From NCBI GenBank assembly GCA_030737835.1, contig CM060850.1:9863877-9927876 (forward strand): a DNA stretch of 64,000 bases, written 5' to 3'. This document shows positions 1 to 64,000 of this stretch, piece after piece. The notes below the pieces were generated by a model. That model saw only the letters and a list, made by a program, of their open reading frames with translations, searched no databases and was not told the DNA's origin. Positions within the stretch are counted from its first letter, which is position 1; each line of letters opens with the position of its first letter. A program made the position numbers and the translations under genes. The DNA comes from Acorus gramineus. Its lineage: Eukaryota > Streptophyta > Magnoliopsida > Acorales > Acoraceae.

Positions 1-1386
1 ACATAAAAAGTGGTAAACAAATAAAAATCATATGAGCACCATCCAGTAAATTAGGTTTGATAATAAATTCTCACTCTCTTTTATTTACATAATTATTTAC
101 TTCATCCAGAAATTCAATTGTTTGCTTAATTGGAATAACAATTATCATCCATGGATTGACGAAGCCAAGAAGGCATCAGTCTGAGATGCCTGTGCCCGAT
201 GTCGGTCCCCACAGTCATGGCTTTAACTTTCTACCCTTATCTTCCACTAATTATGGCACCTGATCACGCAGTTCTTCTATGATTAATTTGATAAACACGA
301 TTGATCGTCATGTTTTAAAGACATCATTATTGCATAAGATAAGAGCATTAAAAGTTGGTGAATGAGGTAAAGCTACATTGATGTGTATGCTATGTAGTGA
401 TGATAAAATGACACTCAACCATTCATTTTTTTTTTCTTTTAAGAGAAGTGAACTAAGGCCACATGTTCTTAGGCGTGCCACGCCCTTTCCTCTTTTTTTT
501 CTAGGGTTTCCTCTAAGAAAGAATTTTGCATCTCCTCCCTCTCTCAAAGTGTGAATTTCCTTCAATATATGTTCATACTCCAACTTTAAAAAGGAAGGAA
601 AGGAGACATTGACCTCGAAATCGATGCACTATTCAATTCATTTCGAGTGAGTGAATTTTTGACGCGCGCGAGCTTTTGAGAGGTTCTTCTAAGGTGTTTC
701 TTCTATAAGTAAGTTCATTCAGTGTTTTCTCTTGATTTTGATATGAAAGTACAGAGAACCAAACCTTTCCCTTCTATGACATATTTGTATCCACTATGAC
801 CACTAAAGGTCTTGATTTTTATGAATTTGAACTTCCTTGCCTTTGAGAGTTATATCTTCAAAAACCATCAGTGCTAGCTCAAAAAATGCATGGTTTGAGC
901 AATTCAGATGAAGAACTACTTGATAATTGGTGAACCCATGTGAGTTATGCTTGATTTTGATGAAATATCAACACAATCTAAATGAATTCTCAATATAGCA
1001 TACAATAATATTAACCTCCCTTAGCTTTTGATTTTGATTTTCATGTTCTTGATCCGATCATGAAATTTGGTTGAAGACTCACACCCTCCATGAAAGAATT
1101 TTAGTGGGACAAAGATGATAATGAAACATGAAAGAATCAGTACAAGAGGTCATATCAACAAGTATCACATATAATAAACCTCTTTTATGTGTCGTAGAAC
1201 ATGCATCTGTACTCATTTAATTTAATATCACCAACAACACATAACACAAACAATAATGACTCATGCAATGCATCATTGAAGCAGAAACCAATAAAAGCCA
1301 ATCTGTTTGTGTAGTTGCTGCATTAATTGAAGAATTGGATACACCATCTTCAATGGAGAATCTATGGTGATCATCAGCACCATAAG
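1..1386. other. intergenic / TCP upstream region
   Basis: AT-rich DNA with no convincing gene. Short open frames here have no domain and no start context. The last few hundred bases presumably hold the promoter and 5' UTR of the TCP gene, but I see no clear TATA box that I would commit to. Confidence 0.5.
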
Positions 1387-2181
1387 ATGATAAGGAACCA
1401 AAGAGAACAGGCCAACAAACAAGAAGGCGAAACGACGACGACGAACAATGGCAAGTCCCCCAGACTCTGGCCAAGCCTAAAGAATCCACGAATCGTGTGC
1501 GTATCGCGAGCCTCGAAAGGGAAAGACAGGCACAGCAAGGTCACCACAGTGAAGGGGTTGAGGGACCGTCGGGTAAGGCTATCCGTCCCGACCGCAATTC
1601 AGCTCTACGACCTCCAAGACCGGCTCGGTCTGAGCCAGCCTAGCAAGGTCGTCGATTGGTTGATCGAATCCACGCAAGAGGAGATCAACAAGCTCCCCCC
1701 ACTTCAACTGCCCGTGGTGGAATTCACCCACTACACTCATGGGACCACCCATTCTCAAGCCGTCGAAAACATAGATGGCGAAAACAAGTTCCTACACTGG
1801 GGGAAGACCAAAGAAGGCCTAATTGGGGATGACACAGTTCACAAACCAAGTAACTATTCTTCTCCTCCTCCTACTAACAATGTTGGGTTTGGCCCTTATT
1901 ATCATTGGGACACTGGTTCGAGTGCCTGCTTTGGAGGATTTGTTTCCCAATCCGAAGAAATGGCGCCTACAATGACCAGCATTACAGGACCTCAGCTCGT
2001 GTTGTATCCCCCATTCTTCTCTCCATATGTTGCGACTAATGTCGCATCGTCGGATTACGATCAGAGGCCGATGAATCTCTTCCAAATTGCTAGTTCGGGG
2101 CAACAGGAGCTCTTCGCGAACCCAATCGCTTCGATGATCCACTTGAAACACGATGAAGAATCATCACGTGCGAGACGATGA
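1387..2181 (+). CDS. CIN-type class II TCP transcription factor (TCP5/TCP13/TCP17 clade)
   Basis: Single-exon 264-residue nuclear DNA-binding protein. The TCP domain (non-canonical bHLH) lies at about residues 45-103: basic region [18 protein letters not shown], then helix-loop-helix with [20 protein letters not shown] and ending [10 protein letters not shown]. The [19 protein letters not shown] lead-in is typical of the TCP5/13/17 group of class II CIN factors, which restrain cell proliferation in leaf and petal margins. The frame is open further upstream to about 1327 but the first ATG is at 1387, so I start there. I see no miR319 target site, as expected for this clade. The C-terminal half is low-complexity and poorly conserved. 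The start choice is the main uncertainty. Confidence 0.92.
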
Positions 2182-4803
2182 TGGTGATGAAGGTACTGTT
2201 GCATAATTCAAGCCATTAATTGTTGCTGTTGTTATTGTTGTTTCTTTTGAATCAGTACTTGAAAGGCACATTTGGTGTGTGTGTGTGTGTGTTGATGACT
2301 TGATGTAGGGACCATTTGGTTTTTTTTCTTTCTGTTGTGTGTTTGTGATTGGTTTTGTTTCAGATTTGGAGGGAAAGAAAGACTATATACAGATGAGATC
2401 TTTCTCATCAACATCAGAGAACAGTTTTTTTTTTTTTTTTGGTTATGACTTTATGATGTTTCAGTTTTAAAAGTTGTTTGTAATAAAATATATATTATAT
2501 TATAAAGTTTGAGTTGGTTAGTATTGGTTTTTTTGTCATGCAAGAATCTCTTTTTTGCCTCACCAGTAGGCTACTCCCCATGACTTTTGGGAGGAAAAGC
2601 TTATATTAATATATATATTCATGTCTCATGGACCTACTATAGATAGACATCTAAGCATGTAAATCTTTGCTTCAGGGTTCGCTTTCCAATGCCAAAAATG
2701 TAAGGTTATGTCAAGCGCTCTTTCTCTCTCCCTCTCCCCTTCCCCCCCCTATCTGTAATGTGTTGGTAGGGGATTTGTCTGTACTGCATCCCATTGTTTT
2801 TATCTATCTCTAATAATATATATTAGCTGACACAACATTATCTTAAATGTTTAATACATGAGATTTATGATATTTTTTTTATCACATATCAGTCAGTCAT
2901 TAAAGAAGGATCGACCAGAAAAATCAAGGGACTGTTTAGATATAAGACGTCAAACACTAGATTTCTTATACGTAGCTTTTTAGAACCATCAAATATTAGG
3001 ATGCGTTCAAAACAATTTTGAACCCGATTACTACCTTGTTTGACTTTATATACTGCGTGTCTGCATGGTGGAGCGAGGTTGTAGGTCTAGATTACCATCA
3101 CACCCCTCCTTATGTAATATAATTAAGAAAGTGCTTAGTTGAAATTAAAACAAAAGTGTACGGGCAAAATAGTTTTTTAGGACATTGGGGTTGATAAGAT
3201 ATGATGCGTTTCAAAAAGCGTTATTGTTTTAAAGCGTTTCGAAATGTTTGGTTTATACAAAAAAAAAAAAAGTGAAACATTCATATCTGAGTTACAAATG
3301 CTAGGTACTATTTGTTATGATTCTACGCTACAAAAGCTGTTACATCTCATATCCAAAGGAGTCCTAAAATGATTCAACATTAAGTAGATTTACATCAATC
3401 AATCTCCTCTGCACAAAAAAAAAAAAATGCTTGAGAGAGAGAGAGAGAAATCCATTGTCCAAAGCAGGGTTGTCTTCAGATTAGTGTTCATGCAGGCACT
3501 ATGTACATGAATGATCTTTCATCATTGGCACTTTGGCTTTAATCGTAGCATTTGATGTGAAGGTCTCATGCTCTTCATTTATTCCACTAAACAAAGATCT
3601 ACACAGATAAAAGAAGGTTTGCAGAGGAGAGGGAGAGAGAGAACTTAATGTGTAGGTAACACGAGATCCAATATTGCAATGTGAAGAGAGAGAGAGAGAG
3701 ATGAAAGTAGGGAATGCAGAGGTATCCAGAGAGAATGGTGTGCATGAAAGAGAGTGCACAGTATACAACGTATCTGATCTGGGTAAACTATAAGCCTATT
3801 ATTACAATAGTCCAAAAGTGTGTGCTACATTTAGGGTTTCATGAGGTGGAGGTGTTTGGTCCACCTAGTTTTTTCAGAGGGACCACACTACCCTGTAAGG
3901 ATTTGGTCCCCCTCGTAGGGTTTTTTTTTTTTTCCTCTTCTTTAATTTGTTGATCTGACCAGCATATATATGAATGCATATCCATTATTTGTCCTTTGCG
4001 CATGGACATAGGATAGGGCATCTTATGTGTTTTGGATGGATGAAGTTTACTTCACTTTAAAGACAGTTTCATAATTGTAGTCGAGAATAAGATTTCTTTT
4101 TTAAAAAAAATTCAATCCAGATAGATTTTAAAAATAAAAAATTTGAAATGAAGACAAGAATAAAGAATTTAAAACGTAATTTTTCTACTGAAATCTCTTT
4201 TTAATAGGATAACAGAGGTATCCTCTCGACTTGGGTTCCAGTTTCGTCGACTTGGAAAGATTTGATCCATAAAAATAATATTAAAAAGTAATTTTTCTTG
4301 GTGTTCAAAAATTTTAAAATGTATTGTGATTATGAAAGTGACCACATGAATAACTGTTTATGATATTTTACTTGTGTTTTATGGGATCCGTTTGAAAACA
4401 CGGATCAAAAAAATGTAATTTTTAAAATAAAACTGTTTTAAAATCCGATAGTAATTCATACATCACACACACTAATTTATCAATAAAAGACAAAAAAATT
4501 AATAATGATGAGATAATAACAACACATTCAAATGTCAATTTTCTTCCGGTATAATATGTATCCCATAGTACCAATCTATGCAAACCATAGTACCAATCTA
4601 TGCAAACACTGGTAGGGCTTATTTGACGTTGATTCTTATTCTCATTCTGCTGGAATACTAAAAAAAATTGTGTTTAGAATACTTCATTTTATGTTTATTT
4701 TTAGACAATGCAGGCTAAATTTTTCCTTCCACGAAATTTACCAGAATTAGATTACTAAGAATGAAGAATTCTCCTTGAGCTGGAGTTACCAAACATATCT
4801 TTG
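2182..4803. other. TCP 3' flank and intergenic DNA
   Basis: Starts with the probable 3' UTR of the TCP gene (AT-rich, with a GT run at about 2274-2291 and AATAAA-like stretches near 2480). No gene seen. Contains GA runs near 3434 and 3686, a 22-bp unit repeated twice in tandem at 4563-4606, and a possible MITE at about 2929-3367 whose ends (GGACTGTTTAGATATAAGA and the complement of CATATCCAAAGGAGTCC) are imperfectly inverted but lack a clear target duplication. Confidence 0.4.
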
Positions 4804-5101
4804 GGGTTAGTTTGGCAAGTGGTTAAGGTTTTGAGGATAAGTTATCCTAATTTTAGGGGATGAAAAATCTATCAATTTTTTTTATATTTACATTTGTCAA
4901 AATTAGGATAAAACGTAAAAAAAAATGATATCCTAGTATTTATGTGGAACAAAATATCCTCATTTCTACTTCAAAATTAGGACAACTGTCGCAGTTTATC
5001 TTGATTATTTTTTATACCAAACAGAGATAAATTGTCCTCTCACTCACTTATCCTCATAATTGCCTCTTATTCCACCACTTATCCTCTTATCAAACCAACC
5101 C
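4804..5101. mobile_element. Tourist-like (PIF/Harbinger) MITE
   Basis: A 298-bp element with inverted ends: GGGTTAGTTTGG at the left and the complement of CAAACCAACCC at the right. Flanks are TTG on the left and TTA on the right, an imperfect form of the 3-bp TTA target duplication typical of PIF/Harbinger. The interior is rich in GGATAAG/CTTATCC motifs, shared with the MITE at 9766. No coding capacity. Confidence 0.6.
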
Positions 5102-5191
5102 TTATTAGTGTCCAAATGAAGGTTATAATTTCATAATGCCCGGAGCTAAGGCAAAAACACAAAGGAACTGGGCATTAAGTTTTATCATCAT

Positions 5192-6043
5192 TGTAGAAGA
5201 TCAAATATGTCAAACAATAGAATAAGGGATAGAGTTGCATAAGTAGAAGGAAATTAGGCATAGATATGACGGTTGGTAATCAATAGGCAATCCCGACCAG
5301 GAAAGCCCACAACAAAGGCCCAACGGCCCAAATTACCACGTGTCCTAAGCAGGCCCACATCCTCCATCAGGTCGGACTGATGGATAGCTTAGTCGGACTC
5401 TCGCAGATCGGTCAACCAATTCCTGACCTACCGAGGTCAGACAAATGGTGTTGCCCGACCAGGCTATAGCGGATGAGTGCAAAAATCCGACCAAAAGTAT
5501 GACCTGTCAAACCATAAAATCAGGACTGATACGTAGGACGACCATGCAACCACAACGGTAAGATAACAACAGACCAAGGGAATATTCTCTGATGCTGAAA
5601 AAGGACTAGTTGTCAAAAAATCAGTTTCGATGTGGCAATCCCAAGGTTACAAGTGTCCCCAGATCCAAGAGCCACGTCGATATTCCATTTCACGATATGT
5701 TCACCCCTCAAAGTTAAGCTCGACACGCTCTTTCTCGAGTATAAAAGGGGGGACATATCTTCTTTCTGAAGGTATGCACTCTCTCCCCCTCTTTTACTCA
5801 AGAATTTTAAGACCTTTTTCATCGAAACCCACTTACTTGAGTATCGGAGGGGCGTTAGCCGACACCACACTGGTGTGAGTTGCAGGTGAATAAAGCCGGG
5901 GATGAAGGAGGGCGGTGAGCCGACGAAGTCATGCCTTGGATCGCGAAGAGAGGTTCGTCAAAGCTTCTTCTTGGATCTACATCTAAAGCCCGGATCGACA
6001 CTGATTCGACCTAAGAGGGGAAGACCTGATTTTATCCCCCACA
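5192..6043 (+). mobile_element. probable solo LTR of a Ty3/gypsy-type element
   Basis: About 850 bp beginning TGTAG and ending CCACA, flanked by near-identical 5-bp repeats (ATCAT and ATCAG). Inside are features typical of a gypsy LTR: a TATA box (TATAAAAGGGG at about 5740), a CT-rich leader, and the family-typical GAGTATCGGAGGGGCGTTAGCCGACACC stretch followed by a GCAGGTGAATAAAGCC segment. No internal gag/pol sequence and no second LTR are seen, so it is a recombined relic. The exact left boundary is uncertain. Confidence 0.6.
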
Positions 6044-8628
6044 ATCAGTATCATCATCATGTTGTAAACTTGTAATGATACTTAAACATTGATTTTGAAA
6101 ATATCTGGCTTCCAATCCATGCCGACACTGTGATCAATCTATAATTGATAAAAAAAAAAAAAAATGTATTGCATGATTTCATCTACGCCAAAAAAAGGAA
6201 ATGCTACCATAATCACTCTTTCAAGGTACTATTACTCAGATCTGCAGAACTGTGTAAGTACAGATTAATTAGTAGTGCCATCACTGTAGAATAAAGTCCT
6301 CTACCTACGAAAGGACCAAAAAATTGTTTGTCACCCAACCATTCAATACTGGATATACATATTCATGGATTTCAATCACAAGATACATAGAATGTTATAC
6401 TATTTTCATTCATTGGTCCATCTTTTCTTCTTTTTTTTTCCAATTAATGCGCGACGCGACACAGTCAATTGTCGCGCACTATTAAAGAGGAAACAATGAA
6501 TCATACCATATTTTTGCCTCTTGGATCATCAATGTAATCAATGTGTGTCTGTGAGAGAGTGAGTGGCAATATCAAATCTGGAGAAGCAATTTCTGCTTCT
6601 TGTGTTAATAACAGTACAGCCTAGCATACTGAGGTCCCAATCCATTCAAAAAAAAATATCAACATTGTTCAATGAGCCTGTCAATTACTATCTGCACTTA
6701 CCAACATTGTATTAAAACAAAGAATTGATTGAGATTTGTTATGCATAAAATTTAATGCAGAACGAATCATATACTGTTGAGCTTCGTGTTCATCCAAGCT
6801 TAGGTTATTTTAAGTTTACAAAGAGCATTAGTTCATGTTATCTTTTGTTTTTTTACTAATGAACATTAAGGGAAAAAAAGACCCCAAAAAAGGAAAAAAA
6901 TTTTCTTTCGTGTTTTCTCTCTCATCATCTCTGCATTCTTTTATTTTACATTTTGGATTTCTCTCTCATCACTTTGCATTCTTTTATTTTACGTTTTCCA
7001 TGTGGTATTAGAGAGAGGTTGAGAGTTTGGATCTTTTAGTTAGACTGACTATGATCTTCTATTCCATTTTTTGCTAAAAATATTCTTTTATGGTCGATTC
7101 AATAAAATCCTATTTGAAACATCTTCCCTTATTCAGCTTATGATCTTTCTTTTTTTCTTTTAAACATTCCATTCAAGTGCTTATTGGAAGAGATCAATAC
7201 AGATCTAATCTAGTGGGCCATAGTGATGGATTCTTAAAGAAAAACCACCAATTTACTGCTATGGATATTATATATCAAGATTCAAGAAAAAACTTATATT
7301 ATATAATCCATCATATGCTTCTTCTTTTTTATAAAGAATGTATTGAGATTAATAGATAAAATCAAAATATCAACCATATGTTTTGATTAACAAACCAAAA
7401 TATGATTCAGATTTGTTTTTAACTGTTTATCCAATCATAGGTTACTTTTATTGGCAAGTGCATCTTAGGTTCTTTGAAGTTATAAATTAATCTTTTTATT
7501 AATGAAAACAAAAGAAACATGTAACTTCCAATCTCTCTCCTTTTATCTCCTTATTATAATTTTAGATTTCCTACACTGACATCTAAAATATAAGTTGTTC
7601 ACCATGAATAAACTCTTCAAATCCTACACAAACACACACACATTCTAATCTTAATATGTTGAAATATATTGGATGTGATGAGTATACATTAGGTTTCACC
7701 TGCACAATGTATCCTGCTAACATGGTTTCATTTTGTTTGTCTGATTGAAGCTGTTTAAGGATCTAACTCATCATCAAGACAAATTCAATGTTAATGGGAT
7801 TGCAGTTTCTGATGCCAAAGAAGAATAATGAACAATTATTCCTCTTTCAAATCATTATCATCAGAGGACTCTTCTTGAGCTCCTCCTCAAAGACCTCATT
7901 TGAAGAAAAAATTATATGACCTATAGCAGAAGTTGTGATCACTGATCACATAATTTATAATTGCATATAGAGGATATGGTGTGTGTGTGTGTACATATCA
8001 CATGCAACTACATAGTTAACACATTAATATATGGGGGTGTTTCATGCATTTCACACGCAATTAATTGCAGTATTGCACAAGGTGATCAAGTTGGCAAAAG
8101 TTTTGCCAATGGTTGATGTTGTTGTCCTTGTTGTGGTTCCATTTGCAACCCTCAGTGCATTGAATTTTTTAAAACCATACACTTGTCTAGAATAGTAAAT
8201 ACTTTTGATAAAAATGTAACACGTAGTTGAATAGATAGAATGCTTTTTCTTTCCTTTTTTTTTTTTTAAATCATATACCAATCTAACCTAGTATAGACTA
8301 GAGTGGGGGTTAAGAGTTGGAGGGCATGCCCTAATGGTAAATGGGTAGAAATTTTTGTGTTTTTATGACTTGAATAAAAAGAGCATTGTACTTTGTTAGA
8401 TGAAGGTTTTTTTTTTTTTTACTTAAAAGGGCATATATAGGTTAGTTGAAGTAAACATTTCATCTTTTAAATACTTCATTTATATTAAGTATATACATTT
8501 TAAAAAAAATTCAAAACTTGTTAAAGAGCTAAAAATAAGTCCCTAAAATTATTATTTAGAATTGCGATATCTTATATACAACTTCAGTTACTTCACATGC
8601 AGAACCGCAGATATATGTTTTGTTATAA
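6044..8628. other. intergenic DNA, no gene seen
   Basis: AT-rich sequence without recognisable coding regions. A roughly 43-bp TCTCTCATCA...TTTTATTTTAC unit occurs twice in tandem at about 6915-7000. A short inverted repeat (TGCGCGAC ... GTCGCGCA) lies near 6448-6479. A GT run lies at about 7978-7991. Confidence 0.4.
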
Positions 8629-8929
8629 GAGCATCTCCAATGGAGAACTCTAAAATGGAGTCTCAAAATATATTAAAAAAATGAAAAAGTGAGTTTAGAG
8701 TCTCACTACTCATTCATCAACTCCAACCACAATCTCTATTTTCATCTCTATTCTATTTTTTTATATTTTTTAATAAAAATTTAATTTATCATATCTCTCT
8801 TATTTTTTTGATGTATTATACATAATTGAGGTTTATTAGCGAAATTTAAAATCCGTAGAAGTTAATATTATTAGTTCCGGACCAAGTGACCAGTAAACTT
8901 ATCAGTTATTCTAAACTGATTTCTGTACC

Positions 8930-9040
8930 CGAAACACCTGTATTCGTATATAGATGAAATATATGCATCCAAAAAACCTGTATTTGTATCTTATTAAAAT
9001 ATATGTATCCGAGAAACTTGTATTCGTATCTGATTAAAAT
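8930..9040. repeat. three-copy short tandem repeat
   Basis: Three degenerate copies of an approximately 54-bp unit with the pattern ATG-ATCC-AAA-CCTGTATTCGTATCT. They lie inside the Harbinger-type element and have no coding meaning that I can see. Confidence 0.5.
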
Positions 9041-9440
9041 AATATTATAATATTTTCTATTATTCATAATATATTTATATTTATATTCCATACCCCACTC
9101 ATTTTATGATGGATCTGGATCATGTCTTATTATGTGCTGTTGTGTTTTGTTGTTGTGCTTTATTTAATATTTCATGTATTTTCTTTTGTTGTATTATCAG
9201 TTTCGATTAGAATAAACTCATTTTAGAACATAAGTGTAAATAATAATTAATATAATATTAATGTAAAAAAATAAAAAATATATTAAATATATAACATTTT
9301 TAAACATATGTTAAACATATTCAATATTAGACTCATTTGAATCGTATCGACGACATCTATCCAATGGTATCAATTTTATGAAAATTAAACTTATATTATA
9401 GAAGTTATCAAACATTATTAAAAAAAAAAAAATAACAAAC

Positions 9441-9483
9441 CTCCATATTTGGAGGCTCAAACAGTGAGCCTCCAAATATGGAG
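9441..9483. repeat. perfect 19-bp hairpin
   Basis: CTCCATATTTGGAGGCTCA at 9441-9459 is followed after 5 nt by its exact reverse complement at 9465-9483. It sits near the right end of the Harbinger-type element. Confidence 0.9.
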
Positions 9484-9765
9484 TCTCATTTAGTGGCCTC
9501 TAAAATAGAGGTTGTTTTTGGCTATCGGTTGGAGAGAAAATATACTCCAAAATGAAGATATAGAGTACCATTGGAGTTGCTCTAAAATATGATTTTTTTT
9601 TCCCGTAAAAGGTACATATAATTCATTGGTATCTATCCATCCAAGCACAACCAAACAACACAAAGCAGTATAATTCACAATCCAAATTCCATTATAGCTC
9701 ACTACCATTGCAAGATAATAATGAAAAAATGCGAGAAAAACAGTGATTCCTAAAATCACTTTTTA

Positions 9766-10267
9766 GGCCTACTTTGACATAGGAACAAGGGGTTAGGATA
9801 AAGAAAAAATTAGGTTAAATAATTTATTATCCCATATGGTATATAAAAAAGGAGGATAAGTATGGACAATTGTTCACATTTTGAAATAAAAAATGGAGAT
9901 AGTTTGTTCTAGGTAAAATATGGAACAGACTTTGTCATAATTTTTTATCCCTATTTTATAAAATTGGGATAACATTTATGAGTACTCTTCCCAAAATAAA
10001 AAACAAAAACCAAAATAAAATAAAAAAATGTGTTCCACTAAACAACATTAATACCCCCAATAATAGGAAGGATAGATTTTATATTTTTTTAAAAAAATTG
10101 AAGTTATCCCATATTTGATCCAAATGCAAGATTGAGGATAAGAACACAAAAAAAAAGGATAATAAAAAGCATTAACAAATACAAATCTGAATAAAAATAA
10201 TAGATTTTTTATCCTCATAAATTAGACTAACTTATCCTAAAAATTTATCTCTTTACCAAACTAGGCC
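9766..10267. mobile_element. Tourist-like (PIF/Harbinger) MITE
   Basis: A 502-bp AT-rich element with ends GGCCTACTTTG and the complement of CAAACTAGGCC, flanked by TTA on both sides (9763-9765 and 10268-10270). Subterminal GGATAA/TTATCC motifs resemble the MITE at 4804. Non-coding. Confidence 0.78.
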
Positions 10268-10270
10268 TTA

Positions 10271-11669
10271 TAGTCCCAACATGTTTTGATTTTTTTTTTA
10301 AAAGATAAATACTAGCCTAATGAAATGCATACCTTCACAAAAATTGATGTAATTGCTTGAATGAATTAAAGGCATATTTTTTACATTTATCCTAACTACT
10401 ATACGCTAACCTAACCCAGTATATGCTAGATTATGGGAAGTATATATGTTAGGGCTGCAGTATTGATTGGGTGTATCAGCACCCTTGCAGGATATTAAGT
10501 GGATTGGCAGTCTCAGTTTTCCATTGGACCTGACTGGATAACAAATGTAGACAAAAACGAGCCCAAAATTTTTACAAAAATTAGTCCACATTTGGTTTGG
10601 GCCAAGCTTTCAATGCTATGCCACCATTGCCCATAGCCCATAAAAAAGATGGCCATGCTGCCATGGTCATATATATATATAACAGGCATTCAAGATATTC
10701 AGAAGCATATAAAAAGCTTATTATTAAAACAATCAATCAGAATGATATGTTCAAAAAAATTAAAAAAACACATTGTTATTATTATTGACAAACTGTTGCT
10801 CCTCCTCTCACAGTGTTTTGATCAAGGTGGAAAGGAAATCAAGAAAAAAAAAGGGAGGATTGAAGAATGATGAAATCAATACCACTTTTAAGGCAGAGAG
10901 ACGATTAAAAACACTGGTCGATCGACAGCAAAAACTGTGGCACCTGGTAAAAACATAAATGGGAAAAAATTTCAGTATCACAAAGACACAAACTCAGAAA
11001 AATGGAGCAGAAAACTAATAGCGTGTATCTACAACCAGAAATGTCGATGCTTTTACAAAAGTGTCCGTAGTAATTTGAGTCATCCAACCTATTGAAGTGT
11101 GATCTAAACATTTACAATTGGTGGGTCTTGTGCAACAGAAACCATTGCATGTTTATTCCTTGTGCATCGAAGAGTTTAGTATTTTCATCACTGACCGACC
11201 ATCTCCTATTTCTTTGATTAATCAAAGAAATATTTGTATAGGCTTAACAACTATAAAACACCACCATTTAAAAAAAAAAAAAAAACATAAAAAGCACATT
11301 CCCATTCGATCCACTGCGAGAGACCTTTAGAACTAACTAGCATTGTAAGACACAACTTCAATGAATTGGATGCAATGGGAGTCAATTGTGTACACCAGAT
11401 GAACTTGCCACAAAAGTAAAAACTGTCATGATTGATTTCAGATTCCCCATTTATCAGATTAAAAACAATGAGATTTTTTTATAAATTTAAAATAATAGTT
11501 GTCACGCACTTCTGATAGGTACACAATATTGGCCAATACGTATCCAATATTCCTCTAAAATGAATGGAGTTGTTCCCAGGGAAAGACCCACATCAGGCAT
11601 CTTCAGCTCAACTCCACTCATATTTATTCATATTCCCTTCCCCCGGGGTGTGACTTTAGGTTATTTACT
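10271..11669. other. intergenic DNA, no gene seen
   Basis: Several 60-70 codon open frames occur, but they overlap one another on both strands and show no recognisable domain. A perfect 26-bp palindrome is centred at 11219/11220. Confidence 0.4.
11207..11232. repeat. perfect 26-bp palindrome
   Basis: TATTTCTTTGATT followed directly by its reverse complement, with no spacer. It is an isolated signal in otherwise unremarkable intergenic DNA. Confidence 0.9.
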
Positions 11670-12076
11670 CCCGATAGCTATACTGGAAAAGATAACAATC
11701 CAGACTGAATAAACAACTTTTTATTTGATTGTTTTTTTTTGTTATTCTCATTGGGAAACATAAAAATGATTTTTTTATTGTTTGATTCACCTTGGATAAA
11801 GTGATGATAAATGGTTAATAAGGGATGAATAAGAGTTTATGATTTTTTAAATGACAATTATACCCCCTGGGAATAGTGTGAGAGATATATGATTGATTTG
11901 ATAGATGTGACAGTTTTTAGAATCTGTGTGAGTCTGTTAGGTGAGATAAATTTTTTAAAATGACAAAGAAGAGTATTTTTATTCATTGGTATAGATAAGC
12001 CTTGATAAGCAATTCCAACATTTCCTTAGAATAGTTATCAGGCTTTATCCTAGCTTATCCAGACATAACTATCGGG
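11670..12076. mobile_element. probable MITE, superfamily unclear
   Basis: About 407 bp between CCCGATAGCTATACTGG and the complement of CCAGACATAACTATCGGG. The two termini match at CCCGATAG-TAT and both have GGATAAG-type subterminal motifs. I could not settle a clean target duplication, so superfamily and exact ends are uncertain. Confidence 0.5.
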
Positions 12077-14185
12077 GTTTATTCTATCAAAATAAACAAC
12101 TTTTTTTAGCTATTCTCATCTATTCTTCATTATTCTTGCCTTATGTTTCACGCCATACGGAGGTTCAAGAAAGCTGCTGGGCCAGCCAATCCACCTTTCA
12201 AATGCAAGATTTATTGGATGCTGAGATCTCGGAAAATTTTATTCACTACTTTTGGGTTGTTTCCATTGTCAACGAGGCAACACACATCACTTGATCACAA
12301 AAAGTAGCTAAATGGACTTGTCTCCACAAATTCTACAACTCCTATTTGTATCATGCACAGTAATCATGCAACATGTAGAACTAGCCAAGATATTTCAGTA
12401 AAGCCATCAAGCAGTCTGCATACATGCACCACTAATAACTTACCATGAGATCAAGTACTCAGAGAAGCTATTTCACAAACACAAGAGACATGCAATATAA
12501 TCAATATTTTAGATGGCTAATCCAATATCCCACAATGCCAAGCTGTAATCATTCCCCTTGAATCTTTGGGATATCAACGAGATGGATTTTCTTTAAGGAT
12601 GACTGCTAATTGGAAGATGTAGAAGTGTGTCATTAATGGACAAACGAAAATATTATCAAAAAAGTGGATAAAGAAGATAGAATACCTCAATATCCGTAAT
12701 GTGATATTACCTTTTTCTAAAAATGCAGTTGTCTGCCTTGAAACACAAACACAGTGCCAGGGATGACTGTAATGTGCAATTATTTGCCATTCAAGCCCCT
12801 TTAGGTCACTAGAATAACCCTATGACCAAATTTAATCACTGAACCCATGCACAAAGTTTAGTATCAGATAAAATGAAACATAATTACATCCCTGTGTCAA
12901 CATATTTAATCATCATCACAGAAGTATGCCAACCGATTGACATTAACTTGAACAAGCCTATGGCCATAGTTTTTTAAGATATTTTCTCATTTCAAACTGA
13001 CAAAATACTCCCTTGGTGCTTTTATCCAAGTCTTTCAGGTACACATTGACCTTCAGTTCGACGATTTTTTTCCCCTCAGGTGAATCCAAGGACGCCTCAG
13101 AACAACTCATCTCCATCAAGACCTTCCACATTTTGTCAAAACGAGCCATTTCAACATCACTACCTCTACAGGTTGCTTCAAAACTGCTAAGAACTCCAAA
13201 CCAAAGTAACTATTTCTTGCAGTCCTTTTGGTTTACCTTATGGGGATACAAGGTCAGTTCTGATAGGCAGTGGCCTAAGGCCACCACCAAGGGCGATCTC
13301 CCAAATCAAATTTTTTCTTTCCCCAAACAAAAAAAAAAAAATTCTTTCTTTCATTGGATGCTTACACCTTTTTGTGTGTGTGAATATATACGAGCCCCCA
13401 TTTTAAGAGTTCTTCTACAGCTCAGCCTAACCCGCCTACAAACAGGGGTGACTCTACGGGTAGAGATCACATGCCCTCCAACATCGAACTAGGAATTATA
13501 TAAATTCCATAAATGTATCAATTCAACTAATAAAATTATTCGCTTAGAACTTATATTAATCTCCTCTTCCAAACCGTCATATGCAATCAAAAAACAAAAT
13601 GCACAGTGCGACCTCCACAACTCAGGAAAATGATGGCTAGTACATGATCCTTGGCGAAGGGTCACATTTTAAACAAACTAATTGGCTATTCTCCATCATA
13701 AACATGTCCCTAATTAAGGTTAACATTATACACCCCCTCATTAATCCTTTTCTCAACATCTTAAATTCCATAAACCACCATACAATTTTTCCATTATAAT
13801 GGGAACTGCCCCAATAAACTGAAAGTTCTTTCCAATCCACCTTTCAATTTTCTACACGAACCAAACCAATAAGATTGTTTTTATATGTCAATACATGATC
13901 CATCATGATGAACATTGTTTTTCTTTCTTCTAACCAGTCCCCAAAGTTTGATCATCTAGACATTGACCAATTTCACAAATCAGATTCAGATATCCGATTT
14001 TCACAAACCTAACCATCTCTAACTTTAAATCAATCGATACAACAAACAAAAAAGAGCAAAAATGACACATTTCTTCATTCAAACCCTAAAATCCAAAAAA
14101 TCAAATGAAATCCCCAAAATTTCAATTCCTGACAAGATGAAAATTGAGATCGAGATCAAGATCGAGAGAGATAGATGAACACCTT
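12077..14185. other. intergenic DNA with unassigned small open frames
   Basis: No gene is recognised. On the minus strand a 63-codon frame at 12958-13149 starts with ATG and reads protein-like (an EGKKIVELKVNVYLKDLDKS stretch), but stops lie just upstream and I recognise no family. It could be an exon relic. Another minus-strand frame at 13637-13840 is similarly unassigned. The last few hundred bases before 14186 would include the 3' UTR of the complex I subunit gene. Confidence 0.35.
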
Positions 14186-14563
14186 CTATATCTGGTACCC
14201 TCCGCCGCGGGCGTTCTCGTCCTCTTCGATCTTCTCCGTCAAATATACGTTCGGGAAGTCCCCGGCGGCGAACACCTTCTCCGCTTTCGCCCTCTCGACG
14301 TCGGCCTTGGTGAGCACCGTCACCCTCGTCGGGGGCCGGTCGCGGCGGCGGTCGCGCGTGTAGTACTTGATGTCGAAGACCGTGTCCGGGTCCGACGTCG
14401 GAACCACCACCGGATGCGTCGTCGCGGGGCACCGTCGCCGGTACTCCGAAGCGAGGGGGACCGCGTCGCGGTACTCCGCGTGGGAGCAGGGTCCGGTGAT
14501 CTCCCACGGCTTCTTCAGGAGGCCACGCAGTCTTCCGAGCACGGATTTCGAGGCGGAGGCCAT
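14186..14563 (-). CDS. mitochondrial complex I subunit, plant ESSS/NDUFB11-like family
   Basis: A 125-residue single-exon protein starting at the ATG complementary to 14561-14563. It resembles the plant proteins annotated as ESSS (NDUFB11-type) subunits of respiratory NADH:ubiquinone oxidoreductase, which sit in the membrane arm of complex I. Conserved blocks visible: LLKKPWEITGPCSHAEYRDA near the N-terminus, PTSDPDTVFDIKYYTRDRRRDRPP in the middle, and a C-terminal FPNVYLTEKIEED...GGGYQ. The assignment is from memory of the family, not from a search. The coding region is strikingly GC-rich against its surroundings. A hAT MITE begins about 72 bp upstream of the ATG, so the promoter or leader has been remodelled. 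Confidence 0.75.
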   Translation of the reverse strand: MASASKSVLGRLRGLLKKPWEITGPCSHAEYRDAVPLASEYRRRCPATTHPVVVPTSDPDTVFDIKYYTRDRRRDRPPTRVTVLTKADVERAKAEKVFAAGDFPNVYLTEKIEEDENARGGGYQI

Positions 14564-14635
14564 CTGTTGATGCTGCTGCTACGCCTCTTCTTCGCGAAAA
14601 CAGAGAAAAAAAAAATGATGGAAGGGCGTCACAGG

Positions 14636-15137
14636 TAGGCCCGTCAACACGTCGGATTCCGATCGGGTCGTGGTGGACCCGGACCCAACCCGTTTGATTC
14701 TCGGATCTTTCAGGCTGGATCCATATCGGATCTCAAGTCGGGTCGGGTCGAATCGATCTATTAACAAGTTCAGGTCAGACAAAAAAAAGTTTAGAAACTT
14801 TTCTAGGGCCCACAATGGTTTCATTTTTTTTTCATTTTAATAGAGTCTAATTAATTATAAATAGTTCTTCACTATTTTTATTTTTAAATATTTTGTGAGA
14901 GAATATTTGAAATACAGTTTGGATTATTATGTTTTTACGTGAAGTCAAAAGGTTGTAAAAATATTTCAAATATTTAAAATTTTAGTTATAAATGTTTGGT
15001 TGTATCATAAATAAAAAAATTACATAATCTTTGGGTTGAGTCAATCAGGTTCAACGGGTCCATAGGATCGGGTCGAGATGGACCAAGACCCAATCCATTT
15101 TGATTGTCGGGTCCTGATCGACCAGCTGACAGGCCTA
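14636..15137. mobile_element. hAT-type MITE upstream of the complex I gene
   Basis: A 502-bp element with ends TAGGCCCGTCA and the complement of TGACAGGCCTA, flanked by 8-bp duplications GTCACAGG (14628-14635) and GTCACAAG (15138-15145), one mismatch. The 8-bp duplication and GGGTCGGG-type subterminal repeats point to hAT. No transposase. Confidence 0.75.
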
Positions 15138-16107
15138 GTCACAAGGACATAAAATTAACACATGTTTTTGTAATAAATATTATTGTAAGGTACTAAAAAA
15201 AAAATTTTAAGTATGGGAAACATCCAAATAACCCCCTTAACCTTAAACAGCCCGAAATCCATATAACCCTATAAACATCTATGTAAATCTAAATAGTAAC
15301 TTGAATTACATTGATAGATGAGGAATATTTGTGAATAAATCATTTGGTTTAATCCTGACTGAAAATACAGTATATCAAAAATCCCCTATAATGTGTTAAA
15401 ATTACGAAAAACTGTGTTTTCTGTCAGGGTTAACCAAATAAAATATTCATCGTGTGTCAGTAGAAATTTAATTCTAGAGATTATTTAGATTTACATATGT
15501 GTTTTAAGGAAGTTATATAGATTTTATTATAAATAAGTGGGTTCTATGTATTTCAAGTAGTTTACAATAGATTATATGGATTTTTTTTATTTCTTAATAT
15601 AAAAACCAATGAGTGCTGATACATGCAGTCCGTTTTGCAGCGTCATACGCTATGATAACGTAGTATATACTGCACTAACATAGTGTATACTATATTATCA
15701 TAGTATATACTACAATCCATTTTTTCAATTGATCTATAGTCGTATAACTTTTTTTTTTAGAAGATTTTTAGAAGACAATGATGAAGACTTTTTAGAAATT
15801 CAAACTCAATAGCAACCAACAACATGACAAAGGTGAAGAAGCAAATGATGACGACACCAATGTTAGTATGTTACGGTAAACTAATATAATTATTGTCACT
15901 TAAAAATAATGTTTTTTTTTAAAAAAAATTAACATGGTAGCGGTATGCTATTAAGATATGTGATGACATGTCACACAACCCTCTAAAATTTTGAAATTTT
16001 GAGTCCTTAAAATTCCATAAAAATCTATATAAGAAAGTTTATAAAAATATATAAAATTCTCAATGTTTACAAAAGGTTATCATTTATACACTAAGTTTTT
16101 TTTTCTA
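15138..16107. other. intergenic DNA with partial copy of an AT-rich repeat
   Basis: No gene seen. At about 15627-15730 lies a partial copy of a dispersed repeat with the signature GTCCGTTTTGCAG...CATACGCTATGATAACGTAGTATATACT, also found at about 16108, 49089 and (inverted) 63020. A diffuse inverted repeat may span about 15215-15600. Confidence 0.4.
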
Positions 16108-17045
16108 CAATCCATTTTATGACCCCTATACATTATCAGGGTCGACCCTGAGATAAGAAAATCTAGGTGGGACCCTAGGTCAACTCATAAAATGGGGCCC
16201 TATATATGTATATCAAAATTTTTGAGTTAATGTTTTAATCATGTTAGTAATAAAAAGATCAAAACTAAGCAAAAAAACTCATCGAGTTCTTCTTTAAAAA
16301 GAAAAAAAAATCACAAAAATAAGATCATTTCTTTTATAGAAAATAATAAATCCCTATAAAATAGAGTATACTAAAAATATATTAAATATATAAAGATACA
16401 GATGAAATTTTTTAAAAATCACAAAAAAATACTTTTCATAATGATGCCAACAAATATTACATTTTCAAATAAAACTTATAAATTTAAATTTAAAATAAAT
16501 AGGAAGACATATTCAAATTATTTTTAAAAAAAATTTAATTTTAGAGTGTTGTTACACATAGTTTTTATTCCAGCCTCAATTCCAGTCTCATATGCGTCGA
16601 TGAAAAATTATCAAATCGTATACTGACCTTAGCAATGCATATATGCTATTTATTAGAGGTATATACTTCACTTATTGTAAAAACATGTACCTTATTAGAT
16701 GATGTATACTATTTTAAAAAAATTCAAAACACTTTTAAATTGAATTTAGGGCTACAAAATAGACTGGATGTAAAATTATTATTAAGTTTAATTTCAAAAG
16801 TTTAATATAAAAAAAAATCTTGGATTTGAGGGCCCTCTTTGAAGAAGGGGCCCTAGGCGGTCGCCTATCGGGCCTATAGTCAGGGCCAACCATGTACACT
16901 ATGATAACATAGTATATATTACAGTGTTATGATGTTTATGATTCTATCAAATTTTAGTTTGATATAAAAAAAAATATATTAGTGTATTTCAATATATACA
17001 TTATTTTATACAAGATCGTATATTTCAATATCAAAGTATATAATT
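16108..17045. repeat. AT-rich dispersed repeat copy, split by a hAT MITE
   Basis: The left part (about 16108-16136, ATCCATTTTATGACCCC) and right part (about 16895-17045, TATGATAACATAGTATATATTAC onward) align in order with the repeat copies at 49089 and 63020. The interval between is the hAT-type element at 16137. The repeat is non-coding; its superfamily is unknown. Confidence 0.6.
16137..16894. mobile_element. hAT-type non-autonomous element (CAGGG ends)
   Basis: A 758-bp element beginning CAGGGTCGACCCTGAG and ending GTCAGGGCCAACCATG. Flanks are TACATTAT (16129-16136) and TACACTAT (16895-16902), an 8-bp duplication with one mismatch. GGGGCCCTA and GCGGTCGCC motifs near the right end are typical of plant CAGGGCCGGCCCTG-ended hAT-like repeats. 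It interrupts an older AT-rich repeat. Confidence 0.7.
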
Positions 17046-17093
17046 AAAAAAAAAAAAAAAAAGTGTAAAAAGCAAATGTGACCGATGAGGACG

Positions 17094-17109
17094 TGGGCCA
17101 CGTGGCCCA
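17094..17109. promoter_or_regulatory. composite palindrome: two site II motifs and a G-box
   Basis: A perfect 16-bp palindrome, TGGGCCACGTGGCCCA, containing TGGGCC (site II, TCP-factor target in growth genes) on each strand and CACGTG in the centre. It lies about 130 bp upstream of the TATA box of the G3BP-like gene. A second GGCCCA lies at 17145-17150. Confidence 0.65.
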
Positions 17110-17240
17110 ATCATGAATAAGCTGGTACAGAAATTATCCGGGCCGGCCCATTTGACACCTGTTTGACCAGAAGCAAAACCCGACGACGAACGGGAGTTCA
17201 ATTGGTATCCCGTCTCGCATTGAAGTTGTCTCTCTCTCTC

Positions 17241-17298
17241 TATAAAAGGATCCTCTAGAGACCTCTCTCTCTCTTTGGTTTACTTGAAATCTTCGAAG
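17241..17298 (+). promoter_or_regulatory. TATA box and leader exon of the G3BP-like gene
   Basis: TATAAAAG at 17241-17248 is followed by a CT-rich leader. The leader exon ends at 17298 before a GTGAGT splice donor at 17299. The transcription start is inferred to be about 30 bp after the TATA box. Confidence 0.65.
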
Positions 17299-19079
17299 GT
17301 GAGTTTTTTTTTTTTTAATATATCTGTATTTTGTTCTCTGGTTCTTCCTTTTGATCTCTTGTGGGTTTTGTAGTTTTTTTTTTTTTTTTTTTTTTTGAGA
17401 ATCAAAGTCCGTTTTTGTTGGTTTTGATTTGTGAGTCGTGATGGGTTTTGGGTATTTGTTGTGTATTTTTTTTTTTCGATTTTATGTATCGTTTCGTGTT
17501 TGTATATGTTTTGGGGGCTTTGGGTTTTGGTTTTTATAGGGTTTTGCGGTTGCTGGGGTTTAGGGTTTTCGGGTTTGTGGTTTGGAAGGGCTATTTTTGC
17601 TGTAAAGGTTCTTCTTTTTTTGTTGTTTTGTTTTCGATCTTTTATTTGGGTCTCATCAGGGTTTTTGGGTTTTGGGGTTTGGATTTTGGATCTTTGTGTT
17701 TCTTTGAGTTTTTTTTTTATAGGGTTTTGTGGTCCTTAGGGTTTTTGAGTTTAGAAGAGCCATTGTTGATGTAAAGAATCTTTTTGGTTCCTGTTTACAA
17801 TCTCACATATTTTTTTTAGGGTTTTGTGGTTCTTAAGGTTTAGGGTTTAAGAAAAAGACTTCTATTTTTTGATCTGGTGGAGATCTTTTGGGAGTTGGTT
17901 CATTTTGTTCATTTTTTTGGCGTGACTTTGCTCCAATAGGGTTTTGTTTGGTGTTTTTCTCATGAATTTTGTATTTTTCTATTCTTGTTTAGTTTGTGAT
18001 AGCTTTTAATACTTTGTCAATAGGGTTTTGTTTGTAGATCTTTTGAAGCCTTTTTTTTTTTTTTATAAAAAGAATGTTTTGTTGATGCTTTCTCCCATTT
18101 TTACTTTTCTATTTTAATTTCTTTAGTTTCTGGTGATTTATTTCTTTGAATATGTCATGGTGTGTTAATACTTGATTTTCTTTTTCAAATTGTGGTGCCC
18201 TGATTTTTCTGTTAAAGAAGATTTGGATCTGTTTTTTTTTATTAAAAAAAATTGCTTTCTTTAAATTGGGAATTTTTTTTTCCTGGAAGTTTGTATGGAT
18301 GTGTATATGTTTTTTTTTTACTATTATTTGGTTAGGAATTAGCTCATGGGTATTGATTTAGTGCTTTTATCTTGTATAATATTGCTTTGAAATTTAGTGG
18401 CAAAATAAGTTATAACTAATGCTATTTATTTATTTTTTAGCATTGCTTTGTTGTTCTTGCTTAGATTTCTTTCTATATTAATCACTTCATAGGATTGAAT
18501 CTTCCCACTTACACTTTTGCTGTTCGATAGATCTGTTTGCATTAAATATTTTTCAAGCCTTCACTTTTCAAGAATGACATTATTTAGGTTTCTCTTGTTC
18601 ATTTGTTGTTCGACATGATCCTGGCCCGGACTTGTATTTAGTGACCCCTGCTGTTTATTAGGGTTCTGGTTTTAAAAATAGGCTTTGTAGTAATGTCACG
18701 AACATGTACATCCAGTCTTTATTTTCTGAGGTGGTTCACATGATAATTTTGAATATTGCTTGATGAAATTCAGATTTTCATGGAAACCTTGACATAGCAT
18801 TTGGTTTGGCCTTATTCATTGATATAATGATATCTTTATTTTGTTGAGATGCATATTTGTTTGCTATCACATAGAATTTTCTTTGTGTTTTCTCCCATAC
18901 CTTTTGATCATGTATCTTTTTCTTTGCTCAATTTCATTGAATGATTAGTAGTTCTTTTTTCTTTGCAAGTTGTCAGTTTGAGTGTCAAATATGGATTCTG
19001 TTTGTCACAGTTTCATTGAATCTGATTATCGGTTCATTATAAAGCATTGAACTTCTAGACATTTTCTTTCCAACTCCAG
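17299..19079 (+). other. 1.8-kb leader intron with telo-box array
   Basis: A GT-AG intron in the 5' UTR: donor GTGAGT at 17299, acceptor CCAACTCCAG ending at 19079. T-rich throughout. Nine AGGGTTT telo-boxes lie between 17538 and 18028 (starts 17538, 17562, 17658, 17721, 17738, 17818, 17842, 17938, 18022). Long first introns like this often raise expression in plants. Open frames inside it are not genes. Confidence 0.75.
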
Positions 19080-19092
19080 GATAGCTTCAGAG

Positions 19093-22000
19093 ATGGCATT
19101 GGAAATAGTGAACCCTCCTCCTGCTCCCCCTACCACTCACTCTGCGCAATTGGTATCTACTATTGCTGTCTCAGTTTTTAAGGAACAGTACCTTTTTTTC
19201 CTTGTCAATGGTTTGATCTATCCTATGTGAATTTCTTACAGGTTGGGCAGGTTTTTGTGGAACAATATTACCAAATCCTTCACAATTCACCGGAGCACCT
19301 TTTCAAATTCTACCAGGATTCGAGTGTTTTTTGCAGGCCTGGACCTGATGGATCTATGATTTCTGTCAGAACTATGCAAGTGAGGGGATACAGATGATTT
19401 CCATATTTTTTTCCCTTATTATATGACTCAATAATTTGGTGCCACCTATGACTTCATTACAATGTGGGAGTAATATGCAAGAAAATAAATTTTTTAATTC
19501 CAATGTACATTGACTGTACTCTCCAATGAATGTGTTTTACTAGTTACAGTGAAACGACCATAACCATAGACTACACCTTCCAATTTGCAATCTCCATAGG
19601 CTGAGAGAATTTGTTAATAGGAGGCATAAAAATTGAGTCTTATTGCATATTCCTGATTGTGGGAACTTCTTGAATAATCTGGGACAACACTCTCCAATGA
19701 ACGTGTTCACTTTTGTTTTTTATAGCTCATTAATATCACTATTATTTTACTTCTTCTTCTTCTTGTTGAATTTCTTTTTTTTTTCCCCTTCATTTTTCAG
19801 TAGTGTGCCTTGGGCTATATATATGCATTACATGTTCTAACTCTTGAGCACTCTAAAACAGGGGATCAATGATAAGGTCCTGTCGTTGGACTCCAAGCAC
19901 ATTACAGCGGAGATTGAGAACGTGGATTCTCACGATTCCTTCATGGGTGGAGTAACTGTCTTTGTCACTGGTTACCTGACCGGCAAGGATGATGTGAGGA
20001 AGGAGTTCGTGCAATCGTTCTTCCTTGCCCCACAGGAAAAGGGTTACTTTGTACAGAATGACATATTTAGGTATGTGGGAGGATGCCCATTAGTGGGTGC
20101 CAACAACCACTTGCCAACTAATGGGTCCAGTGAAGATACACAACTTGGTAAACAATCATTTTGGTTTCTTTCCATTAAAAATGTGTAAATATTTATTCTT
20201 TATTCTCTCAGGCCAATTCTGATTAACCCTTGGAACTTTTCAGAGACTTCCCAAGGTGTGGACCATCAGGTGGTGGATTCTGCAACTCCTCCCCCTGAGG
20301 ATGAAGTAGATGAGGGTCCAGAAGTTTGTGAACCACTTGAAAATGGCACTGGAGCACATTCACCTGTTGTTCAAGTCATCCAAGAAGATCCAGCTCCAGT
20401 TGTCCGCTCGATTCCTTCATCAGTTAAAGATGATGCTCAGAAAAAGACCTATGCATCTATCGTGAGTGCATTTGCATTAGTTAGTTTTTCCTCTCTAGGT
20501 TGTGGATTTTTTTTTTTTTTTGGTTATATGTATTTTGTTGAAATCAAATGAATTCACCAGGTGAAGGTCATGAAAGACAATAAATCTCCTCCACCTATCG
20601 TCAAGGCTGCACCAGTTCATATACCCACCACTGCTGTCAAGGCATCGTCGCCTGTGAAGAACACTGTAACACAGGTTGTTGCAGCGACAACACCTGTTCC
20701 ACCACCTGAAACTTCAGCTCCTGACAACACTAATGTCTCTGAAACTTGCAATACTCCTGAAGGTGTTTTTTTGATGCATGACATCCATTGCATGTGTGCA
20801 TGAACACTCAATGTGTATTTACATAGTTCAAAATATTGAGCAATATTTCGATTCCCCTAGTTCAAAATATTGACCAATAAATCGATTCTCCTAAATAATA
20901 ATTGATACCTTTTCCATATTTTTTTTAATTTTTCATAATATTTCAAAACAATTTTTTTTTCTTTTTAAGTCCCAAATCGATATGTTGATCAATATATTGA
21001 TGTATCAATCTTGGCACCCTCATTGATATATAAAAAAAAATGTTATTTCAAACTTTGGTATTTACATGTTATATTGACCTGACTAATATTTGTGCAGTCG
21101 AGGGTCATTCAGTGTATGTCCGGAATCTGCCTCTGAACATCACAGCATCCCAACTGGAGCTGGAGTTCAAGAAATTTGGGGCCATACGGCCTGGAGGAGT
21201 TCAAGTTAGAAGCAATAAAGTCAGTCTTTTCAAAACCTTTTCCCCTCATTTCCCCATGGCATTTTCTCTTAATGTTTTAGAGGAACATTCCGGTTGATGT
21301 TTTCTTATTGTTCTGTTTTGGTTATCTGTTTTGTGACTGTACAGCAAGAGCCGCCTTACTGTTTTGGTTTTGTCGAATTTGAGTCTTTGAGTTCCATGCA
21401 GGCAGCAATTGAGGTTTGGAATCTGCACTTGTTATCGTGTGCTCTAACTTATTGTTAATTGTTCACTTATCAGGATTAATTTTTTTGATAAAACTGTTTG
21501 AAGATGCTCATAGATCAATTGGGTCTTTGTTTTGTGGCACATGCTATCCTTTTTCTTCCTTTCGGAAGCTGTATAATTTTTTCATGATAAATAAATTTTA
21601 ATTCGTACCCGTGTTCACTGTGGTTTCATTTAACCTGGTCCAACTAGTTCGGTCAAAATGGATTAGCTTCTTAATTATGTTCTTTATTTCATTATTCCTG
21701 TAATGCTTTGGAAAATGTAGTACTGAATTAAGAAAAATCATGGATATTTATAATTGTTACTATTTTGCCAAAAAGAGATCAAAACCAAACTTAATATGCC
21801 ACCATGAGACAAAATGAATATTTCAGGGGACAACTTTATATGCTCTCCAAGTAGTTTAGTCTTTTGGATTAAGTTTAATTGGTCAAGGAGAAACTAATTA
21901 TTTTTCCTTTTTTTTTCCAGGCATCGCCCGTCATGGTTGGGGACCGAAAAGTTCAAGTCGAGGTGAAGCGAACTACTAGCCGAGGCAAGCTCAAACTTTT

Positions 22001-22843
22001 TAAAAATATATATATATATCCCCTTGATTACAAGCTAAAAAATCAAAAGAATGAAATGTCAACAAGAGTATTAAATAGCCAAATTGGCTGTTGCACACAT
22101 TTCTTAAGGCAATGTTTGGAAATGGATTTGGATAGCTTTTGGTTTTGAAGGAATCAGAAACCTTAAACTCATTTTCAAACACAGAATGACCGCAACTTTT
22201 GAAGAAAGCATAAGAGCGATTTTTCAGCAATTAAACAGAAGCTAATTGTAAAAGTAGCTTCAAGTGAATAAATCTCTTTTTCAATAAGGCTGTGTTTGGA
22301 AACAAGCATGAAAAAAGCTTTGCACTTAAAGCAGCTTTTAAAAATAGTTTCCACAAAGAATATTTTGTAGATTCCTAAAAGGCTGATATATACATTCACT
22401 TTCTTCAAAAGTTGAGCGTTTGGAAACAAATGTGGATTAAGTGACTCCACAAAAGTAGAATATCCTAAAGCTCCCCAACTTCAAACACCACATTAGCTTT
22501 ATGATCATGCCTTTCCCAACCTCCATGTACCATGGAATCTACTGATCTGATTTCTTCCTCATTCCATTCTCCAGTTGGCGGATACGGCCCAAGATCGCGG
22601 TTCATCCAGCCTGGTAGAACTGGTGGTGGTTACCGGAATGACAGTTTCAGAGGCGGGCGTAGGGGAGGGTACGGTGCCGGTGGTGGCGGTGGCCGTGGCT
22701 ACGGCAGGAATGAGTATGGTAACCATCGTGGCGAGTTCTCCGGCCGTCCACGCGCCAACTATCAGAACATGGGTTCATTTGGAAACTCAAACAGGGCTGT
22801 TCGTTCTGTCGAATCTAACCGTGTCGCAACTGTTTCCGCGTGA
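19093..22843 (+). CDS. G3BP: G3BP-like stress-granule RNA-binding protein (NTF2 + RRM + RGG)
   Basis: Nine coding exons, predicted 475 residues: 19093-19152, 19242-19379, 19862-20147, 20244-20461, 20561-20762, 21098-21219, 21345-21413, 21921-21984, 22575-22843; all junctions keep frame. The NTF2-like domain (about 16-135) reads VGQVFVEQYYQILHNSPEHLF ... NDIFRYV. A Pro/acidic linker follows. The RRM (about 302-385) has RNP2 VYVRNLP and RNP1 YCFGFVEF. The tail is RGG/GGY-rich (FRGGRRGGYGAGGGG). Plant G3BPs assemble cytoplasmic stress granules and bind mRNA. The last intron uses a GC donor (CGAG|GCAAGC at 21985). An alternative splice, donor 20071 to acceptor 20211, would also stay in frame. The start ATG is the first in exon 2 after the leader intron. 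Confidence 0.9.
22108..22460. mobile_element. probable Tourist-like sequence in the last G3BP intron
   Basis: The last intron contains AAGGCAATGTTTGGAAATGG and AAGGCTGTGTTTGGAAAC motifs, and AGCGTTTGGAAACAAATG near the right, typical of Harbinger/Tourist ends. I cannot set clean borders or a target duplication. Confidence 0.35.
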
Positions 22844-23312
22844 AACAAAGCCTCTTCACTGATTAGCACAATTTTGCTTGGATGCTGATGGTGGTTTTTA
22901 ACAGTCTGAACATGTGGTTCCTTTTTGGGTTCTATTTTTTTTCTCTTTTTTTTTGTGTTTTCAGAACAAGCAGAGCTATTAAGGCTTTAGCATTCAATGG
23001 ATTGGATAATCATTTTTTTAGTTGTTTTTGAAGGCATATGTTTGTGTCGTGTTGGTGTCAGATTCAGAATTGTCAGATTACATTTAGAGAGATTAGAGAC
23101 TGAATATTGAGGCCTTGATGTTTATCAATTGGGATTTTGAAATCATGACGGTCTATTCAAATTTTCAAGATTATGAGTAATCATACAGAATAATTGAATT
23201 TGAACAATACATAATACAAATTTATATAGATATTTTCAGATTGGTTAAATCTGGGGTTGGAAATTTGAATGCATCTTCAAACAAATGGTGATAATATTTC
23301 CAGTGCTTACAT
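22844..23312. other. convergent 3' UTR region
   Basis: The 470 bp between the stop of the G3BP-like gene (+) and the stop of the RIQ-like gene (-). It must hold both 3' UTRs and polyadenylation sites, so overlapping antisense transcripts are possible. No other gene seen. Confidence 0.5.
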
Positions 23313-24727
23313 TCACTTCTGCAGCTTTGACACAAAATCTGAAGCTCCGAAGGCCGCTGACCCGCCAACAACCGAAACCAAGGCCACGATGACCTGCAAA
23401 GCCACCTCCCACGGCTGCTCTTCTGGCACAGCGAATGCGCAGAGTGGACCCAGAACGAGAAGGGCAAGGCTGAGGCTGAACAGGGTGCCTGGTGTTCCGG
23501 GGTCTGTGGCCGCGGAGAGGACGCCAAGTTCCTCTGCTTTTGATAGGAGGCCAAGCCTCTCGACGGTCGAGAGGGAGAGCCCGGCTCTCTCCGCCGCCGA
23601 TAGTAGCCCAGCTTTCTCTGCCTTGGTTAGTAGCCTTAGCTTCTCGACATTTGTCAGGAGCTTCACTGGTGGCGTGTCGGTGGCGGTGGTTGGCTTGCCT
23701 ACTGGGATGACTGTTGAGCCCTGCAGGTTTGTGATTTGGAAGTCAGGTTAAAGACTTCAATTGAGGGAGTTCATTCAATCAAGTCAATTTGATAAGAGAA
23801 CTTCAATTTGAATGTTTGGACATTCACTAAAAAAGTTGAGATGATTTTATTTGACTGAAAGAATCTATGTATCAATTTAAAGATCACTTCGATTCCATTA
23901 GTAAGGAGGATTCAGAATATCACACATTGATCGATCAAACAGAGATTCCGCAACTAAAAGGAAGATCGATTCCTGGGGATCCTTCCTTTCTTCAAACGGA
24001 ACGAACAGAGATAGAATCAGATCGATTCCCGAAATGCCTTTCTGGATCTTCTGCAGTGTCCTCACTATTCTCCGAACGTGAGAAACAGATACTCCTGAAA
24101 GAAATCTTAAAATTTAATGTTTCAAACCCAGTTTTAAGAAATCTTAAAATTTAATGTTTCAAACCCAGCTTTTAAAAAATATTATTTTATTGATCTTTCA
24201 ATCATTGAATTTTTTATCTAAAAAAACTAGGGAGTACTTTTAAAAAAACTTACTTCAGTGTCGGATCTAAGTTTGAAAATCTTCTACTTTTAAAACATGG
24301 AATCTATCCAATTGTAGATAAACATTGCTTTGGTTTGGCAAAATATAGAATATTAAAAAAACATATAACAAAAAAATAAGTGTAATACTGATTCGAAGCC
24401 AGGTAATTGACATGCCTATTTAAAAGATATCATTAGATGCCAAACAGCCTGCCTAATGAAAACACAAATGGAAAAAAAAAAAAAAAAACAATTTATAATT
24501 AACATAAGAAAACCAACATACACTTTGAAGTGTCAGCTAAAGAAAACTCCAAATCCATGCCTAATATAAAAATAGAGAGAGAGAGAGAGAGAGACCCTCT
24601 TGGTAGCTGCAAGAATCCTGGTGGATGATGATGGCTTCTGGGTGGCCATGGATTGGATGAGCAGAGGTGATGAGTTTGCTCTGTTCATCAACCTTGGACT
24701 CCCACTATACATTCTCAATGCCTCCAT
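23313..24727 (-). CDS. RIQ: DUF1118 thylakoid protein (RIQ1/RIQ2-like)
   Basis: Two exons on the minus strand: 24727-24596 (44 codons, [11 protein letters not shown]..., a Ser/Arg-rich plastid transit-peptide-like start) and 23720-23313 (135 residues), 179 in total. Exon 2 has the family hallmark [19 protein letters not shown] and [15 protein letters not shown] repeats, followed by two membrane segments ([18 protein letters not shown] and [19 protein letters not shown]) and ends FVSKLQK. RIQ proteins affect grana stacking and light-harvesting complex organisation in chloroplasts. The donor AGG|GTCTCT is weak and sits at the start of a CT run, so the exact junction is uncertain. The 875-bp intron carries a plastid ycf2 fragment. 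Confidence 0.82.
23885..24095 (+). pseudogene. ycf2: nuclear insertion of plastid DNA: ycf2 fragment
   Basis: Translated on the plus strand it reads [16 protein letters not shown] ... [25 protein letters not shown] ... EREKQ, clearly a piece of chloroplast Ycf2 (about 66 codons of a protein over 2,000 residues long). The frame is still open. It lies inside the intron of the RIQ-like gene, antisense to it. It is moderately diverged from the plastid sequences I remember, so it is probably not very recent. It is a dead fragment, not a gene. Confidence 0.85.
24100..24169. repeat. short tandem duplication beside the plastid fragment
   Basis: A roughly 33-bp unit (AAGAAATCTTAAAATTTAATG...CCCAG) occurs twice at about 24100-24133 and 24136-24169, immediately right of the ycf2-derived segment. 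It may be scar sequence from its insertion. Confidence 0.7.
24575..24594. repeat. GA/CT microsatellite at intron start of RIQ-like gene
   Basis: About ten GA units on the plus strand, so CT in the transcript, beginning right at the exon 1 donor. Confidence 0.9.
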
Positions 24728-24729
24728 TG

Positions 24730-24763
<34 letters not shown>
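24730..24763. repeat. CT/GA microsatellite in the RIQ-like 5' UTR
   Basis: About sixteen CT units on the plus strand, so GA in the transcript, just before the ATG. It is complementary to the run on the other side of exon 1. Confidence 0.9.
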
Positions 24764-24765
<2 letters not shown>

Positions 24766-24818
24766 GGTTGAAATTGAAAGACCAATTTTTGAGTGGTGAT
24801 GAGGAATCTTGGATATGC

Positions 24819-24824
24819 CACGTG
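24819..24824 (-). promoter_or_regulatory. G-box in the RIQ-like promoter
   Basis: A perfect CACGTG, in the context GCCACGTGTCA, about 92 bp upstream of the ATG. This is a common light- and ABA-related element in promoters of chloroplast protein genes. Function is inferred. Confidence 0.5.
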
Positions 24825-25133
24825 TCAGTCTGTGGTTGGTGAGTTGTGGTAGAGTGGAAACCTCTCCTCCGGCTCTATGGTCTGGGCTTGTATTTTTGGC
24901 CCAGAGTTTTTGTTCTTTTCAGAAAAAGGATAGCCTTGTTACAGTTTCGATTACAGTCCACACTCTTTTTTTTTTTTATATTATTTTTATTGTAACATGA
25001 AGAAATAGGTTGATATACAAATTTGCATACATATTTTGATTATTTTTTTTTGCCCATAGTGAATATTTTAAATTTTGGTTTTTAATTTTTTGCTTTTGAG
25101 ATTTATTTTTATTTTTTTGTAGGTATGTTAATA

Positions 25134-26076
25134 GGGCACGGATATCGGCACCCCAGTTTGCAAGAAACCCACCTCTTTAAAAAAATAAAAAAACAGTTTT
25201 TGTGCACTGTTGCAGTAAGAGTAAACCCACCTCGAGTTCGGCAATCCCTCTGGCGATGGTGGTGAATTATGGTCGACTGAGAGTTTGGTGTGTGCGCCAA
25301 CCCAGGTCAGCAACCACTTGGGCGACGGTGTTGAAATATGATCGCCAGAAGGCCCGACGAGCTAAACTCAGAGAAAATAAATTCACATTGTTACAAGTTT
25401 TAAACCAATTATGACAAATTTCACATGTAAACACATATAATAAACAATCATTGCTGTATTTATAACACATTAAAATACAATGTTAGCATTCCATAACCAA
25501 CCATATATGTGAGTACACTACAAGTAATTGTTTTTATGTTTATTTTTATTTTTTAAAAAAAGAGTAATTGTTTTTATTTAATAGGTTATTTATTTTTATA
25601 CATGGAAAAATCGATATAGTCACATGAATGGTTGTGGAATTTGAACATGTATTTTGTTGTGTAATCATATGAATGATTGGTTATTGAATGCGAATATTGT
25701 ATGTTGATGTATTATGAATACTGCTATGGTTGTATATTATATGTGTTTACATGTAAAATTTGTCATGATTGGTTTGAAACTTATAACAATGTGAATTTAT
25801 TTTATCTGAGTTTAGCTCGCTGAGTCTTCTGACAACCATACTTCAACACCGTCGTCAAAGTAGTTGCCGACTATACTTCAACACTGTCGCCCAAGGGGTT
25901 GCCGATCTGGGTTGGTACACACGTCAAACTCTCAGTCGATCATAATTCACTACCATCGCAAAGGGATTGCTGAACTTGAAGTGGGTTTACTCTTACTGCA
26001 ACAGTGTACAAAAACTGTTTTTTATTTTTTTTAAAGGGTGGGTTTCTTGTGAACTGGGGTGCTGATATCCGCGCTT
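25134..26076. mobile_element. non-autonomous Mutator-like element with long inverted repeats
   Basis: A 943-bp element. The arms (about 25134-25445 and 25733-26076) are clear inverted repeats over 300 bp, starting GGGCACGGATATCGGCACCCC on the left and ending with the complement of AAGCGCGGATATCAGCACCCC. Flanks are ATGTTAATA (25125-25133) and ATTTTAATA (26077-26085), a 9-bp duplication with one mismatch, as for Mutator-like elements. The right arm has an extra internal duplication (GACGGTGTTGAAGTATGG). No transposase. Transcribed, the arms would form a long hairpin. Confidence 0.85.
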
Positions 26077-26696
26077 ATTTTAATATTCAAACCCATGACA
26101 TTATGGTTGTCAATGCTCTTATCAATAACTGAACTATGGTTCCAAGTCCCAATAGAGAGTGAATTTAATTTGAATAGAAAATATCTTATTCAATAAAAAA
26201 AAGAGTGATGAAATATCCAATCCCAATTTGGAGTCCTGTCTACATCTTGAAGGTGGTCTCCCATTAGAGTTTATGTTGGTGTATGCAATGTATGTTTGAT
26301 TAATTTTTTTTATTTTTTTAAAAAATTCAAAATTAAAACATTTATATAGATATATACTTCCTTTTTCATAATAATATGTATTTCATTATATGAAAAAATA
26401 TTCTAAAATAAAATCAAACCAGGTTGAGTGCCACACAGGGGGCTTGAAAACAGGGGGGGACTGCAAAACATATCAGTTTCCTTTATAGAGTGAGTCAGTC
26501 TCAAATTTCTAAAGCCCAACTTCAGCCCAAGTTTTATATCTTGTGGGCTACAGCCCAGCTAGTGTGTCCATTACTTGACAAGAGACCTTATTAATCCATT
26601 GCACATTTGCACCCTATCCTTATTAGAAGAAGAATTATTTCATTTATTATTATTATTTTTTTATTTTTAGTAATGAAGCACGGTTATAAGATCAGT

Positions 26697-27075
26697 TAGG
26701 GCTGCAACTTGGGTCGGGTTAAACCCGAACCCGACCGGTTGAACCCGATTTTTATATGGGTTGGGTAGGCCAAATCGGCTTCGGGTTGACTCATAAATCG
26801 AGTTGGGTTCGGGTTGGCCTCACTCACAACCTGACCCAATCCGAACCAGTAAATTAATAGTTAAAAAAAATCATGATCATTTATTTTGTAGCTCTTAATC
26901 TAAACCGTTCAAATTTTAGATAACCCTAACTAATCTTACGAGTTAAGTCGGGTTGGTTTATTTAATTACGGGTTGAGTTCGGGTTAATCCAATTCGGGTT
27001 GAAAATCGAGTTAGGATTGAGTAGTTTATAATTTTGGTTGAGTTTGGGTTCGGATCAACCCGAGTTGCAGCCCTA
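26697..27075. mobile_element. hAT-type MITE
   Basis: A 379-bp element with ends TAGGGCTGCAACTTGGGTCGG and the complement of CCCGAGTTGCAGCCCTA, flanked by a perfect 8-bp duplication AGATCAGT (26689-26696 and 27076-27083). Many CGGGTT/AACCCG subterminal motifs. Non-coding. Confidence 0.9.
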
Positions 27076-27432
27076 AGATCAGTACATATAACATTGACAA
27101 AAAAAAAAAACTTTACAAAATTATTTCTTTTATAAAAAAATTAAAACAAATGGAAATAAAATACACAATCTGAAATTTTTCATTAATAAGCGTCGGCTTT
27201 GACACAGTCATCCTTTTTTTTTTTTTTTTGGCAGCGCTCTCTTTTAGGTTAATATATATATAATTTTTATAGAAAAGATATAATTTATTACCGTAACTTT
27301 TATATAAAATCAAAAGTGAATTAATAAAATCACTTTTTATAGAAATGCTGTCTACGATGGTTATTATGTGTTAAACATAAACAAGTAATTATTTTTATTT
27401 CCTGGATAAGTGAAAAGGCACAATTAAATAAA

Positions 27433-27887
27433 TGGATTTTTATTTTTAAGTCCCTATAAACATGCTTATTTATGATCGATTTCTTCATTCTTCATATTTC
27501 TTTTCAAGTCTTATATTCAACCGCATATTTGATTTTTAGTCCCTCCGTCAAACGTCCGTTCATACACCGTTAATTTGTGAAATGTGATTTATTTTTAAGT
27601 CCCTGTAAACCATATTATATAGTGATTAGTCTCTCCCTTCTTCATATTTTATAAGGATTGATCACTAAATAATATAGTTTACATGGACTTAACACTAAAT
27701 AATATAGTTTACATGGACTTAACAATAAAATCACATTTCACAAATTAAGAGTGTATGGACGGACGTTTGACGGAGGAACTAAAAACCAAATAAGCGGTTG
27801 AACATGGAGACTTAAAAAGAAATATAAAGAAGTGAGAGACTGATCCTTAAATAGACATGTTTACATGGATTTAAAACTAAAAATCCC
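27433..27887. mobile_element. Mutator-like foldback MITE (TTAAATAAA target)
   Basis: A 455-bp element that is nearly one large inverted repeat, with ends TGGATTTTTATTTTTAAG and the complement of AAAACTAAAAATCCC, flanked by a perfect 9-bp duplication TTAAATAAA (27424-27432, 27888-27896). A 30-bp unit (ACTAAATAATATAG...GGACTTAAC) is duplicated in tandem at about 27664-27725. It is related to the element at 54042. Confidence 0.85.
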
Positions 27888-27896
27888 TTAAATAAA

Positions 27897-28761
27897 GTAT
27901 ATAATTTTTTTGGATGAAGATTCATGTTAAAAATGTACACTATCTAATTGAATATATACCTCCATAAAAATAACACACATGTTAAAACGAATTGAATCAA
28001 TATATTTTACAAAATTTTCAATTAATATTAATCTCATTAATAAAATGCATATATTTGAGGCAGTAATGCGATTACATTAGCGTCCTTTTGTTTTACATTG
28101 ATGAATTTATAAACCCTTCAAAACCCGTTTTTAGGAGTTTTGATACTCTTAATGGTCACATATAATAAAGATATCATTCAGTGTTATCAAGGTGTAAGTC
28201 AATCTTGGATAAATAAATGACATTCAATTTAGACAAAGTTTGATAGTGGAATGGTAAAATTGATTGTTATAAAAATTGAGTTTAAAACTGATTCAGCGCT
28301 GCACTTCTCAATTACGATATTTTTGTGCATGTTTAACTTTTATATATATCATAATTAGCCTCAGAGCATTTTTAGTGTTATACTCTCTTCTGACTGATGA
28401 TGATATAGTAGTTGTTCACCAATTTTTAGGATGATAGTTTTTGAACACCGTTTATTTAAAATCTATACGTAGAAAGTTCTTATAATAAAATTATTTATCT
28501 ACGTGATTTTAAAAACAATTTTATATAAATTTTAAAAAATATCCAATGATAAAAGGAAACGCAGTTTTTATTTTTAATTTATATATATAGTATCGGAGGT
28601 AAAAAAGATGCACGTTTTCAAAATCGAAATTTTCAAAATCTAAGGTACTGAAAAATAGATTCGTTTACCAAATCAACACGTAAAATCATATCTACTTTAT
28701 AATTAAAAATAAATAAACCTAGTTTGTATGGGACAGACAAATCCCGCCAAAAAAAGAAGCA
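27897..28761. other. intergenic DNA, no gene seen
   Basis: AT-rich sequence with no recognisable gene, RNA or bounded repeat. Confidence 0.4.
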
Positions 28762-28762
28762 A

Positions 28763-29086
28763 ACGTGTCGCTCTCTCAACCTTCCACGTGTCAAAGGCAT
28801 CTTCACCAAATCACGTCCAGATGGATACGGAGGCCACACAGGCCTTCCCATTGATATCTGACACGTGGAACGATCTCCACCCGTCCACGTCTGTTGAGGT
28901 GACGTTTATATCAGGTTATCGTACAAAGATCTCTGGACCCCACCAGCGGGTGTCGCTGACGTCATCCTCATCGTGGAAGGTGTGACACGTGTTCAACGGT
29001 CACGGGACAAGTTGCATGGGTCCATGCCCCATCTGAGCTGTATGAGTGGCACGTGTGAATGGCACGTGTAAAGGAAAGAGACGTGG
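28763..29086. promoter_or_regulatory. dense G-box / ACGT-element cluster
   Basis: Five perfect CACGTG palindromes start at 28785, 28862, 28986, 29050 and 29063, with a perfect TGACGTCA at 28957-28964 and further ACGT cores at 28763, 28812, 28885, 28902 and 29081. These are binding sites of bZIP (ABF/ABI5, TGA) and bHLH factors. No gene starts here. The nearest downstream gene on this strand is the AFP gene at 35.06 kb, beyond two Mutator-like elements. Regulatory function is inferred. Confidence 0.7.
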
Positions 29087-29195
29087 CGTTCGGTCGTACT
29101 GGGCTTCTGGTGAATTCCTCGGCGAATTTTAGATGGGTTTTCTTTTCCGTTGACCACGGTCAAATATGGTTTGTATTTTCTAAATAAATTTTTTT

Positions 29196-31955
29196 GGGGG
29201 AAATTGTCCATGTGTATTTGGACCAGGTGATCTGGGAAATTTTTTTTTTAGCCCCTGTTTTTTAGTCCCCTTGTTTTTTTTACCCCTCCCACTGTCACCT
29301 CATATTTTTTTTTCACATTTGCCCTTCCTCTCCCACTGCTCTCTTTCCCTCCTATTTCTCCTCCCCTAAATCACCTGGAAAAAACTTCGAATAAACAAAA
29401 CTCTCAAATAAAAAACCCCCCCATCGGCATCCCCTTGTTCTCCGTTGGTCATTGGGTTATACAATAGCCTCTTTTGAAGCGGAGACGTCTATCCTCTTTA
29501 CAAACCCTCTCACACTATAAAACTCTCTCACCCTCTCATTCTACAAACCTTTTATTAAAACCCAACACCCACGATCACCGACCTCTATCTCTCCTCTTCG
29601 ACCAATGGGTTTGTGTCCTACCAGTGATCACCTTCTCTGTCCCGCTTCTTCAGCCACCTTCAAATCAGCCACCTGCAAATTTTTGTAATTTCTAAGTATT
29701 GTTATGCTAATGGTTTTTGTGTTTATCAAGTTTATCAAGTAACTAACATACTTTTCAGTGTCACTTGAATCAGTTTATCAAGTAAATGATGGTTTAGAAA
29801 TTTTTTAAGAGAGAACATCTACAAAAATTTTCAAGTGAATATAAACTGTGTATGACAAAATCCAGTTTTCTTTCAATAATTGTTCATTAATAGAAATATT
29901 CTGTATTTGGTTTGTAATAACCTGTAAGTTGTCATTCTATCTATGTAATTGATCATTATAAATCTGTAACTATTTATTCATTCAGTGTATGTGGTCATTA
30001 GATTTCTGTGCACCAATTTCCTGTATATGTCTTACACAGAGAAGGTGGAGATGATTATTTAAAGAGTTTTTCAATGCCACTTGAACCATTTTTAAATAAT
30101 TTGTCGATCACTCTTTATTTTCTTGTTCATTGTTTATACTATTTTTCTTAGTGTATGTCAATTGGTTTAGAAGTTCTTTGAGAGGACATCTATGAAACTT
30201 TTCAAGTGAATATAAACTGTGCATAAGAAGTCCCAGTTTCCTTTCAGTATTTGTTCATTTATAGTAGTATTTTGTATTTGGTTTGTAATATCATGTAAAT
30301 GGTCATTCTATATAATTGATTATTATAAATCTGTATATGTAAATATTTTATCACTCAGTGTATGTGGTCATTAGATTTATGTGTACTAATTTCCTGTATA
30401 TATCTTACATAGAGGAGGTGGAGATGGTTATTTAAGTAGTTTTCCAATGCCACTTAAACCATTAAACCATCTTTAAATAATTTACCAATCACTCCTTGCT
30501 TTCTTGTTCAGTGTTTATACTCTTTTTCTGAGTGTATGTCAATTAGTTTAGAAGTTCTTTGCGAGATGACATCTATAAAACTTTTCAAGTGAATATAAAT
30601 CGTGAACATGAAGTCTTAGTTTCCTTTCTCTAGTTATTCATTTATCGCATTATTCTGTAATTGATTTTTAATATATTGTAAGTGATCATTCTATTTATGT
30701 AATTGGTTATTATAAATCTGTAATTATTTATTCACTCAGTGTATGTGATCATTAGATTTCTGTGTGCTAATTTCATGTATATATCTTACATAGAGGATGT
30801 GGAAATGATTATTTAAATAGTTTTTCAATGCCACTTGAACCATCTTTAAATAATATGTCAATCAATATTTACTTTTTCTATTCAATGTTTATACTCTTTT
30901 TCTGAGTGTATGTTAGTAAATGATGGTTTAGAAATTTTTTGAGAGAGGACATCCATGAAACTTTTCAATTGAATATAAATTGTGTATAAAAAGTCCTAGT
31001 TTCCTTTCTGTAATTGTTCAATTAGAGTATTATTCTGTAATTGATTTGTAATATCATGTAAGTAGTCATTCTATTCATGTAATTGATTATTATAAATATG
31101 TAACTATTTATTCACTCAGTATATGTCGTCATTAGATTTTTGTGTACTAATTTCTTGTAAATATCTTACATAAAGGAGATGGAGATGGTTATTTCAATAG
31201 TTTTCAAATGCTACTTGATCCATCTTTAAATAATTTGCCAATCACTTTACACTTTCATGTTCAGTGTTTATATTTTTTTTCTGAGTGTATGTCAGTAAAG
31301 GATGGTTTAGAAGTTCTCTAAGAGAGGAAATCTATGAAACTTTTTAAGTGAATGTAAATTATGTATAAGAAATCCTAGTTTTATTTCTATAGTTGTTCAT
31401 TTATAGTATTATTCTGTAATTAGTTTGTAAGTTTCTGTAAGTGGTTATTCTATTTCAGTAATTGATTATTATAAATTTATAACTACTTATTCACTCAGTG
31501 TATATTTTACAGTTTGGATGGTAAGATCGGGCGGTGGCAGATTGGGCCTGTCTGACTGTCCAATCGGTGAACGGCGATGGTTGGAGAACAATGAGCGATG
31601 ATGGCGGGAGGTTTGTGCGTGGCGATGGTGGGAGAGAAGGTGGGGGATCAGGTCGGTGGGAGATCAGTGGAAACGACGAGCGAGCAGATTCGATGGGAAG
31701 ACAAGAAGGGAATTACGTTATCGATTTGGGGGAGTTTTTGATTTGGGGGTGTTTTTATTTGGTTTTTTTTTTCCAGGTGATTTGGGAGAGAAATGGGAGT
31801 GAAAGGGCATATGTGGAAGGAAAATGTGAGGTGGCAGTGGGAGGGATAAAAAAACAAGGGAACTAAAAAGCAAGGGTAAAAAAAAATTCCCCCAGGTCAA
31901 GGGGCATGAAAAAAATAGGGGGCTCGGTTCAGGGGCATTTGGATAATTTCCCCCC
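29196..31955. mobile_element. 2.8-kb non-autonomous Mutator-like element with internal tandem repeats
   Basis: Long inverted ends (about 29196-29440 and 31700-31955): GGGGGAAATTGTCCATGTG..., then shared blocks such as CCCCTTGTTTTTTTTACCCC, CTCCCACTGTCACCTCA and AAATCACCTGGAAAAAA. Flanks are T-runs, so the target duplication cannot be fixed. The middle (about 29700-31510) is a roughly 380-bp unit repeated about 4.6 times. The right inner part is GC-rich (GATGGCGGGAGG) and may be captured DNA. No transposase seen; the 110-codon open frame at 31534 looks like chance. Confidence 0.75.
29700..31510 (+). repeat. ~380-bp tandem repeat array (about 4.6 copies)
   Basis: The marker CAGTGTATGTGGTCATTAG recurs at about 29983, 30356, 30737, 31117 and (partly) 31496, giving periods of 373-381 bp. 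Each unit also has CCACTTGAACCAT, GAGTGTATGTCA, GGACATCTATGAAACTTTTC and TTTGTAATATCATGTAA blocks. Copies differ by scattered substitutions, so the array is not brand new. Confidence 0.9.
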
Positions 31956-33095
31956 TTTTTTTTTGGTATGTCATAAATCAATGCATGTAGCTCCTTAAAA
32001 GTTTGTTTATATCTATATCAATTCCTCTTTTTTATTGTTTGGGTTATGATGATATATACTCTCTATTCTTAACACCTTGAAACTAAGGTGTGGTTAATTT
32101 AATTATACATCATTAAATTATTATTTTTACTCTCATCGCTTTCACCACACCTAAGAAAAATGCATATAACTTCGTATTGATCCCTAAATATTTATATAAG
32201 CCCTCATATTGTTCTTGAGATAAAGATTCAGGTCCCACAGTTTTTTGAGGAATATTCCTATAATTGCGTTTATCAAAATAATCTTATGATATTTAAGATA
32301 AATTCAATAAGATCCCTCTAAATGACAAAAATATATTCCAAATAAAAATACACTACCGTGTTTCTTCATTCAATGAGTTAAGAAATAAAATTATTGTATA
32401 TTTTAAGATTACCCATCCATAAATTTTATTGAGTAACAGTGGGGTGAGATATGAATTAAGTCAGTAAGTTTTGGGGTTATTTGGATATTCAGAAAGAGAG
32501 GCGTCAATACGTATGTTTGTGATATTTCACTGGGTTATATGAATATATTTATTTTCATAGTGACGCTGTGTAACGAAATATTTTCCTATTATTCTTCTTA
32601 AATTGACAGCAATTTAACTTAGAATTTTTTTTTTTTTTTTGCTAACTAGGGAAACTTACAGGGATTATATGGAATTTTTGAATAAATAGGTTGGGGGGGG
32701 GGGAGAATTTGGATATTAGCAAACTTTTATGGTATATACATTTTTTTAAAAATAAATATTATAGGAAGTTGGTCAATTTTGATTGACTATTAATTTATTA
32801 TTCCTTTTGTAAATTTAAACCAAATATATACTAATTATCTGATATAATATATATATATATATTATAATAACATAAAAATATGTTCATAAAATTAAATAAT
32901 TTATTTTCAATGCTGAATTTTATGTTTTACAAAATTCAATAGGGCTTAAATGAGATTGGATTATTTGGTATTGTTCATAATGTTTTTTTTTTTTCAAAAT
33001 TTTAATGAGACGAAAAGAAAAAATTTGGAGGAGTAAACATATATATAATCATCTTGATTATTATTAACTTTATAAAATGTGGATAAATAAACAGA
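31956..33095. other. intergenic DNA, no gene seen
   Basis: AT-rich, with a G-run at about 32692-32703 and an AT run near 32850. No gene or bounded repeat that I can support. Confidence 0.4.
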
Positions 33096-33659
33096 GGGGT
33101 GGTTATTTCAACCACATCAACTCCTTCACCCACCCCTTAAATTTTTTTTTTTTTTTTTTGTGATCCTAACCCACCCCTAACCAGCGGAGTATTCACAAGG
33201 GGTCGCTCGTGAAGGCGTGGTGGACGGCGTCGCCGCCGACGGGGGAGGAGGAGGAGTAGAGGTTGTTGAAGATGGAGGCGACAAAGCTCTCGGGCCACCT
33301 GATCGACGACGGAGGGGGGGGGGGTGGAGAGGAAGCAACTGTGGACGGCGTCGCCGCCGACAGGGGAGGAGGAGGAGCGGAGGTTGTTGAAGATGGAGGC
33401 GACGACGAGACGTTGCAGGGAAGTTTGGGGAGGCGGGTTCTCTCGAGGAGCAGATTGAGGGGTGTTGGTTGGTAGCGTTGATGGGGGTGGGCGGCAGCGA
33501 TGGCGACCTCATCCTCCCCAGTCGACCACGACGCCGTCCACCACGCCTTCGTAAGCGATCTCTCGTGGATGCTCCGCTGATCGGGGTGGATTAAGATCAT
33601 AAAAAAAAAAAAATTTAAGAGGTGAGTAAAAGAGTTGATGGGGTTGAAATAAGAGCCCC
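33096..33659. mobile_element. GC-rich Mutator-like element, Pack-MULE-like
   Basis: A 564-bp element with arms of about 165 bp: GGGGTGGTTATTTCAACCACATC at the left and the complement of GGGGCTCTTATTTCAACCCC at the right; the homology continues through CAGCGGAG, GAAGGCGTGGTGGACGGCG. Flanks ATAAACAGA and GTAATCAAA share 6 of 9 bases, a possible worn 9-bp duplication. A roughly 64-bp GC-rich block (GTGGACGGCGTCGCCGCCGA...) is repeated at about 33219 and 33341. The GC-rich interior may derive from a captured exon, but I recognise no protein. Confidence 0.65.
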
Positions 33660-34040
33660 GTAATCAAAACCTTTTGTCATCGTTTTTTACGTCAATTAAG
33701 TCTATTCATTAGAGATGATTAATACTTATTATGTCATCCTCAATAGTGAAATTCAGTTTTATGGAGAAATATTTTTTAAAAAGTACTGACAACCTTGTTT
33801 ACTCCTAAAACATTTCATTTTTCTAGTCAATCAGCACACCAACCCTTTTGCAGAAACCATACTATACGAAACAACTAAACTAATAAAAACATGAGACACA
33901 CTTATCAATAAATTTATCTAGCATCATTTCAATATCAATCAATCAATATAATATCTACCAAAAGCATATTTAAATAATATATATAATTAGATAAACTCCC
34001 GGTCACAAGATCTTGATAGAGATAAAAACAGGATTCGCCT
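33660..34040. other. intergenic DNA, no gene seen
   Basis: AT-rich sequence between the Mutator-like element and the second G-box cluster. Nothing recognised. Confidence 0.4.
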
Positions 34041-34048
34041 TTGCGTGC

Positions 34049-34782
34049 CACGTGTCAAACTCTCCTTGTTTAACCCGAACCCGCTTTGTTTGGAGTCCAG
34101 CGGAGGAGAAAGCGACGTCGCTTTGCTTGACGAAGACTCCCACACCTCCACGTGTCGGTCACGTTCATTTCAATCGACACGTGTCGGTATCCCTCGGTCC
34201 CCGAGCCTCCCCAGCTTGGATACATGTTTCCTTCCCTGGGGAAATTAATTCCAGGTCTTTTGAAAAACCCTTGAATTATATTTAGATCCTTAAAATATTT
34301 GAACTTATTTTTAGGTTTTCAAATCACATTGTCTATTATTTTCAAGTAGAGGTGGTCAGCGAGTCGAGCGAGTCGAGCTTTAGCATGTTTAAATCTGCGT
34401 ACACTGTTAATATGTATAAATACACATTTAACAAGTCTAGTTACATTGTTAAGATGGAAAAAAGGATGGTAAAGGAGGGAGAGAGTCAGCTAGGGAAGGG
34501 ATAATGGAAGGGAGGAGTGATGAGAAACAGCACACAGAGGGGATGAGCTGTTATTGTTGTGGATGTGAGGGAATGATGGGGACACAAATAAAATATGAAG
34601 GTATGGATAAAAGTGAAAAAAAAAAGGGTAAAAGGTGGATGGAATGACCTAAAAGAAATACCCCAACCAATCCGAGGATCTAAAAATAACTAGATGTTTC
34701 TTGAAGGACTCAGTATTAATTTCCCCTTCTTTTCTGGCGTCGCCACGCGTCGCTTCCTCTTCCTTCCCTTATTGTACACGTG
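34049..34782 (+). promoter_or_regulatory. G-box elements upstream of the AFP gene
   Basis: Perfect CACGTG palindromes at 34049-34054, 34149-34154, 34178-34183 and 34777-34782, the first three in CCACGTGTC/ACACGTGTC contexts that match ABA-response elements. AFP genes are known to be ABA-inducible and their products bind ABI5-type bZIPs, which bind such sites, so feedback control is plausible. This is inference from motif content. Confidence 0.6.
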
Positions 34783-35059
34783 GAGTCTCCAAAAGCGTGT
34801 CGTTTGTCAGACCGAGGGGTATTTCCGTCATTTCACCCATATTAGCTCTGTCTCTGTATTTTATGGAGTCTCTGTTTGTTTTTCAATTTTTTGGTTTTTC
34901 TGAAATCGAAATCGAAGAATCATCGATTGGGTTTTCGTTGAATCGGTTTCTCGAACTTTAGAGATGCTCAAAATCGTGTCTTTTTAGGGTTTCAAATGGC
35001 TCCCCTGCTTTGGGTTTACATTTTCACGCGATAAAAATCGTATCTTTGGAACCCCCAAA

Positions 35060-37955
35060 ATGCCGGAGGCGACGGACGGGCTATCCAGGGACCTCCTCCG
35101 GTTGTTCTCCGCCGAGAACCACCGGCCGCCACATCCATCGGCGAAGATAACAGCGGTGGACGACTCCGACGGGCTCGAGCTCAGCCTCGGCCTTTCGCTG
35201 GGTGGGCGGTTCGGGTCCGACCCAAAGAGGCTCGTCAGGTCCTCTTCCGTCGCCGATGCGGCGGAGGAGGCGCCTCCGGCGGTGGAGACTGAAGCGCCGC
35301 TATTGAGAGCGTGTTCGCTGCCGGCGGAGGCGGAGGAGGAGGTGCGGAAGCGGAAGGAGATGCAGAGCTTGAGGAGGATGGAAGCGAAGAGGAAGAGATC
35401 GGAGAAGTCTCAGAAGGTGAAGGTCGAGGAGGGCTTATCGGGTCGGGCGGAATTCGCGGTGGGTCCGAATTGGGCGGCGGCAGCGGCGGCCGCCGTCGTT
35501 TCGAGGCAGGGGTCGATCGGGTCGCAGGGGAGCAGCTCGTCGGGGGCTTCGGATGTGGACGGCCGAGCTTTCCAAGGTAAAAAAAGTTCATATTTTTATT
35601 GGGTTTTTGTTGTTGATTGCAAATGAAAATGTTTTATGTATTGTTTTTTCACAGTTTAAATCTTTTTTAATTCTGGTAATGAATGTGGTATTCTTTATGA
35701 AGTGCGTTTTGGGTTATTCTATTTCTATTCTTTTCAAGGATGAATTTCGGTGCTCATATTTTAATGAACTGTTGAAGAATATTCAAAAGGTCTTCTCATG
35801 CTTTATTGGAGGTGAAGTTTATTGGAGGCACTAATGTTGACATATGCTTTCTTAAGTAGAACCCCACCCTATTCTATTGGAGTCTCCTGAGTGTTGTTTG
35901 GAAACGCGTTTTGGTTGATTCTGGTTTTGCAGGAATCAACTTGACCCAAATGTGTTTCCAAACGCGCCTCTGATGGTCAGAGCTTTTTATGGAAGCTGGA
36001 CACAGTTTTTAGTTATAGATAGTAAAAAAAGAAGAATGGGAATCTAATTTCAAAAGCAGCTTTAAAAATTTGTTGTTCGAACGGGTTTCTAAACCTTACC
36101 CTAGAATGCATGGTTTTCACTAATTTGGCTTTAGATGACAAGGAGTTGTTTGCCTTTCCAAATCTACCATAATTAACTAATAACTTTGTTTAAAAGTTTC
36201 GGATATAAAAGTGGCATGATGTTATTGGTTCTTTTCTCTGACTTCCAATTTTGTCGAATGACATTGCTGGTCCCAAATCATTGTGTAAAGGGAGGTTGTT
36301 CATGTCACCTTTAGCCGGCATATCGTTTTGTTACGCTTTGCAATCGTTTTCTGAAGAAGATATTATTCTTTATGGTGCCTACTTGCCCACATGAGGAATC
36401 TGAGTTGTTTGTTTGTTAAAGGAGACTATTGATTGGGCCGATATTTTTGTAGTTCAGATAACTTTGTTGCAGTACAGACCACACGTAAGATGTCATCCGT
36501 TCCTTGCAATATATACGTGGCATATCAATACAGGCCACAATTATTTTCTTCTTTTTGGAATCTGTTGATTGTGTTGATTTGGTATGCTAACCACGCGTAA
36601 AGTTCAATGGGCCTTATGAGGAAACTAAAATGTAATTTTTGGGAGTCCATTGATTGTACCTGTATAACATAGTCCAAACAACATCGTTGATATATATATA
36701 TATGCTAGCCACGCGTCCGAAATGTTTTGAATCGACCATAATGATGTCGGCATGGTTCTTTTCAATGTTATACTTTTCTTGTCTTTTGTTGTGTTGTGAT
36801 TTGTGGAAGCGCACATGAAGTCCAAGATAAATTATCGTAGAGTTTCATTCTTTATGATACGAGACTCTCGATCCTAGAAGAGGATTTCACTCTATCCATG
36901 AAGGTCTTCCCTCAACTTTAATATGTCATTTATTCCAAGGGTGGGGTTGTTTGGATGACAAACCAAGACTTTTTATTTCTCCTAACAAAAAGAAAGACAC
37001 GTATGGTTAAAATATGAGATATTACACATTCTTGCCCTGTGATCGCCATGTTGTGATATTTGTCGTTATATGGTAGCATTGTCGTGTAGGCTTTTTCCAA
37101 ATATACAGAGATCTTATTATGATTTTTCTTACTTGTATAGAGATTTTATGCTCTTGAGGGTTGGTATGCACTTCAAAATATTAGTAGTGAGTTACTATTT
37201 GTGGGTGCGAACAAAGAACACGTGGCTTACGCTCGGTTTACTTGATTATGTAATGTAGTTTTTCCAAATTTGTTGTTTAAATGCATTCACTATGATTAGT
37301 AGTTTTCGACACTTGCGCTTTTCCCTTTCAAAAACATGCTACATCGATATTATTACAATTAGTTCAAAAATATATTCTTCACGCATTGACACGTAGATTG
37401 TTGTTGATCACCTCCTCCTCGAAACAAATTTAGAATACCATGTTATCATGCATGGCTTACTGTGTATTTAGTTGTCCATGAAAAGTAACGTAATGCTTTA
37501 TTTCTTCTATTCAGTCTTTGATGGTGAATACATTCCCATTTGCTTGTACAGGTTTCGACATATCAGGGAGGAATGGTTACCAGAACCCCAAGAGCCCGAT
37601 GAAAGTCCAAGACCAAGTGGCCACCGGAAAATCTATCAATGCCGCCAACAAACCACCAAATGATCCATCGAAGAAGTCACCAACAAATAACAATAACAAT
37701 AACAACAAAAGGACTACAGAGATGGGCATGAACTTCATGGACGACATGCCATGCGTATTCACCAAAGGAGACGGACCGAACGGGAGGAAAATCGAAGGAG
37801 TCCTCTACAGATATAAGAAGGGAGAGGAGGTGAGAATCGTCTGCGTCTGCCATGGCAGCTTCTATTCGCCAGCGGAGTTCGTGAAACATGCAGGGGGAGG
37901 GGATGTCGCGCACCCTTTGAAGCACATTGTGGTCAACCCAACCCCATCACCCTGA
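35060..37955 (+). CDS. AFP: AFP / NINJA-family transcriptional co-repressor
   Basis: Two exons, 35060-35576 and 37552-37955, spliced G|GT in frame, 306 residues. It has the three conserved blocks of ABI5-binding-protein (AFP)/NINJA proteins: an N-terminal EAR motif LELSLGLSL at 39-47 followed by [16 protein letters not shown] (recruits TOPLESS); a basic nuclear-localisation block [18 protein letters not shown] at about 96-113 with the [12 protein letters not shown] motif; and a C-terminal domain ending [21 protein letters not shown] ...[10 protein letters not shown] that binds ABI5/JAZ-type partners. It represses ABA responses (AFP) or jasmonate responses (NINJA); EAR context favours AFP. Exon 1 is GC-rich, exon 2 has an Asn run. 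The 1,975-bp intron contains an inverted GTTTGGAAACGCG pair near 35895-35965, probably a MITE remnant. Confidence 0.9.
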
Positions 37956-39158
37956 TCATTTTCAATCTTCTTCAAGTAGAGAATGTGAGTGAATCAAAGC
38001 GAAAAGAAGTGCAGATGTTTTTATCTTCAGTTGATAAGTTTAATTTGGTTTTATTTTCTTTCTTTAGGGTCTTTTTCTTGAATACTCTTTTTTTATTATT
38101 TTCTTCAGCCATTTCATTCTCTCTTTTGAATCATGGATGGTTTGTGTACAGATGAGGTTTTGACAAGGTGGGCACCAACGGATGATTCTGTTGATGTTGT
38201 GTTTGTCATTGCAGAATCACTTCCCTAAGTTGCAGGTTCTGATTGTCCAATCTGATGACTTGAGTTTTGATTTCATGAAAAGTGGATGATTCTAGTGTCT
38301 TGGATGTCATGCACATGTAGAACAAGAATAAAATACCAAACAAGAGAATACCTATGTTTACATGGTTTGATAAAATTAGTCAACATCCACGAAAGAGAGC
38401 AACAAACTATTCACTATAATCTCAGAGAACATGTACATAAGGTTGTTAAAAAAATTTTAACAGAAAAATAAAATCTCTTTTAAGAGATTATATAAATAGA
38501 TGAGAGAATTACAATAACACCCCAACAAAAATGAGGAAAAAGTTTTTGTGAATAAGTCATTCATGATACAAACATTCTCTCTCTTTTTTCTTTTTTTTTT
38601 TGTCTTGATCCACTCAATAAAAATTTAATCATGATTTACTAAGCATCATCACATTGTACTAGTTTACAAATTACAATGCCATTGTTTTTTCACAAGGTCT
38701 TGATCCACCCAAGCCAGCCTTAAGCCTTGTATGGTGGAACAGAGGATAAATAAGAAGGAACAAGGGTGAATAAGTTTAAAAACATGTTTGTTTGCAAGGA
38801 CTGTTAGTATAGTTGTGTAGGTCGAAATAAGCTGATATTAGTATTGTAAGTCCCTTTAAAATGTGTTATTTTATCCAACATATTGTATTAGTATAAAAAG
38901 ACCTTCATATTAAATCATAAATATTTTTTTCACCTTGTAAAATTCTTTGTAAGTCCTTTACTTATTCATTGTCCCAACAAAAATAATTAAAAATACAACT
39001 AATTAAAAAACGATTTAATCCTTATTTATATTAAAATAATTATCTATCCTAAAATAGCTTATGTCGCAACTCAAACAGAGATTTAGTATCATTTATGATT
39101 TATGGAGCATGATTGGATATGCTTCAGTTGCTCCAACTTGACATTTAAATGAATCTAA
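37956..39158. other. AFP 3' UTR and intergenic DNA
   Basis: The first few hundred bases are the likely 3' UTR. The rest is AT-rich with no gene; a GGATAAATAAG-containing stretch near 38750 resembles worn MITE sequence but has no clear ends. Confidence 0.4.
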
Positions 39159-39937
39159 GGCGGTGTTTGGCAGTGGCGGAAAGCGGATTTTAAGTACTGA
39201 TTAATAAGTGCAGAAAGAGGTTGTGATGATAATTTTTAAGAGTTCAGGAAAAAAAGCGTTTGGTTTAGCGGAAAATATTAAGCAGTATTTTAGATAAGTG
39301 TGTTTGGTTAACCACTTGACATATGTGCTTATTGGAAGGGTATTCTGGTCCATTTTATAAGTGCTGAATGTTATTTTGATGTTTGGTTGAAATGGGAAAA
39401 ACATGTTTTTTTTTAGATACTAAAGATTATTATTTTTTAACATGTTAAAAATACATGAACTACTAATACCCTTTGAAGAGCGAAAACAATATAGCACCTG
39501 GATATCAACATGTTGAAAAATAATAGATTGTTTGTTTAATTCGTTGAAAACTCTGATATTTAATATATCAGAAACCTATCTCATAGGATTGCAAGGACTC
39601 CTTAATTGGACTACAAACACATCTAAATGCCATCATTAAAATTAAAAAAGAGGTCTTCAAAAAATCAGAGAAGGCCTCTTCTGTAAGAGTTTGACAGTTA
39701 CATAAATTCTACAACACTGAAAACATAAACATGTTTCATTTTAACATAAAAAAATCCACATAGACAAGTATAATGAATCTAATAATTTCATTAGTTTGAC
39801 ATAATAAGCAGTACTATTCAGATTTCAGCACTGACACAGATGACATAATAGTTTTCACAAATTTGTTACAAAAGTGACTGTTCCATACACATGTTTATAA
39901 TGTTACAGCCATCTGTTGGCTAATGGAACTTCTACAT

Positions 39938-40147
39938 TTACTTGATAGCTAGGATTAAAAGCAAAACAAAAATAACAAACACCAACAACATTATACAAAA
40001 GCATGCACAACATCCGAAAATCATTAAACCCGTTGGCCGTGGTCCTGCATTGTCCTTCTCCACCTTCCTAAGGATTTGCGGTTGGTTATCTTGAAATTCT
40101 CCCATCCTAGGCAATGTATCTGCCCACATGAAGGAGGCACGGTGGTC
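39938..40147 (-). CDS. hypothetical small membrane protein exon inside the Harbinger-type element
   Basis: A minus-strand exon with a good acceptor (TTTGGTTGCAG before 40147). It would join, in frame, to an upstream GC-rich exon ending at 40672 (donor GAG|GTAATACC). It encodes DHRASFMWADTLPRMGEFQD, a charged middle, then a strongly hydrophobic tail (IFGCCACFCIMLLVFVIFVL) and stops, so the product would be tail-anchored. The upstream exon has no ATG in this frame, so translation would begin at the Met in SFMWADTL, giving about 63 residues. I recognise no family. It may be a captured host gene fragment or chance. Confidence 0.35.
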   Translation of the reverse strand, partial: DHRASFMWADTLPRMGEFQDNQPQILRKVEKDNAGPRPTGLMIFGCCACFCIMLLVFVIFVLLLILAIK

Positions 40148-40820
40148 CTGCATCCAACCAAATATACAATACAAACATGTATAACTTTAAAATATATATC
40201 AGATTCAAGTATCTTTTCAAGGATACATTGTTGCTCATACTGAATGTTCAATGAAGTACATGCTCGAAAGCATCAACGTGAAGTAATTTGTTTTCAGATA
40301 AAATGTATACTTTACTATGTATTTTCATAAAACATTATTTCTTCTCATGTAAATACTCTATTAGAGGTTTCATATACTGAGTTAAGACTGAGATATGATT
40401 TACTGCATCAACACGATATCAGATTATTTCCTTTTTTTGTCAAGTGTTCTATTGGGTACTGATTTTATATATGCACGCAATTCTTATATTTAAATTGAAG
40501 GGATCCACTGTGTTAGCACCAAATTAGATTAATATTCAGTAGATCATACATCCCTATCAACCATTTGCACAATAGAAGCACATGAAACAAAGCAACACAT
40601 CAACAAACCCACAATGAAAAAGGGCTTAACATAAAAAAAATCAAAGACCTAGCTGGAACGAGTGGTATTACCTCGATGTTTGGCTGTGGCGGCAATCCGA
40701 AGAGGAGGGAGGAGCTCGGACTGTCGGAGACGAAGACGGTGATGCTGCTCCGCGATGGTGGTCGAGGTCCGGCGATCGGGGGTGGCAAGAACAGAGAGGA
40801 ACCCGATTCTTCACGTCACA

Positions 40821-41142
40821 GTGGAGAGAGAGGGGTTCAGGATGACCTTCACCGGAGCAGGTCGGGGTTATTTGGCGATGAGAGACGGACGACTTCCGCC
40901 GATTAGGGTTTGCAACACCTCCTCTTCATTTTTCGTTCTTTGTTTCGGTCGACGCAGAGAGGGGTGAGGAGAGAGAGAGGGGTGGAGAGAGAGGGGTTCA
41001 GGATGACCTTCACCGGAGCAGGTCGGGGTTATTTGGCGATGAGAGACGGACGACTTCCGCCGATTAGGGTTTGCAACACCTCCTCTTCATTTTTCGTTCT
41101 TTGTTTCGGTCGACGCAGAGAGGGGTGAGGAGAGAGAGAGGG
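40821..41142. repeat. perfect 161-bp tandem duplication
   Basis: Two copies, starting at 40821 and 40982, that look identical base for base. The unit includes TTCAGGATGACCTTCACCGG and GTTTCGGTCGACGCAGAG. It lies in the presumed leader of the minus-strand unit in the Harbinger-type element. Confidence 0.92.
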
Positions 41143-41154
41143 CTGGTCGGCTGC

Positions 41155-41165
41155 CTTATATAGGG
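41155..41165 (-). promoter_or_regulatory. candidate TATA box of the unit inside the Harbinger-type element
   Basis: Minus-strand CCTATATAAGG, followed downstream by a CT-rich leader. It would place transcription start near 41125-41135. Inferred only. Confidence 0.4.
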
Positions 41166-41550
41166 GCTGTAAAATAGGGTTAGTAGCAGGGGTAAAAACG
41201 TAAAAAGCCGTTGGACGAAAATACGCGCTCGCGAGGTCGGATTAATAAAAGTGTCGTCGAGGAGATGAAAACTTCCGAGGTTATTAAGCAGAATCCGGAA
41301 GAACATATGTGCTTATTTGGAACTCAACCAAACAGAAAAAATACTGAATATTACGCCTTCAGCTAATAAGTGCTGAATTTGGCAGTAACCAAACACCACC
41401 TAATTCTTTATATGCCTTTGCAATTTTCTCTTGATAAATAGATATAAAAATAGCCTTTCTTGATATAAATTGATATAAAAAATTGTTATTCCATCCCACA
41501 TATTCCATTTATATCATGTAATTAATGTTCTATTATATATGTGTGCGTGT

Positions 41551-43251
41551 TTTAAGAGAGCTATAGAAGAAGGCGCCGACTTCACAGAAACAGACATCCC
41601 CGCAACCAAAGACGGCGAACTCATCTGCCTCCACGACGTCACTCTCGACGCCACCACTGACGTCGCCGACCACCCCGAGTTCGCTGACCGGAGGACGACT
41701 TTCGAGGTTTAATGGCAGAACATCACCGGGTGATTCTTTAGTAGCATTACACTCGGTCTTTTTTACAATACAGAGGCAATCCCCGATCTAACTGAACACT
41801 CCACTGGTGGAGTAAATACCGTTCCAATACAATATATACTCTATTAGTAAAGTGTATGTCAAATTAATTTTTCTAAAAATAAAAATATGCATTAGTTTAT
41901 TATATACTTACATAGGTGAGTATATATATATTTTTAAAAAATTAAAACGATTGCATATTACAAACGAGACTGTAAAAGGGGACTGAACATATATATCCTT
42001 TGCCTTTCATGAATAATGTTCTTCTATCAATCGCCTTCGAAACTCTTGAGTAATCTGTGATGCGGGTTTGATTGTGTTTTTGGTTGATTTTACATTGGAA
42101 GAGATCAAAACGTTGAGGACGAAACAGAGGTTCCCGTTTCGCGATCAGAAATACAATGGTATGCTGACTTTGTTTCTGTTAAATAAGTTTTCAGACAATC
42201 GGTTTCAAATATTTTTTAAAACATTTAATATTTAATTTTTGATATCATATTTTGGTTTATATGTGTTAAAAAGTCTACAAAGATAGGATCATAGAGTCTC
42301 ATGTTGTTCCCTCTCATTTATAGGGCAGCTCCACGTAATCACATTTGAAGAGTACATATCAATAGCTCTGAGTGCGCCCCGTGGTTATCTATCCAGAGCT
42401 CTGAAAAATCCGGTCTTTGTAAACAAACATGTAAATTGTACAAGATGAGATTCAATCAGTTAATGTCAATCTCTAATATGGGCTTAATATGTGACTAAAA
42501 TTATCACATAACTAATAAGATCTAGAACCGATTGGATTCCATCTCGGCCCACACATACTTTGGATTAATATGTTCCTGTAAGCGAATTATGAGTCTATAG
42601 TTCATGGAGTCAACAGGTGAAGTGGGCGGATGGAAAGAAATACGAAGACAAGTTCATCGAGACACTGAAGAAATACGGTTACAAGGGGTCGTACCTGTCA
42701 AAAGACTGGCTCAAGCAACCACTGTTCATACACTCCTTCATGCCAACTTCGCTGGTGTACACATCTGGACTAATCGATTTGCAACAGGTCTACTACTAGT
42801 CAAAACTAAACCACTCCAGTGTTAGATCACATCAATTCTTGTCAGTCCTTTTACATAGAATCATGCAGATGTATGATGAAATCACTTCGTGTGCATATCT
42901 TGACTACATCAACAAGTACATCGTTGGGATTGGACAGTGGAAGGACACGGTGGTGCCCCCCAAGGATAGACACTTGACAACCCCAACAGACCTAATCGCG
43001 AAGGCTCACTCGTGCGACTTACAAGTATACATATTCACATCTACACGTTTTCTTGAGTATTTTATTTGATTCAAAGTACTTGAATTATGCGATTTTAGGT
43101 GCATCCCTATACATATCAAAACGAGGATTTGTACCTGAGCTTCGACTTCAATCAAGACCCGTATGTAGAGTACAAATTTTGGATCGACAAACTGCGCGTC
43201 AATGGAGTGTTTATGGACTTCACCGGCAGCCTCCACAGGTTCCAGGAGTGA
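41551..43251 (+). pseudogene. glycerophosphodiester phosphodiesterase (GDPD4/5/6-type) pseudogene
   Basis: Exon remnants in order match plant secreted GDPDs, which cleave glycerophosphodiesters: RAIEEGADFTETDI...LICLHDVTLDATTDVADHPEF (41551-41740), DFTLEEIKTLRTKQRFPF (42083-42158), QLHVITFEEYISIALSAP (42324-42430), VKWADGKKYEDKFIETLKKY ...SYLSKDWLKQPLFIHSF (42617-42787), YLDYINKYIVGIGQWKDTVV (about 42865-43024), VHPYTYQNEDLYLSFDFNQD ... (43099-43251). The N-terminal exons with the signal peptide and HRG motif are missing. In-frame stops lie at 41710 and 41731; the second remnant lacks an AG acceptor; a small insertion disrupts the exon near 42865; the frame ends early at FQE-stop. The short intron sizes show it was a DNA-level copy, not retroposed. 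Confidence 0.88.
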
Positions 43252-45230
43252 ACTGACTCTTCTCCATACAAGATAAGAAAAGATGGCTTTTTATTTTTAT
43301 TTTTTGCTGCTAGTGCTGGCTTTTAAGTTTGTATTTCTAATTCTCCATTGTTTTGCTGATTCTGGAAATGCTACTGAGTTTTGACACAACCTGAACAACA
43401 GTGTTACATTCTTAGACGTTAGACAAATTGACTCACATTGCAGTGGTTCTCCAAATCATGCTAAGATCATGGGAGATTGAAGCAGAGAAAGAATATGGAT
43501 GCAAGAGAAGAGAGCACAATGAATCAACAACAGAAGCAGCTTATGAAAAAAATGTACAATTGTATTAGAAAAGTCTTGTTCAGGCTACAACATCCACAGA
43601 GAAATATTGCTCTGCCTTTTTTTTATAGTTTCTGAAACAGATAAACTATAGACCCTATACATGATTTAAAACATCTAAATATAACACAACATGGCTACAA
43701 CTATACAATACAAACATCCAATAATGGTTGCAGATGAAGGGTTGTGGTGAAACTTACACCCTTGAATCTCCCCTTTATATATTAGCAACTCAGGATCCAA
43801 AACAGAAGCCAACCCTGCTGTCTTGAAATCCCTTCTACAATATTTAATGGATAGTAAGAGAATCAACAATATCTACAAGCCTGTGATCAGCAACAATACC
43901 CCTTTAGTATTCTGATTTCTGAACCACATTCTGAAGGTCAAATGTGGACTTATGTTCTGATCAGTCATCCTAATCGGAATAACACATGCATGGCTTCACA
44001 TTTTTGGTTCATGCAACTGATTATGTTGCCATAGAGAGGTTGTAATGACGAGTGCTGCTCACATTGTTGCTCAACTCGGCTTCAGAATTTAATCACTCAA
44101 TATATTCACAATTATGGAATGTTTCATAATCAAGATGAGGAGACGAGATGTCCATTCCTTCAATCTCCATCATAAGCCCACGGAATGAGGGCTACAAGGT
44201 GGATCTGAGAAATATACAAATACCCATTGGTGGTTAGAATTTGAATCCTAAATGATTTGGACAAGTTGGTGATCTTAAATAGGGAAGCTCGGGCATAGAA
44301 GAGTTCTAAAGACGTACAATATTGATATCTACAAAGCAGGAAGCCAGCAAATATAAGAAAAAGACACTGGATTGCAGGAGTTTCTGCAATGCATTTGTAC
44401 AAACGCATGCATCAGTTAAATCATCAAAACACACTTCAATTACAGTCACCTACAGTTCTCAGAGGTTTTGTATTTTGATGTTGCAATATGCAACCTCTTC
44501 ATTGCTCAATCCGAAGACAAAATATTATATGACTGGAGTATGAGAAATTACATAATACAGTTGTGCATAGGGGGGTAGAGATTTATATACTATTACAAAT
44601 TTACACTCCTTACTCCATGTTGACTCTTGTCCTTTGCGTTGTGTAAAACCAAATTTGGCACAAACTCACAATGGCACAGTCAGTTATTCATGGACCCTTC
44701 AGCTACATCAAACTCATAATGACACATGAACTTGCTACATATAGATTGTGTGCTGTAAAGATTTCATTATGAAGACTGGACAGGTGAGATACTGCCAGTA
44801 ATAGATAATCGGTTGTCAAACCATGCAACAAAGATCAGTTGCAGAAAACTTTACAAGGAAAGATAAGCACACATATGTACATACAGATATGAAAAAAAGT
44901 ATTGCAACAGCAACCAAAAAAAAGTATGGCAATGTTATCATGTCTAAGCCCATGCAGTAAACATCCATTTTCACATGTAATAGAAGAATCTTATTTGATC
45001 AATTAAATACACACATTTGTTGTTGTAGAAATATCAGTAAAAAAATTACCCACAGAGTAAATAACAAGGGAAGAAGTATGCATGATCATTACAAGATATT
45101 TAACCACAATCAAGCATGCATTCTGAGAATAGCACATAAATAGAAATGAATAATCAGATTCTTGAATTATAAAAGACACCCAAATTTACCTTCTACAATG
45201 TTCAATTTGTCATGTGTGTACAGTGGCACA
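43252..45230. other. intergenic DNA / RPK2 3' flank
   Basis: About 2 kb with no recognisable gene on either strand. The part nearest 45230 would hold the RPK2 3' UTR on the minus strand. Confidence 0.4.
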
Positions 45231-48200
45231 TTAGCATGTTGGGGGTTGTAGCTGCTTCAATCGTTGAACAACCTGCTTCATTGTAGGCCTGATCGAGAGA
45301 GAATCAACAGTGCACATAACAGACAAGTGAAGCGTCTCTATCAAGTCATCATGGGGGCCTGCATCCCACAGCCCCTCTGTGAAGAACTCACGAGCTCGTC
45401 CCTGCCGTAGAAGCATACAGGCCCACGCTACAATATTGAAACCATTTCCATATGGGGAGAATGATGGGTCCAATGCCTTCTTATCTGAAATCAATTCCAT
45501 AAGAACCACCCCATAACTATACACATCAGCCTTGTCGGAGACACGGCAAGTCATTGCATATTCAGGTGCAACGTAACCAAAAGTCCCTGCCACACCCGTT
45601 GTCGCATGTGTTTCGGAATTTCCCAAGAGACGAGCAAGTCCAAAATCTGACAGATAGGCATTAAAATCATTGTCCAACAAGATATTACTTGGCTTCACAT
45701 CCCGATGGAGAATCCGAGGGACACATCGGTCATGCAAATAAGCAAGTGCTTTAGCAACATCCAATGCTATCTTGTGGAGCATCCTCCAATCAATTGGCCT
45801 CTTTGACCTCTCCAGAATGAAGTTCTCCAAGTTGCCCCCAGGGAGGTAATTGTATATCAAGAACATCTCCATCTCGCTGAGGTGGTAACCAATAAGGGTG
45901 ACCAGGTTTGGATGTGTCCACCTTCCCAGAGTCTTGATTTCCGCATGGAACTGTTGAAGACCTTGGAACCTTCCAATAGAGAGCCTTTTGATGGCCACCA
46001 GTATGCCAGGGGAAACCTCGGCTTTGTAAGTTGCCCCAAATCCACCGCTTCCTATGCAATTACTGGCATTAAAGCTCCCCGTCGCTTGCACCACACCCTC
46101 ATAAGTGAGTGGCACACCAATATCAGTGAAAACCGTGACCTCTCTCCTCCCTGAATACCCATGAATTTCGGATCTTGGAGAACACTTTCTTGTATAGATG
46201 AAGATGACGATCAATGCAAGGAGAACTGAAACTATGGCGGCTGCAGAAGTTATAGAAGCAATCTCGATAGAATTGAAACCTCCTTTACCATTGCTTGTAT
46301 TGGGTGATGGGTTCTCCAAGGGAGAGGCAGCTGTGGCCATCAATGATCGCGATTGCAAGTGCGACAATGAGTTTGTCAGAGGAAACATGTGACAGGATTG
46401 GAGAAGTGGATTACCTTGAATGCTGCCGCATAACACTGGGTTAGAGTCCGATGGTATTGCCCCAGACAAGTTATTGAATGAGACATTAAAGACTGCCAGC
46501 CTAGTCGAGCTGAAAATCCCCAGTGGTATTCGACCTGAGAGTCTGTTCTGATCAAGGAGAAGTAATGAGAGATTCTTCAGATTTGCCAACTCTTTCGGGA
46601 TCTCTCCATAGAACGAATTCGAGGAGAGCTTCAAGCTCTCCAGAGAGGACAATTGACCAAACCACGAAGGGAAATTGCCACTCAAATTATTGTTGCTCAA
46701 ATAGAGATACTTCAAGCACTTCAAGTGAGCGAAACTCCCCGGAAGCCCCCCTTGCAACCTGTTCCCACTCAAATCGAGACCGACAAGAGAGTTCAAACGC
46801 CCAAAACTTTCTGCGACCTGCCCAACAATCTGATTCCCCGAAGCTTCAAAAACCAGTAGAGAACCACACAGTTCATCTACGTCCACCGGAATCCGCCCTG
46901 ACAATCTGTTGTCACTGACATTAACAACCAAACCTTTCAAGCCTCTACATTTTTTGAATACATAAGGGGACAGAGACCCGGAAAGATCATTCCCATCCAC
47001 CAAGAACGCATAGACGGTCCACCTCCCCAATCTCTCCGTGGCAATTGGCAATGATGGAACAGCACCCGTGAAATTATTCCTCCCAAAATCATGTATCACT
47101 GTGACGCCATCCACAGAGGCTCTGGCAAGGGTTCTCTGCACCGAAAACAAGGAGGCCAAAGCAGGCAATGGGGGGCATTTGCCGTCATGAACAACGAACC
47201 CCGGAATCCGTTCTGACAAGAGGTTCCCGCTGACGTCGAAGAATACCATGCACGGCACCTGGAGCGCCTCGTCGAGCGGACCCATCAGCTTATTCGAGCT
47301 CAAATTGAGGAAAAACAGGTTCTTGCAGCGACTGAAAGCCGTCGGAACTTTCCCGGAGAGGAGATTCCCTCCCAAATTCACCATCTCCAGGCTTTCACAG
47401 CTTCCCCAATTGGCCGGAATCTCCCCTTCCAAAGCCGCACGGGGAGCCCAGAGGATTCTGAGCTTCGGGAGGGAGGTAATCGCCTCGGAAATCCCACCCT
47501 GGAAGTAATTGTAATCATCAGACGCCCCAAAAGAGTCGGAGAGCACCAGAACAGAGAGCGCGGGGCAGTTCCCGAGCTCCGTTGGGACGAATCCGCTCAG
47601 GCTATTCCGGGAGATGTCGAGAATCTCGAGATTCTTTAAACGGCCGAGATTAGCCGGAACGATCCCATCCAACGAATTCGAGTGGAGCATCAAAGACCTT
47701 AGCTTTCCGCAGTTTTCGAGGCCACCTGGGATCCCGCCCGTCAAGGCGTTCCCTGAAAGATCGAGTTCCTCGAGATTCGAGCACTCCGGGCCGAGCACGA
47801 GCACCGGCCCCTTGAGGCGGTTCCGCGCGAGGTTCAGCACCCGGAGACTGTCCGAGCCGAGGGTCTTCGCCGCGGAGATCAAGTTCGCCTCGAGATCGAG
47901 GACCTCTAGCGACTCCAACCGCCAGATCTCGTCGGGGACGGCCCCGGTGAAGCCGTTGAAGGGCAAAGACAGGATCTTGAGCCTGGTGAGCCGACCGATC
48001 GACGGCGGGAGCCTCCCCGACAGTCCCTGGGAGCTCCCAGTGCACGTCCTCCGGAGCCCGACGAATCGGTCGGGGGAGGTGGAGATTCCGCCGGCGCATC
48101 CGGTGATGTTGATGGACGAAACCCTAAAGTCCGAATCGCAGCCAACGCCGGGCCAGGCGCACGGACCCGGTCCGGCGTGGTCCCATCCGGAGATGAGCCC

Positions 48201-48365
48201 AGTCGGGTCGGAGACCGAGGCCTTGAAGTCCAACAACGCCTCCTTTTCAAAATCGACGGCCCGAACACATACGAAGAGGTCCAACACGACGAGACAGACA
48301 ATTAGGGTTCCGAAGAAGGTCCTCCTCCACCGCCGCCGCTCCGCCTCCGCTAACAGTCCACGCAT
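45231..48365 (-). CDS. RPK2: LRR receptor-like Ser/Thr kinase RPK2 (TOADSTOOL2)
   Basis: An intact single-exon 1,044-residue receptor kinase of the plasma membrane. Signal peptide at about 14-36 ([20 protein letters not shown]); LRR N-cap ([19 protein letters not shown]...CAWPGVGCD); about 20 LRRs split by an island near 395-440; a membrane span at about 697-720 ([19 protein letters not shown]); kinase domain with [11 protein letters not shown] loop, VAIK lysine at 793, [11 protein letters not shown] at 887, DFG at 907, and the RPK2-typical C-terminus [20 protein letters not shown] ...RRLKQLQPP-like end ([13 protein letters not shown]). RPK2 acts in anther, meristem and embryo patterning and in CLV3/CLE perception. 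All catalytic residues are present. The N-terminal half is GC-rich. About 100 residues shorter than Arabidopsis RPK2, mostly in the LRR region. Confidence 0.93.
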
Positions 48366-49088
48366 CGTCTCCGCTTCAGATTTTAAAAACCCTAACCCTA
48401 ATTTTCCCGATCGGCAAAACTAAAAACCGCGTTTTTTTATTTCTTTCTCGATTTTCTTCTTCACTACTGCAGCTACCACTGCTTCGACTTTTTTGGTTCG
48501 TGGTCACGTGTTTCGGCGGGAACGCTTTGTTTCAAATTGTTTCCGTGAATAAGACGAGAAAGGCGAAGCTTCCGATGCGCTTTTTGTCCGTTGGGCATGT
48601 TAAAGTTAGAGAGTTCCGCCTTAATGTTTGCCGAGACAGTGTGGGGCCGAGGAGGAAGGACTACAGGGGGACGTGGGGACCACCAGAAGAGTCAATCAAC
48701 GCATCAGATGGTCAACGAGGCGGCTGGGTTCGGTGGACTATTCCGAGTTCATTAAAAAAAACGCGAAATTGAAAAGATTCCTGGATAGTGGTGTAAACGT
48801 GGCAGATTCTGAGCCATCCACGTAAGCTTTTCGAGTGGGAGCCCGATTGGGCTCACATGAACGTGCGATTCGAATTGAGCCCAACCAGCTTCGCCCGATC
48901 CGATCAAGAATCGGAGCGAGCCACCGGTCCACGGGCTAGCCCGGCCCGACTTGAAAACCAAAAGTGTGATTTTTTTTCTTTTCTTGTCATGAAGATAGAT
49001 GTTTGCTATCCGATTTTATTATTGAATTCGATTTACAAGCTCTGAAAGAAGTGAGATGTGGTGAGTGGTTGAATATCTGTTCAGTAGT
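48366..49088. other. RPK2 upstream region
   Basis: Probable RPK2 5' UTR and promoter (CCCTAA-type leader on the minus strand just before the ATG). A G+C-rich patch at 48790-48960 has GGGCTC/GAGCCC and GGCCC motifs and may be a small repeat. No gene seen. Confidence 0.4.
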
Positions 49089-49285
49089 CCGTTTTGCAAC
49101 CTCATTCATTATGATAACATAGTATATACTACGCTATAACGTATTTAATTATATCATAGTGTTCACTATGACGTAAAATTTTTTATCATTTTTTTAATAT
49201 AAAAAATATACATTAATATATCTCAGTATATATTTCATTTCATATAACTGTTGCATGTACTTCAATAAGAGAGTGTATGATTTAA
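49089..49285 (+). repeat. AT-rich dispersed repeat copy
   Basis: About 195 bp that aligns along its whole length with the inverse of 63020-63180 and with the parts at 16108-17045: GTCCGTTTTGCA...CATTATGATAACATAGTATATACT, an ATATAAAAAATATACATTAATAT centre, and GAGTGTATGATTT at the end. Non-coding. Confidence 0.65.
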
Positions 49286-50176
49286 AAAAAAACAGTGTGA
49301 ACTACAATAGAGGCCGCACAGTGGGCTGGAACATCATTTTCCTTGTATTTATGAATGTTGTTACTCTCGGTCTATTTTACATATCTATGGGTGTTGTTGC
49401 ACTCAATGTTTCTTACAGTGTAAAATACAGTCTCATATATCTCGTTACAAATCCGGTTAAACATATGCCTCGTTAGACAATGTATGTACATTGTTTAATT
49501 TTTTCTTACGCTTACTAAAAATGAGTTCATTCAATTCGAAATAAATCGATATACATTTTTTATCAAAATATATACATTATTAGATGATCTTTGCTATTTA
49601 AAAAAAAATGAAAACATGTGTAGTATGAGTTTTGATTGATAAAAATAACTGAATTTAACATTTTTTCAATACATTTTATAACTGAGTTAGTACTATTAAT
49701 TGGAGTACATATTTTATTTTTTTACAAAAATAAATATCTCATTATATAAGGTATAATATTTTAAAAATAAAAATAAAAAAGAGTTTAAACTGCATTTAAA
49801 CTGCTCTCTTTTCCTATTTTCTTCTTTAGCTATGTTTAATTGCTTTATTATGTTATTTTGGACTTTGTAACTCACTGTTTTCTTTATATAATCGAAATAG
49901 CACTCGTCAACCATTACTGATAACCCCCAAGAATATTACATGGCTTTTGACAAAAAAATAAACTGTATTTCAATAAATTTGACTCCTGTTATTTTTAATA
50001 CTTTTCTAATTTATCATAGATTAGAATCAATTATACTAGGTTAGGTGTGGTACACGCTAAAGCCCCATTTAACAACTCGTTTTGAGTTGCTTTTAGTTTT
50101 TAAATAAGCTAAAAGCTGCATGATTAATTAAACAGTACCAAACAAATCTGCTTAATTAAAAAGCTGCATGATGATT

Positions 50177-50213
<37 letters not shown>

Positions 50214-51481
50214 GTGTTTATTCCAACAAAAGCAGCTTCTGTTATCAGCAACAAACATGATTCCTTGATTAATTAAAAAGTAACTCTCATGATTATATCA
50301 TAAAAATCATGTATAAAACTCAAAACTATTTTTTAAACTGTGTTTTCAAAAGCATCCAATGGAAACCAAAGACTACTATTGAAATGATGTGTGTATCCCT
50401 TTCTCAATTTATATAATTTGTTTGTGCAAATGAGTACATTCAATTAATTAAAATAATATATAATAATGTTCATATAAAAGCAACGAGATATACCTTTCAA
50501 AAAAAAATAACTAAAACTGCTTGTGAAAATATCCCCAAAAAAATGGTTTTTTTGTCTCAAGAACACAATACAAAAAAATGAACTTAAATTTTTTAAATTT
50601 TGAAGCAATTGATGAAGAAAACTTGGTTGCATGCACCAACATTCTGTAACCATGCCGAATTGAATTCTGGATGTTCTCAATCAATGTATTCTTCAAATTC
50701 TAAGACTCAAAATTAATAATTAAATAAGGATTTTGTTAAAGAGGTCCCTTATATAGAGCACTCGTTAAGGGACATTGATTATCTTTATTTTTTTATACTA
50801 TTCATAAAATACTTGTTTTTTCAACTAAATATTAAAGTGATTTAATATTTTTATAAACTCAAAACTACCCTCCTAATAACGTATAAAAATATTATAAAAA
50901 TCTATTTTTAAATTAATTAAAAATATAAAAATATGATGAAGGGAATTCTAAAATACAATGATTATAAAATTTCATACATGTATTTGCAGATAATAACATA
51001 ATATTAAAATTATCATAAATTTAAAGAAGGGTAATATAATTTATAACTTATTTTGGGAGGGATAATTTGGATATACAAAAAATAATAAATCACTTTTAAT
51101 TTGTCGTGCTATTGTATTAATTGTGGAGCTAAGTATTTGTGAATAATTTCTAAAAATAAAAGTGATATATGAGCCTTAATCAGTGCCCTCAGTACAATTG
51201 GTAACAAAACCCTGAAAAAATCTAAAAAAGAAAAAAACTCTACGAGATACATTTTAATAGCAAAGATTTGTCTCAGTTACTTATATTTACAAGTAAAAGA
51301 TATTGAGTATCCTCAAGAATTTGAAATTAATTAAATTTGTTTATATTAAGAAAGAGCTAGAGTTTTCAAAGCACCAAATCTTCAACAATTAACACCCACC
51401 TTTTGAGAATTTATAAAGGAGACGAAATTAACATGAGTGATGTATGGTGGAGGAAAGGCTTCATTGTGAGATCTTGTTTTC
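49286..51481. other. intergenic DNA
   Basis: Very AT-rich, no gene. A second AT-rich repeat signature (GTTGTTgCACtcaaTGTTTC...CAGTCTCATATATCTCG) lies near 49392 and has relatives near 16546 and 55690. A TA microsatellite of about 14 units is at 50180-50208. Confidence 0.4.
50180..50208. repeat. TA microsatellite
   Basis: About 14 TA units in AT-rich intergenic DNA. Confidence 0.9.
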
Positions 51482-54400
51482 ATGGGGCCAATGCTGGTTT
51501 TTCTATTACATATACTTCTTTTGAGCATAAAAGTGCATGGAGAAAGCTTATCCAATGAAGAATTCAGCAATCTTGCAGTGAAGACCATCCATGTAAGATA
51601 AATCTCTATTTTCTTTTTCTTTTTCTTTTTCAAGTTAATTTGAGTACTGATTTTTGTAGTGATACATGTTTCTTCTTGATAGAATGACAATTTCACCAGT
51701 AAGATTTGGACTGGTCAGTTTGGTGATTAGGTTTAGAAAAAAAATTTACTTATGTTTTTTTTTCCCGACACATCTAGAAATTGTCATTATATTTATCTAG
51801 GTACTCTAGTAGAAGAAAGACGAGAAAGATTACCAATTTGACTGATTTTAGTGATCTTTTTGCTTCATTTTTTCATGGTGAATTTGTTTATAGTTTGTTG
51901 AATTTTGAAGAGTATGGACATGATTGATAATATGAGTTCATTTTGCGTGCTTACAGAGTAATGGACGTATTTTTTATTGCGTTGATATCAACAAGCAGCC
52001 AAGTTTACGCCATCCTGCGCTTCAGAATCACACAATTCAGATTTATTTTCTTCTTATTATGTCCCCTTGAGATTTGTTTTAGTTTTCTTTCCTCATTAAC
52101 TTCTTGCAAATGTTAGCATTGGATTATAAGAAGTTTTAAATTTGTAAAATCAAAATTTGTGAGTATACATTGCAAAATATCCCTAACAGGGATTTTTTTT
52201 TTTTTTTTTGGTGAGAATATGTGTATATATTAAAGATAGGATTTAAATCTACGACCTCATGATTGAAACGCAGTGACTTAGATATTATTTATGGTAGTTA
52301 TATATTTTTTACTTTATGGTTAAATCTTCTCTTATCAGATCAGCATGAGTAATCTTCAATGTATTGACTATTAATATCAGGATTAATTGTTTTTGAGTCT
52401 CCTATTATGTGTGACTTGATTAGCTACAAAATGTCATAATTTGTCACAGATGGCTCCCAGCTTATACCTCAAAAAATTTATGTATGAAACATCATCACCA
52501 TCATCACCACATATATTGTATTCAAATATTGGATCTGATGATGAGGAATGCCCACCAAATACAGTACCTGTTGAAAGAACAAAAAAGAAGGATCCAATGA
52601 ATGTGAGTCGAGGTGTTCGGTCTATGTACAATCCATCCCTCGATGAGAATACTTATGTAAGTATAATCAGTATTCTCTTCAATATGGATTCCATTTTCTA
52701 ACCACCATTGTTTGGAGCGCGACATATCTGTATCCAGAAATAGACTTGTATCTGAAATACAAAGCTATCAGGGTCTTTTCTGTTTTTTTAGTAGATAAAT
52801 GTTGAGGCTATTCTTGTCAATCTTGAGCTACAGGTCCAAACCCCTGAAAAGTTTTTGTTTGATTACATTTTGTTTCCTTAATTTTGTCATCATTTATACA
52901 TTTATTCAATTTGGATGTTTTATTGTATCATTCATAAAGCTAACCCATATCGTTGTCACATTCACACCTAACACAAAATATTTGACATGTATTTATCATA
53001 CTAATGATACATACATGGGAAACCATTTTTTTTTTATTCCAATCTCTACTGAGGTCTATTCTCCTCCTCACCTATATGCCCCAAACTGGTGGTTAGAATT
53101 TGGAATAACCCTCATGAATTCTGCCTTCAACTGATATATGTGCCTAATTTAATTATGTTTCTTTATGTAGTATGCTGCCTATACAGGTCATATAGGAATA
53201 TATCATGGATTAATAGCTACACTTAATGTCTATGGTGTAAGCAATATTTCAAGTAATCAAAGAAGTGGGGCAATGGTTGAACTTTATTTTAGTTACCCTG
53301 ACTACATCAATTGGGTTAATGTTGGCTGGGAGGTAAGTTTTCTTTCCTCTTCTTCAATTTTATTTATTTATTTATTTTAAGTGTGTATGCAACCGTGCCC
53401 ATATCATGTCATCTACTAGAATAATTTGACATGGTTGAGGAAGGCCCTATTTGAAAACAAATTTCAAAAAAGAACTTTTCCTGAACTGGTTTTTTCATTA
53501 AAAAAATAATTATACTACTGATTTTTAACACATGAAAACAAAATATGAAAATAAAGGCTAGCTAAAGTTTTAAAAACTCGTTTGAAACTGATTATCTGAG
53601 TAGATTCATAATTTGGTTTCAAATGTGGTCGACAAATCGAGGAATGGTCAAAGCAAATTTAAAAATAAAAATTCAGATTGAACAACAATGACACCATTTT
53701 ATTATCAAAGTTTGTAAAATTTGGAATGGGAAAACAAAAGGAATTCTTGCATAAAGAGAGTGAGTATAGCAATTGCTCTGTAATATTTAGGTGCAATAGA
53801 CTTGCCTTTGAAGAGGCTGAGGACCTGAACCAATAAAGAAAAATAGGAACATATGTTGAGATAGTTCATGACCTTTTTTTTTTTTTTTGCTTGATGTATG
53901 AACATGATTGAGTAAAACTCCCCTAGTATATGAAATCTTTATTCCTAAAATCAAAGAAGAAACACAATTTCCTTAGCTTGAATTATCAATTAATTTGGTC
54001 TTAAATATTTACAAATATGTATCTATTAAGTTTTAAATTTAGGGTTTTTTTATTTTTAAGTCCTCATAAACTATATGATTTAGTGATCAATCCCTCACTT
54101 TTCCATATTACAATTTAAGTCTAGATTTAAATGATATGTTTATGTTAGAATATAATGAGAATCCTTGTATCCCACTTAGGGTTCAATCCCTTTATATACA
54201 AGTATACAGGAGTAACACATGTAATACGCTACACATATAATCTAACAGTTCATTTTTAGTCCCTCACAGGGACTAATAAGAAAATAAAACAATTTAGTGA
54301 TAGGTCCCTCCCAGGGACTAATAAAGAAACATACCCTTTAAATCTAGAAACTTAAACTATCATACAAAGAAGTAATGGATCGATCACTAAATCATATACC

Positions 54401-56271
54401 TTATAGGAGCTAAAATATAAAAACCCCTTAAATTTATTGTTAAAAGTGCAAATTGACAACAATTTATTGGATGGGATCTTTTTATTAAAAAGAAAGAGAG
54501 GTAACAAATTTATAGGTGAAATCCTAATGAGATAGCCAATATAAATTTTAGAAGCTGTCCCAGTTTTCATAAATTAAGGTCCACTAATAGAAAATAAACT
54601 ATGGTTCACTACTAATATGATATTAACATGTTAAAAATCATTATCTACTCTTTTAATAACAAAGATTTTACAAAACCTACACTTAGAAAGAACACAAAGG
54701 AAACAACTAACTTGGATTATTAATTTACATAAAAAAAACAAACCATTGCTGCATAACCAATGTTTTCCTTGTTTTTATCAAGTAATGATGTTCTTTCTTA
54801 GAAAGGTATTAATATCATTCCATTATTAACTTATGAATTTACTTATGATGATGCATTCATTCTTGGCTACTTAATTTTTGTTATATTATTATTTAGCATA
54901 TCTGACTACTCAAATAATTGACAGGTAGATCCAGTCTACTATGGTGACACTAAACCACGGATATTCATCTATTGGACAGTAGGAAACAAAATCTCTTATA
55001 TTCACTTCAACTTAATTTTTCTTTTCAAATGTCATCATCATATGATCTCTTATATATGATTTTTTTTGTAAAAAAAAATAAAATTTGCAGGCTGATCGCG
55101 GTAAAATAGGAGGTTGCAGGAACTTTGATTGCCCAGGTTTTGTACAAACCAGTCGAGAACGTATTATTGGTGAAATTATACCTCAAGTATCAACTTATGA
55201 TGGACCACAATATGCTTTTAAAGTATCTATATTGAGGGTACGTAATATAATTTTAAGAATATATAGCTTATGTCAGACATAAAATAGTTACACAAGAATA
55301 TTTCATCAGTTTGGATCATTTTTATTTTTTGGGTTTAGTTTATTAGAATAGTTATGATTTTGAATGCCTAAGGGGGAATAAATTATGCATAATATTCCCA
55401 TGACTAAAATTAGTCTAAAATTAAATTCTTGAGATTTGAGATCCCCTATTGAACATAAAAAAAAAAAAATTCCATTGAACACTATTTATTTACTTTTATA
55501 ATCAAATATACACTTAATAAGGGATAAATGTGATATAACAAGTTTGATTTTCAGTTTTTAAAACATGATCAAATGTAATTTACTAAAAACCATTTTTTTC
55601 ATATCTTACTGAAAAACATTGTTTTTTTCTTCAAAATACATTAGAAGCTTGAATTTAAACATATAAATATGTTTGATTCAGCTGCTAAAACGTTGTTACA
55701 CACTGTTTCAATCTTATTTTCAATCCCATATATATCGTTATATATCTCATTATGAATTTTTCACATTTTCTTTAAATGAGTCTAACAATTCATCTTTCAT
55801 AAAAACAAATATATGCATGCTTTTTTTTAAAAAATCAAAACGTGCACAGATTGAAAATGAAAATTCAAACTAAAAATGAATTGTTGAAATTTATCGGTAC
55901 AGGATCCTGCAACGAAAAATTGGATGCTGACTGTGGGCAAAATAACTTTGGGATATTGGTCGCCGTTGTTGTTTCATGATTCAGATAACTACGCATTTGG
56001 AATGTCGTGGGGGGGTTTCGTAGTGTCTCCTCCAGAGCATGCTCCTCCAATGGGAAGTGGTCATTTTCCGACAGAAGGGATGGGCAAAGCCTGTTTTTTT
56101 AGCAATCTATTGTATGTCGACGGCAAAGATGATCCGAGCGAATTCGCTGAGACTAGCTTTTCTGTTGTGGAAAACAAGCCTGTAAACTACAAAGCTGGGA
56201 GACTATTCTGGTCTGGAAGGGATTTGGGATCCATGTTTTATTTCGGGGGACCTGCAGGCCGAGTAAATTGA
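51482..56271 (+). CDS. neprosin-domain (DUF239) secreted protein
   Basis: Seven exons: 51482-51592, 51957-52040, 52450-52656, 53171-53332, 54925-54978, 55091-55237, 55903-56271; all phase 0, 377 residues. Exon 1 gives a signal peptide (MGPMLVFLLHILLLSIKVHG). Exon 2-3 match the neprosin activation peptide (YCVDINKQPSLRHPALQNHT IQ). Exons 4-7 form the neprosin domain: YTGHIGIYHGLIATLNVYG, VDPVYYGDTKPRIFIYWT, GGCRNFDCPGFVQTSRERI, PMGSGHFPTEGMGKACFF, and FYFGGPAGR near the end. Neprosins are extracellular glutamic prolyl endopeptidases, first known from pitcher-plant fluid. Odd points: exon 2 ends CAG|ATTTAT with no GT donor, and the two motifs that I recall as carrying the catalytic Glu read NVGWE and WGGFV here. 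So it may be a non-catalytic homologue, a damaged gene, or begin at the Met of exon 3. Confidence 0.85.
54042..54427. mobile_element. Mutator-like foldback MITE in neprosin intron 4 (TTAAATTTA target)
   Basis: A 386-bp element with ends GGGTTTTTTTATTTTTAAGTCC and the complement of GCTAAAATATAAAAACCCC, flanked by a perfect 9-bp duplication TTAAATTTA (54033-54041, 54428-54436). The interior AAACTATATGATTTAGTGATCAATCCCTC block and its inverse match the element at 27433, so they are one family. A small solo LTR is inserted inside it. Confidence 0.85.
54143..54247. mobile_element. tiny solo LTR (TRIM-like) nested in the MITE
   Basis: A 105-bp segment starting TGTTAGA and ending TCTAACA (inverted termini), flanked by near-identical 5-bp repeats GTTTA and GTTCA. 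It has a TATATA stretch. The size and ends suggest a solo LTR of a small LTR element, younger than the MITE it interrupts. No internal region. Confidence 0.6.
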
Positions 56272-57548
56272 TTGATGCATGCATGTGTTGCTAATGTTTA
56301 TTAGAGTTTTGTGTTTCTTGTCTTGTGAGTTTTATTTGTGTGATCAAATAAATCTAGAAAATATGCTTCCTGTTCATGATTTTGTATTTTTTTTTTTGGT
56401 TGATTTTCCCAATTTTGTTTGATGAGACACTAGGCCGGCCAACTATATATATTGCACACGAGCATACAATTTATTTTTTGAGAAATGTGGGCATAGATAT
56501 TCGGATATGTCTGAGAAGTATCTATTCAGATATATATGTTCCGTACGTGTTATGTTTTAAGACGTGTGACTCATTGTGTTAAAGTGAAGCGAGACCGGTA
56601 ATTAGGTTTGTTCAATGACACTTAATCGTACAAAATATATAAGATGTCTTTTGCAGTTAATTCTTACACTTTAATATGCATTTTACAAAATTGAGGATGA
56701 TGAAAAACCAAGCCATATTTATAAAAAAAAAATGATTTATATTCCATGTATGAACTTAGCTCCATGCATTTATGTGGGCTTGAAATTTGGTGATTTTTTT
56801 TTTTTTTGGTAAGATTGGTGGTTTCAACCTGAAGTTTGGGGGATTCATGTGTGGATTCCACTTGAAGTATGTATTCCTACAAATACCAAACGTGAATTGC
56901 AAATGTACAAAAATTATTAATTAAGCAAACATGCACCATGTGTGACATGCAATGCACACATATACAGCAGGCTGTCCAACTTCCTTTTCTTTATTCCATA
57001 AGAAGCTGCCTTCATTGAAGAATCACCACAAAATTAAACAAGTATCTTCAGTGATTCAGGAACACTAAAGCCTAATATCTTCAGGGATTTATTTATTTAT
57101 TTATTTGGGGGGGGGGGGGGGGGGTTTGGAGAAAAATTATTTAAAATATAAAAGAAAATTTTTAAATATGCATTGTGGAAACTATATAAATTAAAATTAA
57201 TTTCCATTATGTATAATTATAAGTCTTAGTAACTTTTTAACTTATAACAATAGGTCCCTAGATACCAACACCTATTATGTTAGGGTCCCTCTAACTAACA
57301 GAACTGTAAATGACCATTTACTTTTCCTATTCTACCATTTCATTCTCTATGTACACCGTTATACAGGAAATGTATGTACATTGTTACTCGCATATTTAAA
57401 AAGATACAGTACACTGTTATACCATCTTGGTGCATTGTTATCATTCTGTGGATCCGGGAGGGAGAAGCAATGGATCTAGGAGATTATGATGGAGTGAGAA
57501 GCAATTGAATCGTGATGGATGAAAAATGACTCTTTGTTGTAATGGATT
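56272..57548. other. neprosin 3' flank and intergenic DNA
   Basis: Probable 3' UTR first (AATAAATC at about 56347), then AT-rich sequence with no gene. Includes a TTTA run joined to 18 consecutive G (57107-57124). Confidence 0.45.
57107..57124 (+). repeat. G18 homopolymer after a TTTA run
   Basis: Eighteen consecutive G directly after (TTTA)n. Such a tract can form G-quadruplex structures and is prone to sequencing error, so the exact length is uncertain. Confidence 0.85.
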
Positions 57549-58736
57549 TGATGATCATGACATAGAGTGAGAAGTACCGTCATTGTCCTTAATTTGTTGG
57601 TGGAGAAAAAAAAGGTGTGAAAACCGGGATGGGTGAGAAAATGTAGATTGTCGAAGACCTAAAAAAGAGGAGGGAGATGATGAAAGGGAACTGGGGAGGG
57701 AGAGAGTAATCGAGGTTGGGAGAGGGGGAGGGGGGGAGCACAAAGAAAGAAAGGGTTTGGGAGTAGAAAATGAAAGAAAAGGGTTGGAGTTAACATAGTT
57801 TGGATGAAAGAATCCAAATATAATAGATGTTGGGATTTGAAAACCTATTGTTAAATTGCAAAGTTGAGGAGCTTATTTCATACAAGAGTTTGTTGAGGGA
57901 TCTGAATGTGTAATCAATTTTTTTCAAAAAAAAAAAAAAAACACCAACTTGTTCACGCTATGTCACATCATTTATTGTCATACGAATTAAATTCTTTTTG
58001 GGATTAATACAACTCATACATATTTTTTTTTTAAAATGACAATAAAATAACATCTTATCTTGTTCTTTCTTCTCTTTTTCTTTTTACTAATATTGGATGG
58101 TCAGTTAAGATTTTTTTTAGCAATCTATTGTATGTCGACGGCAAAGATGATCATGACATAGAGTGAGAAGTACCGTCATTGTCCTTAATTTGTTGGTGGA
58201 GAAAAAAAAGGGAAAAAAAAAGTTGTTAAAACAAGGATGAATGAGACATTGTGGATTGTCGAAGACCAAAAAAAGAGGAGGGTGACAACGAAAGGGCGCG
58301 GGGAAGGGATAGAGTAATCGAGGTTGGGAGAGAGAAGGGGGAACACAAATAAAGGAAGGGACTAGAGGTAAAAACAAAAGAAAAGGGTTGGAGTTAACAT
58401 AGTATGGATGAAAGGATCCAAATATAATATGTGCTTGGACTTGAAAACTTATTGTTAACTTGTAAAGTTGAGGGGCTTATTTAATATAAGGGTACGTTGA
58501 GGAACCTGGATCTGCAATTAATTTTGCAGAAAAAAAAAAAAACCAACTTGTTCACGTTATATCACATCATTCATTGTCATACGAATTAAATTCTTTTTGG
58601 GATTAAAACAACTCATACATTTTTTTTTTTTTTTTTTGTTAAAATGACAAATAAAATAACATCTTATCTTGTATTCTTGTTCTTTCTTCTCTTTTTCTTT
58701 TTACTAATTTTGGATGGTCAGTTAAGATTTTTTTTT
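57549..58736 (+). repeat. ~590-bp tandem duplication with an inserted neprosin exon piece
   Basis: Copy 1 (about 57549-58118) and copy 2 (58146-58736) both run from GATGATCATGACATAGAGTG to GGATGGTCAGTTAAGATTTTTT. Between them, 58119-58152 is identical to 56101-56134, part of the neprosin last exon (AGCAATCTATTGTATGTCGA...). The junction falls in GATGATC, shared by exon and repeat. Copies have diverged by substitutions and short indels. Non-coding. Confidence 0.85.
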
Positions 58737-58907
58737 TTCTGGGTAAATATTAAAAATGGATTAATGTGAATAAGAAGAATTACAATGTTACTTATGAAAA
58801 GCTAATGGTAGGTATCTAAAGCCTACTTAAATAAAACAGAAAGGGGGACTGAAATGTAATATTTCAGTGCATTCTCTGTTCAACAGTAAAACATGAAGCC
58901 AGAAGTG

Positions 58908-59000
58908 AGAGAGAGAGAGAGTTTGTGTGAGAGACAGAGAGCGTGAGATAGAGAGAGAGAGAGAGAGACAGAGAGCGTGAGAGAGAGAGAGAGAGAGAGA
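58908..59000 (+). repeat. interrupted GA repeat in the phytocyanin leader
   Basis: GA-rich tract (three blocks broken by GCGTGA and GACA) that runs up to the ATG at 59000. Confidence 0.9.
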
Positions 59001-59228
59001 TGGTGTTACTGCTGCGGCTTGTGCTGCTCAACCAAACCAACTTCCCAGAGCCACCGGCACACGTGACGGCGGTCGTCGAACATCCACGCCTTGTCTTCCC
59101 CGGCGTGGACAATTTTTGTTTCAATCATTTCGTTGGTGGGGTCGTCTTCCGGCTGGACACCCGGCCCCAACTTCACTGATTGGGCCCTCCATGAAACCTT
59201 CACCAACCAAGACTGCGTAGGTACATAC

Positions 59229-59295
<67 letters not shown>

Positions 59296-60190
59296 ACTGT
59301 TTAATCATGTAGACTAAGTTGATCAACTGAAAAAAAAGTTTTTGTATGTATAATAATCAAATACATGAAATTTATTTGGTACCATTGTACATAGTATATA
59401 TAAAATATACTATTAAAATATTTAATTTGGATATAAGTCATCCCATCACTTGTTATAATTAACCAAAAGTAAAAACTACACTCTCTCTAAATAATGACAT
59501 ATATATATATGACAATAAAACCCTTAACAGAGTATTTATATTGTTATTATTTGTTTATTTTTTATTTAATTAAAATACAAAGATAACACTGCTAAGATAT
59601 ATATCTTTTTTATTTAAAGTTACTGATACAAAAATCAATGTTCTGTTTGATGATAAAAATATTAAAAAAGAATTTACCAAAACAGGATATATATATCTCA
59701 ACTAGAGTATTAAAGATATTTTTCATACTAAAAACTAAATAACATATTTTTGAAAGATATCCATATAAAAAAAAAAAAAAAAAGCTATTACAATCTCACA
59801 TGTTTCTATTCAAAATTTTCAGTGTTCCTGCCAAAGAACGCCACCCACCACCAGGTTCTGGAAGTGTCCCAGGCGGCGTACAAGCGATGCGCAACCGGCC
59901 ACCCGGTAAAGAAGTGGACGAGCCCCAACTGGACGGAGGCGGCAACCGTCGTGAAGCTCGCATCATTGCCGCCGGGCCGATATTACTACTTCATCGCCGG
60001 CAAGGACGAGTGCTTGAAAGGCATGAAGTTTGCATTCATGCTGGACTCCGGCGCGTCCTACTCCACCGAGGTCGTCTTCTGTATCGGCGGATGCGGCAAA
60101 TCTGCAGTGGTGGCTCCGCCGCCTGTGCTAGCTGTGCTGATGATGATATTTCTGATCATCATTAATAACATACGAATACATGTATGTTAG
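59000..60190 (+). CDS. phytocyanin-like (early-nodulin-like) protein gene, exon 1 frame problem
   Basis: Two exons, donor at 59221 and exon 2 at 59823-60190. The phytocyanin frame reads LVGSSSGWTPGPNFTDWALH ... NQDC at the end of exon 1 and splices in phase to VVFLPKNATHHQVLEVSQAA, YKRCATGHPVKKW, LPPGRYYYFIAGKDECLKGM in exon 2, with a hydrophobic C-tail (VLAVLMMIFLIII) that fits a GPI-anchor signal. Type I copper ligands: the His in HHQV remains, but the Cys of FIC is Ala and the GHC His is Glu, so copper binding is probably lost, as in early-nodulin-like proteins. In exon 1 the ATG at 59000 (MVLLLRLVLL) is in another frame, and the phytocyanin frame is closed by a TGA near 59065 with no ATG after it. 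So this copy is probably frame-shifted in exon 1 or its start is elsewhere. Confidence 0.65.
59231..59292 (+). repeat. CT microsatellite at the start of the phytocyanin intron
   Basis: About 30 CT units beginning 10 nt after the splice donor. Complementary to the GA tract before exon 1. Confidence 0.95.
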
Positions 60191-60785
60191 ACACAAATAA
60201 TTAAGTATATTGGAGTATGTGTTTAATTATGTGTTTGTTTTGTAAGTGAATTGTACTTTTGTTCTCTTTTAGCTAGGTAGAGACATGTTAATTTGGACAG
60301 TTTTTGAATTTTTGTATGTGCATGTAAATATAATATATATATAACAATGAATATGTCCTTTCTTTTTATTTTTATTTTTATTTTTATTTTTGAAGGAAAT
60401 ATGTATGTTGTTTATTAAATCATCTTTATTTATCTCTCTAAACCCTATTTCTTCCCATAACCAATTAATTAATTCCATACTTAAGTTATATGTTACACGA
60501 AGAATACATGTATGTTAGACACAAATAATTAATTGAAGAACATGTGTTGTATGATGTTTGTGTTTGTGGGGTTTGTTTTATAAGTGCTGATCATGACGAT
60601 CGTTAACTGCAATTTTGTTCCATTTTAGCTAAGCATGCATAACCCAGGTTTGGACAGCTTTTGTATATGTTTTTGTTTACAGTGTGCAGGCAAATATAAC
60701 AATATGTCTTTTATTAAACCATCTTTATTCATCTCACTGAACCCTACTTCCCATAATTAACCAAAATTAGAAGCTATATGTAGAA
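60170..60785 (+). repeat. tandem duplication of the phytocyanin 3' end
   Basis: Copy 1 (about 60170-60500) and copy 2 (about 60501-60785) both start GAATACATGTATGTTAGACA, a block that includes the stop codon of the gene in copy 1. Both continue with TTTTAGCTA, TTTGGACAG, TTTATTAAA-CATCTTTAT and CTTCCCATAA blocks. Copy 1 has an extra TTTTTA pentamer/hexamer run at about 60363-60391. Polyadenylation signals are probably duplicated. Confidence 0.75.
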
Positions 60786-62358
60786 GGCACAACTTGAAAT
60801 AGTAGTAGAAAAAATTCAAAACAAATCATCATTTATAGATAATATTGTCTAGGAATATTGACAGGAATATTGTCTTTTTTAGTTGTTACCTTGGAGGCTT
60901 GGATAACCATCCATGCATGTATTATGGTATCTGGGGAGAAAAGATTCAAAAACTTAAAATTTGACCAAATTTTTTTATCCAAACCAATGAAAAAAATTGA
61001 CAAACTCACACATTCAATCAAAAGTAATAGCAAGCATCTAACCCCACTTACCATATGCAATAGTATGACATATTGGTTAAAATAAGTTTGTTTAAAATTT
61101 TGGTCACAATTGGTCACTGAAAATACACATCATTTACTGATGCATATTTATTACTCTCATCTAACCTTGCTCTCATCTAACCCCACTTACCATAGGCAAC
61201 TAGTTAGTTCAAATTACTTCCCCACATGGCCACATAAGCCATGTGTGGACACAGTTACACAGAAAAATTAAATGAAACAAACTTTAATAGATAATTTGCC
61301 AGCTAGCAGGTGGATATTCAAAATGAAGACTGTCTTATTTTTTTTGCATAACAAATGCATTGTGGTCTCAAGAATCCATCCATATGAATACAAAGATGCT
61401 CTTAATTGATCTATTATCTATCTTTGTTCACTCACCTAATGCCACTTCACATAGGCAATTAATTAGGTGATCCATACATAGGATATGTGTTAAAACACTT
61501 GTCTCACATGGTTTAACCTTAGGGCAAAGCTAGCAATGGTAAATATATAAAAACTACAAAAGATAATTAATTAGGACTTTACCTTGCTGTGATACCTTGG
61601 AAAACCATCCATTATATGTTCTTAGTTAGGACTGCAGCTTAATGCACTGACTAAAATTGAAGGGCTGAGATGGTGGATTTGGTGGCCAGGAACTCAATGG
61701 GTAGAGGTTCATATGGACATTGTTTTTTTTATTGTAGTGTTTTATTTATTCATTTTTTCTTGTTAATATATAAAAATATGTATTACTGTGTGTTAAATTA
61801 AATTCGGTTTTTGCATATATATATATATACACACCCCTAAAATAATCTAATTTTGCCAAAATATCCCTATTGAAATACTATTTTCAGCAATGCCCTTCAA
61901 AACGACTTAAATTGTGCATAAAAGGGTATTATTGTAAATTTTAAAATATTTATATGGTGTATAAATAACCCTCTCGAAAGGGCACAGGTGCATAATTTAA
62001 CCATTTTTAAGGGGTATTGATGACAATAAAGTTTTAAAGGGGGTATTTTGATAATATAAGATTTTTTAAGAGGTACCTTAAATTACAATAAGGTCCAGAC
62101 CATAAGAGAAGAAAAAAAAGGTAAGAGAGGTAAACCAACAAATCGAGTTGACGGTCTTCCAAAAGTTTAATTGATTCCCTGCTCATATATAACCAATGTA
62201 CTAAGCTTAAGAAATGCAGTCACCTCAGTTAGATTATTACCTCTTTTATGAATAAAGGTTCATCTGAGCTTTTTTTTTACGTGAACATCTATGTAATCAA
62301 GAGGTCATGGTTCAAAGTCACAAATTTTACTTTAACAAAAAAATTATTGATACACTTA
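60786..62358. other. intergenic DNA
   Basis: No gene seen. A weak inverted repeat at about 61832-62078 (ACCCCTAAAATAATCT...CCAAAATATCCC and its rough inverse near 62035-62078) may be an eroded transposon. Confidence 0.35.
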
Positions 62359-62588
62359 GGGTGCGTTTAATTGCGTGATTGTGCAGCGTTTGTGATTGCA
62401 GGAAGCTGCAATTGTAATTGTGCAACCAAACAGTTTTACTATAGCAGCTTCCTATACACAGATTTTAGACAAATAGTACGCAAAAACTCCGATTTCAAAA
62501 AGCTGAGAAAGTGAGCTTTCTACAGAATCAGTTTTAAAACACAGATTCCTACATAATCAATTTTATAATTGCGTAACCAAACGCACCC
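62359..62588. mobile_element. Tourist-like (PIF/Harbinger) MITE
   Basis: A 230-bp element with ends GGGTGCGTTTAATTGCG and the complement of CGTAACCAAACGCACCC, flanked by TTA on both sides (62356-62358, 62589-62591). Internal GCAGCTTC/GAAGCTGC motifs. Non-coding. Confidence 0.85.
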
Positions 62589-62591
62589 TTA

Positions 62592-63019
62592 GTCCATTTT
62601 ACGGTTCATTTACAATCATCACTTTCCTATTGCAATGTATCAAATCAGTTACCTAGTATATATATACTCCACTATCATTACAAAAAATGTAAGAATCATC
62701 TTAGATAAATGTCAAAATTACGAGCCAGTTTCAACCATTAATTGAACATTCCCAAACAGACTCTCAAAATGATAGTGAGAGTGGGAGCATCCCTGGAAAC
62801 TCTCCTGATCCTGAAAACTCGCCTGAACATTCCCAAACTGCATGTCATTGACAGATACCCAGCTCACAATCTCACATGCACGCAACATCAAGCATACTAG
62901 GAAGCATGGGCCACATGGGCCAGAACATTATTCACCACCATAAATAAGTTTTGGAAAAAGATATTAACAGCATCCATTGCAGTCCTAATTACAATTCATC
63001 TTGTTTTTTTTTTTAAATC
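62592..63019. other. intergenic DNA, no gene seen
   Basis: Nothing recognised apart from a short CTGAAAACTCGCCTGAACATTCCCAAAC repeat-like patch near 62810. Confidence 0.35.
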
Positions 63020-63215
63020 ATACACTAACATTTTAAAGTGTATGCTGTTATATGAAATAAAGTATATACTGAGTTACATTAGTGTATTTTTTTTCATCAT
63101 AAAAAAATGAAAAAAAATTGACACATACTATGATAGTGTGATATATACTATATTATCATAACGTATGGGGCTGCAAAACAGGTTAAAAAAAGGATTACAT
63201 GTATCAGCTCTCATA
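63020..63215 (-). repeat. AT-rich dispersed repeat copy, inverted
   Basis: Reverse complement begins near GAGCTGATACATG and TTTTGCAGCCCCATACGTTATGATAA, then AGTATATA, an ATGATGAAAAAAAATACACTAATG centre, and ends TTAGTGTATGATTT. It matches 49089-49285 in order. Non-coding. Confidence 0.65.
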
Positions 63216-63517
63216 AGTTGTCCATCTCACCCATGTATATAATTAATTAAAGTAATGACAATCTTAATATTGAAGACTTGCAGGTGTGCCTCATTTAAAC
63301 AAGGTCCATATGAATCTCTATTCATATTCAAGGGAGGTAAATTAACCAACTGTGCTGACTGCATTCCTTAATTAGCTTAGTATATTCTTTTTGTCTTAAC
63401 AGCTTTCACATTTTCATAGCTTCATTTCATTGTGGTTGATGGTTGAAGATTATTATAGAATTTGAATTGTATAAGATGACACAATTTGAGTAGCTGAAAT
63501 AAGTGTCTCGTACAAGT
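63216..63517. other. intergenic DNA, no gene seen
   Basis: AT-rich, no recognisable feature. Confidence 0.35.
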
Positions 63518-63895
63518 AGATGTGTAAAACGGGTTGGGCCGTGGCCCATTTAGGAAGTGGGCTAACGGGTTAGTGGGCCGTGCCGGCCCGTTAACTTTGA
63601 TGGGCCGTGCTGTGTCAGGCCCGCCAGGTCAAAGGCCCACGTGCCTAGCCGGCCAGCCCATGATTTTTTAAAAAATAAATTTTTTAATTTTTTAAATTTT
63701 AAACTTTACCTTTCTTAATATTATACACTAAAAAATTATATAAATGTATTACATATACATATATACACACAAAAACATTATATATACTTGATAAAACAAT
63801 GAGATAAGACACTTATTCAACATATTATATGGCCCGTCTACTGTGAATTGTCGTGCCGTGCCGTACCTATCGTGCCGTGCTCATTAACGTGCCGT
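63518..63895. mobile_element. hAT-type MITE remnant rich in GGGCC motifs
   Basis: Starts near GTAGATGTGTAAAACGGGTTGG and contains repeated GGGCCGTG/CGTGCCG and CGGGTT motifs, typical of plant hAT-derived repeats. The right side ends near TTAACGTGCCGTCA, next to GGGGCGGAACCAAG, which looks like the start of another repeat that runs off the window. Ends are not clean. Confidence 0.5.
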
Positions 63896-64000
63896 CAGGG
63901 GCGGAACCAAGAATTAAAGCAATGGGAGGTCAAGGGACCAAGAAAATGAGTAAGATAAAAAAAGGAATAATTATAGATATATAATAAATTAAGACAAAAT
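63896..64000. mobile_element. left edge of another repeat, cut by the window end
   Basis: AGGGGCGGAACCAAGAATT resembles the common start of plant DNA-transposon-derived repeats (GGGGCGGAGCCAGGA type). Too little is present to classify. Confidence 0.3.

Follow-up and report, generated by a model that had tools for sequence, protein, structure and literature searches.

Conserved noncoding sequences (CNSs) rich in G-boxes are known from plant genomes, where they occur between duplicated genes of the same genome (Freeling et al., 2007, as cited in a passage of PMC3708275). As defined in PMC3708275, a 'Bigfoot' gene is one with at least four CNSs over at least 4 kb of combined 5' and 3' space, at one CNS per kb. 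Arabidopsis TMAC2 is named, according to the text available from PMC12204623, for 'two or more ABREs'. Transposons are also known to disrupt plant enhancers, an example given in an excerpt of PMC8824567 being the MITE in maize Vgt1. In a model from 2025, as outlined in part of PMC12857203, AFPs are induced by ABA as part of a feedback. In the literature searched, the terms 'ABI5 binding protein' and 'conserved non-coding' were not found together.

The window analysed here is a stretch of 64,000 nt from Acorus gramineus (GCA_030737835.1, CM060850.1:9,863,877-9,927,876, forward strand; the C4 copy). It contains an AFP/Ninja-family gene identified by the Pfam domains NLS_NINJA_AFP, EAR and TDBD, all three over the cut-off. 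A second AFP gene, located on contig C6, is a duplicate of the C4 copy, with 197 of 293 aligned residues identical and a Ks of 0.69 (the C6 exons being joined at a GT donor). Collinear matches between C4 and C6 continue downstream across a GDPD gene, for which one C4 exon piece has Pfam support. Far upstream of AFP lies a cluster of G-boxes that is probably a cis-regulatory module of this gene, built of ACGT-core (ABRE/G-box) sites and kept since the duplication together with the proximal and intron-1 modules. The features of the locus are listed in the table.

Table. Features upstream of and within the AFP gene of the window, with C6 counterparts
Feature	Position	Strand	Remarks
Distal G-box/ABRE module	28705..29068	+	CACGTG at 28785, 28862, 28986, 29050, 29063; TGACGTCA at 28957
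Conserved block	28705-28793		C6:19403196-19403284
Conserved block	28856-28933		C6:19403299-19403377
Core CACGTCTGTTGAGGTGACGT	28886..28905 (C4:9892762-9892781)	+	at two AFP loci only, at most 1 mismatch
Conserved block	28950-28968		C6:19403400-19403418
Conserved CACGTG	28986		C6:19403444
Element 1	29196..31955		2.76-kb Mutator-like; long inverted ends, ~380-bp internal tandem repeats, no long ORF
Older dispersed repeat	31980..32759 (ends approximate)		main matches elsewhere 67-76% identical
Element 2	33096..33659		0.56-kb Mutator-like
Proximal module, left part	34049..34237	+	CACGTG at 34049, 34149, 34178
Element 3	34238..34726		489 bp, terminal inverted repeats, ends GGGGAAATTAATTC / AGTATTAATTTCCCC
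Proximal module, right part	34727..34836	+	GGCGTCGCCACGCGTC and ACACGTGG (CACGTG at 34777), C6-conserved
AFP/Ninja-family gene, exon 1	35060..35576	+	EAR + NLS domains
Intron-1 stretch	36322..36525	+	C6-alike, 77% over 205 columns; ATACGTGGC
Intron-1 stretch	37216..37338	+	C6-alike, 73% over 129 columns; ACACGTGGCTTAC (C6: ATACGTGGCTTAC)
AFP/Ninja-family gene, exon 2	37552..37955	+	TDBD domain

The initial annotation had reported five distal CACGTG sites and four more at 34.05-34.78 kb, and all nine were found in place. The whole window holds 17 CACGTG sites against 4.67 expected, a count reached in none of 100 shuffles. When the window was dinucleotide-shuffled 1000 times, the densest 330 bp held at most three CACGTG, a count seen in a single shuffle, and only one in 920 shuffles. 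The distal module is a motif-dense, G+C-rich island within AT-rich DNA, and shuffling this 391-bp island alone (n=5000) gave at most four CACGTG (2/5000) and eight ACGT, compared with five and 11 in the real sequence. The proximal stretch without element 3, shuffled likewise (n=5000), reached at most two CACGTG (29/5000) compared with the real four. The single TGACGTCA is unremarkable by itself, with at least one copy in 43 of 100 window shuffles. Matches to ACGTG[GT]C lie close together, as in an ABRE array, at 28763, 28786, 28860, 28984 and 29081 in the distal module; the proximal ones are at 34047, 34050, 34150, 34176 and 34179. Only one repeat (D18, 20 nt, 80%) links the two clusters among 20 of the 22 repeat families, so that a distal cluster copied from the proximal promoter is not supported.

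A G+C-rich, motif-dense island amid AT-rich DNA is also what a promoter can look like, and the module might thus be the promoter of a long noncoding or enhancer RNA that begins at 28-29 kb and has escaped annotation. This is improbable, however, as no ORF of at least 110 aa occurs from 24.9 to 31.5 kb, the segments 25129-26074 and ~27422-27903 are high-copy repeats that match themselves in inverted orientation, and the conserved core contains a 1-nt indel and gives only weak tblastx matches. An RNA gene was rejected, since the window has no Rfam match at gathering cut-offs. The distal module is without a long ORF on C4. On C6, a 108-aa minus-strand ORF overlaps the module, with no C4 counterpart of at least 110 aa. 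As the initial annotation had stated, a gene start near the distal cluster is not evident: the nearest recognised upstream gene, a minus-strand DUF1118 gene (Pfam support for one exon, start exon taken from the ORF list), begins at ~24.73 kb.

The distal module is also present on C6, 5.0 kb upstream of the AFP ATG (6.3 kb on C4), and its three blocks align in identical order and orientation. The best block shares 76% identity over 79 bp (54.5 bits), whereas 500 shuffles against the same 50 kb of C6 gave a maximum of 31.9. Fourteen BLAST matches to C6 start between 19.0 and 35.03 kb, among which only the distal one is non-inverted, not a simple repeat and not repeated elsewhere; the other 13 are inverted, are simple repeats at ~24.6-24.8 kb, or form part of 26286-27003, which also matches three unrelated loci (L006, L025, L035). 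An 18-letter core, sought through 398.6 Mb with no more than one mismatch, turned up twice, each time upstream of AFP; the backwards pattern used as control turned up once. The C4 module has a single genomic match at E 0.001 or better. A transposon source of the distal cluster was rejected on this single match and on the restriction of the core, at up to one mismatch, to the two AFP loci. The distal module is an above-chance noncoding, non-repeat similarity between syntenic duplicates. Because it is shared by the C6 AFP duplicate and its core is found only at both loci, the distal cluster, judged by sequence comparison, is older than the C4 insertions and goes with AFP rather than with its DUF1118 neighbour. 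That the module serves the divergent DUF1118 gene is highly improbable: the start of this gene is nearer than AFP (~4.1 kb from the module) and has a CACGTG just upstream at 24819, but the module sits beside AFP on C6, and a genome search for DUF1118 returned none on C6 and only the window's gene and two matches of 44-45% identity, on C32 and C102.

C6 shares two of the five distal G-boxes and lacks counterparts of those at 28862, 29050 and 29063. The excess over neutral similarity is modest (76%, in a block picked as best, vs 68 of 100 fourfold-degenerate sites identical in the AFP pair). Since the fourfold sites are this similar, some neutral sequence could still align, and the similarity could then be a neutral relic of the duplication, with the G-boxes left from a decayed old promoter. 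We regard this as very improbable, because the distal match is the only upstream one that is collinear and not a repeat when the whole window is compared, and because ACGT cores are retained above other 4-mers. Six of seven aligned C4 ACGT sites are kept on C6, compared with 50/183 other 4-mers (Fisher p = 0.003); the excess is weaker against other CpG-containing 4-mers (6/7 vs 12/34, p = 0.02), and inside the BLAST segments alone it is 5/6 vs 51/156 (p = 0.02), all in tests with small counts and an aligner that favours identical motifs.

The proximal cluster is split by element 3, whose insertion site is empty on C6. With the element left out the cluster measures 245 bp, and its C6 counterpart, at 19407.6-19407.9 kb, measures 247 bp. 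Its similarity to C6 surfaced in a targeted comparison only and was absent from the whole-window BLAST. A 16-bp stretch around 34178, ATCGACACGTGTCGGT, matches C6 exactly. Proximal ACGT cores are kept at four of five sites, compared with 83/399 other 4-mers (p = 0.008) and 27/87 other CpG-containing 4-mers (p = 0.04), under the same small counts and aligner preference. AFP intron 1 carries CACGTG or ACGTGGC sites at 37219 and 36515. Upstream of a related NINJA-type gene on C7, CACGTG is absent from the 2.8 kb preceding the ATG.

The two Mutator-like elements named in the initial annotation, of 2.76 and 0.56 kb, are true repeats with inverted ends. Element 3, the older dispersed repeat and the intron-1 sites had been overlooked there. 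Exact 9-bp flanking duplications were seen by eye at three of five copies of the 0.56-kb family (L028, L030, L031); no clean 9-bp duplications were found at the window's own copies or at the six inspected copies of the 2.76-kb family. Neither element 1 nor element 2 has an ORF above 156 aa, and both look non-autonomous. The two C4 clusters lie 4.98 kb apart, and repeats make up ~4.1 kb of this interval. When all recognised repeats are left out, the distance between the modules is ~0.9 kb on C4. On C6, which has taken up other elements in this space, it is up to 2.7 kb. The empty site of element 1 is not recognisable on C6, because the module is followed there by a long run of G and further on by other repeats. 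The proposal that transposons split a compact enhancer thus stands in part: the insertions added distance, but an originally compact arrangement is not supported by the remaining spacing or by the few distal G-boxes shared by C6. The comparison with an insertion-free relative was run on the in-genome duplicate, and it favours an old distal cluster, since BLAST finds none of the three C4 elements in the 50 kb around the C6 gene, where the module is nevertheless kept.

The likeliest role of the putative array is that ABI5/ABF-type bZIPs induce their own repressor through it. With ABA, these factors would bind the ACGT cores, the distal and proximal modules would work jointly, and AFP would be induced as a result. 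As AFP would bring co-repressors to the same bZIPs that induce it, the array would be the cis component of a negative feedback loop, and a putative feedback circuit through AFP is plausible. Such an enhancer could tolerate the differing distances to the ATG. CACGTG is also bound by bHLH (PIF, MYC), HY5, GBF and BZR factors, and by itself cannot separate bZIP from bHLH binding. A distal AFP enhancer answering mainly to such binders (HY5, PIFs, GBFs, MYC2: light/clock) rather than to ABA is a rather unlikely alternative. It would suit GGCACGTGTG (29050) and GGCACGTGTA (29063), which lack ACGTG[GT]C in both orientations and have no C6 counterpart. The sites shared with C6, however, namely CCACGTGTCA, TGACGTCA, TGACACGTGT and ACGTGTYG, are bZIP/ABRE-like, with flanks that would favour bZIPs. 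Induction of AFP by ABA in the published model, as outlined in part of PMC12857203, also speaks against this alternative. A broader proposal, tentative and rather unlikely, is that the ABRE modules, whether distal, proximal or intronic, together make up a single feedback enhancer of AFP genes that tolerates changes in distance and is old in flowering plants. Most of its shared ACGT cores would have survived repeated transposon insertions, both between the modules and inside them, in both duplicates.

If the modules are ABA-responsive, the locus would allow negative feedback on ABA signalling to be tested in a small and exact system. One control region is present here in two copies that differ in spacing, and in one of them a 489-bp element interrupts the promoter cluster. 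If the modules indeed act as a joint enhancer, the copies would be a natural spacing experiment on a hormone brake that senses its own targets. The duplicate within the genome also lets the promoter cluster and the distant module be recognised as one system without related species.

This type of control DNA is already known, and the locus appears to add a clear natural experiment in which mobile elements stretched the space. Like the G-box-rich intragenomic CNSs of plants, the distal module is noncoding, collinear in retained duplicates, beside a regulatory gene and rich in CACGTG. It differs in that transposons make up most of the intermodule space and in that its conserved stretch exceeds the median of 26-27 bp given for rice CNSs in the available text. 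AFP is not classed as a 'Bigfoot' gene, since no C4/C6 match occurs between 29.07 and 34.05 kb. TMAC2 is a member of the AFP family and resembles this locus in having ABREs at a gene whose product acts negatively in ABA responses, whereas the AFP gene described here has a second upstream module, at 6.3 kb (C4) or 5.0 kb (C6) from the ATG, and further sites in intron 1. As at maize Vgt1, small elements have inserted in and around regulatory DNA, but at AFP many motifs survive in both copies.

The gene at 35060-37955 encodes the three domains typical of AFP/Ninja proteins (EAR, NLS, and TDBD), in agreement with its initial annotation as AFP. The AFP family includes TMAC2. A second AFP gene was identified in the 398.6-Mb genome, a plant genome judging from its gene content, on contig C6, with 85% identity across the C-terminal 79 residues. 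Overall, the C6 gene and the window copy (contig C4) share 197 of 293 aligned residues, and the Ks of the pair is approximately 0.69-0.70 (Nei-Gojobori). The EAR domain in exon 1 of the C6 gene (L039:8298-8873) scores 25.5, under the Pfam cut-off of 28.9 (C4 copy, 48.6), and LELSLGL is retained there. Downstream of both copies, same-order matches run across a gene identified as GDPD from the Pfam match of a C4 exon piece; the duplication therefore took in a wider region and not AFP alone, and may have been either whole-genome or segmental.

All reported CACGTG sites are in place, and the distal module (five sites, 28705..29068) and proximal cluster (four sites, 34049-34782) are both far above chance expectation. 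The perfect TGACGTCA is also present, but its single occurrence is not rare on its own. The whole 64-kb window was compared by BLAST with the 50 kb surrounding the C6 AFP gene. Among 14 matches starting at 19.0-35.03 kb, one is collinear, non-inverted, and non-repeat; it lies in the distal module, and targeted comparison added two blocks. The distal module scores 54.5 bits against the C6 50 kb, compared with a maximum of 31.9 bits in 500 dinucleotide shuffles of the module. Its core CACGTCTGTNGAGNTGACGT occurs at two places genome-wide with ≤1 mismatch, both at AFP genes; the reversed core pattern, used as a control, occurs at one. The proposal that the distal cluster belongs with AFP is thus borne out by a collinear module upstream of the C6 duplicate.

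Features of the AFP regions on C4 (window positions) and C6
Feature	C4	C6	Remarks
High-copy repeats between DUF1118 gene and distal module	25129-26074; ~27422-27903		each self-matching inverted
Distal block, added by targeted comparison	28705-28793	19403196-19403284	same order and orientation; 65/91 columns
Distal block, BLAST	28856-28933	19403299-19403377	76% over 79 bp; E = 2e-7
Distal block with TGACGTCA, added by targeted comparison	28950-28968	19403400-19403418	same order and orientation; 17/19
Element 1	29196-31955		380-bp unit repeated in tandem ~five times (29781-31593); copies mostly 79-89% alike in listed parts
Further old repeat	~31980-32759		between clusters
Element 2	33096-33659
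Element 3	34238-34726		within proximal cluster
AFP intron 1	36322-36525		77% alike on C6 over 205 columns; ACGTGGC or ACGTGTC
AFP intron 1	37216-37338		73% alike on C6 over 129 columns; ACGTGGC or ACGTGTC
FAR1-type gene		19393254-19395389 (L038:3254-5389)	open 711-codon frame; FAR1, MULE, SWIM domains; domesticated-transposase type
Dispersed repeat, 0.9 kb		19403997-19404900	between modules
Solo-LTR-like repeat, 0.52 kb		19406100-19406623	between modules; TG...CA ends, AAAAG either side

The distal sites common to both contigs are ABRE-like (CCACGTGTCA, TGACACGTGT, and TGACGTCA). Six of the seven aligned C4 ACGT cores are intact on C6, versus 50/183 other 4-mers (p = 0.003) and 12/34 other CpG-containing 4-mers (p = 0.02), or 5/6 versus 51/156 in the BLAST segments alone (p = 0.02), with small counts and an aligner biased towards identical words. 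The best distal block is 76% alike versus 68/100 at AFP fourfold sites, a modest difference. CACGTG occurs twice in the C6 module versus five times on C4, with 28862 altered on C6 and 29050 and 29063 lacking a counterpart; the compared stretch holds 10 ACGT on C4 and 7 on C6.

The next recognised gene upstream of AFP in the window, by domain match, is a minus-strand DUF1118 gene, for which we infer a start near 24.73 kb from the ORF list. An ABRE/G-box (24817-24826; CACGTG at 24819; ACGTG[GT]C on both strands) lies directly upstream of this start. Besides the window gene, a genome search for DUF1118 recovered two matches, on contigs C32 and C102 (44-45% identity), and none on C6, which therefore retains the distal module without this gene. 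On C6, the nearest recognised upstream gene is FAR1-type, approximately 7.8 kb from the module, and it has no counterpart in the window's ORF list. AFP is thus the nearest gene seen to be common to both copies of the region. In a control, a NINJA-type relative on contig C7, a single CACGTG was found within the 8 kb examined, 2.9 kb upstream of the ATG.

Elements 1 and 2, initially annotated as Mutator-like, are dispersed repeats with inverted ends. The window copies lack clean flanking duplications. Mutator-like elements make 9-bp flanking duplications. Exact 9-bp duplications flank three of five element-2 family copies inspected by eye, and no clean duplication was found in six inspected element-1 family copies. 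Element 3, overlooked initially, is a third inverted-repeat element. Its end pieces (~105 bp) have many genomic matches at 78-84%, with no near-full-length match of >70% identity among the matches listed. Since C6 carries the matching empty site (ACATGTTTTCTTTTACGGCGTCGCCACGCGTC) and the spans of the four proximal G-boxes on each contig are nearly equal (245 bp on C4 without element 3, or 236 bp if a 9-bp target duplication is also removed; 247 bp on C6), element 3 was most likely inserted after the duplication. Proximal sites 34049, 34178, and 34777 have clear C6 partners by position and flanks, and 34149 and C6 19407760 have no clear pairing.

The C4 inter-cluster distance of 4980 bp comprises ~4.1 kb of recognisable repeat and a remainder of ~0.9 kb. 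On C6, the distance is 4.17 kb, of which at most ~2.7 kb is left without the two recognised repeats; the searches scored the 40 strongest candidates, and more repeats may hide in this remainder. Because repeats separate the modules on both contigs, both copies have been stretched by transposons, with different elements on each, but one original compact cluster is unsupported.

The simplest account of these motifs is an AFP-specific ABRE array used by ABI5/ABF-type bZIPs, which would induce their own repressor through the predicted sites. Duplicated genes are known to have conserved noncoding sequences enriched in G-boxes (Freeling et al. 2007, cited in PMC3708275). The 'Bigfoot' gene definition in PMC3708275 requires a conserved stretch in every kilobase, and the AFP locus falls outside it. 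The AFP locus is a further case of a kind already known, the G-box-rich conserved noncoding sequence of duplicates.
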